From contig NHFY01000094.1 of NCBI GenBank assembly GCA_002170165.1, forward strand, positions 38,486 through 102,485: a stretch of 64,000 bases of DNA. Direction: 5' to 3'. Within the stretch, counting starts at the first letter, position 1; every line of letters starts with the position of its first letter. Below the pieces are notes generated by a model. That model did no database searches and was not told the DNA's origin. It saw only the letters and a program-made list of their open reading frames with translations. The translations under genes and the position numbers were made by a program. Shown piece by piece: positions 1 to 64,000 of this stretch. This DNA is from Flavobacteriales bacterium TMED123 (lineage in GTDB: Bacteria; Bacteroidota; Bacteroidia; Flavobacteriales; BACL11).

Positions 1-63
1 AACGATATTGAAAGAACTTACGAAAGCATGAGTGCTTCTATGAAAAAGGTTGGTGTTCTCTAA
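1..63 (+). CDS. C-terminal tail of an unidentified protein (partial)
   Basis: An open frame enters from the left edge and stops with TAA at 61-63, leaving 20 residues (ending MKKVGVL). The tail is too short to assign to a family. It is followed after 39 bases by the antiporter gene on the same strand. I call it a CDS because the frame is open to the edge and the next gene starts immediately after it, but it could be chance. Confidence 0.45.
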   Translation, partial: NDIERTYESMSASMKKVGVL

Positions 64-102
64 TTAAATACTTTTTTACCTTTACCAACTGTAAATGAAA
101 AG

Positions 103-1533
103 ATGAAAGATAAAAAAATACCTTATTTTCTTGCATTAGCACCAATTTTATTGCTTATTATTTTACTGGCCTACAATGTATTTTTGTATGCAGATGATTC
201 TTTAGCTGGTGCTAATCAGTTAGCATTGATATATGCAGGTGTTTGTGCAGCAATTGTGGGATTGATTTATGGAACGGATTGGAGTGTCATTCAAAAAAGT
301 ATTCTTAAAAATGTAAAGGATAGTTCGCTTATACTTTTGCTTATTCTCCTTATTGGATCATTATCAGGAACTTGGCTCATTAGCGGGATTATTCCTGCTA
401 TGATGTATTATGGTTTAAAACTCCTAAGTCCAGATGTTTTTTTAGTAGCTTGTTGTATAATTTGCGCTATTGTTTCTCTTGCTACAGGTAGTTCTTGGAG
501 TACTATTGCTACTGTTGGGATTGCTCTTTTAGGTATTGGGCAAGCGCTAGGATTTTCTACAGGAATGATTGGTGGAGCGGTTATTTCAGGGGCGTATTTT
601 GGTGATAAAATGTCACCTATGTCTGACACTACAAATGTAGCAGCAGCAGTAGCAGAAACAGATTTATTCACTCACATTCGCTATATGATGCTCACTACAG
701 TTCCCTCCTTTCTTATCACTCTAGTGCTGTTTTTGTTTATAGGCTTTTCTGTTGATATGCAAGAAATGCAAAATGTAAATACTTTATTGGAAGTGCTTGA
801 CAATAATTTTAATATCAACATTTGGCTGTTTTTAGTTCCTGCAATCTTGATATTTTTAATTGTAAAAAAAGTAGCAGCACTTCCGTCATTAGTAATTGCA
901 TCCTTGCTTGGAGCGCTATTTGCAGTGATTTTTCAGCCAGACATTATTACAGCATTATCAGCAGAGAGTCATTTTTCTTTCAAGGGTTCATACATGGCAA
1001 TAATACAAGCAATGGCTACTGATGTTGAAATTCAAACAGACAATATGCTCATAAATGAAATTCTTACAACAGGAGGTATGTATGGGATGTTGAATACAGT
1101 ATGGCTCATTATTTGCGCTATGGTTTTCAGTGGAGCTATGCAGGGCGCAGGATTATTAAAAAGAATAACTGAGCCAATCATCAGGCATGCTCAAAGTACA
1201 GGAAGCATGATCGCAACTACTGCTGGAACTTGTGTGTTTTTTAATGTAGCTACTTCTGATCAATATCTTGCAATAGTGGTTCCTGGTAGAATGTTCGCGA
1301 ACACTTATAAGGAAAAAGGTTTGTCTCCAGCAAATTTAAGCCGAACTTTGGAAGATGCAGGAACAGTTACTTCTGTTCTTATTCCTTGGAACACTTGTGG
1401 AGCAACACAATCTGCTGTTTTAGGTGTTGCAACTTTTGCCTATTTGCCTTATTGTTTTTTTAATATTATTAGTCCATTTATGACCATTGCTTATGCATAT
1501 TTAGGAGTAAAAATAAAACACCTAAAACAATAA
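103..1533 (+). CDS. nhaC: NhaC-family Na+/H+ antiporter
   Basis: A 476-residue inner-membrane protein with about a dozen hydrophobic segments, starting at once with one (residues 7-30). The stretch GDKMSPMSDTTN at residues 167-178, followed by ETDLF, is the hallmark conserved loop of the NhaC family, and the length fits that family. NhaC proteins exchange cytoplasmic Na+ for external protons, supporting sodium and pH homeostasis; some relatives exchange organic acids (e.g. malate/lactate), so the substrate is inferred from family only. The ATG at 103 is used because the upstream ATG at 93 hits a stop after three codons. The gene lies 39 bases after an unknown gene and may be cotranscribed with it. 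Confidence 0.85.
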   Translation: MKDKKIPYFLALAPILLLIILLAYNVFLYADDSLAGANQLALIYAGVCAAIVGLIYGTDWSVIQKSILKNVKDSSLILLLILLIGSLSGTWLISGIIPAMMYYGLKLLSPDVFLVACCIICAIVSLATGSSWSTIATVGIALLGIGQALGFSTGMIGGAVISGAYFGDKMSPMSDTTNVAAAVAETDLFTHIRYMMLTTVPSFLITLVLFLFIGFSVDMQEMQNVNTLLEVLDNNFNINIWLFLVPAILIFLIVKKVAALPSLVIASLLGALFAVIFQPDIITALSAESHFSFKGSYMAIIQAMATDVEIQTDNMLINEILTTGGMYGMLNTVWLIICAMVFSGAMQGAGLLKRITEPIIRHAQSTGSMIATTAGTCVFFNVATSDQYLAIVVPGRMFANTYKEKGLSPANLSRTLEDAGTVTSVLIPWNTCGATQSAVLGVATFAYLPYCFFNIISPFMTIAYAYLGVKIKHLKQ

Positions 1534-1589
1534 ATTTTGAAAACGTAATATTTTGTGCTTTTCATTTAAAAAGAACAAGATATAAATAG

Positions 1590-1597
1590 TATATTTG
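1590..1597 (+). promoter_or_regulatory. -7 promoter box TATATTTG upstream of first T9SS cargo gene
   Basis: Exact match to the Bacteroidota -7 consensus TAnnTTTG, 47 bases before the start at 1645. I see no clear -33 TTTG at the expected distance, so the assignment rests on the -7 box and position. Confidence 0.5.
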
Positions 1598-1644
1598 TTT
1601 CCTGTAAAATTTTTAAACTCTTTTAACAACTAAAAAAATAAACA

Positions 1645-3537
1645 ATGAAAAAAATTCTACACATCACAACATTCATGTTAGCTTCATTGCTTTCATTCGG
1701 ACAGCTTTCTGTCACCTCTTTTGAGGTAGAAAGTAAAGCGACTACAAAACAAAGTCCAATGCCAGAGATAAAATCAGCAACTCCTTTTTGGTCAGAGGAT
1801 TTTGCAAATGGTATTCCAGCTACTTGGACTAATTCAACTGCACCATGGGTATATAGAGGTCCAAGTACAAATCCAGGGGTCACTGTTGGGAGTCAGGGGG
1901 CTTATTCCGGGAATAGTAGTCCTATTGCTTCTTCAACAGCGAGTAATGGATTTATAATTTTTGATTCAGATTATTATGATAATAATGGTGTTCCAGGAAA
2001 TATGGGTTCCGGATTGTACCCTACACCTCACAACGGTAATTTAAAAACAGGCTCTATAGATTTAAGTCAGTACACAGATGTGACTGTAAGGATGCATAGT
2101 TATTTTCGCACATTTCAAGGTCAGGCTTTTCTGAATTTCTATGTAAATGGTGTCTATAATTCTCAAGTTGAGGTTCATGCAGATCTTGATGTTAATGATG
2201 CTACTACTACTGATGCTATTGCTCTTGCTCGTCTACCAATTGGTGTTGCCGGAAATTCGGATGTTCAGATAGAGTTTCAGTTTGAAGGAACGACTCAATC
2301 TAATGTTAATGGTAGTGGTTATTACTTTTGGATACTTGATGATATTGAATTAATGGAAACACCTGCTCATTTAATGGAAGTTACTGATGTTGTTCATGGA
2401 GGATGGAATTCAATTCCTGTAACACAAGGCTTTAGCATGGATTATACTTTTAAGCCTCTTATTCAATCGAATGCTAATCCATATACTTTTGAAATGATTA
2501 TTGCTAATATTGGTAGTGATTCTTTAACTGGCGCTCAAATGAATATTGAAGTATTTGATGATATTCAAATGTCTGTTTTTAGTTCTAATTCAGCACCAAC
2601 TATATTAGCAAAATATGATACAGCAGTGTTTGTTGCGCAACAAACTTATGCTCCTGCAAGTATGGGAATATACAATATGCGTTTCTGGGGAAGCTCAGAT
2701 AGTATTTCTTATACTGACACTACATATATGCAAGCGATTATTACTGATACAGTATATGGAAGGGATTATGGTAATCCTTCAGGGTCTTGGAGAGTTGGAA
2801 GGCAATGTGGAGGTTTACAAGTAGGAAATATATTTGATGTATATGCAGCTGATGATTTAACATCTGTTTCAGCTCATGTTGCTGGTTATTCACAAGTAAA
2901 TGCAAAAATGTTTGGTGTATTGTATGAGGTAGACACCACTTCTAGTCCTATGAGTTTTATTTTTTTAGCTCAAACAGATGATTATGTGATTCAGGCTAAT
3001 GATACAGGTGCATGGGTAACTATTCCTTTTAATTCCGCTATTTCTATTGATCCTCAATTCGGGCAGCAATATATGATTGCAATTGGAGGTTATTCACATC
3101 CACTTGATACTTTTGGGATAAGCGTTTCTGGTGAAGCAGAAGTTACTATGTCTAGAATTCAAGATAATGGCTGTAATTTAGGTACCCAAGGATTTGGTTA
3201 TTGGTATTGGGTTTCAGAAACGCCAATGGTTCGAATGAATTTCGGTACGCCTTGGACAGTACCATCTAATATTGAAGAGGCTTCTTTAAATGGAAGCTTA
3301 AGCATTTATCCTAATCCTACAAATGGTGTATTCACAATTGAAATGCGTGATATGAAAACGGATGTTTATACCATAAAAGTAACAAATGTATTAGGGCAAA
3401 AAGTTTTTGAAAGTGCTAATTCAGTTAGTGGTTTACACAAAGAAAATATTGATTTATCGGCTTTTCAAAAAGGAGTTTATTTAATTGAAATCAAAAATTC
3501 AACTGCTACTATAACAGAAAGAATTATTGTAGAGTAA
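1645..3537 (+). CDS. Secreted T9SS cargo protein with choice-of-anchor-J-like domain (copy 1)
   Basis: This 630-residue protein begins with a Sec signal peptide (residues 1-20, ending SFGQ). A jelly-roll region starting at WSEDFANGIPATW (about residues 49-61) and ending near a WILDDIEL motif matches the 'choice-of-anchor J'/cleaved-adhesin type of domain. The last 78 residues (553-630) form a type A T9SS sorting domain: SIYPNPTNG, a central VLGQKVF and a GVYLIEI strand. The protein should be exported by Sec, moved across the outer membrane by T9SS, and attached to the surface or released. The following gene is a clear paralogue of similar length. Its ligand cannot be read from the sequence; adhesion or substrate binding is inference. 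Confidence 0.88.
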   Translation: MKKILHITTFMLASLLSFGQLSVTSFEVESKATTKQSPMPEIKSATPFWSEDFANGIPATWTNSTAPWVYRGPSTNPGVTVGSQGAYSGNSSPIASSTASNGFIIFDSDYYDNNGVPGNMGSGLYPTPHNGNLKTGSIDLSQYTDVTVRMHSYFRTFQGQAFLNFYVNGVYNSQVEVHADLDVNDATTTDAIALARLPIGVAGNSDVQIEFQFEGTTQSNVNGSGYYFWILDDIELMETPAHLMEVTDVVHGGWNSIPVTQGFSMDYTFKPLIQSNANPYTFEMIIANIGSDSLTGAQMNIEVFDDIQMSVFSSNSAPTILAKYDTAVFVAQQTYAPASMGIYNMRFWGSSDSISYTDTTYMQAIITDTVYGRDYGNPSGSWRVGRQCGGLQVGNIFDVYAADDLTSVSAHVAGYSQVNAKMFGVLYEVDTTSSPMSFIFLAQTDDYVIQANDTGAWVTIPFNSAISIDPQFGQQYMIAIGGYSHPLDTFGISVSGEAEVTMSRIQDNGCNLGTQGFGYWYWVSETPMVRMNFGTPWTVPSNIEEASLNGSLSIYPNPTNGVFTIEMRDMKTDVYTIKVTNVLGQKVFESANSVSGLHKENIDLSAFQKGVYLIEIKNSTATITERIIVE

Positions 3538-3558
3538 CAATACAATAGTGATTTAATT

Positions 3559-3592
3559 AAAACCCCTGGCATTTGGCAGGGGTTTTTTTTTA
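3559..3592 (+). terminator. Rho-independent terminator after first T9SS cargo gene
   Basis: The stem CCCCTG (3563-3568) pairs with CAGGGG (3577-3582), extended by flanking A and T runs, and a tract of T follows. It ends the first T9SS cargo transcript and lies directly before the promoter of the second. Confidence 0.85.
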
Positions 3593-3606
3593 TCAAAAAT
3601 TTACTT

Positions 3607-3614
3607 TAAGTTTG
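3607..3614 (+). promoter_or_regulatory. -7 promoter box TAAGTTTG upstream of second T9SS cargo gene
   Basis: Exact TAnnTTTG match, 22 bases before the ATG at 3637 and 15 bases after the terminator T run, so the second paralogue probably has its own promoter. Confidence 0.6.
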
Positions 3615-3636
3615 CTCTCCAACTAAAAAATAAATC

Positions 3637-5481
3637 ATGAAAAAAACATTACTCTTTTTAGCCATTTTATTTTCAGTATCATTAGTGGCTCAACAAAATT
3701 CCCCAGATAGAATTCAAACAAATAAAATTAAGAAACTAAGCCCATCTTTCGCCAAAAGCCAAACACCTATTTGGACTGAAGATTTTGCAAATGGGTTTCC
3801 AGCAGGTTGGAGTACTTATACCAATAATGCAGCTGGAGGTTTAGCTACTTGCCCATGGAAACACTCTTATGTGGGTTCTTGGGGGTATTGGAATACTAAT
3901 CAAGGAGCATCTCCTGCAGCCGCTATAAATTCAACAACTGCTGCTAATGGCTTTTTGATCTGTGACCCTGATTCTGCTAATCATTGGAATTACGGACAAC
4001 CTTCAGGAACTACTTATGAGTATATTGAGTCTTATTTTACTACAAGTGCAATTGATTTGTCGGGTTATCCTAATGTGAGTTTGGAATTTCAACAAACTTT
4101 CAGGTTTAATAATGGTTTGAATTTAAAAGTATCAATTTCAAATGATAGTTTGATGTGGACTGATTATAATGTGCAAGGTAATGCAACTAACAATAGCCAA
4201 TCTTCTGATCCACAATTTGTAAGTTTGAATATTTCATCTATTGCGGGAAATTCTTCTAGTGTTTACATAAGGATTGGTTGGGAAGCTAGGGTTTATTATT
4301 GGATGATTGACGATATGCAGATTGTAGAAACACCAGCAAATAAGATAGAATTATTAGAAGCAAATCATGGAGGTTGGTATACCACTGCTACCTCTCAAGG
4401 TTTCGCATTAGGATATAAATTTTATCCTATGAATCAAGCCATTGCCAATCCTTACAAATTTGAGGGGGTTGTTGCTAATTTAGGAGCGCTTACACAAAAC
4501 ACAAGATTGAATGTAGAAGCACTTGATGATATTGGTGCTTCTGTTTTCTCTTCAACAAGTAATGATACGCTACTCGCTACTATGGACACTAATATATTTG
4601 TCGCGAATAATGCTTTTACACCCTCAAATACAGGCTTGTATAATTTTTACACTTGGAGTTCTTCCGATTCTACCCAAACAGATACTATCAATACTTCTTC
4701 AATTGTTACCGATAGTGTTTATGGTCGTGATTTTGATAATTATCAGTCTTATTGGAGAGTAGGTAGAAATTGTGGTGGTATGGTTTTAGGAACCTATTAT
4801 GATGTTTATGACACAGACAATCTAACTTCTATTTCAGCTTATGTGTCTCCAATTTCAGTTCCAGGAGCAAAGATTTTTGCAGCAGTATATGAAATTGACA
4901 CTAACAATGATAAAATTTGGCTTACTCAATCAGATGACTATACCATTCAGACTACTGATTTGGACAATTGGGTAACTTTTGAAATTCCAGGAGGAGTGAA
5001 TCTGATGGCCGGTAGTAGTTATATGGCTGCTATTGGAGGCTATGCGCACCCTGTCGATACTTCTGCTATTGGAGTTTCTGGGGATGCTTGGACAAGCACT
5101 TGTTATATTCAAGACAATGGTTGTAATATTGGAAGTCAAGGATTTGGAGATTGGTATTGGATAAGCAAAGTGCCAATGATTAGAATGAATTTTGGAAATG
5201 TTTGGACTACTGGAATTCAAGATAAGTCATCTATAAATCAGATTAGTGTTTATCCTAACCCTACTAGCGATAAAGTAACAATAAGTTTCAATAATAATAA
5301 AGCAGAACAACTTTCTATATCTCTTAAAAATGTTTTGGGTAAAACAATTTTTAGCAATAAACAATCCATTGCTGTTAACGCAAAGCAAGTGATTGATTTA
5401 ACTACTTTTTCAAAGGGAGTTTATATATTGGAAATTAGTACTGAAAAGGATAGCTTTTATGAGCAACTTATAGTTGAATAA
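3637..5481 (+). CDS. Secreted T9SS cargo protein with choice-of-anchor-J-like domain (copy 2)
   Basis: A 614-residue paralogue of the preceding protein with the same layout: signal peptide (residues 1-19, ending LVAQ), an anchor-J-like domain opening with WTEDFANGFPAGW and closing at YWMIDDMQIVE, a middle region sharing motifs with copy 1 (GGWYT...TSQGFALGYKF, VYGRDF..YWRVGRNCGG), and a 78-residue type A sorting domain (537-614) starting SVYPNPTS and ending in LIVE. A middle segment with DNGCNIGSQGFGDWYW is nearly the same in both copies. Tandem duplication followed by divergence is the simplest history. Only five bases separate its stop from elbB, so some readthrough into elbB is likely. The surface function is unknown. 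Confidence 0.88.
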   Translation: MKKTLLFLAILFSVSLVAQQNSPDRIQTNKIKKLSPSFAKSQTPIWTEDFANGFPAGWSTYTNNAAGGLATCPWKHSYVGSWGYWNTNQGASPAAAINSTTAANGFLICDPDSANHWNYGQPSGTTYEYIESYFTTSAIDLSGYPNVSLEFQQTFRFNNGLNLKVSISNDSLMWTDYNVQGNATNNSQSSDPQFVSLNISSIAGNSSSVYIRIGWEARVYYWMIDDMQIVETPANKIELLEANHGGWYTTATSQGFALGYKFYPMNQAIANPYKFEGVVANLGALTQNTRLNVEALDDIGASVFSSTSNDTLLATMDTNIFVANNAFTPSNTGLYNFYTWSSSDSTQTDTINTSSIVTDSVYGRDFDNYQSYWRVGRNCGGMVLGTYYDVYDTDNLTSISAYVSPISVPGAKIFAAVYEIDTNNDKIWLTQSDDYTIQTTDLDNWVTFEIPGGVNLMAGSSYMAAIGGYAHPVDTSAIGVSGDAWTSTCYIQDNGCNIGSQGFGDWYWISKVPMIRMNFGNVWTTGIQDKSSINQISVYPNPTSDKVTISFNNNKAEQLSISLKNVLGKTIFSNKQSIAVNAKQVIDLTTFSKGVYILEISTEKDSFYEQLIVE

Positions 5482-5486
5482 CTTGC

Positions 5487-6170
5487 ATGAAAACAGCAGT
5501 TTTACTATCTGGTTGTGGCGTTTTTGATGGAACAGAGATTCATGAAGCAGTATTTTCTCTTTTAGCGCTTGCTCAAAACAATTTGGATTGTGTTTGTGTT
5601 GCTCCAGACATTCAGCATAATCATGTACTCAATTACACCAACGGAGAAGAGTTAAATGAAGAAAGAAATGTATTGCTTGAATCCTCTCGAATTGCAAGAG
5701 GAGCAATTGTTTCTCTTGCAGACCTGCATTATAATGAGATTTCTTCATTAGTTATTCCTGGCGGTTTTGGCGTAGCTAAAAACTTGAGTGATTGGGCTTT
5801 CAAAGGCCCTGAGGGGCATGTGTTGGAAGAGGTAAAAGATTTGATTTTACATTGTGTGGAAAATAAAAAACCAATAGTTGCGCTTTGTATTTCTCCTACA
5901 CTTATTGCGAAGTGCTTATCAGCAAGTAAGTTCGAGCCGCAACTAACATTAGGCACAACAGCTGATAAATCGGAATACAGTATTGCTGAGATCAATCAAG
6001 CAATTACTTCTCTTGGTGCAAAAACTAATGAAAAAACAATACAAGAGATTTGTGTAGATGAAGACCTAAAAATCATCTCGGCTCCATGTTATATGATGGA
6101 TGCAAGCATCGAGGAAGTTTATGAAAATGTAAAATTGGCAATTGAAAAACTTGCCAATTTTTTAGCATAA
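5487..6170 (+). CDS. elbB: ElbB-like glyoxalase / DJ-1-PfpI family protein
   Basis: This 227-residue cytoplasmic protein of the DJ-1/PfpI superfamily opens with AVLLSGCGVFDGTEIHEAV, the distinctive start of ElbB (isoprenoid biosynthesis glyoxalase). The nucleophile elbow is ALCISPTLIAK with Cys134, and a conserved VIPGGFGVAKNL lies at residues 89-100. In E. coli ElbB has glyoxalase activity and was linked to isoprenoid production; the physiological substrate is unclear. Length is close to the family norm of about 217. It follows the T9SS gene by five bases and is closed by a strong terminator. Confidence 0.88.
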   Translation: MKTAVLLSGCGVFDGTEIHEAVFSLLALAQNNLDCVCVAPDIQHNHVLNYTNGEELNEERNVLLESSRIARGAIVSLADLHYNEISSLVIPGGFGVAKNLSDWAFKGPEGHVLEEVKDLILHCVENKKPIVALCISPTLIAKCLSASKFEPQLTLGTTADKSEYSIAEINQAITSLGAKTNEKTIQEICVDEDLKIISAPCYMMDASIEEVYENVKLAIEKLANFLA

Positions 6171-6198
6171 AAAAACCCTGCTTTTGCAGGGTTTTTTA
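6171..6198 (+). terminator. Rho-independent terminator after elbB
   Basis: AACCCTGC, a TTTT loop and GCAGGGTT followed by a T run, starting at the base after the elbB stop. The A run on the other side means it could also end transcription from the minus-strand tRNA. Confidence 0.88.
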
Positions 6199-6207
6199 TT
6201 AAAGCTG

Positions 6208-6280
6208 TGGTGCCACCAGGAATCGAACCGGGGACACAAGGATTTTCAGTCCTTTGCTCTACCAACTGAGCTATGGCACC
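6208..6280 (-). tRNA. tRNA-Phe (anticodon GAA)
   Basis: Read on the minus strand this 73-base gene folds as a standard cloverleaf. The acceptor arm pairs GGTGCCA with TGGCACC, the D arm contains AGCTCAGTTGGTAGAGC, the anticodon loop is CTGAAAA with GAA, and the T loop is GGTTCGATTCC. The discriminator base is A. The terminal CCA is not encoded (the next bases read CAG), so the CCA-adding enzyme must finish it. It is a single tRNA, transcribed against its neighbours. Confidence 0.96.
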
Positions 6281-6296
6281 AAGCCAAATAAGGCTG

Positions 6297-6304
6297 CAAA
6301 TTTA
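6297..6304 (-). promoter_or_regulatory. -7 promoter box TAAATTTG for tRNA-Phe
   Basis: Exact TAnnTTTG on the minus strand, 16 bases before the mature 5' end of the tRNA, consistent with a short 5' leader removed by RNase P. Confidence 0.6.
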
Positions 6305-6389
6305 ATCGTTTTTTTCTTTTGGCGAAATATTTTTTTGTTTTCATCTGCTCCCCCTTCTAATTGTTTAATTTTACTCTCAAATATTTTTA

Positions 6390-7106
6390 ATGAATTTAGT
6401 TGTTGACATAGGGAATACTGTTAGTAAAGCTGCATTGTTTGAAGACCAAAAACTAATAAAAAAACAAACTTTTCTTGAACTAAACCTTCAAGATTTAATT
6501 CACTTTACTAATTCTATTAAACTATCAAATTGCATTATTTCATCAGTCCAAAAGAAAAATCAGAACATAGAAGCTATAGCAAAACATTTTAAGGCATTGT
6601 ATTTTTCGCATAAAACTCCTGTCCCTATACCAATCAGTTACAAAACGCCTACAACTTTAGGGACAGATAGAATAGCAGCTATTGTTGGAGCAAATGAAGA
6701 ATTTCCAAATCAAAATCTACTAAGTATAGATGCAGGGAGTTGCATTACTTACGATTATTTTCTAGACGAAAGTTATGTAGGTGGTCGTATCAGCCCAGGA
6801 TTGAAGATGCGTTTTTCCGCTTTACATAAGTTTACCAATCAACTACCTAAAGTAGATTCAGCTGACTTACATTTTAAGAAAGGAACTGATACAAATTCAT
6901 CTATAATTGCTGGTGTACAGCAAGGTGCAATTGATGAGATGGATGCAGTAATTACCGATTTTATAAAAGAAAATCAAGATGCTGTCGTTATATTGAGCGG
7001 AGGAGATGGTAATTTCTTTGAAAAACACTTAAAAAATAGCATATTTGCAGATCCTTTAATTGTACTAAAAGGGTTAAATATAATTCTTGAATTCAATGCC
7101 AAATAA
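6390..7106 (+). CDS. coaX: Type III pantothenate kinase
   Basis: A 238-residue enzyme of the acetate-kinase-like fold that phosphorylates pantothenate in the first committed step of coenzyme A synthesis. The phosphate-binding motif DIGNTVSK lies at residues 6-13. TLGTDR (89-94), DAGSCITYD (114-122) and GGRISPG (131-137) are the other family blocks, and a late LSGGDG completes the ATP site. Type III kinases need a monovalent cation and are not inhibited by CoA. It is the first gene of a six-gene plus-strand run devoted mainly to the envelope. Its last codons overlap the start of the next gene by 11 bases, so the two are translationally coupled. Confidence 0.94.
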   Translation: MNLVVDIGNTVSKAALFEDQKLIKKQTFLELNLQDLIHFTNSIKLSNCIISSVQKKNQNIEAIAKHFKALYFSHKTPVPIPISYKTPTTLGTDRIAAIVGANEEFPNQNLLSIDAGSCITYDYFLDESYVGGRISPGLKMRFSALHKFTNQLPKVDSADLHFKKGTDTNSSIIAGVQQGAIDEMDAVITDFIKENQDAVVILSGGDGNFFEKHLKNSIFADPLIVLKGLNIILEFNAK

Positions 7107-8373
7107 TACAGTTTTATTTTTCTTATTTCTTTTATTCTTTTCGTCAGCAAATATTTCAGCTCAAAATCAGCAAAACTCACCTTATTCTCGTTTTGGAATA
7201 GGTGATTTGCAAACCAATGTTTTGTCAGAATATGCTGCAATGGGTGGGTGTGCTATTGCAAGTTTTAATCCTAACATTACCAACCCTTACAATCCAGCTT
7301 CTTATACTGCATTTAAAAAGAATTCCTTTCTTTTTTCAGCAGGAGGAAGGCATCAAACTACCAAAATGCAAACCACTAGTCTAGAGCAAATAACAAATAA
7401 CTCTACATTTTCCCATCTGATTTTAGGATTCCCAATCTCTAAAAAAATTGGAGCTAGTGCTGGACTTTTACCTTATAGTAATATTGGTTACAATATTGAA
7501 GACACCGAAAACAATCCTGATTTAGGAGGGGTAAATTATTCTTATATTGGAGATGGAGGTTTAAGTGTATTGTATGTCGGAAGCGCTTACCAATTGAGCG
7601 AGAACCTATCTGTTGGGGCAAATGCCAATTATTTATTTGGTGGCATTAATAGAAATAAAAAGGTAATTTTTACAGATGGACAATCCTTTAATACGCGTAA
7701 AACATCCTCTATTTCAGCAAAAGGATTTTTCTATCAGTTGGGCCTTGTCTACAATAAAAAGATGAATAAGAAAAGGAATCTTACTTTAGGAATTAGTGCG
7801 AATAATAATGCGAAAATTTCTGCAAAACAGACTTTGCTTACAGAAACATATCAATTGCAATCCTCTCTTTATGAGGTGGTAAAAGATACAGTAGAGAATA
7901 GCGCAACAGGATTTACAAATAGTATGGTTTTGCCAAAAAATATTGCTGCAGGAATTGCTGTAGAGATAGATAAAAAGTGGCTGTTAATGGCAGATTTCTC
8001 AATTCAAGATTGGTTTCAGTATCGATTGTTTGGAGAGTCAGATTCATTAGCCAATAGTATTCGTATTGCTGCAGGAATGCAATATATAGCCGATCATGAT
8101 GCCATAAATAAATATTGGAAACTTGTCAAATTCCGATTTGGAGGAAAATATGAGCAAACGTATTTGCAACTGTACAACACACAGCTCAATGAAAAAAGTG
8201 TAAGTTTTGGATTAGGTCTGCCATTGTTAAAAACAAAATCGGAAATAAATTTTTCGGTAGAGGTAGGGCAAAGAGGAACAACAAATAATAATTTAATAAA
8301 AGAGCAGTTTTTACGTTTTCAAATAGGATTAAGTCTTAGCGATATTTGGTTCGTAAAACGAAAATACGATTAA
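7096..8373 (+). CDS. Outer-membrane beta-barrel protein of the coaX-lptC cluster
   Basis: A 425-residue protein with a signal peptide (MPNNTVLFFLF... to about residue 25) followed by NSPYSRFGIGDLQ, a motif I recognise at the N-terminus of Bacteroidota outer-membrane proteins encoded next to coaX. The rest alternates short polar and aromatic strands, with glycine-rich turns such as GASAGLLPYSNIGY and a C-terminal strand near FLRFQIGLSL, as in FadL- or PorV-like barrels. I chose the ATG at 7096 over a TTG at 7087, because the signal peptide then begins at once. Substrate and role are unknown; a transport or assembly function beside LPS export genes is inference. Confidence 0.75.
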   Translation: MPNNTVLFFLFLLFFSSANISAQNQQNSPYSRFGIGDLQTNVLSEYAAMGGCAIASFNPNITNPYNPASYTAFKKNSFLFSAGGRHQTTKMQTTSLEQITNNSTFSHLILGFPISKKIGASAGLLPYSNIGYNIEDTENNPDLGGVNYSYIGDGGLSVLYVGSAYQLSENLSVGANANYLFGGINRNKKVIFTDGQSFNTRKTSSISAKGFFYQLGLVYNKKMNKKRNLTLGISANNNAKISAKQTLLTETYQLQSSLYEVVKDTVENSATGFTNSMVLPKNIAAGIAVEIDKKWLLMADFSIQDWFQYRLFGESDSLANSIRIAAGMQYIADHDAINKYWKLVKFRFGGKYEQTYLQLYNTQLNEKSVSFGLGLPLLKTKSEINFSVEVGQRGTTNNNLIKEQFLRFQIGLSLSDIWFVKRKYD

Positions 8374-8376
8374 AAG

Positions 8377-9666
8377 ATGAAAAGAAATTTAGCAATTTTA
8401 TTTTGCATATTGTTTTTAGCTGATGGTTTAAAAGCGCAAAGTAAATATGGAGCAGATAGCGTGAATTGTGTAATGAACCTTTCTCTATACAGAGAGTATT
8501 ACAAGCAAAAAAATTATGATGATGCGCTAAAACCATGGCGGTGGGTTTACAATAATTGCCCTTCTTCAAGCGGCAACATTTTTAAAAATGGACCAACTCT
8601 AATCAAGTACATGATTAAAAAGCATGCTGAAAAAAAGACAGCTTATACCGATACCCTCATGATGATTTATGATAAAAGGATTCAATTTTTCGGCAAAGAA
8701 GGCTATGTACTTGGTAGAAAAGGAGCGGATTTAATTAAGTATGCTCCAGATAGATTTGAACAAGCTCATGCTATATTATCAAAATCTATTGATATACAAG
8801 GAAATCAATCGGAGGCTGGCACATTATTGGCCTATTTTAAGGCAACTACTTTGATGGAGAAAAATTCAAAAGTAGATAAGCAGATAGTTTTAGAAAGCTA
8901 TGCAAGGGTTGCTGAAATTGTCGATTACAATATCAGTAATAATTCAAAAAAAGATAAATATGTTCAGGCTTCAGATATTATAGAATCTCTATTTGCTCCT
9001 TATGCCAATTGTAATGATTTGGTTCAGATTTTTGCTGCAAAGTTTGATGCTTCAACAGAAGATGTTGATTTTCTAACAAGAATTACTAAACTTTTAGATA
9101 GCAAAGAATGCACAAATAATCAACTTTATTTTGATGCAGCAACTAGATTGCACGAACTTTCTCCATCTGCACTTTCTGCTAGTAAAATGGGAAAGTTGAA
9201 CATTGCGAAAAAGGATTATATTACTGCAGTGAATTATTTTAAGCAAGCAGTAGAATTGGAGGAAGACGCAAATACACAAGCACGATATTACCTTGAATTG
9301 ACTGATGCTTATCGACTTTTAGGCTCCTATTCCAAAGCAAGAATGATGGCCTTCAAATCAGCAGAATTGCGTCCGGATTGGGGAGAGCCATACATTAGTA
9401 TTGCTAATATTTACATCTCTTCTGCTAACAAATGTTCTTCTTCCGAATTTGAGAAGGAAACTGTTTATTGGGTTGCAGTAGATAAGTTCATTAAAGCAAA
9501 ATTAGTTGATGCAACACTTACTGAAAAAGCTAATAAGGCGATTGCTACCTATTCAAAATATTTCCCAAATACTGAAACCTGCTTTTTTAAAGGTGTTGAA
9601 TCAGGGCAAAATTATAAGGTAGAGTGCTGGATAAATGAAACCACCAAAGTAAGAACAAGAGATTGA
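8377..9666 (+). CDS. Periplasmic tetratricopeptide-repeat protein
   Basis: A 429-residue secreted protein with signal peptide MKRNLAILFCILFLADGLKA and helical repeats. The TPR signature is clearest in the second half (AKKDYITAVNYFKQAVELE and ARYYLELTDAYRLLGSYSKA, then ELRPDWGEPYISIANIYI). A YYKQKNYDDALKPW repeat opens the mature protein. TPR proteins are scaffolds for protein complexes. The gene begins three bases after the barrel gene and overlaps the LptC-like gene, so the three are one transcription unit and may act together at the outer membrane; the partner is not evident. Confidence 0.78.
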   Translation: MKRNLAILFCILFLADGLKAQSKYGADSVNCVMNLSLYREYYKQKNYDDALKPWRWVYNNCPSSSGNIFKNGPTLIKYMIKKHAEKKTAYTDTLMMIYDKRIQFFGKEGYVLGRKGADLIKYAPDRFEQAHAILSKSIDIQGNQSEAGTLLAYFKATTLMEKNSKVDKQIVLESYARVAEIVDYNISNNSKKDKYVQASDIIESLFAPYANCNDLVQIFAAKFDASTEDVDFLTRITKLLDSKECTNNQLYFDAATRLHELSPSALSASKMGKLNIAKKDYITAVNYFKQAVELEEDANTQARYYLELTDAYRLLGSYSKARMMAFKSAELRPDWGEPYISIANIYISSANKCSSSEFEKETVYWVAVDKFIKAKLVDATLTEKANKAIATYSKYFPNTETCFFKGVESGQNYKVECWINETTKVRTRD

Positions 9667-10235
9667 AAAAATTAACTAGAATAAACTGTTTGCAATTTTT
9701 TGTATTTTTTTTCTTGCTTTTGTCTTCTTGCAGTAACGATCCTAAAGAAGTAGAAACTTATGTTAGTAATGCAGACATGCCAATTGAAGTGATAAAAGAA
9801 GCAGAATTAATCTACACTGAGCAAGGCAAAATCAAAGTAAAAATAATGGCAGAAAAGATTGAAAGATTTCTCAATCAGAATCCGTCTGTCTATTTTTCTA
9901 ATGGTGTGCTTGTACATTTTTATAATGATTCTGCAAACATTACCTCTACACTTACTGCAGAACAAGCTTCTATTGATGATAAAAATCAGCAAATGATGGC
10001 TAAAATAAATGTCGAACTGATTAACCAAAAAGAAGAAAAACTCAATACAGAACAGCTTATTTGGGATGAGAAATCAAACTTAATTTTTACAAAAAAATCA
10101 GTTAGTATCGCAACAAAAGATGAGGTGATTTTTGGAGATGGATTTGAATCTACTACTGATTTCTCAAGCTATAAAATTACAAATGTAAGAGGAAGTATCA
10201 ATATCAATGAGAGCAATGATAGTTTGCTTAGATGA
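9663..10235 (+). CDS. lptC: LptC-like LPS export lipoprotein
   Basis: A 190-residue lipoprotein with a hydrophobic segment ending at lipobox LLLSSC (Cys23). The mature part reads as repeated beta strands with the OstA/LptC-type pattern: IYTEQGKIKVKIMAEKIERF, FSNGVLVHFYND, TLTAEQASIDDKNQQMMAK and GDGFESTTDFSSYKITNVRG. LptC links the LptB2FG pump to the periplasmic LptA bridge in LPS transport. The start is TTG at 9663 in a TTGA overlap with the previous stop; no ATG is available before the signal peptide. The matching ATPase gene lptB is far away at 56.8 kb, which is normal in this phylum. Confidence 0.85.
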   Translation: MKKLTRINCLQFFVFFFLLLSSCSNDPKEVETYVSNADMPIEVIKEAELIYTEQGKIKVKIMAEKIERFLNQNPSVYFSNGVLVHFYNDSANITSTLTAEQASIDDKNQQMMAKINVELINQKEEKLNTEQLIWDEKSNLIFTKKSVSIATKDEVIFGDGFESTTDFSSYKITNVRGSININESNDSLLR

Positions 10236-10259
10236 TTTTTTCTTAATTTTACATAATAA

Positions 10260-11495
10260 ATGTATTTTACCTTAATTATTCTTACTCTATTATTTTCTGC
10301 TTTCTTTTCAGGAATGGAAATTGCATTTGTGTCATCGAATAAATTGAAATTGGAATTGGATAAAAAATCCAATAGTTTTACCTCAAGAATCATATCTGTT
10401 TTTACAAAAGAAGAATCGCGCTTTATTGTAAATATGCTTATAGGAAATAATATTGCATTGGTGATCTATGGCTTGCTAATGGCAGATTTATTAGAAGAAA
10501 ATCTACAATTTTTGGTCACCTCTACACCCCTTATCTTTTTATTACAAACTATCATTTCTACACTTATTATTTTAGTATTTGCTGAGTTTATTCCAAAGAC
10601 AATTTTTAGAATTAATTCTAATAATATTCTAAAATTTTTTACGCTTCCACTTTTGTTAACTTATCTTCTGCTTTATCCTTTTAATTTATTGATGATGATG
10701 CTTTCAAAATGGGTATTGAAAGGACTATTTAAAGTTGAGATAGATGAAGGGCAGAGGTTGTTTGATAGAGTAGATCTGGATGCTTATTTAAGCATGCTAA
10801 AAACAGAAGAAGATGATAATATGGAGGTTGAGATGTTACAAAATGCACTTGAGCTTCCCTCCATAAAAGCCAGGGAGTGCATGATTCCTAGAACAGAAAT
10901 AGTTGCTGTTGAACTCGACACCTCTATTACTACACTGAGACAAAAATTTATTGAGTCAAAATTATCTAAGATTCTCATTTTCAAAAATGATATCGATAAT
11001 GTAATTGGCTATGTACATTCACTGGATTTATTCCGAAAACCAAAAACCATCAAATCTATTTTGATGCCTATTCCTATTGTTGCGGAAACAATGGTTGCAA
11101 GTGAATTACTTGAGTTGCTTATCAAAAAACAAAGGGTAGTAGCAGTTGTTGTTGATGAGTATGGGGGTACTTCAGGTATGGTTACAGTAGAAGATATAAC
11201 AGAAGAAATTGTCGGGGAAATAGAGGATGAGCATGATGCAGAAAGCCTTATAGATCAAAAAATAGATGAGAAAACATTTCTCTTTTCTGCCCGAACAGAA
11301 GTGGATTTAATCAATAAAAAATACAATCTAAATCTTCCTACTTCTGAAGAGTACGAAACTTTGGCAGGCTTATTACTTCATTTTTATGAGGATATTCCAG
11401 ACTTAGAAGCCATAGTTAAAATAGACAAATTCAATTTTGTTGTAAAAGAAGTAAATGATAGAAGTATTCAGCTTATTCAAATCCACATTATTTAG
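10260..11495 (+). CDS. CNNM/CorC-type membrane protein with CBS domains (hemolysin family)
   Basis: A 411-residue inner-membrane protein. The N-terminal half is a DUF21 (CNNM) transmembrane domain with the SAFFSGMEIAFVSSNKLKLE signature and four hydrophobic segments. It is followed by two CBS domains (CMIPRTEIVAVELD; VVAVVVDEYGGTSGMVTVEDITEEIVGEI) and a C-terminal CorC/HlyC transporter-associated domain. Relatives are implicated in Mg2+ or Co2+ efflux, and GldE of the gliding machinery has the same architecture. A second member, called gldE here, lies at 32.2-33.5 kb. The start is 24 bases after the LptC-like gene, so it is probably in the same operon. Confidence 0.87.
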   Translation: MYFTLIILTLLFSAFFSGMEIAFVSSNKLKLELDKKSNSFTSRIISVFTKEESRFIVNMLIGNNIALVIYGLLMADLLEENLQFLVTSTPLIFLLQTIISTLIILVFAEFIPKTIFRINSNNILKFFTLPLLLTYLLLYPFNLLMMMLSKWVLKGLFKVEIDEGQRLFDRVDLDAYLSMLKTEEDDNMEVEMLQNALELPSIKARECMIPRTEIVAVELDTSITTLRQKFIESKLSKILIFKNDIDNVIGYVHSLDLFRKPKTIKSILMPIPIVAETMVASELLELLIKKQRVVAVVVDEYGGTSGMVTVEDITEEIVGEIEDEHDAESLIDQKIDEKTFLFSARTEVDLINKKYNLNLPTSEEYETLAGLLLHFYEDIPDLEAIVKIDKFNFVVKEVNDRSIQLIQIHII

Positions 11496-11540
11496 CAAAA
11501 ATCACTTGTTAGAAATTAGCTAAAATTCTCTAATAAATTG

Positions 11541-11548
11541 TATATTCG
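11541..11548 (+). promoter_or_regulatory. Probable -7 box TATATTCG upstream of ppiD-like gene
   Basis: One mismatch to TAnnTTTG, 25 bases before the start at 11574, with a TTAG 21 bases upstream as a weak -33. It could give the folding factor its own promoter within the cluster. Confidence 0.35.
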
Positions 11549-11573
11549 CCCCCTCAAAAAAACAAATTAAGAT

Positions 11574-13682
11574 ATGGCTACACTAGGAAGTATTAGAAAA
11601 CGATCAACACTATTGATTTTGGTGATTGGTGTGGCAATGCTTGCCTTTATTTTAACCGATTTTATGCAATCCACAACAAGTGGAGGAGGAGGATTTTTTA
11701 TTGGTGAGGTTGCAGGAGAAGAGCTTTCCGTTCAGTATTTTGAAGAAAGAGTACAAAAAGGAACAGAAAATTGGAAAAACTCAAATCCTAATTCTACTTT
11801 GACCCAAAGTACATTGGCTGAGATTAGAAATGCAATTTGGGATGAATACATCAAAGAATTTTTAATGAACGCGGAATACGAAGCTTTGGGTATTGATGTT
11901 CACTCAGAAGAATTATTTGAACTTTTCCAAGGAAATAATGTGCATCCGGAAATCAGCAAAATTCAAATTTTTCAGGACCCAACAACTAAACAATTTGACA
12001 GGGTAAGAATGCTTCAATATATGAAAAACCTAGAGAGTGAGCAGAATGTAGAAGCAAGAGAGCAGTGGTTAGGTTTTGAGGATTACATAAGTGGTCTAAG
12101 AAAGAACACCAAATACAATACACTAGTTGAGAAAAGTATGTATGTAAGTTCTCGAGAGGCACAATTGTACTTTAATCAAGGAAATGAAAATATCAATTTT
12201 GAGTATGTCCCGATTTCTTTTTCACATATTGCTGATAGCTTGGTAGCTGTTTCTTCATCTGAGATTGAGGATTATTATGATAATAATATTGATGACTACC
12301 GGCAAGATGAATCACGAAATGTAGATTATGTTGTTTTTAGTGTTGTTCCTTCCGAACAAGATGATCAAGATACTAGAAACAATCTGGATGCCATAAAAGC
12401 GACTTTTGAAGCTTATGAAGATTTTGAGGTGTTTGTAAAAAGAAATTCTGACAATACAAATAGTAAATTCAATTTTGTGAAAGAAGAGGGTATTTTAGAT
12501 GCAAATGTGACTTCATTATTTAATGCCGAAAAGGGTACAGTAATTGGCCCTTATTTGTTTGCAGAAGGCAATTATCGATTGACAAAACTAGTAGATGTGC
12601 AATACAGACCAGACTCAGTTGAGGCAAGACATATTCTTATAGCACCTGATGAAAATAAAGATATAGATTCTATAAAATCCGAAGTAGCAGCAATAAAAAT
12701 AGCAATTGAATCAGGAAGAGATTTTGCAGAGATGGCTCAACAACATTCTATAGATAAGGCTTCTGCTATAAAAGGAGGTGATTTAGGATGGTTTAAGGAA
12801 GGTGCAATGGTTTCAGAGTTTAATGAGGTTTCATTTACTGCTAATAAAGGTGATTTAACTGTTGTGCAGTCTCAATTTGGAATACATTTGATTGAAGTGA
12901 CTAAAAAAAGTAGTACTGTCAAAAAAGTTAAGATTGCTTATGTTGAGCGCATTGTTGAGCCTAGTTCTAAAACCTATGATCAATATTACACACAAGCTGC
13001 CCAATTTGCAGGCGTACTACTAAATACAGATACTACTACATTTGACGACTTACTAGCCAGTCAGAATTTAGCAAAAAGAAATCAAGAGCAAGTTATCCCT
13101 AGTACACAAAACATTTCTGGTTTAGCAAATTCTAGGCGTTTGATAAAATGGATGAATCAATCTAAAGTAGGAGATGTTTCAGATGTTTTTGAGTTTGATA
13201 ATAATTATGTTGTTGCTGTTCTAACTAAAATCAATGAGGAAGGAGATGTGCCTTTGGAAGATCTAATAATAGAAATAGAATCAAAAGTTAGAAAGGAATC
13301 AAAAGCAAAAATGATTATAAAAGAAGTCAATGCGCTTAACTATAATTCTTTATCTGAATTAGCAACTGCAATTAATAGTGAGGTGCAGCAAGTATCAAAG
13401 GCTACATTTTTAAACAGTCAAGTACAAAACTTAGGTAATGAACCGGCATTAGTAGGAATAGTTAGCGCCTATCAGAAGGAAGTGATTAGCGATCCAATAG
13501 CTGGTAACAATGCAGTTTTTGTAGCAAAAGTATTAAGTAAAAATGAAGCTAGAAATTCTGGTGATTTTTCTAAACAAAAAGACCAAGTTTCACAAGCTAT
13601 TAAACAAAATGCATCAAACTCTGCATATAATACTATAAAAGAAAATGCTCGAGTAATAGATAATAGAAACGACTTTTATTAG
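11574..13682 (+). CDS. ppiD: PpiD-like membrane-anchored peptidyl-prolyl isomerase
   Basis: A 702-residue periplasmic chaperone held by one N-terminal transmembrane helix (about residues 12-31). A SurA/PpiD-type N-terminal helical domain (residues 40-200) is followed by a parvulin domain at about 350-445, which shows EARHILIAP, a GRDFAEMAQQHSID stretch, GGDLGWFKEGAMVSEF and FGIHLIEV. A second degenerate parvulin-like region follows. These proteins help outer-membrane and secreted proteins fold after Sec export. The gene closes the coaX-to-ppiD envelope cluster and meets rodA tail to tail at a shared terminator. Its length is somewhat above E. coli PpiD (623) but typical for Bacteroidota. Confidence 0.9.
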   Translation: MATLGSIRKRSTLLILVIGVAMLAFILTDFMQSTTSGGGGFFIGEVAGEELSVQYFEERVQKGTENWKNSNPNSTLTQSTLAEIRNAIWDEYIKEFLMNAEYEALGIDVHSEELFELFQGNNVHPEISKIQIFQDPTTKQFDRVRMLQYMKNLESEQNVEAREQWLGFEDYISGLRKNTKYNTLVEKSMYVSSREAQLYFNQGNENINFEYVPISFSHIADSLVAVSSSEIEDYYDNNIDDYRQDESRNVDYVVFSVVPSEQDDQDTRNNLDAIKATFEAYEDFEVFVKRNSDNTNSKFNFVKEEGILDANVTSLFNAEKGTVIGPYLFAEGNYRLTKLVDVQYRPDSVEARHILIAPDENKDIDSIKSEVAAIKIAIESGRDFAEMAQQHSIDKASAIKGGDLGWFKEGAMVSEFNEVSFTANKGDLTVVQSQFGIHLIEVTKKSSTVKKVKIAYVERIVEPSSKTYDQYYTQAAQFAGVLLNTDTTTFDDLLASQNLAKRNQEQVIPSTQNISGLANSRRLIKWMNQSKVGDVSDVFEFDNNYVVAVLTKINEEGDVPLEDLIIEIESKVRKESKAKMIIKEVNALNYNSLSELATAINSEVQQVSKATFLNSQVQNLGNEPALVGIVSAYQKEVISDPIAGNNAVFVAKVLSKNEARNSGDFSKQKDQVSQAIKQNASNSAYNTIKENARVIDNRNDFY

Positions 13683-13702
13683 AAAACAATCAATAGAAGT
13701 AT

Positions 13703-13732
13703 AAAAAAGCTCACTTTTTGTGGGCTTTTTTT
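13703..13732. terminator. Bidirectional terminator between ppiD and rodA
   Basis: GCTCAC (13709-13714), a TTTTT loop and GTGGGC (13720-13725), flanked by A6 and T7, so it works on both strands. It ends the ppiD transcript and overlaps the rodA stop by two bases. Confidence 0.8.
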
Positions 13733-14993
13733 ATCTTAAAATTTGCAGCCTGTAAGAATCCAGATTTAAGAAAATAAACAGCAGAATTGTAAAGCCAACC
13801 AAAGAAGACCCACCATAACTTACAAATGGTAAAGGGATGCCAATAACTGGCGCCAATCCAATAGTCATCCCAATATTTATTGCAAAATGAATAAACAATA
13901 CAGAGGCAACACCATATCCATAAATTCTAGAGAAAGAAGACCTTTGTCTTTCCGCCAAATTGATTATCCTGAACACAAGAAAGGTAAAAACAATTATAAA
14001 TATTGACGCTCCAAAGAACCCCCACTCTTCACCAATAGTACAAAATATAAAATCGGTACTCTGTTCTGGCACAAAGTCAAATCGTGTTTGCGTACCCTCT
14101 AAGAAACCTTTGCCAAAAAAACCACCAGAGCCAATAGCAATTTTCGATTGAATGAGGTTGTAACCCGCTCCATGAGGGTCAATTTCTTTACCTAAGAGTA
14201 TGTTTATTCTTTCAACATGATGTGGCGCAAGTAGATTATTAAAAATGTAACTGACTGAAAAAACAAAGCAGATAGCTGATGTAAGCAAAGAAGAAATGAT
14301 AAAAAACTCTCTCTTTTTCCTTCTTGATGATAGAAAAAATATAAATGCAATGCCTATTAATATGCCGCTAAAAATAAATTTATTTATAAGTAGGGTAACA
14401 ATAAAAAGGATAGCACAAATCAGTCCAAAAAACAATACATTTCCAGAAAGCCCTTCTCTAAAAAGTACTAATATTAAAGAAAGAAAAACAAGAGCTGTCC
14501 CCAAATCATTTTGTAGTATTATCAATAAAAACGGGATTCCTATAATTAAAAAACAATTGATTTTTGTTTGAAATGCTTGTAGCTTGATTCCATGTCTATT
14601 CAGGTATTTGGCCAGTACTAAAATAGTAGCAAATTTTGCAAACTCAGAGGGTTGAAACTTATAACTTCCTATATTAAACCATGATGTTGCGCCAGCAGTT
14701 GTTGAACCCCAAATAAATAAAGCAAGCAATAATAGTATTATACATGCGTACAGAAAGTAAGAAAGTGCTTCAAAAAATTTCCAATCAAGTATCAGAATAA
14801 TAAAAGCAACAAAAAAAGAGACGCTAATAAATAGCAGTTGTTTTCCATGTCTTTGCGTGAAGTCAAAAATTAAAGATTGGTCATCATTGTATTGAGAGGC
14901 GTAAATATTTATCCATCCAAAAAATACAAGTACTATAAACAGCAAGATAGTCATCCAGTCTACATTGCCAAATATTTTTTTTCCGCTTCTCAT
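13731..14993 (-). CDS. rodA: Rod shape-determining protein RodA (peptidoglycan glycosyltransferase)
   Basis: A 420-residue SEDS-family membrane protein with about ten transmembrane segments. It shows FLEGTQTRFDFVPEQSTDFIF followed by EEWGFFG and the C-terminal PVIGIPLPFVSYGGSS, both SEDS hallmarks. RodA polymerises lipid II into glycan strands during cell elongation, paired with PBP2. It is the last gene of the purH-mre operon and overlaps mrdA by four bases (ATGA), so the polymerase and its transpeptidase partner are coupled in translation. Confidence 0.95.
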   Translation of the reverse strand: MRSGKKIFGNVDWMTILLFIVLVFFGWINIYASQYNDDQSLIFDFTQRHGKQLLFISVSFFVAFIILILDWKFFEALSYFLYACIILLLLALFIWGSTTAGATSWFNIGSYKFQPSEFAKFATILVLAKYLNRHGIKLQAFQTKINCFLIIGIPFLLIILQNDLGTALVFLSLILVLFREGLSGNVLFFGLICAILFIVTLLINKFIFSGILIGIAFIFFLSSRRKKREFFIISSLLTSAICFVFSVSYIFNNLLAPHHVERINILLGKEIDPHGAGYNLIQSKIAIGSGGFFGKGFLEGTQTRFDFVPEQSTDFIFCTIGEEWGFFGASIFIIVFTFLVFRIINLAERQRSSFSRIYGYGVASVLFIHFAINIGMTIGLAPVIGIPLPFVSYGGSSLVGFTILLFIFLNLDSYRLQILR

Positions 14994-16816
14994 TGCTGAT
15001 TTAATAAATTACCATTTACAATAAAGTTTTCTAATTGCAAATTGCTGATTTCATTTTTCAAATATTTTTCAATCATCAATGTAGCAATTGGGGCGGCCCA
15101 AGTTGATCCCCAGCCGCCATTCTCCACATAAACAGCAATTGCAATTTTCGGACTTTCCTTAGGAGCAAAAGCAATAAATATAGAATGATCTTCCCCATTC
15201 CCAGAGGTGTTTTGTGCAGTTCCTGTTTTCCCGCAAATACTTAAGTCAGCAACCATTGAGTTTTTAGCAGTACCATCTTCATCTTCTAATACCATTTGCA
15301 TGCCATCAATAATGATGTCAAAATGTTTTGGATTAATTGTTGTATACTTTTTCTTTACGAATTGGTCATCACTTATCGTGTCATTTCCAATTTTTTTCAC
15401 AATATGAGGTGTAAAATAATAACCTCTGTTGGCAAAAATTGCACTGATGTTGGCCATCTGAATAGGCGTAAGTAAAAGTTCCCCTTGCCCTATAGAAAGT
15501 GAAATAGTCGTACTGGCATTCCAATGTGTTTTTCCATAAATATTATCATAAGTATTTGTTGAAGGTAATAAGCCTCTTTTGCCTGAAGTGAAATCGTTAT
15601 TCATCCATTGTCCAACCCCAAAACTTGCAACATGATTTTCCCATTTATTAAATGCTGTTTCAGTATTCTGATATTTGTCGAATAATTTCTGGAAAACATT
15701 ACAGAAATAGGAATTGCAGGATATTGCAATTGCTTTTTTCATGCTTAAAGGAGTGGTATGCTCATGACAAGCTACTATTTTGTCATTTGCATATTCATAA
15801 CCTCCAGAGCAATTATAATTGGCATATGCAATAAGTGTTTTTTCCTGCATGGCAATTAGCCCTGTAATTAATTTAAACGTAGAGCCAGGAGCATATTGCC
15901 CTAAAAGTGCTCGATTAAATAAGGGCTTATGTTCATGTGCTAATAATTGCTTAAAATTTTCTGTTCTTTTTCTTCCTGTTAAAGAGTTAGGATTAAAAGT
16001 TGGAGAAGACACCAATGAAAGGATTTCTCCAGTTGAAGGTTCAATAGCTACTATACTTCCAATTTTATTCTGCATCAGTTTTTCGCCATATTTTTGTAAA
16101 TCTGCATCAATAGTAGTTGTGATATGTAATCCGGAAACAGCATTCGTATCATATCTCCCTTCATTGAATTTCCCTTTTTTACTATTATGCACATCTACTA
16201 AGACTAATTCCATTCCTTTTTCCCCTCTTAATAAATGCTCGTAAGCTACTTCCACTCCACTTACACCTATTAAATCTCCACTTGTATAGTAATTATCTTC
16301 TTGAATTTTTTTACTGTTTACTTCTCCCAAATATCCCATAACATTGGAAGCGGTATTTAGAGGGTATTTTCTGGTGCTTCTTGTTCTTACAAAAAAACCT
16401 TTGAATTTATATAGCATCTCACCAAAGGTTGCAAAAGTTTCTGCATCAATCTTTTTTGCAAATACACTCTCTTTATATTTTGAGTATTTTTTTGCTTTTC
16501 TCAATCTACTGCTGTATTCCTCTATACTGATATTAAGTAAATCGCACAGCAATAAGGAATCGATATCATCTGCAACTTCTCTTGGTACTATCATTAAATC
16601 ATAAGACGCTTCATTATAAGCCAATAGTTTATTATTTCTGTCGTATAATAATCCTCTAGCTGGGTATTTTACATCATAGCGTAATACATTATTTTTAGCA
16701 GAGAATTTATATTGATCATTGACAACTTGTATGTAAAAGAACTTACACAAGAAAACAAAAGCCACAAATAGAAAAATTCCTTTTACAACAATTTGCCTAT
16801 TATTGTTACCTCTCAT
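14990..16816 (-). CDS. mrdA: Penicillin-binding protein 2 (elongation transpeptidase)
   Basis: A 608-residue class B PBP with an N-terminal membrane anchor (about residues 10-30), a dimerisation/pedestal domain beginning at YPARGLLYDRN, and a C-terminal transpeptidase. The active-site motifs are all present: SxxK at Ser312 (YAPGSTFK), SxN at 366-368 (ISCNSYF) and KTG at 530-532 (CGKTGTAQ). It cross-links peptidoglycan during side-wall growth and activates RodA. Its start shares one base with the mreD stop (TAATG). Confidence 0.95.
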   Translation of the reverse strand: MRGNNNRQIVVKGIFLFVAFVFLCKFFYIQVVNDQYKFSAKNNVLRYDVKYPARGLLYDRNNKLLAYNEASYDLMIVPREVADDIDSLLLCDLLNISIEEYSSRLRKAKKYSKYKESVFAKKIDAETFATFGEMLYKFKGFFVRTRSTRKYPLNTASNVMGYLGEVNSKKIQEDNYYTSGDLIGVSGVEVAYEHLLRGEKGMELVLVDVHNSKKGKFNEGRYDTNAVSGLHITTTIDADLQKYGEKLMQNKIGSIVAIEPSTGEILSLVSSPTFNPNSLTGRKRTENFKQLLAHEHKPLFNRALLGQYAPGSTFKLITGLIAMQEKTLIAYANYNCSGGYEYANDKIVACHEHTTPLSMKKAIAISCNSYFCNVFQKLFDKYQNTETAFNKWENHVASFGVGQWMNNDFTSGKRGLLPSTNTYDNIYGKTHWNASTTISLSIGQGELLLTPIQMANISAIFANRGYYFTPHIVKKIGNDTISDDQFVKKKYTTINPKHFDIIIDGMQMVLEDEDGTAKNSMVADLSICGKTGTAQNTSGNGEDHSIFIAFAPKESPKIAIAVYVENGGWGSTWAAPIATLMIEKYLKNEISNLQLENFIVNGNLLNQQ

Positions 16817-17331
16817 TATCTAGTATCAGATTTAAAGAAAAAGAATTGGCAAATCAAGATAATCGTAAGAGTGATTGTGCTACTCAGAGCTATTTTTCCA
16901 AAAACATTATAAAATGAGGAGAGCTCAAAATGAGCCAATAAAAATAAAATAGTATGGTGTATCAGAATTAGTAAAAAAGCATACACAGCAAACATCTTGA
17001 ATCCTAATTTTTGCAAGAAAAGATCTTGCTCACCACTTATAGTGTTTTTTGGAATAACAATTTTCTCAATAGTTGGCTTTACAAATGCAATAAGTACAGC
17101 AGCAGTAGAATGAAAACCAATTGTTCCTTCAAAAAGATCAATAAAAAAACCTAATAAAAATGCAAAAAACAATAAAAACCATTTGGGAGTAAGTTGTGGC
17201 AAACAAATAATTAGCATAATATAAAAGTAGGGATTTATGTAACCATTAAACATTACCTGATTTAATATATAAACCTGAATAAAAATGAAAACAGCTGCTA
17301 GCCAAAGATATTTGTAATTCTGTTTAATCAT
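16816..17331 (-). CDS. mreD: Rod shape-determining protein MreD
   Basis: A 171-residue very hydrophobic protein with about five membrane segments, including the LLFFAFLLGFFIDLFEGTIG stretch typical of MreD. Sequence conservation in MreD is low, and the call rests partly on position between mreC and mrdA. MreD bridges the cytoskeletal MreB and the periplasmic elongation complex. It overlaps mreC by eight bases. Confidence 0.9.
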   Translation of the reverse strand: MIKQNYKYLWLAAVFIFIQVYILNQVMFNGYINPYFYIMLIICLPQLTPKWFLLFFAFLLGFFIDLFEGTIGFHSTAAVLIAFVKPTIEKIVIPKNTISGEQDLFLQKLGFKMFAVYAFLLILIHHTILFLLAHFELSSFYNVFGKIALSSTITLTIILICQFFFFKSDTR

Positions 17332-18139
17332 CTTCTACATTTAATTCTAATAATTCTTTTTCTTGCTTTATCAATGATTCAGCTATATAAACATAATGTA
17401 GACGATTCATGTCCTCAAAGAAATGTATCTTGATTTTGTAAAAATTATCACCTGGAATTTCTTGAAAAGATTTTACTTGCCCAATACCTATTCCTTCAGG
17501 AAAAATTGCTGAATTTCCACTACTAATAATGGTGTCGCCAATACTTATGTCGGCATGATTAGGAATGTCTTCTACAACTGATGCTCTGTAGTCAAATCCA
17601 TCCCACAGCATTCTACCCAAAAACATCTCATTCTTTAGCCGAACACTAATGCTAGATTTTTGGTGTAAAACCGAGATAACCAATGAGAACCTGTCAGAAA
17701 CAGAATGGATTATTCCTACCACACCATTGTTTGTAATCACACCCATCCCTTCTTTTATGCCATGCTTAGAACCCCTATTAAGTGTCAAATAATTATTGCT
17801 TCTATGAACAGCATTATTAATTACAACTGCAGATTGATATTTGAATAAAAGATTATTATAAGATGCGGAATCGTTACTGTAATTATTTTGTTTCTTCAAT
17901 AATGAAAGTAGTTTTGCATTCTCCTGTGCAAGCAAATCATTACTTTTTTTGAGTTTAAGCCATTCTGATATATTAGCAACTCCTGCATGAAAACTACCAA
18001 CATAATGCTGACTAAAACCGCTTATTTTGTTACCCTGAAATTGATTGTTGTTCACAAGTAAAAAAATAGAAAAGCCTTCTATCAGAAGGAATAAAAGAAT
18101 AAAGTAGTATTTTTTTACAAACTGAATGAGGTTGTGCAT
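17324..18139 (-). CDS. mreC: Rod shape-determining protein MreC
   Basis: A 271-residue bitopic protein with a cytoplasmic tip and membrane helix (about residues 11-29), a coiled coil around 55-75 (WLKLKKSNDLLAQENAKLLSLL), then the beta-rich periplasmic domain with NYLTLNRGSKHGIKEGMGVI and NGVVGIIHSVS, which are MreC signature strands. It scaffolds PBP2 and RodA in the elongasome. It lies 13 bases after mreB. Confidence 0.93.
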   Translation of the reverse strand: MHNLIQFVKKYYFILLFLLIEGFSIFLLVNNNQFQGNKISGFSQHYVGSFHAGVANISEWLKLKKSNDLLAQENAKLLSLLKKQNNYSNDSASYNNLLFKYQSAVVINNAVHRSNNYLTLNRGSKHGIKEGMGVITNNGVVGIIHSVSDRFSLVISVLHQKSSISVRLKNEMFLGRMLWDGFDYRASVVEDIPNHADISIGDTIISSGNSAIFPEGIGIGQVKSFQEIPGDNFYKIKIHFFEDMNRLHYVYIAESLIKQEKELLELNVEDD

Positions 18140-18152
18140 ACATCAACCAATA

Positions 18153-19175
18153 TTATTTTATTAAAAACGGGAATTTTTCTATGTTTTTGAGTGCAATTCC
18201 AGTTCCTCTTGCAACAGCTCTTAAAGGATCTTCCGCAACATAAACTGGCAGCTTTGTTTTCTGTGAGATTCTTTTGTCAAGCCCTCTTAACATAGATCCG
18301 CCACCTGTTAGATACAACCCTGTATTGTAAATATCTGCAGAAAGCTCAGGTGGAGTTTGGAAAAGGGCGCCCATAATTGCTTCTTCAATTTGCTCAATAG
18401 AATTGTTCATTGCGCCAGCAATTTCTTTATAAGTTACCACTACTTCTTTTGGAATTCCCGTCATCAAATCCCTGCCATGTACAGCATAATTGCCTGGTGG
18501 CTCATCCAATTCGGTAAGCGCAGAACCTACACTAATTTTTATTCTTTCAGCAGTTGTATCTCCAATGGCGATATTATGCCTTGTTTTCATATAGGTTTTT
18601 ATGTTGTCGGTAAACTCATCTCCAGCAATTCTGATGGATTTATCGGTTACAATTCCACCTAATGAAATTACCGCAATCTCTGTTGTTCCTCCACCTATAT
18701 CAATCACCATATTTCCATTTGGCTCAAGTACATCAATACCAATTCCTATTGCTGCAGCCATTGGCTCATGAATTAGAAAAACCTCTTTTGCTCCAGCATG
18801 TTCTGCAGAATCAATTACGGCTCTTTTTTCAACTTCTGTAACTCCTGATGGAATGCAGATAACCATTTTTACGGAGGGTGCTAATATGGATCTTTTTCTT
18901 TGAATCATTTTAATAAATCCTCTTAGCATTTGCTCAGAAGATTGAAAATCTGCAATTACCCCATCTTTTAGCGGACGAATAGTTTCAATTTTTTTATGTG
19001 TTTTTCCTTGCATTTGTTGGGCTCGCGTACCAATAGCAACAATCTCATTGGTTTGCATATCTCTTGCAACAATTGAAGGTTCATCTACAACCACTTTATC
19101 CTGATGAATAATTAGCGTGTTTGCAGTTCCTAAATCAATTGCAATCTCTTCTGTCATAAAATCAAAAAAGCCCAT
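18153..19175 (-). CDS. mreB: Actin-like cytoskeletal protein MreB
   Basis: A 340-residue actin homologue with the phosphate-1 loop IDLGTANTLI near residue 15, VIDIGGGTTEIAVISLGG as phosphate-2, and YLTGGGSMLRGLD as the adenosine motif. It polymerises at the membrane and orients side-wall synthesis. The N-terminus MGFFDFMTEEIAID fits the family. It follows purH by 12 bases, so the shape genes are read from the purH promoter unless an internal one exists. Confidence 0.97.
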   Translation of the reverse strand: MGFFDFMTEEIAIDLGTANTLIIHQDKVVVDEPSIVARDMQTNEIVAIGTRAQQMQGKTHKKIETIRPLKDGVIADFQSSEQMLRGFIKMIQRKRSILAPSVKMVICIPSGVTEVEKRAVIDSAEHAGAKEVFLIHEPMAAAIGIGIDVLEPNGNMVIDIGGGTTEIAVISLGGIVTDKSIRIAGDEFTDNIKTYMKTRHNIAIGDTTAERIKISVGSALTELDEPPGNYAVHGRDLMTGIPKEVVVTYKEIAGAMNNSIEQIEEAIMGALFQTPPELSADIYNTGLYLTGGGSMLRGLDKRISQKTKLPVYVAEDPLRAVARGTGIALKNIEKFPFLIK

Positions 19176-19187
19176 ATTTTCTTATTT

Positions 19188-20708
19188 TCAGTGTTTAAAA
19201 TGTCTTGTTCCTGTCATCACCATACTCATATTGTTTGCATTACAATAGTCAATTGAAAGCTGATCTTTAATAGATCCTCCTGGTTGAATTACGGCTGTAA
19301 TTCCAGCTTGGTTTGCCAACTCAACACAATCTGGGAAAGGGAAAAACGCATCTGATGCCATTACACCACCTTTTAAGTCAAAACCAAAATTATTTGCTTT
19401 CTCAACTGCTTGTTTTAAGGCATCAACTCTTGAAGTTTGTCCTACACCACTTGCTAAAAGTTGTTTGTTCTTTGCAAAAACTATGGTGTTAGATTTAGTA
19501 TGCTTACATACTTTTGAGGCAAAAACCAAGTCGCTTAATTGCTCATCAGTTGGCGTAATTTTAGTTGCAGGTTTCATTCCTTCAACACAATCAGTTTTTA
19601 AGTCTTTATCCTGAAATAAAATGCCATTAAGTGCTGTGCGGAATTGTGAGCTAGGCAATGCAGTTGGTTTCTTTTTTAGCAAAACCCTATTTTTCTTTGC
19701 CTTCAATAAATCTAGTGCTTTAGATGAAAAAGAGGGTGCAATCAGTACTTCATAAAACAATTTATCAATTTCTTCTGCAGTAGTTAAATCAACTTCCTTA
19801 TTAGTAATCAATACGCCACCAAATGCAGAAATAGGATCGCCAGCTAAGGCATTTTTCCATGCATCAATTAAGTTTTCTCTACTTGCAATACCGCAAGCAT
19901 TGTTGTGTTTTAGTACCGCAAATGTTGTCTCTTCAAACTCTGCAATTAGATTTACAGCAGCATCTACATCCAATAAATTGTTGTAGGAAAGTTCTTTGCC
20001 ATTTAGCTGCTCAAACAAGGCTTCAATATCGCCAAAGAATTTTCCGTTTTGATGAGGATTCTCTCCATAGCGCAACTTTTTTGAGGAGCGAATACTTTGC
20101 TTAAAAGCATCCTCATCTTCCGAATTAAAATAGTTAAATATAGCAGTGTCGTAATGAGAGGATACATTAAAAGCAGTAGTTGCAAAACTTTTTCTTTGTG
20201 CTAATGTTGTTGTATCTCCTTCTGCTAAAATTTCAGACAATTCATTGTACTGATTCGTCTCAGAAACGACAAGTACATCTTTGTAGTTTTTTGCAGCAGC
20301 ACGAATAAGTGAAATACCACCAATATCAATCTTCTCTATAATTTCACTCTCATTATCGTTAGATGAAATTGTCTTTTCAAAAGGGTAAAGGTCCACAATT
20401 ACCAAATCAATTTCTGGAATTTCATACTCTGCTAATTGCGACTGATCATTTTCTTCTTGTCTTCTTGCCAAGATGCCGCCAAACACCTTTGGGTGAAGCG
20501 TTTTTACTCTCCCGCCTAAAATAGAAGGGTAGGAAGTTAGCTCTTCAACTTTATTGACTTTTATTCCAAATTCTTCAATGAATTTTTGCGTTCCTCCAGT
20601 AGAGTAAATACTGACACCAAGCTCATTGAGCCTTTGTACTATCGCCTCCAATCCATCTTTGTGGAAGACGGAAATAAGAGCGTTTTTTATCTTTTTTTCT
20701 TCTAACAT
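19188..20708 (-). CDS. purH: Bifunctional AICAR formyltransferase / IMP cyclohydrolase
   Basis: This enzyme catalyses the last two steps of de novo IMP synthesis. The N-terminal MGS-like cyclohydrolase domain runs from KNALISVFHKDGLEAIVQRL through STGGTQKFIEE to HPKVFGGILARR. The transformylase domain includes LRYGENPHQNGKFF, VLKHNNACGIA and SDAFFPFPDCVELA. I use the ATG at 20708 (MLEEKKIKNAL, 506 residues); an in-frame extension to 20741 would add 11 unconserved residues and cross the promoter. The order purH-mreB is common in Bacteroidota and puts nucleotide supply and cell-shape genes in one transcript. Confidence 0.95.
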   Translation of the reverse strand: MLEEKKIKNALISVFHKDGLEAIVQRLNELGVSIYSTGGTQKFIEEFGIKVNKVEELTSYPSILGGRVKTLHPKVFGGILARRQEENDQSQLAEYEIPEIDLVIVDLYPFEKTISSNDNESEIIEKIDIGGISLIRAAAKNYKDVLVVSETNQYNELSEILAEGDTTTLAQRKSFATTAFNVSSHYDTAIFNYFNSEDEDAFKQSIRSSKKLRYGENPHQNGKFFGDIEALFEQLNGKELSYNNLLDVDAAVNLIAEFEETTFAVLKHNNACGIASRENLIDAWKNALAGDPISAFGGVLITNKEVDLTTAEEIDKLFYEVLIAPSFSSKALDLLKAKKNRVLLKKKPTALPSSQFRTALNGILFQDKDLKTDCVEGMKPATKITPTDEQLSDLVFASKVCKHTKSNTIVFAKNKQLLASGVGQTSRVDALKQAVEKANNFGFDLKGGVMASDAFFPFPDCVELANQAGITAVIQPGGSIKDQLSIDYCNANNMSMVMTGTRHFKH

Positions 20709-20745
20709 CTGTATCTGCAATTTTACCCAAAACCTTACCAATAGT

Positions 20746-20753
20746 CAAATATA
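20746..20753 (-). promoter_or_regulatory. -7 promoter box TATATTTG for the purH-mre-rodA operon
   Basis: Exact TAnnTTTG on the minus strand, 37 bases before the purH ATG. It is the only good match between purH and the divergent permease gene in this orientation. Confidence 0.6.
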
Positions 20754-20791
20754 AATCTGTAAAAAACAGTATTGTTAATAACTTTTGCACT

Positions 20792-20824
20792 TTTGTTAAC
20801 TCCTCTAAAAATTGCGTAATTTTG
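20792..20824 (+). promoter_or_regulatory. Full promoter (-33 TTTG, -7 TAATTTTG) for MacB-type permease gene
   Basis: TTTG at 20792-20795 and TAATTTTG at 20817-20824 are separated by 21 bases, the best complete two-part Bacteroidota promoter I found here. The start codon follows 18 bases later. Confidence 0.7.
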
Positions 20825-20842
20825 ATTTTTTTAATATAATAA

Positions 20843-22078
20843 ATGTTTGTTAGACTGCTTACAGAATCCATTCGATTTGCTTGGCTTGCCATTGTAAATA
20901 ATAGGCTTAGAACTTTCCTTTCCTTATTAGGTGTTACAATTGGTATTATTGCAATTATTTCTGTTTTTACTATAGTAGATGCATTGGAAAAAAATGTTAG
21001 AGATAGTGTAGAGTCCTTAGGTGATAATGTAGTTTATATACAGAAATGGCCTTGGGGAGGATCAGGAGAATATCAATGGTGGAAATACTATAAAAGACCA
21101 AAAGTAAATTATAAGGAATTTAAAAAAGTACAAGATAGATGTAAAAGTGCAAGCGCAACAGCTTTTCTTTTTGAAGGCAGAAGAACAGTGAAAAGTGGTA
21201 ATACTATTTTAGAAGATGTCAAAATAAGCGGAATCACTTTTGAGTTTCCGCAAATACTTTCTTTTAATATGGAAAAAGGAAGGTTCTTTTCCCAAGATGA
21301 GATGAGTTCTGGAAAAAATTATGTGCTCATTGGGCATGCAATTGCAAATGCACTTTTTGAGAATTTCAATCCAATAGGAGAAACCATAAAAATTGCTGGA
21401 ATAAACGCAAAAGTAATTGGTGTAATTGAAAAGCAAGGAGAAGACATTACTGGTAATTCGCAAGACAATAGCGTTTTGTGCAGTTATCTTTTTGCTAAAA
21501 GATTTTTAAGCGAAAGAAGAAGCGATCCTTTAATTATCGTAAAAGCAGATGAGCATGTGAGTAATGATCAGCTTAAAAGCGAATTGAAACAAATAATGCG
21601 CACCATCAGAAGAGTACGCCCATTGGAAGACGATAATTTTTCTATGAATGAAGTTAGTTTAATCAAGCAAGGCTTGGATCAACTGTTTTCTGTTATAGGA
21701 TTAGCAGGTTGGATTATTGGAGGTTTTTCCATTTTGGTTGGAGGATTTGGCATTGCTAATATTATGTTTGTTTCAGTAAAAGAAAGGACAAAAATTATTG
21801 GTATTCAAAAAGCATTAGGCGCAAAAAACATTTTCATTTTACTACAGTTCCTTTTCGAATCCATTTTTCTTTGCGTGCTTGGAGGAAGTTTTGGATTAGC
21901 TATTGTGTGGGCATTGTCAGCAGTGGGAAGCAAGATGCTCGATTTTAATTTGAATTTAACTTTGGAAAATGTAGTATTAGGGCTTTCTGTTTCCGCAATT
22001 ATTGGAATGATAAGCGGTATTATTCCTGCTCTTTCGGCCTCAAGATTGGATCCTGTTGAGGCGATTCGTTCAAACTGA
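20843..22078 (+). CDS. MacB/FtsX-type ABC transporter permease
   Basis: A 411-residue permease with a first membrane helix at about residues 20-45 (NRLRTFLSLLGVTIGIIAII), a large periplasmic MacB core domain, and three C-terminal helices (VIGLAGWIIGGFSILVGGFGIANIMFVSV through IIGMISGIIPALSASRLDPVEAIR). The SASRLDPVEAIR ending is the typical tail of the family. MacB-type systems do mechanical work on periplasmic or outer-membrane clients. No ATPase or adaptor gene is adjacent, so its partner must lie elsewhere. Its last 59 bases overlap the end of mfd on the other strand. Confidence 0.88.
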   Translation: MFVRLLTESIRFAWLAIVNNRLRTFLSLLGVTIGIIAIISVFTIVDALEKNVRDSVESLGDNVVYIQKWPWGGSGEYQWWKYYKRPKVNYKEFKKVQDRCKSASATAFLFEGRRTVKSGNTILEDVKISGITFEFPQILSFNMEKGRFFSQDEMSSGKNYVLIGHAIANALFENFNPIGETIKIAGINAKVIGVIEKQGEDITGNSQDNSVLCSYLFAKRFLSERRSDPLIIVKADEHVSNDQLKSELKQIMRTIRRVRPLEDDNFSMNEVSLIKQGLDQLFSVIGLAGWIIGGFSILVGGFGIANIMFVSVKERTKIIGIQKALGAKNIFILLQFLFESIFLCVLGGSFGLAIVWALSAVGSKMLDFNLNLTLENVVLGLSVSAIIGMISGIIPALSASRLDPVEAIRSN

Positions 22079-25000
22079 TTTTTTTGCAGAAATGGATGAC
22101 TTCCTCTAGTTTTGAGACTCCTTTTATCGCTAATGATAATTTTTCATTTTTCTCTATCATTCTTGTTGTTTCAAAATTATTTTTCAAATGATTGAGTACT
22201 TTTGAAAATTGAGGGCTTTCAAAATAATTGGAAGTTTTATCATTTATAAAATAGGCTCTCATTTTTCCTGATTTTAATATGATTCTTGAAAATCCGATTT
22301 CCTTTCCGAGCCACCTTAATCGTAATGCGTCAAAAAGCTGATAAACCGCTTGTGGCAAATCGCCAAATCTATCTTTTAATTGCATTTCGAAAGCCATAAT
22401 TTCTTTTTCTGTTTTCAATGTATTGAGTTCTTTGTAGAGGTTTAATCTTTCCTCAGCATTACTTACATACTCATCAGGAATTAAAATTTCTAAATCTGTG
22501 TCCAATGCACAATCTTTAATGTAGAATTTATCCTTTTCATCCTCAAATAAATCCTGGAATTGCTCTGCTTTCAATTCTTCAATAGCCTCATCTAAAATCT
22601 TTTTGTACATCTCAAATCCAATATCATTGATAAAGCCACTTTGGTCAGCACCCAATAAATCGCCAGCACCTCTTGTATCCAAATCGCGCATAGCAATATT
22701 AAAGCCGCTTCCAAGAGTTGAAAACTGCTCCAAGGCATCTAATCTTCTTCTTGCCTCTGCTGAGATCTGATGAGTGGGAGGGCTAATTAAATAGCAAAAT
22801 GCTTTTTTGTTGGATCGTCCAACCCTGCCTCTCATCTGATGTAAATCACTTAAGCCAAAATTGTTTGCGTTATTGATGATGATGGTATTTGCATTTGGAA
22901 TATCCACTCCATTTTCGATAATGGTAGTAGACACAAGTACATCAAATTCTCCTTCCATAAAGTCAATCATCAGCTTTTCAATTTGCTTGCCTTCCATTTG
23001 CCCATGCCCTGTTTTTATTTTCGCATCAGGGCATAATCTTTGCAACAATCCAGCAACTTCTTTAATATTTTCGATTCTATTATGTACAAAAAATACTTGT
23101 CCGTTTCTGCTCATTTCATAACTTATGGCATCTCTTATCACTTCATGATTCAGCCCAATGATTCTTGTTTCTATGCTTTGCCTGTTGGGTGGTGGGGTGT
23201 TGATAATGGATAAATCCCTTGCTCCTAATAAAGAAAATTGTAATGTTCTTGGAATAGGGGTAGCGCTTAAGGTTAAGGTATCAACTGTTGTTTTTAGGGT
23301 TTTGAGTTTATCTTTAATGTTTACACCAAATTTTTGTTCCTCATCTACTATCATCAGCCCCAAATCTTTAAATACTACATCTTTCCCTACTATTCTGTGC
23401 GTTCCGATTAGGATGTCTATTTCTCCAATTGCTAATTTCTTGATGGTAGCATTCTGCTCTTTTGTAGTTCTGAATCTGTTGATATAATCGATATTACAAG
23501 GAAAGTCTTTTAACCTTTTACTAAAAGTTTTAAAATGCTGCAAAGCAAGAATAGTGGTAGGAACCAAGATAGCAACTTGTTTGTTGTCAGCAACAGCCTT
23601 AAAGGCAGCTCTTATAGCTACTTCTGTTTTTCCAAAACCAACATCACCACACACGAGTCTGTCCATTGGCATTTGCTTTTCCATATCTTCTTTGAATGAG
23701 GCAGTTGCTTTGCTTTGATCAGCTGTGTCTTCATACATAAAAGAAGCTTCTAATTCATGCTGCAAATAGGAGTCGGGTGAAAAAGCAAAACCTTTTTGTG
23801 TTTTTCTTTTGGCATATAATTTTATTAAATCAAAAGCAATTTGTTTCACTTTTGACTTAGTTTTATTTTTTGTTTTAGCCCATTGAGGTGAACCCAACTG
23901 ATGGACTTTTGGCTGAAATCCTTCTTTTCCAGAGTATTTCGCAATTTTATGCAATGCATGAATGCTCAGATAGAGGATGTCCCCATCTTTATATGTCAGC
24001 TTAATAACTTCTTGATGTTTTCCGTTATTTTCTATCTTGTGCAAGCCAGCAAATTGCCCAAATCCATGATCGATATGGGAAACGAAATCCCCAATTTGTA
24101 AATTGGTAAGTTGTTTGAGCGTGATGGCTTTTTTGTCCGAAAATTTAGTTTTGGAAACAAATCGGTGGTGCCTTTCAAAAAGCTGATGATCGGTATAAAC
24201 GGCCAGCTTATTATCCTCATCAATGAAGCCTTTGTGTAGGCAAAAATGTATGCATTGATACCGTAAATCTTCCTCTGCATTTTCAAAAATGGCTTGAAAT
24301 CTATTTTCTTGCTCTTCAGATGAACAAAGAATAATGTTTTTAATTCCTTTTTCGTTATTTGCAATTAAATCAGATTTTAATAAATCAAATTGCTTGTTGA
24401 AAACAGGATGAGGATTGGTGTTGCATGTTAATTTTCTTGCAGCAGTAAAATAATTGCTATTGCCAAATTCAATTGTAATGTAGTCTTCTAATTGTTTGCA
24501 AAAATGCTGTCCAGAAGTAAATAAATCTTCTGGCTCTTGATGAGCTGTTCCACTTTCTTCTAGTTCTTGAAAATGAGCATTTGCTTTTTCAAAATAATCC
24601 GCTAAAATTCCTTGACTATATGCAATATCTTTTGTCCAGATTATAGCATTGTTTGGTAAGTAATACAAGAAACTTACATGTTTGCTGTCGGTTTTTTTGG
24701 CTTCAATGTTAGGTACAATATTGATTTTATTCTTTGCATCAATCGATAGTTGAGAGTTGATGTCAAAGGTACGAATGCTTTCCACTTCAATATCAAAAAA
24801 TTCAATTCTAAAAGGATGCTCATCCGCATAAGAAAATACATCTAGAATGCCTCCTCTAATGGAGAATTGCCCTGGTTCAACTACAAAATCTACTTTTTCA
24901 AAATGATGGCTGGTGAGTTGATTTTCCAACTCTTCCAATTCATGCAAATCACCAACTTTAATATTGATGGTTTGTCTTTTTAATTCTTTTCTGCTTACTA

Positions 25001-25385
25001 CTTTTTCCGAAAGGGCTTCCGAATAAGTAATAATAATAGGGTTTCTTTTATTGTTAAGTTTATTGAGTACCTCTGCTCGTAATAAAATATTTGCATTGTC
25101 CGTTTCTTCAAATTGATAGGCCCTTCTGTATGAAGCAGGGTAAAAGAAAACCTCATTATCCAAAAGCGCTTCCACTTCATTTACAAAATATTGAGCTTCT
25201 TCTTTATCGGTAAAAATAAAAAGGTGCGGGTTTTTACTTTCTCTAATTGCTGCAGATGATGCAATGGCGAATGAAGAGCCAACTAATCCTTTTAGCCAAA
25301 TGTTACACTTTTCTTCTGCAATACAGTCTTGTAATTTTGTAGCAATTTTTGGCTGGCCAAAATAGGAGAGCAGGGGGGCTTTCAA
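22020..25385 (-). CDS. mfd: Transcription-repair coupling factor
   Basis: A 1121-residue DNA translocase that removes RNA polymerase stalled at lesions and recruits UvrA. A UvrB-like N-terminal module includes FSIRGGILDVFSY. The RNA polymerase-interacting domain has GDFVSHIDHGFGQFAGL, the Walker A is GDVGFGKTEVAIRAAF (near residue 580), the DEAD-type box is DEEQKFG, and motif VI is MRGRVGRSNKKAFCYL. A C-terminal TRCF domain follows. The start appears to be TTG at 25385 (LKAPLLSYF), since an in-frame stop lies just upstream and no ATG precedes the conserved region. It begins six bases after pfkA, so the two form an operon. Confidence 0.95.
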   Translation of the reverse strand: MKAPLLSYFGQPKIATKLQDCIAEEKCNIWLKGLVGSSFAIASSAAIRESKNPHLFIFTDKEEAQYFVNEVEALLDNEVFFYPASYRRAYQFEETDNANILLRAEVLNKLNNKRNPIIITYSEALSEKVVSRKELKRQTINIKVGDLHELEELENQLTSHHFEKVDFVVEPGQFSIRGGILDVFSYADEHPFRIEFFDIEVESIRTFDINSQLSIDAKNKINIVPNIEAKKTDSKHVSFLYYLPNNAIIWTKDIAYSQGILADYFEKANAHFQELEESGTAHQEPEDLFTSGQHFCKQLEDYITIEFGNSNYFTAARKLTCNTNPHPVFNKQFDLLKSDLIANNEKGIKNIILCSSEEQENRFQAIFENAEEDLRYQCIHFCLHKGFIDEDNKLAVYTDHQLFERHHRFVSKTKFSDKKAITLKQLTNLQIGDFVSHIDHGFGQFAGLHKIENNGKHQEVIKLTYKDGDILYLSIHALHKIAKYSGKEGFQPKVHQLGSPQWAKTKNKTKSKVKQIAFDLIKLYAKRKTQKGFAFSPDSYLQHELEASFMYEDTADQSKATASFKEDMEKQMPMDRLVCGDVGFGKTEVAIRAAFKAVADNKQVAILVPTTILALQHFKTFSKRLKDFPCNIDYINRFRTTKEQNATIKKLAIGEIDILIGTHRIVGKDVVFKDLGLMIVDEEQKFGVNIKDKLKTLKTTVDTLTLSATPIPRTLQFSLLGARDLSIINTPPPNRQSIETRIIGLNHEVIRDAISYEMSRNGQVFFVHNRIENIKEVAGLLQRLCPDAKIKTGHGQMEGKQIEKLMIDFMEGEFDVLVSTTIIENGVDIPNANTIIINNANNFGLSDLHQMRGRVGRSNKKAFCYLISPPTHQISAEARRRLDALEQFSTLGSGFNIAMRDLDTRGAGDLLGADQSGFINDIGFEMYKKILDEAIEELKAEQFQDLFEDEKDKFYIKDCALDTDLEILIPDEYVSNAEERLNLYKELNTLKTEKEIMAFEMQLKDRFGDLPQAVYQLFDALRLRWLGKEIGFSRIILKSGKMRAYFINDKTSNYFESPQFSKVLNHLKNNFETTRMIEKNEKLSLAIKGVSKLEEVIHFCKKISLNESPQQDPILRPKEQE

Positions 25386-25391
25386 ATGCTT

Positions 25392-26582
25392 TTATATGTT
25401 ATGAATTTCTTGCTTCATCTCCTGATACCATTTTTGTGAGGTGTCAAATGGTTTTCCGCCTTTAATTCTTTCAAAAGCAATACAAGAGAGTTGATTGTTA
25501 TTGTCTTCATCCCAACCAACTACTCCAGATTCTCCTGTTGTAGCACTCTCCACTGCTTTGTCGGCTACTTCAAAAATTAAATCTAAATCTTGCTGGTTTG
25601 CTTTTGCCGAACGGCCAAAATAACCGCTTTTTTGCACCAATACTTTATTGGCTTTTAAGCGACTGCCCAATTGTTTTGCAAACCATTGTCCAGGATTCAA
25701 ATCATCCAAACGAACATGCCCAAATGCATCTCGTAAAACTTCCCCACCAGCTTTTTCAGTTGCCGCAATTATAACATCCATTCCTGCTCCTTCACTCAAG
25801 AAAACATTCACACAATCGTATTTATCCATCACTTTATTTAGGCGTTCACACTCTTTATCAAAGTCTATTTTTTCTTCAGGAAGTAATACCGAATGCACTT
25901 CCCATTTTTCTTTTACAACACCAATTTCTGGTATAAAATCTAGGTTTTGTAATCGTTTTCGGTATGCTAAAGCAGTTGCTGCCGTGAGCCATCCACAATG
26001 TCTACCCATAACTTCATGAATGATAAGTTGTCTGTCAGATGTGGTGTTTTCATTCACTACATTTTCAAAAAAAATAGCGCCCTGCTCGGCTGCAGTCCAA
26101 GCACCAAGCGTTTGTGCAATAGGATAGACATCATTATCTACTGTTTTTGGTAGACCAACCACTGTTAAATCGTAATTATTTTTTTTCAAAAATGCAGATA
26201 AATCTGCAGCAGTGGTATTGGTGTCATCACCACCTATAGTGTGTAAAATGTTTACCCCATCTTTCACCAGTTGATTAGCTGCTACTTTTAGCGGGTTTTC
26301 ACCATTCTTAACATATCCTTTTGCTATACAATCTTCAAAATTGGTCAATTTTACTCTACTGTTGCCAATTGGTGAGCCTCCAAACTGATAAAACTTATCG
26401 GTTTTCTCTGCAAGTGTTTTTGGAAAAGAGATGCTGTTGCCCAATAACAACCCTTTGTAGCCATTTAGGTAGCCAATAATCTCTACTTCTTTATACTTGC
26501 TTAAGTAATTTTCGGTTAATCTACCAATTGATGCGGAAAGGCAAGGCGCAATTCCTCCAGATGTTAAGAATGCAATTTTCAT
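25392..26582 (-). CDS. pfp: Pyrophosphate-type 6-phosphofructokinase
   Basis: A 396-residue phosphofructokinase catalysing fructose-6-phosphate phosphorylation. Two residues point to pyrophosphate rather than ATP as donor: the phosphate loop reads GGDDT (117-121) instead of the GGDGS of ATP enzymes, and the catalytic segment is PKTVDND (145-151) with Lys146 where ATP enzymes carry Gly. A PPi enzyme would make the step reversible and save ATP. The MGRHCGWL motif for sugar binding is present. It is the first gene of a pair with mfd. The donor preference is an inference from family residues. Confidence 0.88.
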   Translation of the reverse strand: MKIAFLTSGGIAPCLSASIGRLTENYLSKYKEVEIIGYLNGYKGLLLGNSISFPKTLAEKTDKFYQFGGSPIGNSRVKLTNFEDCIAKGYVKNGENPLKVAANQLVKDGVNILHTIGGDDTNTTAADLSAFLKKNNYDLTVVGLPKTVDNDVYPIAQTLGAWTAAEQGAIFFENVVNENTTSDRQLIIHEVMGRHCGWLTAATALAYRKRLQNLDFIPEIGVVKEKWEVHSVLLPEEKIDFDKECERLNKVMDKYDCVNVFLSEGAGMDVIIAATEKAGGEVLRDAFGHVRLDDLNPGQWFAKQLGSRLKANKVLVQKSGYFGRSAKANQQDLDLIFEVADKAVESATTGESGVVGWDEDNNNQLSCIAFERIKGGKPFDTSQKWYQEMKQEIHNI

Positions 26583-26679
26583 TTTATTGAATTGATTAAA
26601 GTTGATGCAAATATCGGAAAATTAAAAAGAAAAGTTGAAAAAATAATTCTTTACTTTGCAGATAAAGCAGATTGAATTT

Positions 26680-27933
26680 ATGACAAAAGTATTTAAGTTT
26701 GGAGGCACTTCCATTAAAGATACGCAAAGCATTAAAAAAATTACCCAGATTTTAAAAGATTATACAGAAGAAAATCTAATTGTGGTTTTTTCTGCTATGG
26801 GAAAAGTAACCAATATGCTAGAGGAAGTTGTTGAAGAATACGTGCTTAAAAGCAAAAATGCTGAGCAAAAACTCCAAAAAGTAAAAGATTTTCATGCTGA
26901 TATTCTTGCCGATTTGTTTCGGTATGAGCATTCAATTTACAATGAGGTGAATAATTTGTTTGTAGAGATTGAGTGGGTATTAGAAGAGGACCCAAATCCT
27001 GATTTTGCCTTTAATTATGATCAAATAGTTTCGGTAGGAGAACTACTTTCTACTAAAATAATGAGTGCGTTTTTGATGGAAAATGGATTCAAAAATTCTT
27101 GGCTAGATGCAAGGGATATAATTCGAACAAATAATAAATACCGAAATGCAAAAATAGATTGGGAGCAAACAAATACTTTTTGTAAGCAGCACATCAAAAG
27201 CTTTCCCATCATAACACAAGGTTTTATTGGTTGTACTTCAGAGAATTTTACTACTACTTTGGGTAGAGAAGGAAGTGATTTTACAGCTGCTATTTTAGCT
27301 TTTGCTTTAGATGCAAAGCAGGTAATCATTTGGAAAGATGTAGATGGTGTAATGAATGCAGATCCTAGATATTTTGAAGATAGTAAACAGCTGATGAAGA
27401 TTCCTTTTGAAGAAGCCGTAGAGTTGGCTTATTATGGAGCTAAAGTAATGCATCCAAAAACCATACACCCACTGCAAAAAAAGTCCATCCCACTTGAAGT
27501 TAAATCTTTTGTAAATCCTGAGAAAAAAAGCTCTATAATTGGAAAGTTTGATGCTATAGAGCCTTTTGTCCCTTCCTATATTGTAAAAGAAAATCAGATT
27601 CTTATTTCAGTTGCAGACAAAAATTTGTCTTTCATTGTAGAGGAGCATTTAAGTTCGATATTTTCTCTATTTGCTACATATGCAGTTAGGGTAAATATGA
27701 TGCAAAATTCTGCAGTAAGTTTTTCTTTTTGTGTAGATTATGATGCTCATAAAATACCAGAATTGATAATTGCGCTTAAAGAAAATTTTTCAGTGCAGTT
27801 TAACGAGCAGCTCAGTATGTATACTATTCGTCATTATGACGAAAAATCTATCAATACTATCTTAAGAAATAGAACATTATTATTGGAGCAAAAAAGCAGA
27901 CATACCATACATCTAGTAGTTAAAGAAAGTTAA
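26680..27933 (+). CDS. lysC: Aspartate kinase
   Basis: A 417-residue monofunctional aspartokinase, the first step toward lysine, threonine, methionine and diaminopimelate. It starts with the KFGGTSIKD nucleotide-binding motif, contains GREGSDFTAAILAFAL and KDVDGVMNADPR, and ends with degenerate ACT-like regulatory sequence. I chose the ATG at 26680 over an in-frame TTG eight codons upstream, because the kinase motif then begins immediately. No fused homoserine dehydrogenase is present. It diverges from pfp across 97 bases. Confidence 0.92.
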   Translation: MTKVFKFGGTSIKDTQSIKKITQILKDYTEENLIVVFSAMGKVTNMLEEVVEEYVLKSKNAEQKLQKVKDFHADILADLFRYEHSIYNEVNNLFVEIEWVLEEDPNPDFAFNYDQIVSVGELLSTKIMSAFLMENGFKNSWLDARDIIRTNNKYRNAKIDWEQTNTFCKQHIKSFPIITQGFIGCTSENFTTTLGREGSDFTAAILAFALDAKQVIIWKDVDGVMNADPRYFEDSKQLMKIPFEEAVELAYYGAKVMHPKTIHPLQKKSIPLEVKSFVNPEKKSSIIGKFDAIEPFVPSYIVKENQILISVADKNLSFIVEEHLSSIFSLFATYAVRVNMMQNSAVSFSFCVDYDAHKIPELIIALKENFSVQFNEQLSMYTIRHYDEKSINTILRNRTLLLEQKSRHTIHLVVKES

Positions 27934-27960
27934 ATGATAGTGTGAATGGCTATTTATTAG

Positions 27961-27968
27961 TATCTTTG
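27961..27968 (+). promoter_or_regulatory. -7 promoter box TATCTTTG upstream of NMO-like gene
   Basis: Exact TAnnTTTG match, 28 bases before the ATG at 27997, so this gene probably has its own promoter and is not just a lysC cotranscript. Confidence 0.55.
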
Positions 27969-27996
27969 GAGCCATCTTTTAACCCTAATTTTAATA

Positions 27997-29772
27997 ATGA
28001 AGAAACAACATACATTTCATATTCCAGTAATGGGCACTGCATTTACAGCAGATACACCACTTAAAGTATCTCGTTTTGGTATAGACTCTGTAATTGCATT
28101 GGCTGATGATGTGTTGTTGGAGCGTTTAAGGAAAGTGTATGCCGAAAAAAATGATTTAGAGTATGAAGAAATCAAAAACAATACTAAAGATTATAGGGCC
28201 GACAGAATTACTTCTTACTTAAATTTAGTAAACAAGTTAGCAGCTCAAAAGTATGATGAATACACTACTGCTACTAAAGAGAAAGTAGAATCTCTTAAAA
28301 CATTTTTTGCTTCTTTTCCAGATTCTTCTCAACTGAAAAAAGAATTCAATAATTTGACAGACTTTAATCTTGATGATATTTCTGAGTGGTTGAAGGAAAA
28401 TTTGAATATGGGGAGTATTGATGTGAATATTATGACTAAGGTAGATAAGCCAAATTTTTTCAAAAATGAGGCACTCCCATCAGAATACAATGATGCGCAT
28501 TCTGCTTTAAGGGGCTATGCAAATTCTGATTTGGCATCTTCCATTATTTTTTCAGCCGGAATGAATCCAAGATTATACGGATATATTTCACAATTTGATG
28601 ATTTTTTCCCAAATGCTGATGGTCACATTAAAAAGAAGATTGTTATCAAGGTGAGTGATTATCGTTCTGCTTTAATTCAAGGTAAGTTTTTGGCAAAAAA
28701 GGGGCTTTGGGTTTCAGAGTATAGGATTGAATCTGGGCTGAATTGTGGTGGTCATGCATTTGCAACAGATGGTTATTTGATGGGTCCAATTTTATCAGAA
28801 TTTAAAGAAAAAAGAAAAGAGTTAATTAGTGAAGTTTTTGCCATTTGTAAAGAGGCGCTTAAAACAAATAACAAATTAGTCCCAGAGCATCCTTTGGCTT
28901 TAAGAATTACAGCTCAGGGTGGAGTAGGAACAGCTGAAGAACATGACTTTTTGATTAAGTATTATAATCTGGATTCAGTAGGTTGGGGAACGCCTTTTTT
29001 ATTGGTGCCAGAAGTGACTACAGTTGATGATACAACCAGAGCTCAACTTATACAGGCGAAAGAGAAAGATCTGTATTTGTCAAATGTATCCCCACTTGGT
29101 GTACCTTTCAATAATTTAAGAAATGCTTCCAAAGAGGTTGAGAAATGGGACAAGGTAGAAAAAGGAAAACCAGGTAGCTCCTGTCCTAGAAGGTATCTGG
29201 CTTTTAGTAAAGAATATGACGAAAAGGGCGTTTGTACAGCATCCCGATTGTATCAAAAAAATAAAATTGAAGAGCAAGGAATTTCTAAAAAAATAACAGA
29301 TAAAGTTTGTTTATGTATGGGGCTTTCTGCCGCTTCAGTTGTAAGTAATAATATAGAGACTAGAGAGAGTAAGGCAGTTTCCATTTGCCCAGGACCAAAT
29401 ATGGCTTATTTTGACAAATTGCTATCTCTTGAAGATATGACTAAGCACATATATGGGCTGGAAAGCTTTATGAGTAGAGCTGACAGGCCAAATATGTTTG
29501 TGAAAGAGCTAAATCTATACATGGACTATCTCAAAAATAAATTTGATGAGGCAAAATCAGATTGGGATAAAAAACAAGAAAAATATTTTAATCGTTTTTT
29601 AGAAAATATGAATGATGGTGTTGCTTATTACAATAATCTTTTTGAGCATCTGAAAAACAAATACGGGGAAACAAAAGAAGATACTTTAGCCCACTTAGAA
29701 AAAACAAAAAGCAAATTGTCAGCAATTACCTTGGAAATAGAGGCACTTGCTGAAGTGCCTGCAGCTAGTTAA
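27997..29772 (+). CDS. Uncharacterised protein with NMO/FabK-like TIM-barrel motifs
   Basis: A 591-residue soluble protein that I do not recognise by name. Two stretches resemble the flavin-dependent nitronate monooxygenase/FabK barrel: GLNCGGHAFATDG at 247-259 (compare E-x-GGH, the FMN/substrate loop) and RITAQGGVGTAEEH at 303-316, followed by SVGWGTPFLLVPE at 327-339 (compare A-GGI, then GV-MGT-F). A 100-residue charged helical insert follows the first strand (about 35-135). Cysteines cluster near the end: Cys396, 413, 438, 440 and 464, in SSCPRR, GVCTAS, CLCMG and ICPGPN. The last 90 residues look coiled-coil. The gene stands alone and shares a TTAA stop overlap with the convergent EamA gene. 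Confidence 0.6.
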   Translation: MKKQHTFHIPVMGTAFTADTPLKVSRFGIDSVIALADDVLLERLRKVYAEKNDLEYEEIKNNTKDYRADRITSYLNLVNKLAAQKYDEYTTATKEKVESLKTFFASFPDSSQLKKEFNNLTDFNLDDISEWLKENLNMGSIDVNIMTKVDKPNFFKNEALPSEYNDAHSALRGYANSDLASSIIFSAGMNPRLYGYISQFDDFFPNADGHIKKKIVIKVSDYRSALIQGKFLAKKGLWVSEYRIESGLNCGGHAFATDGYLMGPILSEFKEKRKELISEVFAICKEALKTNNKLVPEHPLALRITAQGGVGTAEEHDFLIKYYNLDSVGWGTPFLLVPEVTTVDDTTRAQLIQAKEKDLYLSNVSPLGVPFNNLRNASKEVEKWDKVEKGKPGSSCPRRYLAFSKEYDEKGVCTASRLYQKNKIEEQGISKKITDKVCLCMGLSAASVVSNNIETRESKAVSICPGPNMAYFDKLLSLEDMTKHIYGLESFMSRADRPNMFVKELNLYMDYLKNKFDEAKSDWDKKQEKYFNRFLENMNDGVAYYNNLFEHLKNKYGETKEDTLAHLEKTKSKLSAITLEIEALAEVPAAS

Positions 29773-30638
29773 TTTTTTGTTTTATTCACCAAATACACTC
29801 CACAAATTATAATAGTTGCTCCAATTAAATGAGAAAGTAATATATTTTCTCCATCAATTAGCCCCCAAAAAATTGCAACTAGCGGGATAAGGTAGGTTAC
29901 AGATGAAGCGAAAATGGCAGATGTGTCTTTTATTAGTTCATTAAAGATTACAACAGCCATTGATGTGCCAATAACGGCTAAAACTGTAATGTATAATAGT
30001 GCTCCAATTCCTCCTTCAGAGGATAGTAATGCAGTAAAATCAGTATTGAACACATATATTCCAGATACAGGACCAATAAATAAAAATGCAAGTGCTGAGA
30101 TTGAAATAGCATCCAAATCGGCAAGGTATTTCCGGATCACATTTACACTGATGGCATAAAACAGTGTCGCTAAAATCACTAAAAGACTAAAAATATTTAT
30201 TGAAAAAACACCCTCTAAATCAGAAATTGAGAGCAAGAATGCACCTACCAATCCTATAAGTATTCCAAAAATATTGGTTTTAGATGGACGCGATTTGAAA
30301 AAATATATTCCAAGCAAGAGTGTAAACAATGGCGTTAATGAATTCAACATACCTGCAAATGAACTTGCTAAATGAGTTTGCGCTTTAGTAAATAAAAAGG
30401 CTGGGATTCCATTTCCAAAAAAAGCAGTTATTACTATTGCTAGCCAATGTTTCCTTCTTACTTTATGAAATGCTCTAACAATAAAGGGAATCAATGAAAT
30501 GAAAGCAATAAATAGTCGCAATGCTGCAACTTGGCTATAAGTATATACTTGCAGCCCTTTTTTCATCAAAATGAAGGAACTACCCCAAATTATAGCGAGT
30601 AAAATGAGGATTAAATAATTTTGAATGGATTTTTTCAT
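29769..30638 (-). CDS. EamA/DMT-family transporter
   Basis: A 289-residue inner-membrane protein with ten predicted helices arranged as two EamA repeats; each repeat begins with the family's IIWGSSF-like or VILATLFYAISV-like strand. Such carriers export amino acids or other metabolites; the substrate is not predictable here. The start is the ATG at 30638 (MKKSIQNYL), preferred to a TTG six codons upstream. Its stop overlaps that of the NMO-like gene by four bases. Confidence 0.85.
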   Translation of the reverse strand: MKKSIQNYLILILLAIIWGSSFILMKKGLQVYTYSQVAALRLFIAFISLIPFIVRAFHKVRRKHWLAIVITAFFGNGIPAFLFTKAQTHLASSFAGMLNSLTPLFTLLLGIYFFKSRPSKTNIFGILIGLVGAFLLSISDLEGVFSINIFSLLVILATLFYAISVNVIRKYLADLDAISISALAFLFIGPVSGIYVFNTDFTALLSSEGGIGALLYITVLAVIGTSMAVVIFNELIKDTSAIFASSVTYLIPLVAIFWGLIDGENILLSHLIGATIIICGVYLVNKTKN

Positions 30639-30653
30639 TAAAATAATTGGCGA

Positions 30654-30661
30654 CAAATATA
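30654..30661 (-). promoter_or_regulatory. -7 promoter box TATATTTG for EamA transporter gene
   Basis: Exact TAnnTTTG on the minus strand, 15 bases before the chosen ATG at 30638. It supports that start, since the TTG alternative at 30656 would fall inside the box. Confidence 0.55.
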
Positions 30662-30668
30662 GCTTAGT

Positions 30669-30676
30669 TATTTTTG
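30669..30676 (+). promoter_or_regulatory. -7 promoter box TATTTTTG for ctaA, near-leaderless
   Basis: Exact TAnnTTTG, with only five bases between the box and the ctaA ATG at 30682. Transcription would start at or next to the initiation codon. Confidence 0.5.
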
Positions 30677-30681
30677 CACCA

Positions 30682-31686
30682 ATGAATTCAAGACAAAAGA
30701 ATATAGTTTTAATTTGGCTTTATAGCGGGCTTTTTCTTGTAGTACTAATGGTTGTAATTGGAGGTATAACGCGACTTACAAACTCAGGACTTTCCATGGT
30801 AGAATGGAAGTTGATAAGCGGAACAATACCTCCAATGAACACAACGCAATGGCAAGAGGTTTTTCTAAAATACAAGCAATTCCCAGAATATCAGAAAATA
30901 AATAAGGGTATGAGTTTATCTGAGTTTAAAGTCATCTTTTTTTGGGAATATTTACATAGGGTATTGGGAAGACTTATTGGTTTGGCTTTTGTTGTTCCAT
31001 TCATCTTGTTTTGGATTAAAAGTTGGCTTAACAAAAAACTCAAAAAGCAATTAATTATTCTTTTTTCGCTTGGTGCTTTACAAGGTTTTCTAGGTTGGTT
31101 TATGGTGAAAAGCGGATTGGTAGATGTGCCAGCTGTCAGCCATTTTCGCTTGGCAACCCACCTTATAACGGCTTTCCTACTGACTGGATATATCTACTGG
31201 CTTATATTGGAAGTAGAAGAAAGAAAGCATTTTCCAAATTTTCATATTAATAAATTGGCTAAATGTTTTCTATTTTTATTGACAGTGCAAATTATTTATG
31301 GTGCATTTACAGCTGGCTTAAAAGCTGGTTATCTCTTTCCTGTAGGAAAAGGATTTTGGCAAAGTTTATTTGGCTATTATACTACTGAGGTTTTGCAAAA
31401 TTTGGATTTGATTAATAACGCATACAATATTCAATTCATACATAGAATTTTTGCATGGGCGGTCTTTTTCTTTTCAATTTATCTGTGGCAAAAAGCAAGA
31501 GAAACTGAATTAGTAAAGGCATCACTTATTCTCTTTCTTCTAGTTTGCTTGCAGATTATTCTAGGCATAATAACTCTATTATTTGCAGTACCTATCTATT
31601 TTGCAGTTGCCCATCAATTTGTGGCAGTATTAATTTTATTAGCTGTTACGAATCTGATTTTTCAATCCACCGAAAACTCTCAATAA
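30682..31686 (+). CDS. ctaA: Heme A synthase (COX15/CtaA)
   Basis: A 334-residue membrane protein that oxidises the C8 methyl of heme O to make heme A for cytochrome aa3-type oxidases. The N-terminus has VVIGGITRLTNSGLSMVEWKLISGTIPP, a COX15 signature. Heme-ligand histidines appear in FFWEYLHRVLGRLIG, SHFRLATHLI, IQFIHRIFAW and VAHQFVAV. The Met at 30682 is chosen over an upstream in-frame ATG at 30625 that would overlap the divergent gene and its promoter. It implies aerobic respiration. Its 3' end overlaps gldD by 41 bases. Confidence 0.93.
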   Translation: MNSRQKNIVLIWLYSGLFLVVLMVVIGGITRLTNSGLSMVEWKLISGTIPPMNTTQWQEVFLKYKQFPEYQKINKGMSLSEFKVIFFWEYLHRVLGRLIGLAFVVPFILFWIKSWLNKKLKKQLIILFSLGALQGFLGWFMVKSGLVDVPAVSHFRLATHLITAFLLTGYIYWLILEVEERKHFPNFHINKLAKCFLFLLTVQIIYGAFTAGLKAGYLFPVGKGFWQSLFGYYTTEVLQNLDLINNAYNIQFIHRIFAWAVFFFSIYLWQKARETELVKASLILFLLVCLQIILGIITLLFAVPIYFAVAHQFVAVLILLAVTNLIFQSTENSQ

Positions 31687-32209
31687 GGTGTTTAATATCA
31701 TCTTGCAAAAAGATAGAAACTGGTGCTATAGAATCATTCACTTCTGTATTAAAATAAAGAGCTCCTCTAAAAAAATGATTTGTGCTATCGGTTAAATAAA
31801 ACTGTAAAGCGGTTGCAGTTGTTCCTTCATAATCATATAACAAGCCAAAAACGTGATCCTTATTATTAATAAAGGGTTGTTCGCTAATGGCATTTGCCTT
31901 TACAGTGTGCTTGTAAGCCAAATTTCTTGATTCTTCAACATGCATAAATAGATTCTCACTTAATGGAAAATAACTCAAATGTAAAGTTGCGTCAAATTTA
32001 GGGAATTGCAAATTGAAAAAACAATATTTCTCTAAAGGCTCACCTTTCGAATAAACAGGAAATTGGAAGGTGAAAGGGCAGTCCTGGTTGTATTGCTGAA
32101 AATTTTTCTCTGGAAAATCTAATTTGAAAAATCCTCTAGGTTTTGGTGTGTAATTTTCTTTGCAAGAGCAGAAAAGGGTTAAAATACAAATGCTAATTAT
32201 CTTATTCAT
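31646..32209 (-). CDS. gldD: Gliding motility lipoprotein GldD
   Basis: A 187-residue lipoprotein with lipobox at CSC (Cys16 in LTLFCSCKE) and the GldD hallmark YTPKPRGFFKLDFPEKNFQ just after it. GldD is needed for gliding and T9SS function in Flavobacterium, and is also conserved in non-gliding Bacteroidota. The gene overlaps gldE by eight bases, so the two are translationally coupled. Its end runs 41 bases into ctaA on the opposite strand. Confidence 0.93.
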   Translation of the reverse strand: MNKIISICILTLFCSCKENYTPKPRGFFKLDFPEKNFQQYNQDCPFTFQFPVYSKGEPLEKYCFFNLQFPKFDATLHLSYFPLSENLFMHVEESRNLAYKHTVKANAISEQPFINNKDHVFGLLYDYEGTTATALQFYLTDSTNHFFRGALYFNTEVNDSIAPVSIFLQDDIKHLIESFRWIEKSDS

Positions 32210-33533
32210 GCTCTTTTATATGTACTTTAATTCTATTTATTTTTCTCTTATCAGCCGATTCAATTGTAAAAATATAAGGATCAAATTCAATGATTTCTCC
32301 TTTGTCTGGAATCCCGCCTTTTAATTCTAAAATTAGGCCAGCCAATGTATCAGCATCTCCTTTAGTTTCATCAAAATAATCTAGCTCTCCCTTTACCGTT
32401 TTCAAAAAATCATTTAAAGATATTTTGCCTTCAAAAATAAAATTATGCTCATCTAATATCGAAAAATAATTTCCATCATCATCAAATTCATCATTAATTT
32501 CGCCAACAATTTCTTCTAAAATATCTTCCAAAGTTACAATCCCTGATGTGCCTCCGTACTCATCTACTACTATGGCTAAATGAATTTTTTTATCTTGAAA
32601 CTCCTTTAATAAATCACTAATCATTTTAGTTTCAGGAACAAAGTATGCAGGGCGAATCAGGTTTTGCCAATTAAAGTTTTCTTTTTCTTCCAAATGTGGT
32701 ATCAAATCTTTGATGTATAAAAGCCCAATCACATTATCAAAACTTTCTTTAAAAACTGGGATTCTTGAGAATCCAGAATCAACTACTAATTTAATAAGCT
32801 GTTCAAATTGCAAATGCTCTTCTATTGCAACTACATCTACCCTTGATTTCATAATTTCTTTTACATCAATATTTCCAAACTCAACAATGCTTTTTAGAAT
32901 TTTCTGTTCTTCTTCTGTTTGCTGATCCTCAGCTGTTAATTCAAGGGCTTCTGCAATTTCATCCATAGAAACCACTTCTTTTTTTTGCTTTAAGCGTTTA
33001 TCAATAAAAGAGGTGCTTGAAGTAAGCAGAAAGCTAAGCGGAGAAAATATTTTGCTGAATAAATTTAATGGTTTACACATCCATTTACTGAACAAAAGTG
33101 CATTTCTATTAGCATAAACCTTTGGCGTAATTTCTCCAAAAAGAACAATTACAAATGTAATTACCACAATTTGAATAAAGAATTTTAGTATTGAATTATT
33201 CTGAAAATTAAAAATGCCTGCTGTTAAATAAGTCGACAAAACAATAATGCCAATATTGATAAAATTATTGGTTATCAAAATTATTGCAAGTAGCTTATTA
33301 GGGTTAGATAATAATTTTAGCGTTAATGTTGCTTTTTTTGACTTATCGTTGTTCAAGCTTTTAACATCATTTGGAGCCAAAGAGAAATAAGCTACTTCTG
33401 CTCCAGAAACTAATGCTGAACAAAACAGCATGAGTATAATTATAAGAAGAATGATCGCAATATCAATAGAAATTGGTTGCAATTTGATTTCTAATAAGGC
33501 GCTTAATAAAAGCCAACTGAGTTCTTCTTCCAA
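32202..33533 (-). CDS. gldE: Gliding motility-associated protein GldE
   Basis: A 443-residue inner-membrane protein of the CNNM/CorC architecture: an N-terminal DUF21 domain with four helices (LVSGAEVAYFSLAPNDV signature), two CBS domains (IMKSRVDVVAIE; IHLAIVVDEYGGTSGIVTLEDILEEIVGEI) and a C-terminal CorC-type domain. What identifies it as GldE rather than a generic family member is the position between ssb and gldD. In Flavobacterium johnsoniae GldE can partly compensate for defects in GldD-related function. Confidence 0.9.
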   Translation of the reverse strand: MEEELSWLLLSALLEIKLQPISIDIAIILLIIILMLFCSALVSGAEVAYFSLAPNDVKSLNNDKSKKATLTLKLLSNPNKLLAIILITNNFINIGIIVLSTYLTAGIFNFQNNSILKFFIQIVVITFVIVLFGEITPKVYANRNALLFSKWMCKPLNLFSKIFSPLSFLLTSSTSFIDKRLKQKKEVVSMDEIAEALELTAEDQQTEEEQKILKSIVEFGNIDVKEIMKSRVDVVAIEEHLQFEQLIKLVVDSGFSRIPVFKESFDNVIGLLYIKDLIPHLEEKENFNWQNLIRPAYFVPETKMISDLLKEFQDKKIHLAIVVDEYGGTSGIVTLEDILEEIVGEINDEFDDDGNYFSILDEHNFIFEGKISLNDFLKTVKGELDYFDETKGDADTLAGLILELKGGIPDKGEIIEFDPYIFTIESADKRKINRIKVHIKEHE

Positions 33534-33552
33534 TGCTTATTCTTAATTTTGT

Positions 33553-33966
33553 CTAGAAAGGTAAATCGTCTCCTTTTTCTTCTTGAGGGATTTCTTCTTT
33601 ATTAGGAGTTCCTGAAGATTGAGTAGTATTATCCTCTCTTTTCCCTAACATTGTCATATTATCGGCTAATATTTCGGTGGTATATCTAGTATTTCCTTCT
33701 TTGTCTTCCCATTTTCTACTTCTAATTTTTCCTTCAATATATATAGAAGATCCTTTTTTTAGAAACTTTTCAGCTATTTCAGCCAAACCTCTCCAAAGCA
33801 CAATATTATGCCATTCGGTCTGACTTACTCTTTCCCCTTCTTTGTTTTTATAGCTTTCGGTGGTGGCTAATGAAAAATTTGCAACAGCAACACCATTGTC
33901 TAGATACCTTACTTCTGGGTCTTTCCCTAAATTTCCGATGAGAATTACTTTGTTTACTCCTGCCAT
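33553..33966 (-). CDS. ssb: Single-stranded DNA-binding protein
   Basis: A 137-residue OB-fold protein with the SSB start [21 protein letters not shown], the core [22 protein letters not shown] and [16 protein letters not shown], and an acidic tail ending DDLPF, the docking tip for repair and replication partners. It is slightly short for the family, with a short linker. It follows mutY, a repair gene, and precedes gldE. Confidence 0.95.
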
Positions 33967-33988
33967 AATAATTGTTTATTGTATATAA

Positions 33989-33996
33989 CAAATGTA
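33989..33996 (-). promoter_or_regulatory. -7 promoter box TACATTTG for ssb-gldE-gldD
   Basis: Exact TAnnTTTG on the minus strand in the 39-base mutY-ssb gap, 22 bases before the ssb ATG. It would allow ssb expression independent of mutY. Confidence 0.5.
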
Positions 33997-34005
33997 GTAA
34001 AATAG

Positions 34006-35046
34006 CTAAATAATTCTAATATTTTCAAGGTATTTTTCCAATAGTCTTGGTATAGGGTAATTTTTCAATTCCTTTTTATTTATGCTTTTAGACTCTGCTA
34101 TTGTTTCGCTCTTACTTTTCACATGCCAAAATCGAGCGAAAATAGTTTGGTGTGTAAGCTGATGTTTAAATGTAGGAGATATTTTCAATATTTTTATAGG
34201 TTCTGCAAATAGACTTTTCCATTCTTTTGATTTTTCAATTGTACTTTCAGATTTTTTCACTGTATTTTCTATGAGTGGAAATTGATAAAGCCCTTTCCAA
34301 ATTCCTTGCTTCCTTTTTTGAATGAATATCTTGTCTTTATTATTAATGATAAAAAACTCAAAATATCTTTTTCTGATTTTAAGCTTCTTTGATTTTTTTG
34401 GCAATTCAGCAATTATCTTATTGTTAAAGGCAAAACAACTATCTGCCAATGGGCAAAGCTTGCAATTTGGAGACTTTGGTTTGCATTGTAATGCTCCAAA
34501 TTCCATTATTGCCTGATTGTTTTCTGCCGCCTTTTCTTCAATGAGTAATTCTTGAGCCAATTGCTCAAATTCTTTCTTTCCTTCACTGCTGTCTAAAGGA
34601 GTTTGTATTCCAAAAAACCTAGACAGCACTCTTGTTACATTGCCATCAACTACAGCATAAGGTAAATTGTAAGCAAAAGAGCAAATAGCAGCAGCAGTAT
34701 ATGGCCCAACTCCTTTTAAGGATAAAATATTTTTGTAATCATTTGGAAAAACTCCATTGTATTTTTCAGTAATTTCTTTTGCTGTGGCGTGCATATTACG
34801 AGCTCTAGAATAATAGCCTAATCCCTGCCACAATTTCAAAACTTCATTTTCTGAGGCTTTTGCAAGAAGTTCTATTGTAGGGTATTTTTGAATAAATGAA
34901 TTGAAATAGGGTAATCCTTGCTGAACTCTTGTTTGCTGCAATATGATTTCCGAAAGCCATATTTTGTATGTATCAGAGCAATTCCTCCAAGGTAGAGATC
35001 TCTTATTTTTAAAGTACCACTCAATTATTTGCTTAGAAAAATACAT
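34006..35046 (-). CDS. mutY: A/G-specific adenine DNA glycosylase
   Basis: A 346-residue base-excision repair enzyme that removes adenine paired with 8-oxoguanine. It shows the helix-hairpin-helix LKGVGPYTAAAICSFA followed by the catalytic aspartate in YAVVDGNVTRVL. The four-cysteine [4Fe-4S] loop (C-x6-C-x2-C-x5-C, in ALQCKPKSPNCKLCPLADSC) is intact. A C-terminal NUDIX-like lesion-recognition domain follows (IWKGLYQFPLIE). It heads the mutY-ssb-gldE-gldD group and diverges from the HU gene. Confidence 0.95.
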   Translation of the reverse strand: MYFSKQIIEWYFKNKRSLPWRNCSDTYKIWLSEIILQQTRVQQGLPYFNSFIQKYPTIELLAKASENEVLKLWQGLGYYSRARNMHATAKEITEKYNGVFPNDYKNILSLKGVGPYTAAAICSFAYNLPYAVVDGNVTRVLSRFFGIQTPLDSSEGKKEFEQLAQELLIEEKAAENNQAIMEFGALQCKPKSPNCKLCPLADSCFAFNNKIIAELPKKSKKLKIRKRYFEFFIINNKDKIFIQKRKQGIWKGLYQFPLIENTVKKSESTIEKSKEWKSLFAEPIKILKISPTFKHQLTHQTIFARFWHVKSKSETIAESKSINKKELKNYPIPRLLEKYLENIRII

Positions 35047-35120
35047 AAATCACTGATTATTAATAGTATAATTAATAAAAAAAGACATAATTATGTGCGT
35101 CTACATTCAAAAATTGTTGA

Positions 35121-35128
35121 TATATTTG
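35121..35128 (+). promoter_or_regulatory. -7 promoter box TATATTTG for HU gene
   Basis: Exact TAnnTTTG, 62 bases before the HU ATG at 35191, leaving an AT-rich 5' leader of about 55 bases, longer than most here. Confidence 0.55.
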
Positions 35129-35190
35129 CACGCTATTAAAATAAAGCAAGAATAAAACTATTTATATAAATATCAAAAAATTAAAAAAGC

Positions 35191-35475
35191 ATGACAAAAG
35201 CAGAGATAGTGAGTAAAATTTCAGACCAAACAGGTGTAGAAAAAGTAACGGCACTTGCAGTAGTAGAATCATTTATGGCGGAGGTGAGAACCTCAATTGC
35301 TAATAATGAATCCATTTTTTTAAGAGGATTTGGAACATTCAAGCCAAAAAAGAGAGCTGAAAAAACAGGTAGAAATATTTCAAAGAATACTGCCATTATT
35401 ATCCCAGCACATCATATTCCAGCTTTTAAACCTGCAAAACTTTTTGTAAAACAGGTGAAAGAAAGCGTTAAATAA
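35191..35475 (+). CDS. HU-family nucleoid DNA-binding protein
   Basis: A 94-residue histone-like protein. It opens with MTKAEIVSKISDQTGV, has FLRGFGTFKPKKRAEKTGRNISKN with the DNA-binding arm, and ends PAHHIPAFKPAKLFVKQV. HU dimers bend and compact DNA. The arm shows IPAHHIPAF, where most HU and IHF proteins read I-PA-.-.P-F. It starts a plus-strand run with the mS38-like gene and RNase G. Confidence 0.93.
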   Translation: MTKAEIVSKISDQTGVEKVTALAVVESFMAEVRTSIANNESIFLRGFGTFKPKKRAEKTGRNISKNTAIIIPAHHIPAFKPAKLFVKQVKESVK

Positions 35476-35524
35476 ATTTTAGTCAGAAGTAAATTCTGAA
35501 AAAAGAAATTAAAAAATATTAAGT

Positions 35525-35614
35525 ATGCCGAGCGGAAAAAAAAGAAAAAGACATAAGATGGCCACTCACAAACGCAAAAAGCGTTTGAGAAAAAATAGAC
35601 ATAAAAATAAATAA
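35525..35614 (+). CDS. Tiny basic AURKAIP1/COX24-domain (mS38-like) protein
   Basis: A 29-residue, extremely basic protein beginning MPSGKKRKRHKMATHKRKKR. The KRKRHKMATHKRKKRLRK core matches the AURKAIP1/COX24 C-terminal domain (DUF1713), which in mitochondria is the small-subunit ribosomal protein mS38; short Bacteroidota proteins with this start carry that annotation. It is probably a ribosomal or rRNA-binding protein. It lies 49 bases after HU and 37 bases before RNase G, an rRNA-processing enzyme, which fits. The sequence match is strong for so short a gene; placement in the ribosome is inferred. Confidence 0.82.
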   Translation: MPSGKKRKRHKMATHKRKKRLRKNRHKNK

Positions 35615-35651
35615 CATTATTTTTTTCTATTAACCTTTTATCATAAAAGCC

Positions 35652-37181
35652 ATGAAATTCGAACTTATAATCGATTCAAGGCCATCTGAGGTAGTAATCG
35701 CACTTTTGCGAGATAAACACCTAATTGAACTTCATAAAGAAAACAATAACAATAGCTACTCAGTTGGCGATATATATCTAGGGAAAGTAAAAAAAGTAGT
35801 CCCTGGGCTTAATGCTGCTTTCGTAAATGTTGGGCATGAGAAAGACGGCTTTTTACATTATCTTGACTTAGGGCCAAATGTGAATTCTTATAAAAAATTT
35901 ACAGATAAAGTAATCAGAAAAAAAAGCAATACGGCTTCATTAAAAAATTTTAAAAAGGAAAAAGAAATTGACAAAACAGGCCAAATTGCAGATGTGCTAA
36001 AGTCTGGAGATATAATTTTAGTTCAAGTGTCAAAAGAGGCTATTTCTTCAAAAGGCCCAAGGCTAACAACTGAGATATCAATTGCTGGAAGAAATATGGT
36101 GTTGCTTCCTTTTTCCAATAAAATTTCTCTTTCTAATAAAATCAAATCGCAAGAAGAGAAGGTGAGATTAAAACGCCTTTTACAAAGCATAAAGCCAGAA
36201 GGTTTTGGTGTTATCGTAAGAACGGTTGCAAAAGGGAAAAAGGTAATCGAGCTAGATGCTAATTTGAAAACTTTATATAAAAAGTGGCAAAGTGTTTTCA
36301 AAGAACTCAAAAATGCTGAAGCGCCTCAAATGATTCTAAAAGAACTTAACCGATCAACAGCCATTTTAAGAGATATATTGAATGAGGGCTTTAATAGCAT
36401 TCATGTAAATGATAAAGGTTTGTATTTGGAGTTGAAGGATTATTTAACAAGCATTTCTCCTAATCAAGAAAAAATATTGAAGCTCTATAAATCAAAAACA
36501 CCTATTTTGCAAAAATTTGATGTAACGAAACAAATAAAATCAGCTTTTGGCAAAACAGTAAACATGAAAAACGGAACTTATCTAGTAATAGAGCATACTG
36601 AAGCCATGCATGTGATAGATGTAAATTCAGGAAAGAAAGTAGATGCTAAAAAAGATCAAGAAGAAAATGCTCTATCAGTAAATCTATCAGCAGCTGAGGA
36701 AGTGGCACGCCAATTAAGATTGCGCGATATGGGCGGGATTATTGTAGTTGATTTTATTGACATGTATAACGCCAAGAATCGAAAATTGCTTTTCGAAAAA
36801 ATGCGAGAAGAAATGAAAGATGATAAGGCAAAACACCATATTCTGCCGCCTTCAAAATTCGGTTTGGTGCAAATTACACGTCAAAGGGTTCGTCCTGAAA
36901 TGAATATTGATACAAGAGAGAAATGCCCAATGTGTGTAGGGAATGGAAAAATCGATTCCAGTTTACTTTTAATTGAAACCATAGAAAATAAGATTAAAAA
37001 TCTAATAGAGAAATCCGATACTGGAAAGATTAACATTTCAACTCATCCTTTTATAGCAAGTCATATCAATAAAGGTATAATCTCAAAATGTACTAAATGG
37101 TGTTTCAAGTATAGGACGATGATAAAAGTAACGCCAGATGACAGGCTACATCTTTTGCAATACAGTATAGTAAAAGCCTAG
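35652..37181 (+). CDS. rng: Ribonuclease G (Rne/Rng family)
   Basis: A 509-residue endoribonuclease for rRNA maturation and mRNA decay. An S1-like RNA-binding region (SVGDIYLGKVKKVVPGLNAAFVNVGHEKDGFLH) has a long lysine-rich insertion. The catalytic core shows VIDVNSGK and GGIIVVDFIDM, carrying the metal-binding aspartates, and the CPMC zinc-link motif follows at EKCPMCVGNGK. It lacks the long C-terminal degradosome scaffold of RNase E, so RNase G is the better name. Its TAG stop overlaps the MFS stop in the shared palindrome CTAG. Confidence 0.94.
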   Translation: MKFELIIDSRPSEVVIALLRDKHLIELHKENNNNSYSVGDIYLGKVKKVVPGLNAAFVNVGHEKDGFLHYLDLGPNVNSYKKFTDKVIRKKSNTASLKNFKKEKEIDKTGQIADVLKSGDIILVQVSKEAISSKGPRLTTEISIAGRNMVLLPFSNKISLSNKIKSQEEKVRLKRLLQSIKPEGFGVIVRTVAKGKKVIELDANLKTLYKKWQSVFKELKNAEAPQMILKELNRSTAILRDILNEGFNSIHVNDKGLYLELKDYLTSISPNQEKILKLYKSKTPILQKFDVTKQIKSAFGKTVNMKNGTYLVIEHTEAMHVIDVNSGKKVDAKKDQEENALSVNLSAAEEVARQLRLRDMGGIIVVDFIDMYNAKNRKLLFEKMREEMKDDKAKHHILPPSKFGLVQITRQRVRPEMNIDTREKCPMCVGNGKIDSSLLLIETIENKIKNLIEKSDTGKINISTHPFIASHINKGIISKCTKWCFKYRTMIKVTPDDRLHLLQYSIVKA

Positions 37182-38461
37182 TCTTCCTTTTTTTTATCCA
37201 AGTTAATAAGTGATTTATAATGAAGTATTAGTGGGATAATCGCCATTAAGACCATTATTGCGCCAACCAAATATCCATAACGTACATTGTCATTAGTGGT
37301 GAAAAAGTGCAAAGCAAATAGCCCAATTAAACACATCCTAACCATTATATTCAAAGAATTAAAAACAGAACTTGTTCGACCGATTACATTGTTTGGAATA
37401 TGATTAAATAAATAGGTTGTTCTTAGCACCCTCACGCCAGCATTTGTTAGTCCTAAAATTAAATTAGCAATAAAGAAATACAAAAGTGACTTGTAAAAGG
37501 TCATTCCAGCAAAGGCGATGACTACAACCAACATTAAGCAAATGATGCCAAAAATAGAGTTAAGCTTTTTGAAGATACTAATTACAAATAGCCCCGCTAA
37601 AATGGCGCCTAAAGAATAATAAACCTCAGCTGAGGCATATATATCTCCTCTTTCTTGAAGAAAATCATGTACATATAACGGCAGCAGAATGTGAATTTGA
37701 ACCAAAACAAAAGCAAATAGCATGTAAGACGCAAAGCCAAAACGAAAGATTAACGGATTTTTCTTTAGGTATGAAATACCACTTTTTAATCGGCTAAATA
37801 ATGTGCCGACTTCAATTTTTTCTTTCACTAGTCTAGTGTACTTTATTTGCATAAAAATGAGAATAACTATCAAATAAGTAATAGCATCCATTAAAAATAT
37901 TTCATGGATTTCCCATGGTTGAATTTCAAATGGCAAAGTCCAGGTAAGCCCCCCCAAGTTCATGCTCTTATTTGTTGTTCCAGTAAGCAATAATGCGGCA
38001 AATGCACCTGCCAAAATACTTGTTGATTGTCCTTGAATCTCAATATAAGAATTGAGTTTACCATAATTGCTTTTTTCAGTAATTTCTTGTCCAAATGCAT
38101 ATAGGTTTGGATAATGCACATTGTAGTTAAAAATGGTAGTTGCAAATACTAATATCACTAATAAATCGTTCATACTCGTAGTGAAAAAACCTGAAAAAGC
38201 AACACCTCCAATTATCAAACCACATGCGGCATTAATCAGAATAAAAATTCTTTTTCGTGAGTATCTGTCAATAATGGTTCCGGCATACAAACCCCAAAAT
38301 AAAGTGGCAAAAGTGATGAAGATATATGCGGTAGCAAAGACTTCTGGCCGACCAACTACTTCTACAAAATACCATGGAATAGCAATCATGCTGATGCCTT
38401 GAGCAAAACCTGATATAATATTAGAAAGAAAAAGTAAGCTTATTGCTTTTTTATTTTTCAT
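37178..38461 (-). CDS. MFS transporter
   Basis: A 427-residue protein with about 12 membrane segments and the loop-2/3 motif GLYAGTIIDRYSRKRIFI (residues around 59-76), typical of MFS drug-efflux-like permeases. A central cytoplasmic loop (KEKIEVGTLFSRLKSGISYLKKNPLIFRFG) resembles the MFS_3/enterobactin-exporter type. The substrate is not determinable. It is divergent from recX and convergent with rng. Confidence 0.85.
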   Translation of the reverse strand: MKNKKAISLLFLSNIISGFAQGISMIAIPWYFVEVVGRPEVFATAYIFITFATLFWGLYAGTIIDRYSRKRIFILINAACGLIIGGVAFSGFFTTSMNDLLVILVFATTIFNYNVHYPNLYAFGQEITEKSNYGKLNSYIEIQGQSTSILAGAFAALLLTGTTNKSMNLGGLTWTLPFEIQPWEIHEIFLMDAITYLIVILIFMQIKYTRLVKEKIEVGTLFSRLKSGISYLKKNPLIFRFGFASYMLFAFVLVQIHILLPLYVHDFLQERGDIYASAEVYYSLGAILAGLFVISIFKKLNSIFGIICLMLVVVIAFAGMTFYKSLLYFFIANLILGLTNAGVRVLRTTYLFNHIPNNVIGRTSSVFNSLNIMVRMCLIGLFALHFFTTNDNVRYGYLVGAIMVLMAIIPLILHYKSLINLDKKKED

Positions 38462-38465
38462 ATTG

Positions 38466-38473
38466 CAAAAGTA
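38466..38473 (-). promoter_or_regulatory. -7 promoter box TACTTTTG for MFS gene, near-leaderless
   Basis: Exact TAnnTTTG on the minus strand with only four bases before the ATG at 38461, so the transcript would begin at the start codon. Confidence 0.45.
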
Positions 38474-38493
38474 AAATTAAAACATAGAATATG

Positions 38494-38501
38494 TATTTTT
38501 G
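38494..38501 (+). promoter_or_regulatory. -7 promoter box TATTTTTG for recX-prfB, near-leaderless
   Basis: Exact TAnnTTTG with five bases before the recX ATG at 38507. Together with the minus-strand box at 38466-38473 it forms a compact divergent promoter pair in 45 bases. Confidence 0.45.
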
Positions 38502-38506
38502 AATAG

Positions 38507-38983
38507 ATGCAAAACAGAAGGGTTTACAAAATAAGTGAAGCTAAAAGTAGGATAAAGAACTATTGTGCTGTTCAAGATAGATGCCAATGGGATGTACGAA
38601 AAAAGTTAACCGAATGGGGTCTAATGAAAAGCACAAAAGATATGTTAATTATAGAGCTTATAAATGAGCAATTTATTGATGAAGAAAGGTATGCGCGTTC
38701 TTTTTGTAGAGGAAAATTCAAAATAAAGAAATGGGGCAAAAGAAAGATTGCATTTGAACTAAAAAAGAAAAACATTTCTGCTGTTTGCATCCAAAAAGGA
38801 ATGGAGGAAATTGATGAAAAAGAATATTTTTTAGAATTGGAGGTGCAAGCTGAAAAGAAAAACAAATTCATTAAGGATAAAAACCATTTTAGCAGGAAAA
38901 GTAAATTAGCCAAACACCTTATTGACAAAGGCTATGAAAGCGATTTGGTGTGGAAAAAAATAAAAGCAATTTATAGTAAATAA
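38507..38983 (+). CDS. recX: Recombination regulator RecX
   Basis: A 158-residue helical protein of three RecX repeats. The family signatures are AKSRIKNYCAVQDRCQWDVRKKL, LIELINEQFIDEERYARSFCRGKFKIKKWGKRKIAFELKKKNIS and KSKLAKHLIDKGYESDLVWKKI. RecX binds RecA filaments and limits their activity. recA is not in this window. It is followed after five bases by prfB. Confidence 0.9.
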   Translation: MQNRRVYKISEAKSRIKNYCAVQDRCQWDVRKKLTEWGLMKSTKDMLIIELINEQFIDEERYARSFCRGKFKIKKWGKRKIAFELKKKNISAVCIQKGMEEIDEKEYFLELEVQAEKKNKFIKDKNHFSRKSKLAKHLIDKGYESDLVWKKIKAIYSK

Positions 38984-38988
38984 TCAAT

Positions 38989-40065
38989 ATGATAAGTGAG
39001 CAACAGATTTTGGAACTAACAGGCAGAAAAGATGACCTTCATAGGTTTTTGCAAATTCAAAATAAAGAAGATAAACTGAAACGGTTCGAAGAAGAATCCA
39101 ATCAAAATGGCTTTTGGGACAATCCGAAAGAAGCCCAGAAACTATTAAAAAGAATCAGCATCCTGAAAAGCTGGATAAAATCGTATTGTTTAGTAGAAAA
39201 CAATATTGAGGAGTTGAAAGTACTAATAGAACTTGAAGCTTCAGAAGAAGAAATTGAAACCCAGCTTAAAAAAACAAAACTATCACTTGAAGATTTAGAG
39301 TTTAAAAATATGCTGAGCGCTCCTGAAGATGAGATGCCAGCTATCCTAACAATAAACCCTGGTGCAGGAGGAACTGAAAGTCAAGATTGGGCAGAAATGA
39401 TAATGCGTATGTATTTGTTGTGGGGGGAGAAAAATGGCTATAAAGTAAAGGAATTAGACCTGCAAAAAGCAGAGCCAGCAGGTATTAAATCAGTGACATT
39501 GGAATTTGATGGTGATTTTGCTTTTGGGCACTTAAAAGGTGAAAATGGAGTGCACAGATTGGTAAGAATCTCTCCTTTTGATTCCAATGCTAAGCGACAT
39601 ACTTCTTTTGCTTCAGTATTTGTTTATCCCTTAGCTGATGATAGTATTGATATTGTCATTGACCCTTCAACTATCAGTTGGGACACATACCGTTCAAGTG
39701 GTGCAGGAGGGCAAGGCGTTAACAAGATTGAATCGGCAGTACGATTAAAACATGAGCCATCTGGAATAGTAATTGAAAATTCAGAAACACGCTCGCAATT
39801 GGAGAATAAAGAGAAGGCATTAAAACTCTTAAAATCGCAACTCTATGAGATGGAACTTAGAAAAATACAAGAAGGAAAAGACAAATTGGAAGGTAGTAAA
39901 AAGAAAATAGAATGGGGATCGCAAATCAGGAATTATGTTTTGCATCCTTATAAATTGGTAAAAGATTTAAGAACAAATTATGAAACCACAAATCCAGATG
40001 CAGTATTGGATGGCGATTTGAACGCTTTTATAAAATCCTATCTTATGGAATTTGGACAGCAATAA
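38989..40065 (+). CDS. prfB: Peptide chain release factor 2
   Basis: A 358-residue class I release factor recognising UGA and UAA. It has the RF2 anticodon-like motif SPF at 195-197 (RISPFDSNAKRH) and the peptidyl-hydrolysis GGQ at 240-242 (SGAGGQGVNK). The N-terminal helical domain is encoded in one uninterrupted frame from ATG 38989, so the usual autoregulatory frameshift at about codon 25 is absent. The gene is followed by the ArsC-like gene after three bases. Confidence 0.95.
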   Translation: MISEQQILELTGRKDDLHRFLQIQNKEDKLKRFEEESNQNGFWDNPKEAQKLLKRISILKSWIKSYCLVENNIEELKVLIELEASEEEIETQLKKTKLSLEDLEFKNMLSAPEDEMPAILTINPGAGGTESQDWAEMIMRMYLLWGEKNGYKVKELDLQKAEPAGIKSVTLEFDGDFAFGHLKGENGVHRLVRISPFDSNAKRHTSFASVFVYPLADDSIDIVIDPSTISWDTYRSSGAGGQGVNKIESAVRLKHEPSGIVIENSETRSQLENKEKALKLLKSQLYEMELRKIQEGKDKLEGSKKKIEWGSQIRNYVLHPYKLVKDLRTNYETTNPDAVLDGDLNAFIKSYLMEFGQQ

Positions 40066-40068
40066 ATT

Positions 40069-40410
40069 ATGAAGATATATCACAATTACAGATGTCGTAA
40101 AAGTAGACAAACCCTTGCGTTAATTCAAGAAAACGGAATAACCCCTGAGATTATTGAATACTTGAATTCACCTATCTCAACTCTTGAGTTAGCATCACTA
40201 TTAGAAATGTTGAATATAAAACCAATTCAGCTGGTAAGAAAAGCAGAACAGATATGGAAAGAAAATTTTAAAGGAAAAGATTTAAGTGATGATGAGATTG
40301 TGAATGCTATGGTTGAATATCCTAAACTTATTGAAAGGCCAATTGTTGTAGAAAAGGGGAAAGCAATTATTGGAAGACCTCCTGAAAATGTGTTAACTCT
40401 TTTTGATTAA
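40069..40410 (+). CDS. ArsC/YffB-type thioredoxin-fold reductase-like protein
   Basis: A 113-residue protein of the ArsC family. The single active-site cysteine is Cys9 in HNYRCRKSRQTL, matching the N-x-R-C-x-K-S pattern. ERPIVVEKGKAIIGRPPENV near the C-terminus is the substrate-loop motif RP(I)V..GRP. ArsC enzymes reduce arsenate with glutathione/glutaredoxin, but many single-domain relatives have no arsenate role, and no ars genes are nearby. It lies three bases after prfB. The stop overlaps the stop of the small minus-strand gene (TTAA). Confidence 0.85.
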   Translation: MKIYHNYRCRKSRQTLALIQENGITPEIIEYLNSPISTLELASLLEMLNIKPIQLVRKAEQIWKENFKGKDLSDDEIVNAMVEYPKLIERPIVVEKGKAIIGRPPENVLTLFD

Positions 40411-40550
40411 GATGGAATCTGATCGTTTTCTAATTTACCCTCTTTTGCCCAAACAAATATCATATACGGGATAACAGAAGCTAGAAAAATAATAGACCAA
40501 AAAGCCATTAAAAAAACAAATAAAAATATTAGGAATCCTAGAAATTTCAT
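40407..40550 (-). CDS. 47-residue membrane protein, small unrecognised gene
   Basis: A complete short frame from ATG 40550 to TAA 40407-40409. Residues 1-34 are strongly hydrophobic with aromatic residues (FLIFLFVFLMAFW then VIPYMIFVW), which suggests one or two membrane helices. A charged tail follows (AKEGKLENDQIPS). It fills the gap between the ArsC-like gene and fumC and shares a TTAA overlap with the ArsC-like stop, as other convergent genes here do. The organised composition and the shared stop favour a real gene, but I see no homologue or clear ribosome-binding site. Confidence 0.5.
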   Translation of the reverse strand: MKFLGFLIFLFVFLMAFWSIIFLASVIPYMIFVWAKEGKLENDQIPS

Positions 40551-40556
40551 AATCAT

Positions 40557-40564
40557 TAACTTTG
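40557..40564 (+). promoter_or_regulatory. -7 promoter box TAACTTTG for fumC
   Basis: Exact TAnnTTTG, 45 bases before the ATG at 40610, immediately upstream of the small minus-strand gene's start. Confidence 0.5.
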
Positions 40565-40609
40565 CTGCAAAGAAACAACAAGAATTAATAATAACAAAAT
40601 ATTTTGATT

Positions 40610-42004
40610 ATGAAATATAGAGTAGAAAAAGATACTATGGGAGAAGTAAAAGTTCCTGCTGAAAAATATTGGGGAGCTCAAACCCAAAGAAGCATCAACA
40701 ACTTCAAAATAGGGGAGGAGGCAAGCATGCCTTTAGCAATCATTTATGGTTTTGCTTATCTTAAAAAAGCAGCTGCTCATACCAATTGTGAATTAGGTGT
40801 GCTTACTGAAGAAAAGCGCGACTTAATTGCTAAAGTTTGTGATGAAATTCTAGAAGGAAAACATAATGAGCAGTTCCCACTTGTTATTTGGCAAACCGGA
40901 AGTGGCACACAAAGCAATATGAATTGTAATGAAGTGATTGCTAACCGTGCTCATCTGCTTAATGGCGGCTCTTTAGAAGATGCTGAAAAAATTATTCATC
41001 CGAATGATGATGTAAATAAATCGCAAAGCTCTAATGATACCTTTCCAACAGGCATGCATATTGCTGCTTATAAAATGATTGTTGAAACCACAATTCCTGC
41101 TATAGAACAGTTAAGAGATACACTGCATAAGAAGTCAGAAGAAGTTATGAAAGTGGTAAAAATTGGAAGGACACATTTAATGGATGCTACACCATTAACT
41201 TTAGGACAAGAGTTTTCTGGCTATGTTTCTCAGCTAGATCATGGGCTAACAGCATTAAAGAATACTTTATCACATCTTTCAGAATTAGCATTAGGAGGTA
41301 CAGCAGTAGGTACGGGTATAAATACTCCAGATGGATATGCAAAACTTGTAGCAAAATATATTGCAGATTTTAGTGGTTTTCCTTTTGTCTCTGCACAAAA
41401 TAAATTTGAAGCTCTAGCAGCTCAAGATGCCATTGTAGAATCTCATGGCGCATTAAAACAATTGGCTGTTTCCTTAAATAAAATTGCAAATGATATTCGT
41501 CTTCTTGCCTCAGGTCCTAGAAGTGGTATTGGAGAAATAATCATACCTTCCAATGAGCCAGGCTCTTCTATTATGCCAGGAAAAGTTAACCCTACTCAAT
41601 GTGAAGCATTAACTATGGTTTGTGCTCAAGTTATTGGGAATGATACTACTATTGCTGTTGGAGGTATGCAAGGGCAATGCGAGCTGAATGTTTTTAAACC
41701 AGTTATGGCTGCCAACTTCCTACAATCTGCCCGCTTGCTTGCTGACGCCTGTATTTCTTTTGAAAGAAATTGTGTATCTGGAATTTTACCAAATTATGAT
41801 AATTTAAAAAAGAATTTAGATAATTCACTTATGCTCGTCACAGCCTTAAACACAAAAATTGGCTATGAAAAAGCAGCAAAGATTGCCAAAAATGCTCATG
41901 AAAATGGCACGAATTTAAAAGAGGAAGCTATTAATTTAGGATTTCTTACAGCAGAAGAATTTGATGCTTGGGTAAAGCCTGAGGATATGTGTGGAGGGCT
42001 TTAG
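40610..42004 (+). CDS. fumC: Fumarate hydratase, class II
   Basis: A 464-residue oxygen-stable fumarase of the TCA cycle, converting fumarate to malate. It shows [14 protein letters not shown], the active-site ASN-type stretch [31 protein letters not shown], and the signature loop [15 protein letters not shown]. Class II enzymes are iron-free tetramers. I take ATG 40610 rather than the TTG two codons earlier. It ends five bases before the convergent mannose-1-phosphate guanylyltransferase gene. Confidence 0.96.
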
Positions 42005-42009
42005 AATTC

Positions 42010-43083
42010 TTAGCGTTTCTTCTTTTCTACATCAGCTACAAACTGTTTGATTTTTTGCTCATCTTCTTTTTTGCAAATCAGCAAGGTGTTATTGTCTTCA
42101 ACTACAATATAGCCATTTAATGCTTGCAACACCACTACTTTATCATCAGTAAATTTTATGATATTGTCAGCACTGTCGTACAGCAAAACATTTTTTCCTT
42201 GTACTGTATTTCTATTATTGTCCAACTCCTGATGTGTATAAAGTGATCCCCAAGTACCTAAATCGCTCCAACCAAAATCAGCAGGCAACACATATACATT
42301 TTCAGAGTTCTCCATTATGCCATAATCAATTGATATGTTTTTGCATCTAGGAAATGCACTATCGATATAACTACTTTCTTTTTTTGTGTTAAAAGAATGC
42401 TTTCCTTCCTCAAATATATCATGTATGTCTGGCAAATGTTTCTTGAATGACTTTATTATTTTTTCTGCATTCCAAATAAAAATTCCAGAGTTCCACAAAA
42501 AATCTCCACTATCTAAAAATTGCAAGGCTAATTCCTGATCAGGTTTTTCAGTAAAGGTTTTTACTTTCTTTATATGAGGATTGCTTTCAAGTGGCGCCTC
42601 ATCAAACTGAATATAGCCATAGCCCGTATCAGGGCGGTTTGGTAATATTCCAATGGTCAGTAAAATATCATTTGCGGCAGTTGCACTCACCCCTTCTTTT
42701 ACAACTCTAATAAACTCTTGCTCATTTGTTATCAAATGATCAGATGGTGCTACAATTAGATTGGCGTCCGGATTTTGACTGTAAATTTTAAATGCAGCAT
42801 AAGCAATGCAAGGAGCAGTATTTCGCATACAAGGCTCAGTCAATATGTTTTCTGACTTCATTTCTGGAAGTTGTTCCGAGCATAAACTTTTATAATCTTT
42901 GTTAGTTACAACAAATATATTTTCTATTGGGCTAACTTTACTTAGTCTTCTAAATGTTTGTTGTATGAGTGACTCTCCTGTGCCTAATATGTCAATAAAT
43001 TGCTTAGGTCTTGACGCTTTACTCATTGGCCAAAATCTTGAGCCAACTCCCCCTGCCATTATTACTGCATAGTTGTTTTTCAT
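42010..43083 (-). CDS. manC: Mannose-1-phosphate guanylyltransferase
   Basis: A 357-residue nucleotidyltransferase making GDP-mannose for surface polysaccharides. It has the GTP-binding signature GGVGSRFWPMSKASRPKQFIDI, ENIFVVTNKDYKS, APSDHLI and FTEKPD, all typical. It lacks the C-terminal isomerase domain of bifunctional enzymes. It is a single gene with its own upstream promoter box; the neighbours are not a polysaccharide cluster. Confidence 0.93.
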   Translation of the reverse strand: MKNNYAVIMAGGVGSRFWPMSKASRPKQFIDILGTGESLIQQTFRRLSKVSPIENIFVVTNKDYKSLCSEQLPEMKSENILTEPCMRNTAPCIAYAAFKIYSQNPDANLIVAPSDHLITNEQEFIRVVKEGVSATAANDILLTIGILPNRPDTGYGYIQFDEAPLESNPHIKKVKTFTEKPDQELALQFLDSGDFLWNSGIFIWNAEKIIKSFKKHLPDIHDIFEEGKHSFNTKKESSYIDSAFPRCKNISIDYGIMENSENVYVLPADFGWSDLGTWGSLYTHQELDNNRNTVQGKNVLLYDSADNIIKFTDDKVVVLQALNGYIVVEDNNTLLICKKEDEQKIKQFVADVEKKKR

Positions 43084-43136
43084 TTCATGTCTAATGTATT
43101 GCTAATATAAATATTTTAATACTCACATATGTTTTG

Positions 43137-43144
43137 CAAAGATA
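43137..43144 (-). promoter_or_regulatory. -7 promoter box TATCTTTG for manC
   Basis: Exact TAnnTTTG on the minus strand, 53 bases before the manC ATG at 43083, in the 83-base gap after the SprT-like gene. Confidence 0.5.
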
Positions 43145-43166
43145 TAAGATTAATTTCGTTATAATA

Positions 43167-43745
43167 TTATAGATTCACAATTGCCATAGGATTGAATAAA
43201 TAAATCTCTTTAGTTACTAAATCTTGGCATTTATATCTTTTTTTTATTTTACCTAATTTAATAAATGATTTTCCATTCTGCCCAATAAATACTGTCCTAT
43301 CAGCAATGTCAGCTATGGTAGTTTTTGGATTTTTATCATATTTACTAAGAGCTTTCGCTAATGTTATATCTGTTAGTGATGATGCTTTTGGGTTGAGCAA
43401 ATGTTTGCTTAATGCTTTTAAAATATCGTTAGGAAAAATCTTAGGATTAAGAAAATTAAGCATCATATGCTTAAATGTTTTCTTCCATTCTTTACCATGG
43501 GGCTTTACTTTATGTTTATGTTTTTTCCAAACAAATGAATGTGCTAATTCGTGAGTGACTGTAATAAGAAAAGCGTATTTATTTAAATCATTATTTACAC
43601 TTATTTGATGTTCTCCATTTCTCAAAATTTTAAAATCTCCTAATTTTGTTTTTCTCTGTTTAGTTATATTTACTTCAACTCTTAATTCTTTAATCCATTT
43701 GTTAATCTGAAGTACACTTTCTTTTGGAATATATTTTTTTAGCAT
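43167..43745 (-). CDS. SprT-like zinc metalloprotease-domain protein
   Basis: A 192-residue protein with the SprT-type motif VTHELAHSFVW, the zinc ligands HELAH at 65-69, followed by the family's KPHGKEWKKTFKHMM (His83 as third ligand). The C-terminal part has CQDLVTKEIYLFNP but no full four-cysteine zinc ribbon, which SprT proteins usually carry. Eukaryotic relatives (SPRTN) degrade DNA-protein crosslinks; the bacterial role is poorly known. The gene is flanked by 83- and 151-base gaps. Confidence 0.85.
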   Translation of the reverse strand: MLKKYIPKESVLQINKWIKELRVEVNITKQRKTKLGDFKILRNGEHQISVNNDLNKYAFLITVTHELAHSFVWKKHKHKVKPHGKEWKKTFKHMMLNFLNPKIFPNDILKALSKHLLNPKASSLTDITLAKALSKYDKNPKTTIADIADRTVFIGQNGKSFIKLGKIKKRYKCQDLVTKEIYLFNPMAIVNL

Positions 43746-43896
43746 TTTTATGTAATCTGATTTTTTAATCCTAAAAAAATATGGAAATAAGTCATTTATA
43801 CTAGCGTATTGAATCTTTTTTGTGAGGCTCCTTTTTTATATTACTTAAATAATTCTATAAACGGTATCCATTTACCTGTTATATATTTTATTAAAG

Positions 43897-45003
43897 TCAT
43901 ATGCCTAGTGCTAAAGCAATATACCCTACAAATAAAGCAATTGCTAATCCTGCTACAGAAATAATAAATCCATCTTTTTTATTTTTTGCAATTAACGGAA
44001 AAATTCCATCTCCACTTGTTGATATAGCTGCTGAAATTAATGCCGCCATAGGGAAATTAGGGATTGTGATAAAAGATACAGCAACCGCAATCATTCCACC
44101 ACAACCTGGTATTACTCCTATTAGAGCAGCTAACAATACAACAATATATTTTGATGATGTCATCCACCCATCAAATGTCTCTGCGCCCACCATTACATCA
44201 ATGATATAGTTGGTAGTAAATAATCCAATAAAAACATATGTAACAACCAGTGCAACATCTAAGATTGCATGAAGCATTGTTGATTTGATATTGTTCATGT
44301 CACTGTAGCAGTCATGATTTTTATAAGTAAATCTACTTATACAGTAATAAATTATACAGGTAGCTGAAAGCGCTATTGAAATCCAATAAGTTAAACTTGA
44401 AATTGCATCAATATCTTGACCCCATAAGGCTATAATTGATCCTGGAGCTAAAAATATAGCCATTGAAATTATAGCATAAAAACCTACATTTTGAATAAAG
44501 ATGTCTGATAAAGTATTTTTATCAGGTTGATTTTTATTATTTTCTTCAAACATTTCATGAGTGCTTTCAGGTTTTGCTCGAAAACCAAAAAAATCAGATA
44601 AATAGCCAAAAATTATTCCTGCTATTAATCCACATATAGTAATTGTTGCATACGCTTGTAAGTTACCTACAACATCAGCTTCATTAGATGCGCCTAATAA
44701 AACAAATGACCCTTCACCTAAGGTGCTAATAAAAGTAGCAAATAGCCCCCCAAAGGATATTTTGTTACTTTGGTATAATGATGCAACTACAATTGTTGCG
44801 CCACATCCAGGTATTACGCCCAATAAAGAGCCAATAATAGGGTGGGTCCACTTAGGCCCAATCTGGTTTGCTGCTTTTTTAAGTCTTTTTTTAGTACCAA
44901 AACTAATTAGGGCGAAACCAATGATTGATAGAGAGACATAACCTCCAATTTTTCCTGTTGCTTCAAAATTCTCTATAATAAATGACCAAAAATTAAATTC
45001 CAT
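43897..45003 (-). CDS. Putative 10-TM metal exporter (ArsP_2-type; possibly manganese)
   Basis: A 368-residue membrane protein with two internally repeated halves. Each carries a GVIPGCG motif (62-68, GVIPGCGATIVVASLYQ; 296-302, GVIPGCGGMIAVAVSF) and a following FIS-TLGEGSF or -ISTSGDGIFP segment. This dual-repeat layout matches the 'putative 10TM heavy-metal exporter' family (ArsP_2, sometimes called putative manganese transporter). Metal identity is inferred from family naming only. The ATG at 45003 is preferred to the TTG three codons upstream. No regulator or riboswitch is visible in the leader. Confidence 0.82.
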   Translation of the reverse strand: MEFNFWSFIIENFEATGKIGGYVSLSIIGFALISFGTKKRLKKAANQIGPKWTHPIIGSLLGVIPGCGATIVVASLYQSNKISFGGLFATFISTLGEGSFVLLGASNEADVVGNLQAYATITICGLIAGIIFGYLSDFFGFRAKPESTHEMFEENNKNQPDKNTLSDIFIQNVGFYAIISMAIFLAPGSIIALWGQDIDAISSLTYWISIALSATCIIYYCISRFTYKNHDCYSDMNNIKSTMLHAILDVALVVTYVFIGLFTTNYIIDVMVGAETFDGWMTSSKYIVVLLAALIGVIPGCGGMIAVAVSFITIPNFPMAALISAAISTSGDGIFPLIAKNKKDGFIISVAGLAIALFVGYIALALGI

Positions 45004-45067
45004 TTTATACAAATGATATAGTTAGCGTTCTTTATACATTACTTTGTTCATTAAATTAAGTAGTCTG

Positions 45068-45075
45068 CAAATTTA
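45068..45075 (-). promoter_or_regulatory. -7 promoter box TAAATTTG for metal exporter gene
   Basis: Exact TAnnTTTG on the minus strand, 64 bases before the ATG at 45003. The roughly 60-base leader is AT-rich and shows no obvious riboswitch fold. Confidence 0.5.
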
Positions 45076-45114
45076 GTTATTTAGAATCAATCTAAAATAT
45101 TAATTCAAAGAAAT

Positions 45115-45246
45115 TTAAATGTTATTTTTGTGCAGCTTTTCTGCTGAAAAATTAGGGCAATCGCACACACTGTTTTTGCTTAAAAAACAAGAAGTAAAAA
45201 AAGCAGAGAGTAAGAATAATAGTAATATAAATCTTAATTTTTTCAT
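45115..45246 (-). CDS. 43-residue lipoprotein with CDCPNF motif
   Basis: A complete small frame: hydrophobic signal (KKLRFILLLFLLSAFF), lipobox TSC at residues 18-20, then FLSKNSVCDCPNFSAEKL and a short tail. A TAnnTTTG box lies 11 bases before the ATG. The mature peptide is only 24 residues with two more cysteines in CDCP, which could bind metal or form a disulfide; the metal exporter gene lies downstream on the same strand after 111 bases. Function is unknown. I rate it likely real because signal, lipobox and promoter coincide. Confidence 0.6.
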   Translation of the reverse strand: MKKLRFILLLFLLSAFFTSCFLSKNSVCDCPNFSAEKLHKNNI

Positions 45247-45257
45247 AATTGAATGCT

Positions 45258-45265
45258 CAAAAATA
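45258..45265 (-). promoter_or_regulatory. -7 promoter box TATTTTTG for the small lipoprotein gene
   Basis: Exact TAnnTTTG on the minus strand, 11 bases before the ATG at 45246, giving a very short or absent leader. Confidence 0.45.
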
Positions 45266-45323
45266 AATAAAAGTGCTAGTAGTTTGTCTTATTATTTCAT
45301 AAATTATTTTACTTTTATCTTCA

Positions 45324-46064
45324 ATGTATAGAATTCTAAAAAATATAGGAGAGTATTTTCTGATGATGCGGAGGGTATTTAGTTTACCTGAGAAGAAAGG
45401 GGTATTTTTAAGACAAACAGTATTAGAAATTGAAAAAATCGGGCTAAAATCTCTAGGGATAGTAATTATTATATCGCTTTTTGTAGGCGCTGTTGTTACC
45501 ATTCAAACGGCATTCAATATTATGAATCCTTTATTACCAAAGTATTTGATAGGTTTGGCAACTCGAGATTCTTTAATCTTAGAATTTTCACCAACAATGC
45601 TATGTCTTATTTTAGCAGGAAAGGTAGGTTCAAATGTGGCATCAGAAATTGGAAGTATGCGTGTTACAGAGCAAATAGATGCTCTTGAGATAATGGGTGT
45701 AAATTCGGCTAATTTTTTAATTCTACCAAAAATTATTGCAGCCATTTTTTTCTTTCCTTTTTTGGTTATCATTAGCATGAGTATAGGTATGTTTGGCGGT
45801 TGGCTTGGAAGTATCTCAGTAGATGTTACAACAGCTGATTTTCTCTATGGATTAAAATACCAGTTTAATCCTTTCTATGTTACTTATGCGCTTACAAAAA
45901 CAATAGTTTTTGCATTTATCATTACCTCTGTTTCTTCTTTTTATGGCTACACTACCAAGGGAGGCGCTTTGGAAGTAGGTGTTTCTAGTACTAGAGCAGT
46001 AGTATATAGCAGTATTGTTGTGCTTATTTTTAATTTTATTCTTACTCAACTTTTATTGGCATGA
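45324..46064 (+). CDS. mlaE: MlaE-family ABC transporter permease
   Basis: A 246-residue membrane protein with five to six helices and the MlaE/YrbE signature ACR stretch (VGAVVTIQTAFNIMNPLLPKY, then LILAGKVGSNVASEIGSMRVTEQIDALEIMGVN). These permeases move phospholipids or other lipids across the envelope together with an ATPase and an MCE-domain protein. It overlaps the ATPase gene by four bases (ATGA). No MCE protein gene follows in the window. Confidence 0.92.
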   Translation: MYRILKNIGEYFLMMRRVFSLPEKKGVFLRQTVLEIEKIGLKSLGIVIIISLFVGAVVTIQTAFNIMNPLLPKYLIGLATRDSLILEFSPTMLCLILAGKVGSNVASEIGSMRVTEQIDALEIMGVNSANFLILPKIIAAIFFFPFLVIISMSIGMFGGWLGSISVDVTTADFLYGLKYQFNPFYVTYALTKTIVFAFIITSVSSFYGYTTKGGALEVGVSSTRAVVYSSIVVLIFNFILTQLLLA

Positions 46065-46813
46065 TATCAGTGAAAAATATAAACAAACATTTTGGCGATA
46101 ATCATGTGCTTAAAGATGTGTCGTTTGAGTTCGAGTCTGGAAAAACGAATCTGATAATTGGTGAGAGTGGATCTGGCAAAACAACACTTTTGAAAGTAAT
46201 GATTGGGCTACATGAATCCAATAGTGGAGAGGTAGATTATGATGACAGGAATTTTACTGGCATGAATTTTAATCAAAGAAAAATGCTCAGAAAAGAGATT
46301 GGTATGTTATTCCAAGGGGGGGCACTTTTTGATTATATGAATGTTGAAGAAAACATTATATTTCCCTTAAAAATGTTTGCCGAGCAGTCAGAAGAAGAGA
46401 ATCTTGAAAGAGCAAATTTTTGCCTAAAAAGGGTGAACTTGGAAAATACAAACCTTTTATTACCATCAGAGCTTAGTGGAGGAATGAAGAAAAGAGTCGC
46501 TATCGCTAGGGCTATTGCTATGAATCCTAAATATTTACTTTGTGACGAGCCTAATTCTGGCCTTGACCCTAAAACAGCCATACTAATAGACAATCTGATT
46601 CAGGAGATTACCCAAGAATACAACATTACTACTATTGTCAATTCACATGATATGAACTCGGTAATGGAGATAGGTGATAAGATTGCTTTTATATACCAAG
46701 GAGAAGTCTGGTGGACAGGCAATAAAGATGAATTAATTAGAAGCGAAAATCAAGAACTGAAGGATTTTGTATTCGCTTCTAAGCTTTTCAAAAGGCTAAG
46801 GCAAACCTCTTAA
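46061..46813 (+). CDS. mlaF: MlaF-type ABC transporter ATP-binding protein
   Basis: A 250-residue ATPase with Walker A GESGSGKTTL near residue 35, signature LSGGMKKRVAIARAIA, Walker B LLCDEPNSGLDP and switch histidine SHDMNSV. The LSGGM variant of the signature is typical of MlaF. It powers the MlaE permease encoded just upstream. It is coupled by a four-base overlap and meets the MBL gene tail to tail three bases later. Confidence 0.93.
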   Translation: MISVKNINKHFGDNHVLKDVSFEFESGKTNLIIGESGSGKTTLLKVMIGLHESNSGEVDYDDRNFTGMNFNQRKMLRKEIGMLFQGGALFDYMNVEENIIFPLKMFAEQSEEENLERANFCLKRVNLENTNLLLPSELSGGMKKRVAIARAIAMNPKYLLCDEPNSGLDPKTAILIDNLIQEITQEYNITTIVNSHDMNSVMEIGDKIAFIYQGEVWWTGNKDELIRSENQELKDFVFASKLFKRLRQTS

Positions 46814-46816
46814 ACT

Positions 46817-47455
46817 TTATTGCAAAAAAGGATTGTGCTCCTTTTCAAAGCCAAGTACTGTATTTGGTCCATGCCCACAATAAATTTGTGTTGAATCTGG
46901 TAGCGGTAATAATTTTTGAGTTATGCTTCCTATAAGGGTGTCATAATTACCTAAAGGCAAGTCTGTTCTTCCAATACTCATTTGAAAGATTATATCTCCA
47001 CTAATAATAAAGTTGTGTTTATTGCTGTAAAAACAAATATGTCCAGGCGCATGTCCAGGAGTAAATAAAATGCTTAGTTCACTTTTCCCAAAAGAAAAAC
47101 TAGTTCCATCTTCTAAAAAATGTTTTGGATAAGGCGATCCACTATATTTTTCTAAGCCATACATTTTGCTTACTTCTACTGAATTTTCCAAAAGTGGTAA
47201 ATCAGCTTTGTGCATATGCAACTCTACATCCCATTTGTCAGCTACAAACCGATTACCTAATATATGATCGATATGACAATGGGTGTTCATTAGGGATACT
47301 GGGTTTAAGTCATTTTCAGCAATGAAATTAGCTAATTCCTCTTCTTCTGTTTTTTCATAACAGCCAGGATCAATAATCACACACTGTTTACTTTCATCAT
47401 AAATGACATAAGTGTTTTCCTGAAAAGGATTAAATGTTAATTTTTTAATTTTCAT
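46817..47455 (-). CDS. MBL-fold hydrolase (glyoxalase II-like)
   Basis: A 212-residue metallo-beta-lactamase-fold protein with the metal motif THCHIDHILGN (HxHxDH, about residues 58-63), then HAPGHICFY and SGDIIFQMSIGRTDLPLGN, as in the glyoxalase II-like YcbL group. It starts KLTFNPFQENTYVIYD, a common N-terminus of the Bacteroidota enzymes. Likely a thioester hydrolase; the substrate is uncertain. Confidence 0.9.
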   Translation of the reverse strand: MKIKKLTFNPFQENTYVIYDESKQCVIIDPGCYEKTEEEELANFIAENDLNPVSLMNTHCHIDHILGNRFVADKWDVELHMHKADLPLLENSVEVSKMYGLEKYSGSPYPKHFLEDGTSFSFGKSELSILFTPGHAPGHICFYSNKHNFIISGDIIFQMSIGRTDLPLGNYDTLIGSITQKLLPLPDSTQIYCGHGPNTVLGFEKEHNPFLQ

Positions 47456-47473
47456 TTTTTAATAAGCTTATTA

Positions 47474-47481
47474 CAAATATA
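47474..47481 (-). promoter_or_regulatory. -7 promoter box TATATTTG for MBL hydrolase gene
   Basis: Exact TAnnTTTG on the minus strand, 18 bases before the ATG at 47455. On the opposite strand a near match, TATCTTTA at 47499-47506, could serve the divergent gene. Confidence 0.5.
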
Positions 47482-47520
47482 AGCTTTCTTTTAATTACTA
47501 TCTTTACCTACCAATAGTCA

Positions 47521-50500
47521 ATGAGAATTTTAATTGTAATATTATCATTAGTGTTGCTGCCTATTTTAGCAAATGCTCAATTCTATTATGGTTTGCAAAC
47601 CGATTTTGGTAAAAGCAGATTACAACACAAAGATTTTAATTGGACAAGCTATCAATTTCAAGAATTTGATACTTATTATTATAGGGGTGGAAAATCGATT
47701 GCAGAATATACATCCAAAGAAGCATATAAAATCAAAGCGCAAATTGAAGAAAAATTATACTTTCCCTTAGAGAAAAGAATTCAGTTTATTATCTACAACT
47801 CCTTTTCCGATTTTAAACAAAGTAATATTGGTTACAAACAACATGATGATTATAACATTGGTGGAAAAACACAAATAGTTGGCAATAAGGTATTGTTGTT
47901 TTTTGATGGAGATTACAACAACTTAAATGAACAAATTGCTCATGGAATTTCTAACATATTGCTTAATGAAATGATGTATGGAGGGAATATGGCAGATGCT
48001 TTTACAAATTCGGCTCTTCTGAATTTGCCCAATTGGTTTTTAGATGGTCTGGTAGCTTATATCGCAAATCCTTGGGATTTTGAGAAAGAAAATCTGGTAA
48101 AGGATAAGATTGGTACAGGAACATTTAACAAATTCAATCATTTGGAAAAAGAAGATGCCGCTTTGGCAGGTTATTCTATTTGGCATTACATCAGCAACAC
48201 TTATGGCAAAGATGCTGTTGTTCAAATTTTGTATATGGTGAGAACAACTAGAAATGTCGAAAGTGCATTTCAGTTTGTATTGGTTAAATCGGTAAAAACA
48301 ATAAATCAAGAGTGGTTGGATTTTTATTTTCAAACAGATGTTACCGGCATTTATCCCTCCTCAAATCCTTTACCTATAAAGCTTAAAAAACAAGAACGAA
48401 TAACCACTATAAAAATCAGTCCTAAGGGAAGGAAGGTTGCATTTGTATCTAATGATATGGGTAAATACAAAATTTGGCTGTACGATTTGAAAAGTAAAAA
48501 ACAGTCAAAAATTATTAGTGTAGGGCACAAATTAGATCGCATTACAGATTATTCAGTGCCTGTAATTGCATGGGAGCCAAAAGGGAAAAAGCTGGCTTTT
48601 ACTACCGAAAAAAATGGTAAAATTCAAATGAATTTTTATGATATGTCAAAAGACAAAATCCAATCTTTTGAATTGCAGCATTTACAGAAAGTATTGAGTA
48701 TGACTTACGATAAAAAAGGGAAAACTCTACTGTTTTCGGCTGTAAGAAAAAATCAAACCGATATTTTCACATTTGGAGTTATAGGACATAAACTCATCAA
48801 TATCACTAACGATAAATATTTGGATGTAAATCCTGCTTTTTCTCCAAACAATGAATTTATTGTTTTTAGCTCCAACAGAACGGGAGATGTTTTGTACACA
48901 GAAAATCAGCTTTTTACGCAAAGCAAAAGCAATGATTTGTTTTTGTATAATTTTAAAACTGAAAGTCCAAAACTTTTGCGTTTAACCAATACACCTACTA
49001 TTCACGAAACCCAACCTAAATTTATAAAGGACAATAGCTGCTGGTATTTGGCAAATGAAAATGGCATTCAAAACAGATTTCATTTGAAAATAGATAGTAT
49101 AAAAGTAGAAAAAGACACAGCTGTTTTCTATCAGAAAAATGTGGAAATAACTCCCTACTCAAATTACAATAGAGATATTATTTACTTTGATGCCGCCCCT
49201 AAAGCCAAACGCTTAATAGAATTATTATATCTTAATGGAAATTATACCATATACGATAAAAAACTAAGTAGAAAGCTTCAAAAGCCAGCTATCAATTTAA
49301 CGGATTCCTATTTTTTACAACTAAAAACAAGCAAAATAAATTTCAAAGTTGAATCAAGCCATACAAATGTTGATTCCTTATGGAAAACTAAAAAGGTTGA
49401 TGTTCAAAATTATAAGTTTGGAAGTTTTGAGCAGATCTCAAAGCAGTTGGATAATAGAACTACTCTCTTTGATGAAGATAAGAATAGAAACTTGCCCAAA
49501 GCACGAAATTATTTTGTGACTTTTGCTACCGATTATGTAGTCAGTCAGTTTGACAACTCCTACATCACAAAAGCCTATCAAACCTATACGAATTACAAAA
49601 TGCCACTATTTTTAAATCCTGACTTTGATGCCCTAATAAAAGTTGGAACGGCTGATTTGTTTGAAGATTATAAAATTATTGGAGGGGTACGGCTTTCAGG
49701 AGATTTGAAAAGTAATGGCTATATGCTTAGTTTTTTAGACAATAAATCTCGCTTGGATAAATCCTATATTTTCTCACGGCAAAGTATTAATGTGATAAAA
49801 GAAAATGATTTGCAAAAGATTTATTCTTACGAGTTAAAATCTACTTTTAATTGGCCTTTTTCCGAAGTATTAAGCAATAGAATCACAATAAGTGTCCGCC
49901 ATGACAAAGAGGTGTTTCTTTCTACTGATTTACAAAATTTGCTAAAAGAAAACACTTTTAGCAATTGGCTTACTTTTAAAAATGAGTTTGTTTTTGACAA
50001 TACCATTGTAAAAGGGCTCAATCTTTATGATGGTGGTAGGTATAAGTTTTTTGCAGAATATTATCGCCATTTAGAGAGGAAAAAATCTGATATATTCATT
50101 TTAGGATTAGATGCAAGACATTATAAAAAAGTGAGTCATTCCATTATTTGGGCAAACCGATTTGCAGCTAGCACATCTCTTGGTAGCCAGAAACTGCTGT
50201 ATTATATGGGTGGGGTAGATGCGTGGCTTTTTCCACAATTCAATAGAGATACTGAAGTAAGCGAAAACGAGCAATATTCCTATCAAACCCTTGCTACCAA
50301 TATGAGGGGATTTAACCAAAATGTTAGAAATGGAAATAGTTTTTTTGTAGCAAATACTGAACTAAGAATCCCCCTTTTCAAATACTTGTTGAGGCGGCCA
50401 ATTACTTCTGATTTTATCAATAATTTTCAAATTGTAACTTTTGCTGATTTTGGAACAGCTTGGAATGGTGGTACTCCATTTTCAAAAGAGAATCAAATTA

Positions 50501-50694
50501 ATTATGAGGTTATTGAAAATGGGCCTGTTACCATTACAATTGATAGGCAGAAAAATCCTTTTGTGGGTGGATTTGGATTTGGCGCAAGAAGCAGACTATT
50601 TGGCTATTTTGTTCGTGCCGATTGGGCTTGGGGAGTAGAGGACGGTTATCTGCTCCCAAATATTTTATATATATCTTTGGGGCTTGACTTCTAA
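47521..50694 (+). CDS. Pseudopeptidase - TolB-like propeller - outer-membrane barrel fusion protein
   Basis: A 1057-residue exported protein with a signal peptide (residues 1-20, ending NAQ). Residues 60-270 resemble a peptidase-MA-like (gluzincin) domain, including NWFLDGLVAYIANP (171-184). But the zinc motif reads HGISN at 141-145, so the catalytic Glu and second His are missing. Several PD40/TolB-type propeller blades follow (ISPKGRKVAFVSND; AWEPKGKKLAFTTE; YDKKGKTLLFSA; AFSPNNEFIVFSSNRTG). The C-terminal 400 residues end in barrel-like strands resembling the Omp85/surface antigen family (RGFNQNVRNGNSFFVANTEL, GGFGFGARSRLFGYFVRADW), with a terminal ISLGLDF. Probably an outer-membrane barrel with a periplasmic propeller; function unknown. 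Confidence 0.78.
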   Translation: MRILIVILSLVLLPILANAQFYYGLQTDFGKSRLQHKDFNWTSYQFQEFDTYYYRGGKSIAEYTSKEAYKIKAQIEEKLYFPLEKRIQFIIYNSFSDFKQSNIGYKQHDDYNIGGKTQIVGNKVLLFFDGDYNNLNEQIAHGISNILLNEMMYGGNMADAFTNSALLNLPNWFLDGLVAYIANPWDFEKENLVKDKIGTGTFNKFNHLEKEDAALAGYSIWHYISNTYGKDAVVQILYMVRTTRNVESAFQFVLVKSVKTINQEWLDFYFQTDVTGIYPSSNPLPIKLKKQERITTIKISPKGRKVAFVSNDMGKYKIWLYDLKSKKQSKIISVGHKLDRITDYSVPVIAWEPKGKKLAFTTEKNGKIQMNFYDMSKDKIQSFELQHLQKVLSMTYDKKGKTLLFSAVRKNQTDIFTFGVIGHKLINITNDKYLDVNPAFSPNNEFIVFSSNRTGDVLYTENQLFTQSKSNDLFLYNFKTESPKLLRLTNTPTIHETQPKFIKDNSCWYLANENGIQNRFHLKIDSIKVEKDTAVFYQKNVEITPYSNYNRDIIYFDAAPKAKRLIELLYLNGNYTIYDKKLSRKLQKPAINLTDSYFLQLKTSKINFKVESSHTNVDSLWKTKKVDVQNYKFGSFEQISKQLDNRTTLFDEDKNRNLPKARNYFVTFATDYVVSQFDNSYITKAYQTYTNYKMPLFLNPDFDALIKVGTADLFEDYKIIGGVRLSGDLKSNGYMLSFLDNKSRLDKSYIFSRQSINVIKENDLQKIYSYELKSTFNWPFSEVLSNRITISVRHDKEVFLSTDLQNLLKENTFSNWLTFKNEFVFDNTIVKGLNLYDGGRYKFFAEYYRHLERKKSDIFILGLDARHYKKVSHSIIWANRFAASTSLGSQKLLYYMGGVDAWLFPQFNRDTEVSENEQYSYQTLATNMRGFNQNVRNGNSFFVANTELRIPLFKYLLRRPITSDFINNFQIVTFADFGTAWNGGTPFSKENQINYEVIENGPVTITIDRQKNPFVGGFGFGARSRLFGYFVRADWAWGVEDGYLLPNILYISLGLDF

Positions 50695-50704
50695 AAACAA
50701 ACAT

Positions 50705-51073
50705 ATGAGTATTTCAACGATTCTTATTCTTATTATAGTCGGTTTATTAGCGGGCATTTTAAGCGGTATTGTTGGTATTGGGGGTGGGCTTTTGATGATT
50801 CCTATGCTGATTTTCTTTTTAGGGATTTCGCAACATGCTGCACAAGGAACTTCTTTAGCAGTTATGCTTCCGCCAATTGGCATTTTGGCTGCTATGAACT
50901 ATTACAAAGCCGGTTTTATTGAATGGAAATTTGCATTTATTATTGCTACTGCTTTTATAATTGGAGGATATTTTGGGTCTAAGTTTGCAGTAAGCGTTTC
51001 ATCCGTTTTGCTGAAAAAGATTTTTGGAGCCGTACTATTTGTTGCAGCCGTTAAAATGATATTTGGCAAGTGA
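50705..51073 (+). CDS. Half-size TauE/SafE-family permease
   Basis: A 122-residue membrane protein with about four helices: the N-terminal half of a TauE/SafE transporter, including GLLAGILSGIVGIGGGLLMIPML, which carries the GIGGG motif. Full family members have two such halves and about 250 residues, so this one probably dimerises. Relatives carry sulfite, sulfoacetate or other organosulfur anions. The ATG at 50705 is used; a TTG at 50684 would overlap the barrel gene. It overlaps the M20 gene by four bases (GTGA). Confidence 0.82.
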   Translation: MSISTILILIIVGLLAGILSGIVGIGGGLLMIPMLIFFLGISQHAAQGTSLAVMLPPIGILAAMNYYKAGFIEWKFAFIIATAFIIGGYFGSKFAVSVSSVLLKKIFGAVLFVAAVKMIFGK

Positions 51074-52242
51074 TTTTGCAAGAAAAAATAAAATCTTTAT
51101 CATTAGCATTACTGCCTGAAATAGTTGAAATAAGAAGGTATTTGCACATGCATCCTGAACTTTCTTTTCAGGAATATGAAACTTCTAAATTCATCAAATC
51201 CATTTTAAAAAAATGGAGGATTCCATTTCAAGAAAATATTGCTAATACTGGAATTGTTGTGCTCCTAAAAGGAAAAAATTGTGAAAAAAAATGTGTAGGA
51301 TTAAGAGCAGATTTTGATGCTCTACCTATTAATGAAGAAAATGATGTAGATTATTGTTCGAAAAATGATGGTGTGATGCACGCTTGTGGACATGATGCGC
51401 ATACGGCTTCACTTTTGGGAGCGGTAAATATCTTAAATGAGATACAACAAGAGTGGGAGGGGAGTGTAAAATTCATTTTCCAACCGGCTGAAGAACGATT
51501 GCCAGGAGGGGCACAACAAATGATAAAGGAAGGGGTATTGGAAAATCCAAAAATAGATTATATGTTCGGGCAACATGTTTTTCCAGATCTAGAAGTGGGA
51601 AAGGTAGGCTTTAAAGCAGGGCAATACATGGCTTCAACAGATGAATTACACATTACAATTAATGGAAAAGGTGGACATGCAGCATTACCTGAAAAAAATA
51701 AAAACCCTATTCAAGTTGCTAGTGAGCTGACCAGTATTTTGTACGACTATTTTGAGCAGCAAACAGAAATTCCTTCTGTCTTTTCTATAGGTTATTTTCA
51801 AGGATTAGGCTCTACCAATATAGTACCTGACAAGGTAGAAATGATGGGAACGCTCCGAGCAATGCATGAAGATTGGCGAGTAAATGCTCACAAAAAGATA
51901 TTGTCAGTTTCTGCAGCATTAGCAAAAAAATATCAAGTTGAAATTGATTCTGAGATTAGAAAGGGCTATCCCTTTTTGGAAAACGATAAAGTACTAACTA
52001 CAAAGGCAGTAGAAAGTGCAAAAACTTATTTAGGAGCAGAGAATGTGGTCCAACTCCCTATTAGAATGACGGCAGAAGATTTTGCTTATTTTACAAAAGA
52101 GCTTCCTGCTTGTTTTTACCGATTAGGCACAGCCAATACCGCAGAAGGAATTACCCATGGATTACATACCTCACGCTTTGATATTGATGAAAAGGCGCTC
52201 GAAATAGGAATGGGCTTAATGGCTTGGCTTACTATTAACTAA
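51070..52242 (+). CDS. M20-family amidohydrolase (N-acyl amino acid / hippurate hydrolase type)
   Basis: A 390-residue zinc hydrolase with HMHPELSFQEYETSKFI, the metal motif MHACGHDAHTASLLG, the general base pair in PAEERLPGG, and a C-terminal RMTAEDFAYF followed by GLHTSRF. The family removes N-acyl or indole-conjugated groups from amino acids (IAA-amino acid hydrolase, HipO). The start is GTG at 51070, overlapping the TauE stop. The last eight bases overlap the convergent reductase gene. Confidence 0.93.
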   Translation: MILQEKIKSLSLALLPEIVEIRRYLHMHPELSFQEYETSKFIKSILKKWRIPFQENIANTGIVVLLKGKNCEKKCVGLRADFDALPINEENDVDYCSKNDGVMHACGHDAHTASLLGAVNILNEIQQEWEGSVKFIFQPAEERLPGGAQQMIKEGVLENPKIDYMFGQHVFPDLEVGKVGFKAGQYMASTDELHITINGKGGHAALPEKNKNPIQVASELTSILYDYFEQQTEIPSVFSIGYFQGLGSTNIVPDKVEMMGTLRAMHEDWRVNAHKKILSVSAALAKKYQVEIDSEIRKGYPFLENDKVLTTKAVESAKTYLGAENVVQLPIRMTAEDFAYFTKELPACFYRLGTANTAEGITHGLHTSRFDIDEKALEIGMGLMAWLTIN

Positions 52243-52750
52243 TCAGCTTTTTGCCAATTTCAGCAAATTCTGTTGTAAATAATTTTATTCTCTCTTTTAC
52301 ATCAGGGCTTGATACTTTATCATCTGTAAAATCTTTTCCGGTAGCATATACTATTCTTGGCAGTTGTATCATGCGCCACTCATTCATGCAAATTTGCGTA
52401 AGGTGCATGGTAGAAAGGTAGCTTTTTTCACCTCCAGCAGCACAAGCAATACCAAAGAATTTCCCTTCAACTTTTTTACAGCAATTATCTAAAATTATTT
52501 TTAAGCCATCATTTACAGAATAACAATGCACCCCCATACCAAAAATGATGTTGTCTGCATCTCCTGCTTGTTTGCTTAGCTCCTGCATAGATTGACTCAT
52601 TCCTTTATGGCAGGGAAGTAATTCCAGCTCTCTAGCATCAACAAAAGTAGTATCTACCCCATTTTTTTCTAATAGTTCTTGTATTTCCTTACATAAAATG
52701 AAGGAGCGAGAAGTTTCAGAAAGGGAAGAAGAAATAATGAGGCTTTTCAT
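52235..52750 (-). CDS. NAD(P)H-dependent FMN reductase-like flavoprotein
   Basis: A 171-residue flavodoxin-fold protein. It opens SLIISSSLSETSRSFILCKEIQELL, the FMN phosphate loop type S-x(4)-S-x-T-x-x, and has a middle HCYSVNDGLKIILDNC that resembles NADPH-dependent FMN reductases (YSGSMPGVLKN-like). Its redox partner is unknown. It is one base downstream of recQ. Confidence 0.83.
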   Translation of the reverse strand: MKSLIISSSLSETSRSFILCKEIQELLEKNGVDTTFVDARELELLPCHKGMSQSMQELSKQAGDADNIIFGMGVHCYSVNDGLKIILDNCCKKVEGKFFGIACAAGGEKSYLSTMHLTQICMNEWRMIQLPRIVYATGKDFTDDKVSSPDVKERIKLFTTEFAEIGKKLIS

Positions 52751-52751
52751 A

Positions 52752-54935
52752 TCAATTGCCTATTTCTGAGATAAACTGCATGCGCATTACTCTTAATTCT
52801 TCATCTGTAAATTCATCTTCATCAAATTCATCTCTCAATTCGTCAAATGAAGCTTCTTTCGATTCAGCTAGCACTTGATTTAGTTCTTCAACCTGATAAT
52901 CTTCAAAGGTTTCATTAATCAGATAAGATAGGTTGAGTTTTGTTCCAGAATCCACAATAGATTCCATTTCTGATAATAATTCATCAACCGTAATTCTTTT
53001 TGCAGAAGCGATATCAGATAGGGGTAGCTTTTTATCTATGTTTTGTATAATATAGATTTTGTTTACTGATTTATTTGCCAATGAGCGTACCATCATGTCA
53101 GATGGTCTTTCAATATCATTATCTTCCACATATTTTTTGATAATATCAATAAAAGATTGCCCGTATTTTTGAGCCTTTCCTTTGCCAACTCCTTGAATTT
53201 GCCCCATTTCTTCCATAGTAATAGGATATTGATTAGCCATATCTGTTAATGAAGGCTCTAAGAAAATAATAGGTGGAGGTAATGAGCTTGCTTTTGCAAT
53301 TTTTTTTCTGTGGTCTTTCAAAATTTTGAAAAGCAACATATCTGCAGCAGTTCCTTTTTGTTGCTCAACCGATTCGGATTTTAGTTGATCATAATCATGA
53401 TCCTCAGTCAATTCGAATGTAGAAGGATTTTTCAAAAATACTTTTCCTGCCTCAGTCACTTTTAATATGCCGTATGTTTCAATTTCTTTAGTGATGAGTC
53501 CTTTAACATATGCCTGCCTGATTACAGCATGCCAAAACTCTTTGCTTTTTTCTTTTCCAGAGCCGTACGCATCACTAATTAACGATTGATGTTGCTTGAT
53601 TAAACTATTACTTTCACCCACCAACACTTTTACCGTTTCTTTTGCTTTGAAACTTTCATTACAAGCAAGCATCGTTTTCATGAGTTTAATCACAAAATCC
53701 TTCCCCTCAAATTTTGGCTTAGGATGTTTGCAATTGTCACACATAGAATCACACTTATTATCATTAAATTCCTCTCCAAAATAATGCAATAAGTATTTTC
53801 TTCTGCACATGGATGTTTCTGCAAAAGAAATAGTTTCTAAAATCAAAAGTCTTCCGACTTCCACTTCTGAAACCGGTTTTCCATGCAAGAAGTTTTCTAA
53901 TTTTTCAATGTCTTTGTAGGAATAGAAAGTTACGCAATGCCCTTCTCCTCCATCTCTTCCTGCACGCCCAGTTTCTTGATAATAACCCTCCAAACTTTTA
54001 GGAATATCATGATGGATGACAAAGCGAATATCAGGTTTATCAATTCCCATCCCAAAAGCAATTGTTGCTACAATCACATCACAATCTTCCATTAAAAAGG
54101 CATCCTGATGTGCTACCCTTAGTTTGCTTTCCAATCCTGCATGATAAGGTAGTGCATTAATACCATTTACTTGAAGTGTTTCAGCTATTTCTTCTACCTT
54201 TTTTCTGCTCAAACAATAAATTATCCCAGACTTTCCATTAGTTTCTTTTATAAATTTGATAATCTCTTTTTCCACATTAATTTTAGGGCGAATATCATAA
54301 AACAGGTTTTCTCTATTAAAGGAATCTAAAAAGAGTGTAGCATTCTCCATCTTCAAGTTTTTTTGGATGTCTTGCTGTACTTTTGGTGTGGCAGTAGCTG
54401 TAAGCGCTATTATTGGTCTTCTGCCAATATTGTCAATAATTTGCCTGAGTTTTCGGTATTCTGGCCTAAAATCATGCCCCCATTCCGAAATGCAATGTGC
54501 CTCATCTACTGCATAAAAGGAAATCTTTAATGTTCTTAAAAACAAAATGTACTCTTCCTTTGTAAGTGATTCTGGGGCTACATATAAAAGTTTGGTTCTT
54601 CCAGAAGCCAAATCATCTTTTACTTCTTGAACTTGCTGCTTGTTTAATGATGAATTCAGCACATGTGCAATAGCATCATTCTCACTAAACCCTCTAAGCG
54701 CATCAACCTGATTTTTCATCAGAGCAATAAGCGGAGAAACAATGATGGCTACTCCTTTATCTATTAGAGCAGGAAGTTGATAACACATGGATTTTCCTCC
54801 ACCAGTAGGCATAATTACCAAAGAATCTTTTCCCTCTTGCAAGTTTCTTATTATTTCCTCTTGACGGCCTTTAAAACTATTAAACCCAAAAATGCTTTTC
54901 AGTTGCTGATGTAATGTAAGTTGAGATTTAATCAT
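52752..54935 (-). CDS. recQ: ATP-dependent DNA helicase RecQ
   Basis: A 727-residue SF2 helicase: Walker A PTGGGKSMCYQLPAL, DEAH box VDEAHCISEWGHDFRPEYR, motif VI QETGRAGRDG, then the RecQ zinc module with Cys residues at CRRKYLLHYFGEEF followed by CDSMCDNCKHP, a winged-helix RQC domain, and an HRDC domain near the C-terminus (MEEMGQIQGVGKGKAQKYG). A further acidic C-terminal extension (FDEDEFTDEELR) is typical of Bacteroidota. It unwinds recombination intermediates. It diverges from kdsD. Confidence 0.95.
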   Translation of the reverse strand: MIKSQLTLHQQLKSIFGFNSFKGRQEEIIRNLQEGKDSLVIMPTGGGKSMCYQLPALIDKGVAIIVSPLIALMKNQVDALRGFSENDAIAHVLNSSLNKQQVQEVKDDLASGRTKLLYVAPESLTKEEYILFLRTLKISFYAVDEAHCISEWGHDFRPEYRKLRQIIDNIGRRPIIALTATATPKVQQDIQKNLKMENATLFLDSFNRENLFYDIRPKINVEKEIIKFIKETNGKSGIIYCLSRKKVEEIAETLQVNGINALPYHAGLESKLRVAHQDAFLMEDCDVIVATIAFGMGIDKPDIRFVIHHDIPKSLEGYYQETGRAGRDGGEGHCVTFYSYKDIEKLENFLHGKPVSEVEVGRLLILETISFAETSMCRRKYLLHYFGEEFNDNKCDSMCDNCKHPKPKFEGKDFVIKLMKTMLACNESFKAKETVKVLVGESNSLIKQHQSLISDAYGSGKEKSKEFWHAVIRQAYVKGLITKEIETYGILKVTEAGKVFLKNPSTFELTEDHDYDQLKSESVEQQKGTAADMLLFKILKDHRKKIAKASSLPPPIIFLEPSLTDMANQYPITMEEMGQIQGVGKGKAQKYGQSFIDIIKKYVEDNDIERPSDMMVRSLANKSVNKIYIIQNIDKKLPLSDIASAKRITVDELLSEMESIVDSGTKLNLSYLINETFEDYQVEELNQVLAESKEASFDELRDEFDEDEFTDEELRVMRMQFISEIGN

Positions 54936-54963
54936 TCAATCCATAATATTTTTCTAAAAGTAA

Positions 54964-54971
54964 TACTTTTG
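54964..54971 (+). promoter_or_regulatory. -7 promoter box TACTTTTG for kdsD-tatC-lptB-hldD
   Basis: Exact TAnnTTTG, 50 bases before the TTG start at 55022. It lies in the 86-base recQ-kdsD divergent gap. Confidence 0.5.
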
Positions 54972-55021
54972 CATAAACAAAAAGAAATAAAAATAAAATA
55001 TTTAGTTAAATATAAAAGAAA

Positions 55022-55987
55022 TTGAAGTCCCCAGCACAAATAATAGCTATTGCTAAATCTGTTATCCGATTGGAAGCAGAAGAGATCAATGCTCTTGAGG
55101 GAAAAATAAACGATGCTTTTGTAAAAGCGGTATCATTGATTTTATCATCTGAAGGAAGGGTAATAGTAGCTGGTGTAGGAAAATCAGCCAATATAGCCAG
55201 TAAAATAGTGGCTACTCTTAATTCGACAGGGCAGCCAGCGGTTTTTTTGCACGCTGCAGATGCTATTCATGGCGATTTGGGAAATATCCAAAAGAATGAC
55301 ATTGTTATTTGTATTTCAAAAAGCGGAAACACAGAAGAAATTAAATATCTGCTTCAACTTATTAAAAATATGGGCAATGCAATAATTGCCATTTGTGGAA
55401 ATAATGATTCTTATCTTGCTAATCAGGCCGATTGTTTTTTAGATGCAAGTATTGAAAAAGAAGCTTGCCCGCATAATTTAGCGCCAACTTCAAGTACTAC
55501 TGCTCAACTGGTATTAGGGGATGCTTTAGCTGTTTGCCTTTTGAAAAGTAAAAATTTTAGTGACAAAGATTTTGCAAGATTTCATCCTGGAGGCACATTA
55601 GGTAAAAGGCTGTATCTCAAAGCAGGCGATATAGTAGCAAAAAATGAGAAGCCTACTGTTCAGCCTGATGAATGTGTTGCCAATGTTATTATTGAAATTT
55701 CGCAAAAAAGATTAGGTGCTGCTGCAGTTTTAGAGAAGGGAAAACTTATCGGAATTATCACTGATGGGGATCTTAGAAGAATGTTGGAAAAGGGGTATAA
55801 AATAGATCAGTTGTTAGCTAAAGATATTATGAATAATAATCCGAAAAGCATTTGCGTTTCTACACTAGCAATTGATGCGCTAAAAATGATGGAAAACCAT
55901 AATGTTAGTCAACTGATAGTGGTAGATAAAGAGAATTATATTGGTATTATTCATATGCACGATATTATTAAAGAAGGTATTGCTTAA
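55022..55987 (+). CDS. kdsD: D-arabinose-5-phosphate isomerase (KpsF/GutQ/KdsD family)
   Basis: A 321-residue enzyme converting ribulose-5-phosphate to arabinose-5-phosphate, the first step toward KDO of LPS. An N-terminal SIS sugar isomerase domain (GRVIVAGVGKSANIASKIVATLNSTG; VICISKSGNTEEI) is followed by two CBS domains (about 205-320). The start is TTG at 55022 (LKSPAQIIAIA); no ATG precedes the SIS domain. tatC starts on the next base after the stop. Confidence 0.92.
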   Translation: MKSPAQIIAIAKSVIRLEAEEINALEGKINDAFVKAVSLILSSEGRVIVAGVGKSANIASKIVATLNSTGQPAVFLHAADAIHGDLGNIQKNDIVICISKSGNTEEIKYLLQLIKNMGNAIIAICGNNDSYLANQADCFLDASIEKEACPHNLAPTSSTTAQLVLGDALAVCLLKSKNFSDKDFARFHPGGTLGKRLYLKAGDIVAKNEKPTVQPDECVANVIIEISQKRLGAAAVLEKGKLIGIITDGDLRRMLEKGYKIDQLLAKDIMNNNPKSICVSTLAIDALKMMENHNVSQLIVVDKENYIGIIHMHDIIKEGIA

Positions 55988-56812
55988 ATGAGCACAGATC
56001 AACAAAAAGGGGATATGTCATTCTTAGAGCATTTGGAAGTATTCAGATGGCATTTGGCACGTTCAGCATTTGCCATTCTATTTTTTGCAATATTGGCATT
56101 TATTTACAAAGGCATTGTATTCGATAGTATTTTGCTTGGGCCAAAGAACCCTGATTTTCCTACTTACAAGATACTTTGTTACTTATCTCAACAATTAGGT
56201 ATGGGAGATGCGCTTTGCATGGATGAGTTGCCTTTTATTCTGATGAATATTAGCATGTCAGGGCAGTTCAGTACACACATTATGACTTCTATTGTTGCAG
56301 GCTTTGTGGTTGCATTTCCTTATGTGTTTTGGGAAATGTGGCGATTTATTGCTCCTGCTTTATATGAAAAAGAAAGTAGTGTAGCAAAGGGAGTAGTATT
56401 TTTTTCCTCTTCACTTTTTCTGCTTGGTATTTTGTTTGGTTATTATGTTGTTTCTCCTTTATCCGTTCATTTTTTAGGCTCATATCAGGTGAGTCAAACG
56501 GTAGCTAACCAGATTAGTTTAAGTTCTTTTATAAGTACAATAACTACTGTTTGCTTGGCAAATGGTGTGGTTTTCGAATTGCCTATTCTGGTTTATTTTT
56601 TAACAAAAATAGGCCTGATAACCCCATCATTTATGCGTACTTATAGAAAACATGCATTGGTGCTTACGCTTATTTTTTCTTCAATCATCACCCCACCAGA
56701 TGTTACTTCTCAAATTTTGGTAGCACTACCACTGATGGTGCTTTATGAAATCAGTATTGGGATATCAGCAAGAGTACTTAAAAAACAAGAAAAGCAATTC
56801 AGTAAGCAATGA
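55988..56812 (+). CDS. tatC: Sec-independent translocase protein TatC
   Basis: A 274-residue inner-membrane protein with six helices, the core of the Tat pathway that exports folded proteins. It shows the family start [19 protein letters not shown], the signal-peptide-binding region [20 protein letters not shown], and a closing [19 protein letters not shown]. The loop around residues 45-80 is longer than in E. coli TatC, as commonly seen in Bacteroidota. tatA/tatB are not in this window. It overlaps lptB by four bases. Confidence 0.95.
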
Positions 56813-57531
56813 AATTAAGGGCGGAAAATATTGTAAAGTATTATGATAAAAGGCCAGTGGTTGATGGTATAAATATTGACCTTAATCAAGGGGAAATTGT
56901 TGGCTTATTGGGGCCGAATGGAGCAGGAAAAACAACTTCTTTTTACATAATGGTTGGACTGATTTCTCCCAATGAAGGGAATGTGTATTTAGAAGATGAT
57001 AATATTACGGATTTACCCATGTATAAAAGAGCCCAAATGGGTATAGGTTATTTGGCGCAAGAAGCATCTGTATTTAGAGAAATGAGTGTCGAGGATAATA
57101 TCTTATCTGTTTTGGAAATGAAAAAATTCTCTAAAGCAGACCAAAAAGAAAAATGTGAGTCACTACTAAATGAGTTTGGATTGCAACACATCAGAAAAAA
57201 CAAGGGTGCTTTGCTTTCAGGAGGGGAAAGAAGAAGGTGTGAGATTGCAAGGGCTTTGGCTACTAATCCTAAATTTATTTTGCTAGATGAGCCATTTGCT
57301 GGCGTAGATCCTATAGCTGTAGAAGATATTCAACAGATTGTCGCTACTTTGAAGAATAAAAATATTGGCATACTCATTACTGATCATAATGTGCACGAAA
57401 CCCTTTCCATTACAGACAGGGCATATTTGCTTTTTGAAGGAAAAATCTTAAAATCTGGCACTGCAGAGCAGTTAGCAGCAGACGAGAGAGTGAGAAAAGT
57501 ATATTTAGGACAAAATTTTCAATTAAGATGA
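56809..57531 (+). CDS. lptB: LPS export ABC transporter ATPase LptB
   Basis: A 240-residue ATPase with Walker [13 protein letters not shown]-loop YLAQEASVF, signature [17 protein letters not shown], Walker [12 protein letters not shown] and switch His [17 protein letters not shown] is characteristic of LptB. With LptFG it extracts LPS from the inner membrane and passes it to LptC. Overlaps by four bases on both sides couple it to tatC and hldD. Confidence 0.96.
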
Positions 57532-58493
57532 TAATTGTAACAGGTGCAGCAGGCTTTATAGGGAGTTGTTTAGTTCGTAAACTAAATGATGAAGGGTTTA
57601 ATCAGTTGATTCTTGTTGATGATTTTTCAGATAATATAAAACATAAAAATTTAGCTAATAAGCAATTCACTGATAAAGTGCACAGGAATGATTTAATGAG
57701 TTGGCTTTCAATAAATCATCAATCAGTAGATTTTGTTTTTCATATAGGTGCCAAAACTGATACTACTGAATTTGATGTGTCAATTTTTAACAAGCTGAAT
57801 TTGAATTTTTCGAGAAATTTATGGCAAAGTTGCAGTCAATTCCAACTCCCTTTAATCTATGCTTCTTCAGCTGCAACTTACGGTATGGGAGAGTTCGGAT
57901 TTGATGACACTCATGATATTGTAGAACAGTTAACGCCACTAAATCCTTATGGAGAATCAAAAAATGAATTTGACAAATGGGCTTTAGGTCAAAATGAAAC
58001 ACCGCCATTTTGGGCAGGATTTAAGTTTTTTAATGTGTTCGGACCTAATGAATATCATAAAGGCAGGATGGCTTCTGTTATCTTTCATACTTTCAATCAA
58101 ATTAATGCAACTGGCAGCATGCAGCTTTTTCGCTCACATAATGCTGATTTTAAGGATGGAGAGCAGTTGAGAGATTTTATTTATGTAAAAGATGTTTGTA
58201 ATGTGCTGCTATTTATGATGAGTGAAAAAAAGCAAAGCGGTTTGTATAATTTAGGTACAGGGCAAGCCCGCACATTTTATGATTTAGCAACTGCTACATT
58301 CTCAGCTTTAAATCAAGATCCCAATATTTCATTTATTGATACTCCAGAAGATATTAGAGATAAATACCAATATTTTACTCAAGCCAAAATGCAGAAACTC
58401 ATCAATATTGGCTATAAAAAACCTTTTACAACTTTAGAAGATGGGATAGAAGATTATGTAAAATCTTATCTAGTGAAGGGTGTCTGTTATTAG
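57528..58493 (+). CDS. hldD: ADP-glyceromanno-heptose 6-epimerase
   Basis: A 321-residue short-chain epimerase making ADP-L-glycero-D-manno-heptose for the LPS inner core. It has the NAD-binding motif [16 protein letters not shown], the catalytic YxxxK in [12 protein letters not shown], and an [18 protein letters not shown] stretch specific to HldD. It is the last gene of the kdsD-tatC-lptB-hldD operon and shares a TTAG stop overlap with merR. Confidence 0.92.
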
Positions 58494-58825
58494 AGCTCTT
58501 CTCTAAATTCAACCAAGAATTTTCGGATATTTTTTAAGTGATTGATAATCTTGATATTATCAATGGTATCTGCTTTATTTTCTCGTAATTTCTTTTTCAC
58601 TCCTTCCAAAGTAAAACCCCGCTCTTTGGTTAAGTGATAGATAATTCTCAAATTATCTACATCTTTTTTAGTGAACATTCTGTTGCCTTTTTTGTTCTTT
58701 TTGGGTTTTAAAATATCAAATTCTTTTTCCCAATATCGGATACAAGAAACGCTTACATTAAACATTTGGGCAACTTCCCCAATAGGGTAAAATAATTTCT
58801 TTATTTGCTTTTCCTTGTAATTCAT
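58490..58825 (-). CDS. MerR-family transcriptional regulator
   Basis: A 111-residue protein with an N-terminal MerR winged helix-turn-helix (FYPIGEVAQMFNVSVSCIRYWEKEFDILKPKKNKKGNRMFTKKDVDNL) and a short helical tail. It has no visible metal-binding cysteine pair, so the signal is unlikely to be a thiol-bound metal. It overlaps the upstream M23 peptidase gene by one base, suggesting an operon. The target is unknown. Confidence 0.9.
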   Translation of the reverse strand: MNYKEKQIKKLFYPIGEVAQMFNVSVSCIRYWEKEFDILKPKKNKKGNRMFTKKDVDNLRIIYHLTKERGFTLEGVKKKLRENKADTIDNIKIINHLKNIRKFLVEFREEL

Positions 58826-59796
58826 TAATCAAAGGATTGGTTTTTCTGAGAAGCAATCTCTAACATTTTATCGTATTCCTCTGGACTTAAATCGTTATAG
58901 TAAAAATTAACAGGATTGATTTTTCTTTTATTTTTTATCACTTCATAATGTAGATGAGGTGCCACTGATGTACCAGTACTTCCTACATAGCCAATTACCT
59001 CCCCTCTTTTCACTTTTTGCCCTCTGTAAACTATATATTTTGACATATGAGCATAAAGGGTTTGGTAGCCATATCCATGATCAATTACAACATGATTTCC
59101 ATAACCCTTTCTACTTCTTCTAACCTTTCCCACCTTACCATCTCCTGTAGCATAAATGGGTGTTCCTTGTGGAGCAGTAAAGTCCATGCCTGTATGCAGT
59201 TTTCTAATTTTATAGATAGGGTGAATTCTATATCCGTATCCACTTGCCATTCTTTTTAAATCTTTGTTCTCTATTGGTTGAATTGCTGGAATTGAAGCTA
59301 GCATATCTGCTTTATTCTTAGCTAGTTCAATTAGGTCGTCAAATGATTTAGATTGAATGTAGAGTTGTTTTGAAAGTTTATCTGCCTTTTTAGCTGCTTC
59401 AACTACCAATTCAGCGTTAGAGAAGTTGCGTATGTCTTTATATCTGTTTACCCCTCCAAATCCTGCTTTTCTAATTGTGGATGGTATAGGATCAGCTTCA
59501 AAAATAACCCTATAAATATTATCATCTCTTTCTTGGAGGTCATCTAGAACCAAGTCAATTTGGGTCATTTTCTTATTTAAAATATCGTATTGAACAAGTA
59601 AATTTTCAATTTCATTTTTTAACCTTTTTTCTTTTGGGCTATCGAAAAACTGAAAGAGCAAAACAAGCATTATAAAGCCTGCAAAGGCAGATGCTGAGAT
59701 AAATGTAAGTGAGCGCTTTAACTTATCAAAAGGACTAAGTTCAATTCGTTTGTATCTTAATGTTTTTGTATCGTAATAATATTTTATTTTAGCCAT
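58825..59796 (-). CDS. M23-family murein metallopeptidase
   Basis: A 323-residue membrane-anchored peptidase: a cytoplasmic stretch, one helix at about 35-52, a coiled coil (about 55-100), and a C-terminal M23 domain (about 180-300). Its zinc motifs are KLHTGMDFTAPQGTPIYATGDG (H..D) and TLYAHMSKYIV, with the final HLHYEV motif. M23 enzymes cut peptidoglycan cross-bridges, for shape and envelope remodelling. It begins in the 99-base divergent gap with alaS; alaS-M23-merR is a recurrent Bacteroidota neighbourhood. Confidence 0.92.
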   Translation of the reverse strand: MAKIKYYYDTKTLRYKRIELSPFDKLKRSLTFISASAFAGFIMLVLLFQFFDSPKEKRLKNEIENLLVQYDILNKKMTQIDLVLDDLQERDDNIYRVIFEADPIPSTIRKAGFGGVNRYKDIRNFSNAELVVEAAKKADKLSKQLYIQSKSFDDLIELAKNKADMLASIPAIQPIENKDLKRMASGYGYRIHPIYKIRKLHTGMDFTAPQGTPIYATGDGKVGKVRRSRKGYGNHVVIDHGYGYQTLYAHMSKYIVYRGQKVKRGEVIGYVGSTGTSVAPHLHYEVIKNKRKINPVNFYYNDLSPEEYDKMLEIASQKNQSFD

Positions 59797-59812
59797 AAAA
59801 TTATATCTGCGC

Positions 59813-59820
59813 CAAAATTA
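59813..59820 (-). promoter_or_regulatory. -7 promoter box TAATTTTG for M23-merR genes
   Basis: Exact TAnnTTTG on the minus strand, 16 bases before the M23 ATG at 59796. I see no equal match for alaS on the plus strand. Confidence 0.5.
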
Positions 59821-59895
59821 GTGAAATTACATTATATTGAGACGCTAAAATTACTGATTTCTAACACATTAATGTGAATAGACAAAATACAAAGC

Positions 59896-62490
59896 ATGGA
59901 GGCTATTAAATTAAGAAAGTTATTTCTAGATTATTTCAAAGTTAAAGCCCACCAAGTAGTTGGATCTGCACCTATGGTGGCACATAACGATCCTACTTTG
60001 ATGTTCATCAATGCAGGCATGAATCCTTTTAAAGACATCTTTTTAGGAGATTCTACAATAAAAGATAAAAGGGTGGCCAATTCTCAAAAGTGCTTGAGGG
60101 TATCAGGAAAGCACAATGATTTGGAAGAAGTGGGGCATGATACTTATCATCATACTATGTTTGAAATGCTTGGCAATTGGTCTTTTGGCGATTATTTCAA
60201 AAAAGAAGCAATTCAATGGTCATGGGAATTCTTAACTGAAGTTTGCAAATTAGATAAAGACAGATTATATGTCACAATTTTTGAAGGAGCAAAAGATGAG
60301 CAGTTAGCAGAAGATGAAGAAAGTGATAAAATTTGGTCCAAATTCATTGATTCAGACAGAATACTTAATGGTAGCAAAAAAGATAATTTCTGGGAGATGG
60401 GAGAGACTGGCCCTTGCGGACCATGTAGCGAAATTCATTATGACAATAGAGATGAGCAAGAAAGAGCAAAAGTTGATGGGGCTACTTTGGTCAATAAAGA
60501 CCATCCGCAAGTAATAGAAATTTGGAATTTGGTATTTATGCAGTTTAGTAGAAAAGCTGATGGTAATTTAGTAAAACTCCCAAAAAAGCATGTTGATACT
60601 GGAATGGGATTTGAACGACTTTGCATGATAATGCAGAATAAAAAATCCAATTATGACACAGATATTTTTCAACCACTCATTCAAGCCATAGCAAAGTATG
60701 CAAGCGTGGAATATGGAAAAAATGATAAAACAGATGTTGCTATACGCGTAATAGCCGATCATATTCGCGCAATTACCTTTTCTATTGCGGATGGGCAATT
60801 GCCTTCAAATGTAAAAGCAGGGTATGTTATTAGAAGAATTTTGAGAAGGGCTGTACGGTATGGTTATTCTTTTCTTGATATAAAAGAGCCATTTATGTAT
60901 CAACTTGTAGATGTTTTGGATGGTCAAATGAGCAAACAATTTCCTGAAATTCATTCCCAAATTGGGATTATCAAAAATGTGATCAAAGAAGAAGAGCAAT
61001 CTTTTTTAAGAACGCTTGAAGCAGGATTAAAAAGGATTCAACAACTTACGGCAGAAGGTAAAAACATATCTGGAAAACAATTATTTGAACTTTACGACAC
61101 TTTCGGATTCCCAAAAGATTTATCAATACTCATATTAAATGAAAAAGGGATGAGTTGTGATACAGATGGTTTTGATACAGAAATGCAAAAACAGAAAGAT
61201 AGGTCAAAAACCGCTGCCAAAATAACTACTAGCGATTGGCAAGTGCTAATTGAAGATGAGGTAGAAGAATTTGTTGGCTATAAAAAATTAGAGATAGATG
61301 TTAAAATCACTAGATATAGAGTAGTTAAAACTACTGAGAATACAACATATCAATTGGTATTTAACTTAACGCCCTTTTATGCTGAAGGAGGTGGGCAAGT
61401 TGGTGATAAAGGTATTATTCAAAATGAAGAGGAAAGCATTGAAATTTCAGACACCAAGAAAGAAAATAATGTGACTATTCATTTTACCGATAAGCTGCCC
61501 AGTAATTTGAAAGCAGTTTTTCTAGCCCAAGTAAATACTGAGGAAAGAATTTCTATTGCAAGAAATCATACAGCAACACATCTTTTGCATGAAAGTTTAC
61601 AGCAATTATTAGGCGAACATGTACAGCAAAAAGGCTCTTTGGTTTGTGCAGACTATTTACGATTCGATTTCTCACACTTTTCTAAACTATCTAAGCATGA
61701 GATTAATCAAATAGAAGCAGAAGTTAATGCTAAAGTATTGCAAAACATCACTCTAAAAGAACATAATAATAAGCCTTTATCAGAAGCAAAAAAGGAAGGT
61801 GCTATGATGCTATTTGGCGAAAAATATGCAGATGTAGTAAGAATGATACAGTTTGGCTCTTCCAAAGAATTGTGTGGAGGCACGCATGTGAATGCAACAG
61901 GAAAGATAGGTTTGTTTAAAATAACCTCAGAAAGCTCAATTGCTTCAGGAATAAGAAGAGTTGAAGCCATAACAGGCACAAAAGCATTAGCTCATTTTAA
62001 TAATCAAGATGATTTAGTAGAAGAAATAAGCAGATTGTTAAAAACAAAGGATCTAGTGCAGAGTATAAGCAATTTGATATCATCAAATAAAAAACAAGAA
62101 AAAGAGCTGCAAAAATTAAAATTAACTCAACTAGATGCTTTTGCGGAGGAGTTATTTGCTAAATCTGAGAAGGTTAATAAGGTAAATGTAATTGCTGAAA
62201 AGGTAGATTTAGATGCTACATCCATGAAGAACATAGCTTTTAAATTGAAGCAAAAAGAAAATTTACTGCTAGTGCTTGGTGCGGAATCACAAGGCAAAGC
62301 AATTATTTCAATCATGCTTACGGATGATTTAGTCCAAAAAAACAAGCTTTCTGCTAAAATATTAGTTAGTGAAATTAGTCCTCTAATTCAAGGTGGGGGC
62401 GGTGGGCAAGCACATTTCGCAACTGCTGGAGGTAGCAATCCAAAGGGGTTACAAAAAGCTTTAGAGAAAATAAAGCAAATTATTGTATAA
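59896..62490 (+). CDS. alaS: Alanyl-tRNA synthetase
   Basis: An 864-residue class II synthetase. The aminoacylation domain shows HNDLEEVGHDTYHHTMFEMLGNWSFGDYFKKEA and GVDTG-like KKHVDTGMGFERL. The editing domain carries the metal motifs HTATHLLHESL and CGGTHVNATG, clearing misloaded Ser and Gly. A C-terminal C-Ala domain (coiled coil, then QGGGGGQAHFATAGG) is complete. It is followed immediately by a terminator. Confidence 0.97.
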   Translation: MEAIKLRKLFLDYFKVKAHQVVGSAPMVAHNDPTLMFINAGMNPFKDIFLGDSTIKDKRVANSQKCLRVSGKHNDLEEVGHDTYHHTMFEMLGNWSFGDYFKKEAIQWSWEFLTEVCKLDKDRLYVTIFEGAKDEQLAEDEESDKIWSKFIDSDRILNGSKKDNFWEMGETGPCGPCSEIHYDNRDEQERAKVDGATLVNKDHPQVIEIWNLVFMQFSRKADGNLVKLPKKHVDTGMGFERLCMIMQNKKSNYDTDIFQPLIQAIAKYASVEYGKNDKTDVAIRVIADHIRAITFSIADGQLPSNVKAGYVIRRILRRAVRYGYSFLDIKEPFMYQLVDVLDGQMSKQFPEIHSQIGIIKNVIKEEEQSFLRTLEAGLKRIQQLTAEGKNISGKQLFELYDTFGFPKDLSILILNEKGMSCDTDGFDTEMQKQKDRSKTAAKITTSDWQVLIEDEVEEFVGYKKLEIDVKITRYRVVKTTENTTYQLVFNLTPFYAEGGGQVGDKGIIQNEEESIEISDTKKENNVTIHFTDKLPSNLKAVFLAQVNTEERISIARNHTATHLLHESLQQLLGEHVQQKGSLVCADYLRFDFSHFSKLSKHEINQIEAEVNAKVLQNITLKEHNNKPLSEAKKEGAMMLFGEKYADVVRMIQFGSSKELCGGTHVNATGKIGLFKITSESSIASGIRRVEAITGTKALAHFNNQDDLVEEISRLLKTKDLVQSISNLISSNKKQEKELQKLKLTQLDAFAEELFAKSEKVNKVNVIAEKVDLDATSMKNIAFKLKQKENLLLVLGAESQGKAIISIMLTDDLVQKNKLSAKILVSEISPLIQGGGGGQAHFATAGGSNPKGLQKALEKIKQIIV

Positions 62491-62519
62491 AAAAAAGCCA
62501 GCATTAGCTGGCTTTTTTT
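62491..62519. terminator. Bidirectional terminator between alaS and barrel gene
   Basis: GCCAGC (62497-62502), an ATTA loop and GCTGGC (62507-62512), flanked by A6 and T7, so both strands are served. It begins the base after the alaS stop and lies 16 bases after the minus-strand barrel gene. Confidence 0.85.
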
Positions 62520-62534
62520 CTTTAAATCAGTTCT

Positions 62535-62993
62535 TTAGAAGCGATATCCCAATCCTAGATTGAAAGAGTTTTCTCTATCACCATCTGCATCTTTTTCAGT
62601 TGACATCATGTAGTTAGGCTCAATGTAAAGAGAATTCCATATATTTATAGAATATCCTACACCAATACTAGTTCCTTCATTGTCACCTGTTGCCATTTGT
62701 AAAGATAAATACAGGTCATCTTGAAAGTTGTAACGAGCAAATAAGTCGAAGCTTTCATCATCTGCATCTCCATTGTCGTGATCATGACCATCATCTTCAT
62801 GATGCATTACTCTAACAAGTCCTACTGTTATTTTGTCATTGATCTCATAACCTACTCCTATGTTAGCAGTTAACTTGTCCATTGTCTCTTCTTGGTCATC
62901 ATCATAGGAAGTTAATACCATGAATTGAGCAGATGCAAACATAGTTGTAAATGCAAAAGCTGCTGTTAAAAGTACTTTTTTCATTTTTTTCAT
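62535..62993 (-). CDS. Small outer-membrane beta-barrel protein with His/Asp-rich loop
   Basis: A 152-residue exported protein: signal peptide to about residue 23 (ending ASAQ), then alternating strands typical of a small barrel, ending LGLGYRF with terminal aromatic residue. An extracellular-type loop at about 64-80 is packed with His and Asp (HHEDDGHDHDNGDADDE), which could bind divalent metal. ATG 62993 or the Met three codons later are both possible. I recognise no family beyond 'porin-like'. Confidence 0.68.
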   Translation of the reverse strand: MKKMKKVLLTAAFAFTTMFASAQFMVLTSYDDDQEETMDKLTANIGVGYEINDKITVGLVRVMHHEDDGHDHDNGDADDESFDLFARYNFQDDLYLSLQMATGDNEGTSIGVGYSINIWNSLYIEPNYMMSTEKDADGDRENSFNLGLGYRF

Positions 62994-63102
62994 ATTTTTT
63001 GGTTAATACTGGGTGCAAGATAAAGATGTTTTAGTTAAATTCTTAAAATAATTTTTTCCAGTTGTTAACAGTAATTTGTTAGTGGTCCTTAGTTATAATA
63101 AT

Positions 63103-63136
63103 AAAAAAAAGAGCCTCAATTTGAGGCTCTTTTTTA
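63103..63136. terminator. Bidirectional terminator downstream of right-edge porin gene
   Basis: GAGCCTCA (63111-63118) pairs with TGAGGCTC (63122-63129), with A and T runs on the two sides. It ends the minus-strand porin transcript (stop at 63157). Confidence 0.82.
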
Positions 63137-63156
63137 TTCTGTTGTTATTTATCTAA

Positions 63157-64000
63157 TTACGGAGTAACAGATAAAGTTAACCACATATACTTAGTCTCAG
63201 TATCAGTACCATTATCATCAGTAGCATACTTAACACCTACATTAGCGTTATCACTCATTGTGTAGCTTAAGTTAGCTTCAGTTACTTTTCTGTCATTTAC
63301 ATTAGCTTCGTTAGTTACAGTATGCATAGCAATTCCTAAATTAAAATCACCCATAGCGTAAGATGCGCCAAAAGCCATGTCTTCATCATTAGCAGCTAAG
63401 TAACCCATATTTCCATGAGTATTCCATGAATCAGCTCCACCTATATTAGATCCAGTCATTGAAAATCCACCTTCACCATAAGTAGTTCTAGTAGCATGAA
63501 CAGATAAGTCATCATTTACATTGTAAGTAGCACCAATTGACATCATATCCATATCTTCTTCAATCATATCATCAGAAGCTGTGTTGTAGCTTACAGCTAA
63601 ATCAAGATCACCATCCATCAAAGCATAACCTATATCTAGTCCCATAGCAGTTGACTTACCGTTTTCTTCTCCGTTATCATTACTAAGGTAAAGAAGATTC
63701 ACACTCCAGTCACCATCAGACTTAGAAGCGTTTACAAAATAATTAGTAGTACCATCTACATCCTCACCACCATTATTATTTCTGTAAACACCAAGATCAA
63801 GTCCTAGCATGTCATTGTTGATAGCAAATACACCACCATCCCAAGTATTTGGATTAGCAGCCCAATCATTGCTTCCAACAATAGCTCCACTACCATAATC
63901 AAGTGCTTGACGACCAACAGTTACAGTAGCGTAACCCATAAGGTCAGTAGTAGCGTTAGCTTCATTCCAGCTCATTGTAGAACCGCTAGTACCAAGATCA
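63157..64000 (-). CDS. Alginate-export-type outer-membrane porin (partial, 5' end beyond window)
   Basis: About 280 residues of a frame that continues past the right edge. It shows VTVGRQALDYGSGAIVGSNDWAANPNTWDGGVFAI, a motif of the alginate-export/porin superfamily (GRQ-L-YGD-R--G--DW----RTFDG), followed by regular strands with Asn/Asp-rich turns, ending in a terminal strand TKYMWLTLSVTP. The Met at 63975 is internal; residues before it are in frame (DLGTSGST), so the true start is outside. Substrate unknown. Confidence 0.75.
   Translation of the reverse strand, partial: DLGTSGSTMSWNEANATTDLMGYATVTVGRQALDYGSGAIVGSNDWAANPNTWDGGVFAINNDMLGLDLGVYRNNNGGEDVDGTTNYFVNASKSDGDWSVNLLYLSNDNGEENGKSTAMGLDIGYALMDGDLDLAVSYNTASDDMIEEDMDMMSIGATYNVNDDLSVHATRTTYGEGGFSMTGSNIGGADSWNTHGNMGYLAANDEDMAFGASYAMGDFNLGIAMHTVTNEANVNDRKVTEANLSYTMSDNANVGVKYATDDNGTDTETKYMWLTLSVTP

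Follow-up and report, generated by a model that had tools for sequence, protein, structure and literature searches.

A strongly diverged, putatively FabX-related flavoenzyme subfamily widespread in Bacteroidota

The window, the whole stretch of 64,000 nucleotides analysed here from Flavobacteriales bacterium TMED123, encodes a 591-residue protein. This protein is best read as a member of a new, unnamed and strongly diverged subfamily related to FabX and widespread in Bacteroidota. The first-pass annotation had suggested an undescribed flavoenzyme subfamily, and the predicted fold and the invariant motifs and cysteines support that reading. FabX of H. pylori (HP0773; PDB 7e1q) binds FMN and, in its C-terminal part, a [4Fe-4S] cluster held by C300, C304, C308 and C320. 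It dehydrogenates decanoyl-ACP using H182, FMN and the cluster, and the product is isomerised to cis-3 (PMC8626469).

The 591-residue reading frame claimed at 27997-29772 is present on the forward strand with an ATG start. Its parts, and one element ahead of it, are as follows.

27961..27968, + strand: TATCTTTG, match to the -7 element TAnnTTTG of Bacteroidota, between the preceding aspartate kinase gene and the 591-residue frame
27997..29772, + strand: gene of the putative 591-residue FabX-like flavoenzyme, ATG start, stop codon included in the span
28015..28104, + strand: barrel strands 1-2 (residues 7-36) with the TPLKV segment, from predicted secondary structure and conservation
28105..28413, + strand: helical insert (37-139) between strands 2 and 3, less conserved, from the model and the alignment
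28414..28446, + strand: strand 3, SIDVNIMTKVD (140-150), N144 aligned with the FMN-contacting N99 of FabX
28648..28701, + strand: KVSDYRSALIQGKFLAKK (218-235), end of strand 5 and positively charged helix, from conservation and alignment to FabX
28726..28758, + strand: IESGLNCGGHA (244-254), putative FMN/catalytic motif, H253 equivalent to FabX H182 and E245 to FabX E175 in the alignment
28915..28932, + strand: QGGVGT (307-312), predicted FMN-phosphate loop after strand 7, from the model and the FabX alignment
28975..28998, + strand: SVGWGTPF (327-334), putative FMN loop of strand 8, G329 where FabX has Q240 in the alignment
29182..29400, + strand: cysteine subdomain (C396, C413, C438, C440, C464) with GPN 466-468, predicted [4Fe-4S] site near FMN
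29494..29751, + strand: C-terminal helical tail (500-585) outside the FabX match, from the model

The Bacteroidota -7 element has the consensus TAnnTTTG, and TATCTTTG is possibly the gene's own promoter. The motifs picked out earlier by eye, GLNCGGHAFATDG at residues 247-259, RITAQGGVGTAEEH at 303-316 and SVGWGTPF at 327-334, were confirmed, and the five cysteines listed with them (396, 413, 438, 440 and 464) were all found in place. A sixth cysteine, C250 inside CGGH, had gone uncounted.

Predicted fold and relation to FabX

The AlphaFold2 model (28-row alignment; pLDDT 85, pTM 0.88) is a TIM barrel with eight strands in barrel order (residues 7-9, 31-35, 141-145, 182-185, 214-219, 239-245, 303-307 and 327-329). 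The predicted fold of the 591-residue protein is well supported. H. pylori FabX was the top match both in Foldseek (E 8.6e-10) and in VIA-align 2 (7e1q; Z 25.7, 332 residues aligned, 3.1 A, 19% identity). It was followed by FabK (Z about 22), NMO-type proteins (18-22), PfaD (about 20-21) and then IMPDH (Z 15). The best solved relatives are all FabX, FabK, PfaD or NMO. The TIM-barrel fold and membership of the NMO/FabK/FabX superfamily are very likely. The earlier idea of an NMO/FabK-like barrel was right about the superfamily, and the closest relative is FabX rather than NMO or FabK. The barrel itself, which had been placed at 180-345, spans about 1-345 in the model, with strands 1-2 ahead of the insert. 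The charged helical insert was recovered at residues about 37-139 between strands 2 and 3. The expected C-terminal tail is helical at 500-585, and everything past residue 490 is helical and lies beyond the region matched to FabX.

Sequence searches with the window protein in Pfam, NCBIfam, PHROG and PDB returned chance matches only, none of them significant, and the family profile had no significant match in the PDB. None of the 28 alignment members matched the Pfam NMO family PF03060 at E 0.1. The FabK model TIGR03151 did not match the window protein at E 10; FabX and FabK proteins both match this model. The family had no FabX match in phmmer and hmmsearch, whereas the family profile (A1) matched the FabX profile (A2) at E 2.8e-5, with 25% identity over 232 columns that take in VNIM, GGH, GGI/V, SPxGxP and KPxxCP. 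The A2 set was gathered from Bacteroidales with PF03060 and the CxxxCxxxC motif, and one of its members matches HpFabX at 8e-72. The NMO-type proteins of Desulfatitalea were rejected as FabX, having no FabX motif. The match to the FabK profile (A3) was at E 8e-4, and control profiles of 22 unrelated neighbour-gene families gave 0.026 or worse.

The profile alignment paired family and FabX segments as GSIDVNIM/GVIGVNIM, ESGLNCGGH/VEGPKAGGH, QGGVGT/GGGIYTG, VGWGTPF/VQMGTRF, SPLGVP/SPVGMP, KPGSSCP/KPxKCP and GVCTASR/PYCIAKA. When the family was aligned with FabK, CPGPNMAYF...LEDM paired with the last flavin-side glycine segment. FabX contacts FMN through N99 and E175, and its catalytic residue is H182 (PMC8626469). 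All three are retained in the family as N144, E245 and H253, but Q240 is replaced by G329. By our matching of residues, the helix of KVSDYRSALIQGKFLAKK (R223, K234, K235) may correspond to the ACP-docking helix alpha7 of FabX.

The window family resembles FabX in its TIM barrel, GGH histidine, FMN-contacting asparagine and glutamate, cysteine subdomain after strand 8 and final GxN/helix segment. It differs in length (591 residues against 363), in its longer helical insert and added helical tail, and in being missed by ordinary HMM search. FabK enoyl-ACP reductase shares the barrel, GGH, GG loop and strand-8 loop, but it has an NAD(P)H region, lacks the cysteine cluster, is about 314 residues long and gave the weaker profile match. 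UfaA/NGO1024 of Neisseria gonorrhoeae is comparable as an anaerobically induced FabX-type protein of a denitrifier (PMC3032703, PMC11300592). Compared by description, it is about 36% identical within the classical FabX group, a level at which the window family is undetectable. Nitronate monooxygenases (PF03060) share the fold and GGH, but none of the 28 aligned family members matched their Pfam model, and characterised NMOs have no Fe-S cluster (PMC8626469). PfaD is alike in its barrel and fold match, whereas it is a partner of polyunsaturated fatty acid synthases and has other accessory domains.

Family spread, conservation and the cysteine subdomain

The protein had been called an orphan, which is true of its annotation only, for the family is common. 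In the GTDB collection, 27 contigs carried relatives at 43-85% identity. The family was present in 30 of 60 near-relative genomes and in 152 of 392 sampled genomes of the window's phylum (about 39%). It also occurred in 3 of 59 genomes of Desulfobacterota, the phylum of a Desulfatitalea MAG; a plasmid search found no members. One genome (G054, C1:4371170-4372865) carries a second, broken copy with in-frame TGA stops besides an intact copy elsewhere, and another (G207, contigs C25 and C31, loci L084 and L086) carries two intact full-length copies. Read by eye, the genes on contig C21 of genome G000 (locus L159) resemble those of Alphaproteobacteria, which may point to slight contamination of the window's draft assembly.

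Conservation was assessed over 166 distinct sequences that share 39-85% identity with the window protein. C250, C396, C413, C438, C440 and C464 were invariant in 166/166, and so were NCGGH, QGG, W330, F334, S365-P366, G368, GPN 466-468, N144, K148, K218, R223 and E245; K234/K235 were nearly invariant. The GGH and GG motifs and the cysteines, on whose conservation the first-pass annotation had staked its proposal, thus varied in none of the homologues. Given this invariance, the motif and cysteine pattern is far beyond chance.

The FabX cluster motif CxxxCxxxCx7-11C is not kept in the window family. Only the outer FabX ligands C300 and C320 have partners in the profile alignment (C396 and C413, respectively), and C438, C440 and C464 are new relative to FabX. 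Because FabX C304 and C308 have no counterpart, C438 and C440 are likely replacement ligands as judged from the alignment; an alternative alignment by eye would place C438 at FabX C320. C464 sits about where FabX has F339/T340 beside FMN. The subdomain stands in place of the NAD(P)H region of FabK, as it does in FabX. We believe that the C-terminal cysteine subdomain probably holds a [4Fe-4S] cluster beside the flavin. Since FabX already has one after its barrel, an Fe-S cluster at that site would not be unprecedented.

Gene neighbours, upstream sites and co-occurrence

The neighbourhoods of 105 family loci were compared, with Pfam identities for representatives and the remainder read by eye. 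The genes nadA (14/105 loci, 11 within three genes) and nadB (12/105, 10 within three genes) were found near the family gene in both orientations. Taking about 3,500 genes per genome, chance alone would put nadA within three genes at about 0.2 of 105 loci, a figure to be read with the relatedness of the loci in mind. Rrf2 regulators were near the gene at 13/105 loci (9 within three genes) and ScdA/RIC at 5/105, adjacent in four. Other repeated neighbours in the 105 loci were nosZ/D/F/Y/L, a NirK-like copper oxidase, cbb3 oxidase with its assembly genes, hemN, NrdG/NrdD and Crp/Fnr. By function, the recurrent neighbours belong to denitrification, NO repair, NAD synthesis and microaerobic respiration. 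They differ in arrangement and orientation from locus to locus, and the linkage is therefore no single inherited block. No fatty-acid genes recurred beside the family in these loci. A 407-aa polytopic-looking protein with no Pfam match (L088:14181-15404; also L085, L119, L257 and L259) adjoins denitrification, cbb3 and nadAB genes. The genes around the window copy are of the housekeeping kind (mfd, phosphofructokinase, aspartate kinase, EamA, ctaA and gldD), and a conserved operon around this copy was looked for and rejected.

A palindrome scan upstream of family genes found TGA[C/T]-N4-[G/A]TCA, an over-represented dyad of the CRP/FNR type, whereas the classical FNR box TTGAT-N4-ATCAA was not enriched there. 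ATGAC-N4-GTCAT with up to one mismatch was present in 17/99 family upstreams and 19/1147 controls. In a second set, TGA-N6-TCA was present in 22/39 family upstreams versus 35/369 controls and TGAC-N4-GTCA (one mismatch) in 14/39 versus 21/369, while strict ATGAC-N4-GTCAT was not enriched. With one gene per genus, TGA-N6-TCA preceded the family gene in 21 of 66 genera compared with 9.7% of controls (p 1e-6). The window copy has no CRP/FNR-type site upstream. Within one genus (g17, among L106 and L243-L275), TGA-N6-TCA was upstream in 21/21 sampled members.

Classical FabX was present in 5/392 phylum genomes, 0/5 with the window family and 0/5 with a desaturase. In the order of genome G456 (60 genomes), FabX was found in 25, the window family in 12 and both in one; FabX thus occurred in 1/12 family-positive versus 24/48 family-negative genomes (p 0.0096, kinship ignored). 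PF00487 desaturases, which depend on O2, were present phylum-wide in 118/152 family-positive (78%) and 116/240 family-negative genomes (48%), again with kinship ignored. The trend was reversed in the window's GTDB family (5/21 family-positive versus 9/16 family-negative; kinship ignored). No genome of that GTDB family had FabA over the cut-off. NrdD, the class III ribonucleotide reductase taken to mark an anaerobic way of life, showed no association with the family. One relative (G012, loci L005 and L157; 99% complete, two contigs) codes for the family protein but for neither a PF00487 desaturase nor a FabA that passes the cut-off.

Proposed function and rival explanations

The protein may be an FMN/[4Fe-4S] acyl-ACP dehydrogenase/isomerase for unsaturated fatty acid synthesis at low oxygen, a reading to which we give slightly less than an even chance. 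The analysis shows the reading frame, its conservation, its predicted fold, its sequence relation to FabX and the statistics of its neighbours and upstream sites; the FMN, Fe-S cluster, ACP substrate, reaction and electron acceptor are all parts that we infer. The substrate would most likely be an acyl chain carried by acyl carrier protein. H253 would remove the C2 proton while the hydride passes to FMN, and the [4Fe-4S] cluster would store one electron. The trans-2 product would isomerise to cis-3 and return, now unsaturated, to fatty acid synthesis. A carrier other than O2, which the additional helices might dock, would take the electrons away. The enzyme would serve as a source of unsaturated fatty acids when oxygen is low or conditions are nitrosative.

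In gonococci, anaerobic conditions induce the FabX-type gene NGO1024 together with nitrite reductase (PMC3032703). This gene is cited as indispensable for making unsaturated fatty acids anaerobically, the acceptor being unknown (PMC11300592). The catalytic residues that the window family shares with FabX and the positive helix at the ACP-docking position fit a FabX-like role for the family in facultative anaerobes. The near-exclusion with FabX, the phylum-wide desaturase link and the low-oxygen/NO neighbours point the same way. However, the fatty acid reading has weak points in the lack of fatty-acid genes nearby and in the reversed desaturase trend inside the window's GTDB family. We also counted against it the missing FabX cluster motif, the replaced Q240, the unassociated NrdD, the respiratory, NO and NAD neighbours, and the window copy's place among housekeeping genes without a CRP/FNR-type site. 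Branched saturated chains, moreover, can largely meet the needs of many Bacteroidota.

A nitrosative-stress function is a serious rival to the unsaturated fatty acid function, and we consider it unlikely. With the same fold and cofactors, the protein would carry out redox reactions of NO-derived small molecules (e.g. nitroalkanes/nitronates) or pass electrons in NO defence, like an NMO with an Fe-S relay. ScdA/RIC, Rrf2, the nos genes, the NirK-like oxidase and cbb3 oxidase as neighbours agree with this, as do the NMO structures among the fold matches. But the closest structure and profile are FabX and then FabK, Pfam NMO gave no match, and the family also occupies loci without NO genes, the window included. 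FabK and PfaD as close fold matches, together with the retained positive helix, would equally suit a FabK-type acyl-ACP/acyl-CoA enzyme (an enoyl reductase, or a dehydrogenase for e.g. lipid- or amino-acid-derived acyl chains) with no tie to unsaturated fatty acids. This is improbable, since the window's genome already has a FabK-like gene and the cysteine subdomain replaces the FabK NAD(P)H region. A redox enzyme of NAD biosynthesis, re-oxidising NadB or protecting NadA anaerobically, would explain why nadA and nadB are among the commonest neighbours. Most loci lack both genes and NadB can use fumarate, so this explanation is very improbable.

Returning to the fatty acid reading, we tentatively propose, and regard as rather doubtful, that the family is a second, separately built Fe-S flavoenzyme route to O2-independent unsaturated fatty acids, widespread in Bacteroidota. 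This route would have a new set of cluster ligands (CxC plus distant cysteines), a dedicated helical electron-transfer tail and CRP/FNR-type, possibly Rrf2, control.

FabX is reported as the only Fe-S type within its flavoenzyme family (PMC8626469). If our reading is true, a second Fe-S type would be added to this family. We know of no settled account of oxygen-free unsaturated lipid synthesis in facultatively anaerobic Bacteroidota that rely on O2-dependent desaturases. Naming a candidate whose catalytic residues are clear makes this question directly testable, and the candidate is an unannotated, strikingly conserved putative enzyme carried by about 39% of the sampled genomes of the phylum.
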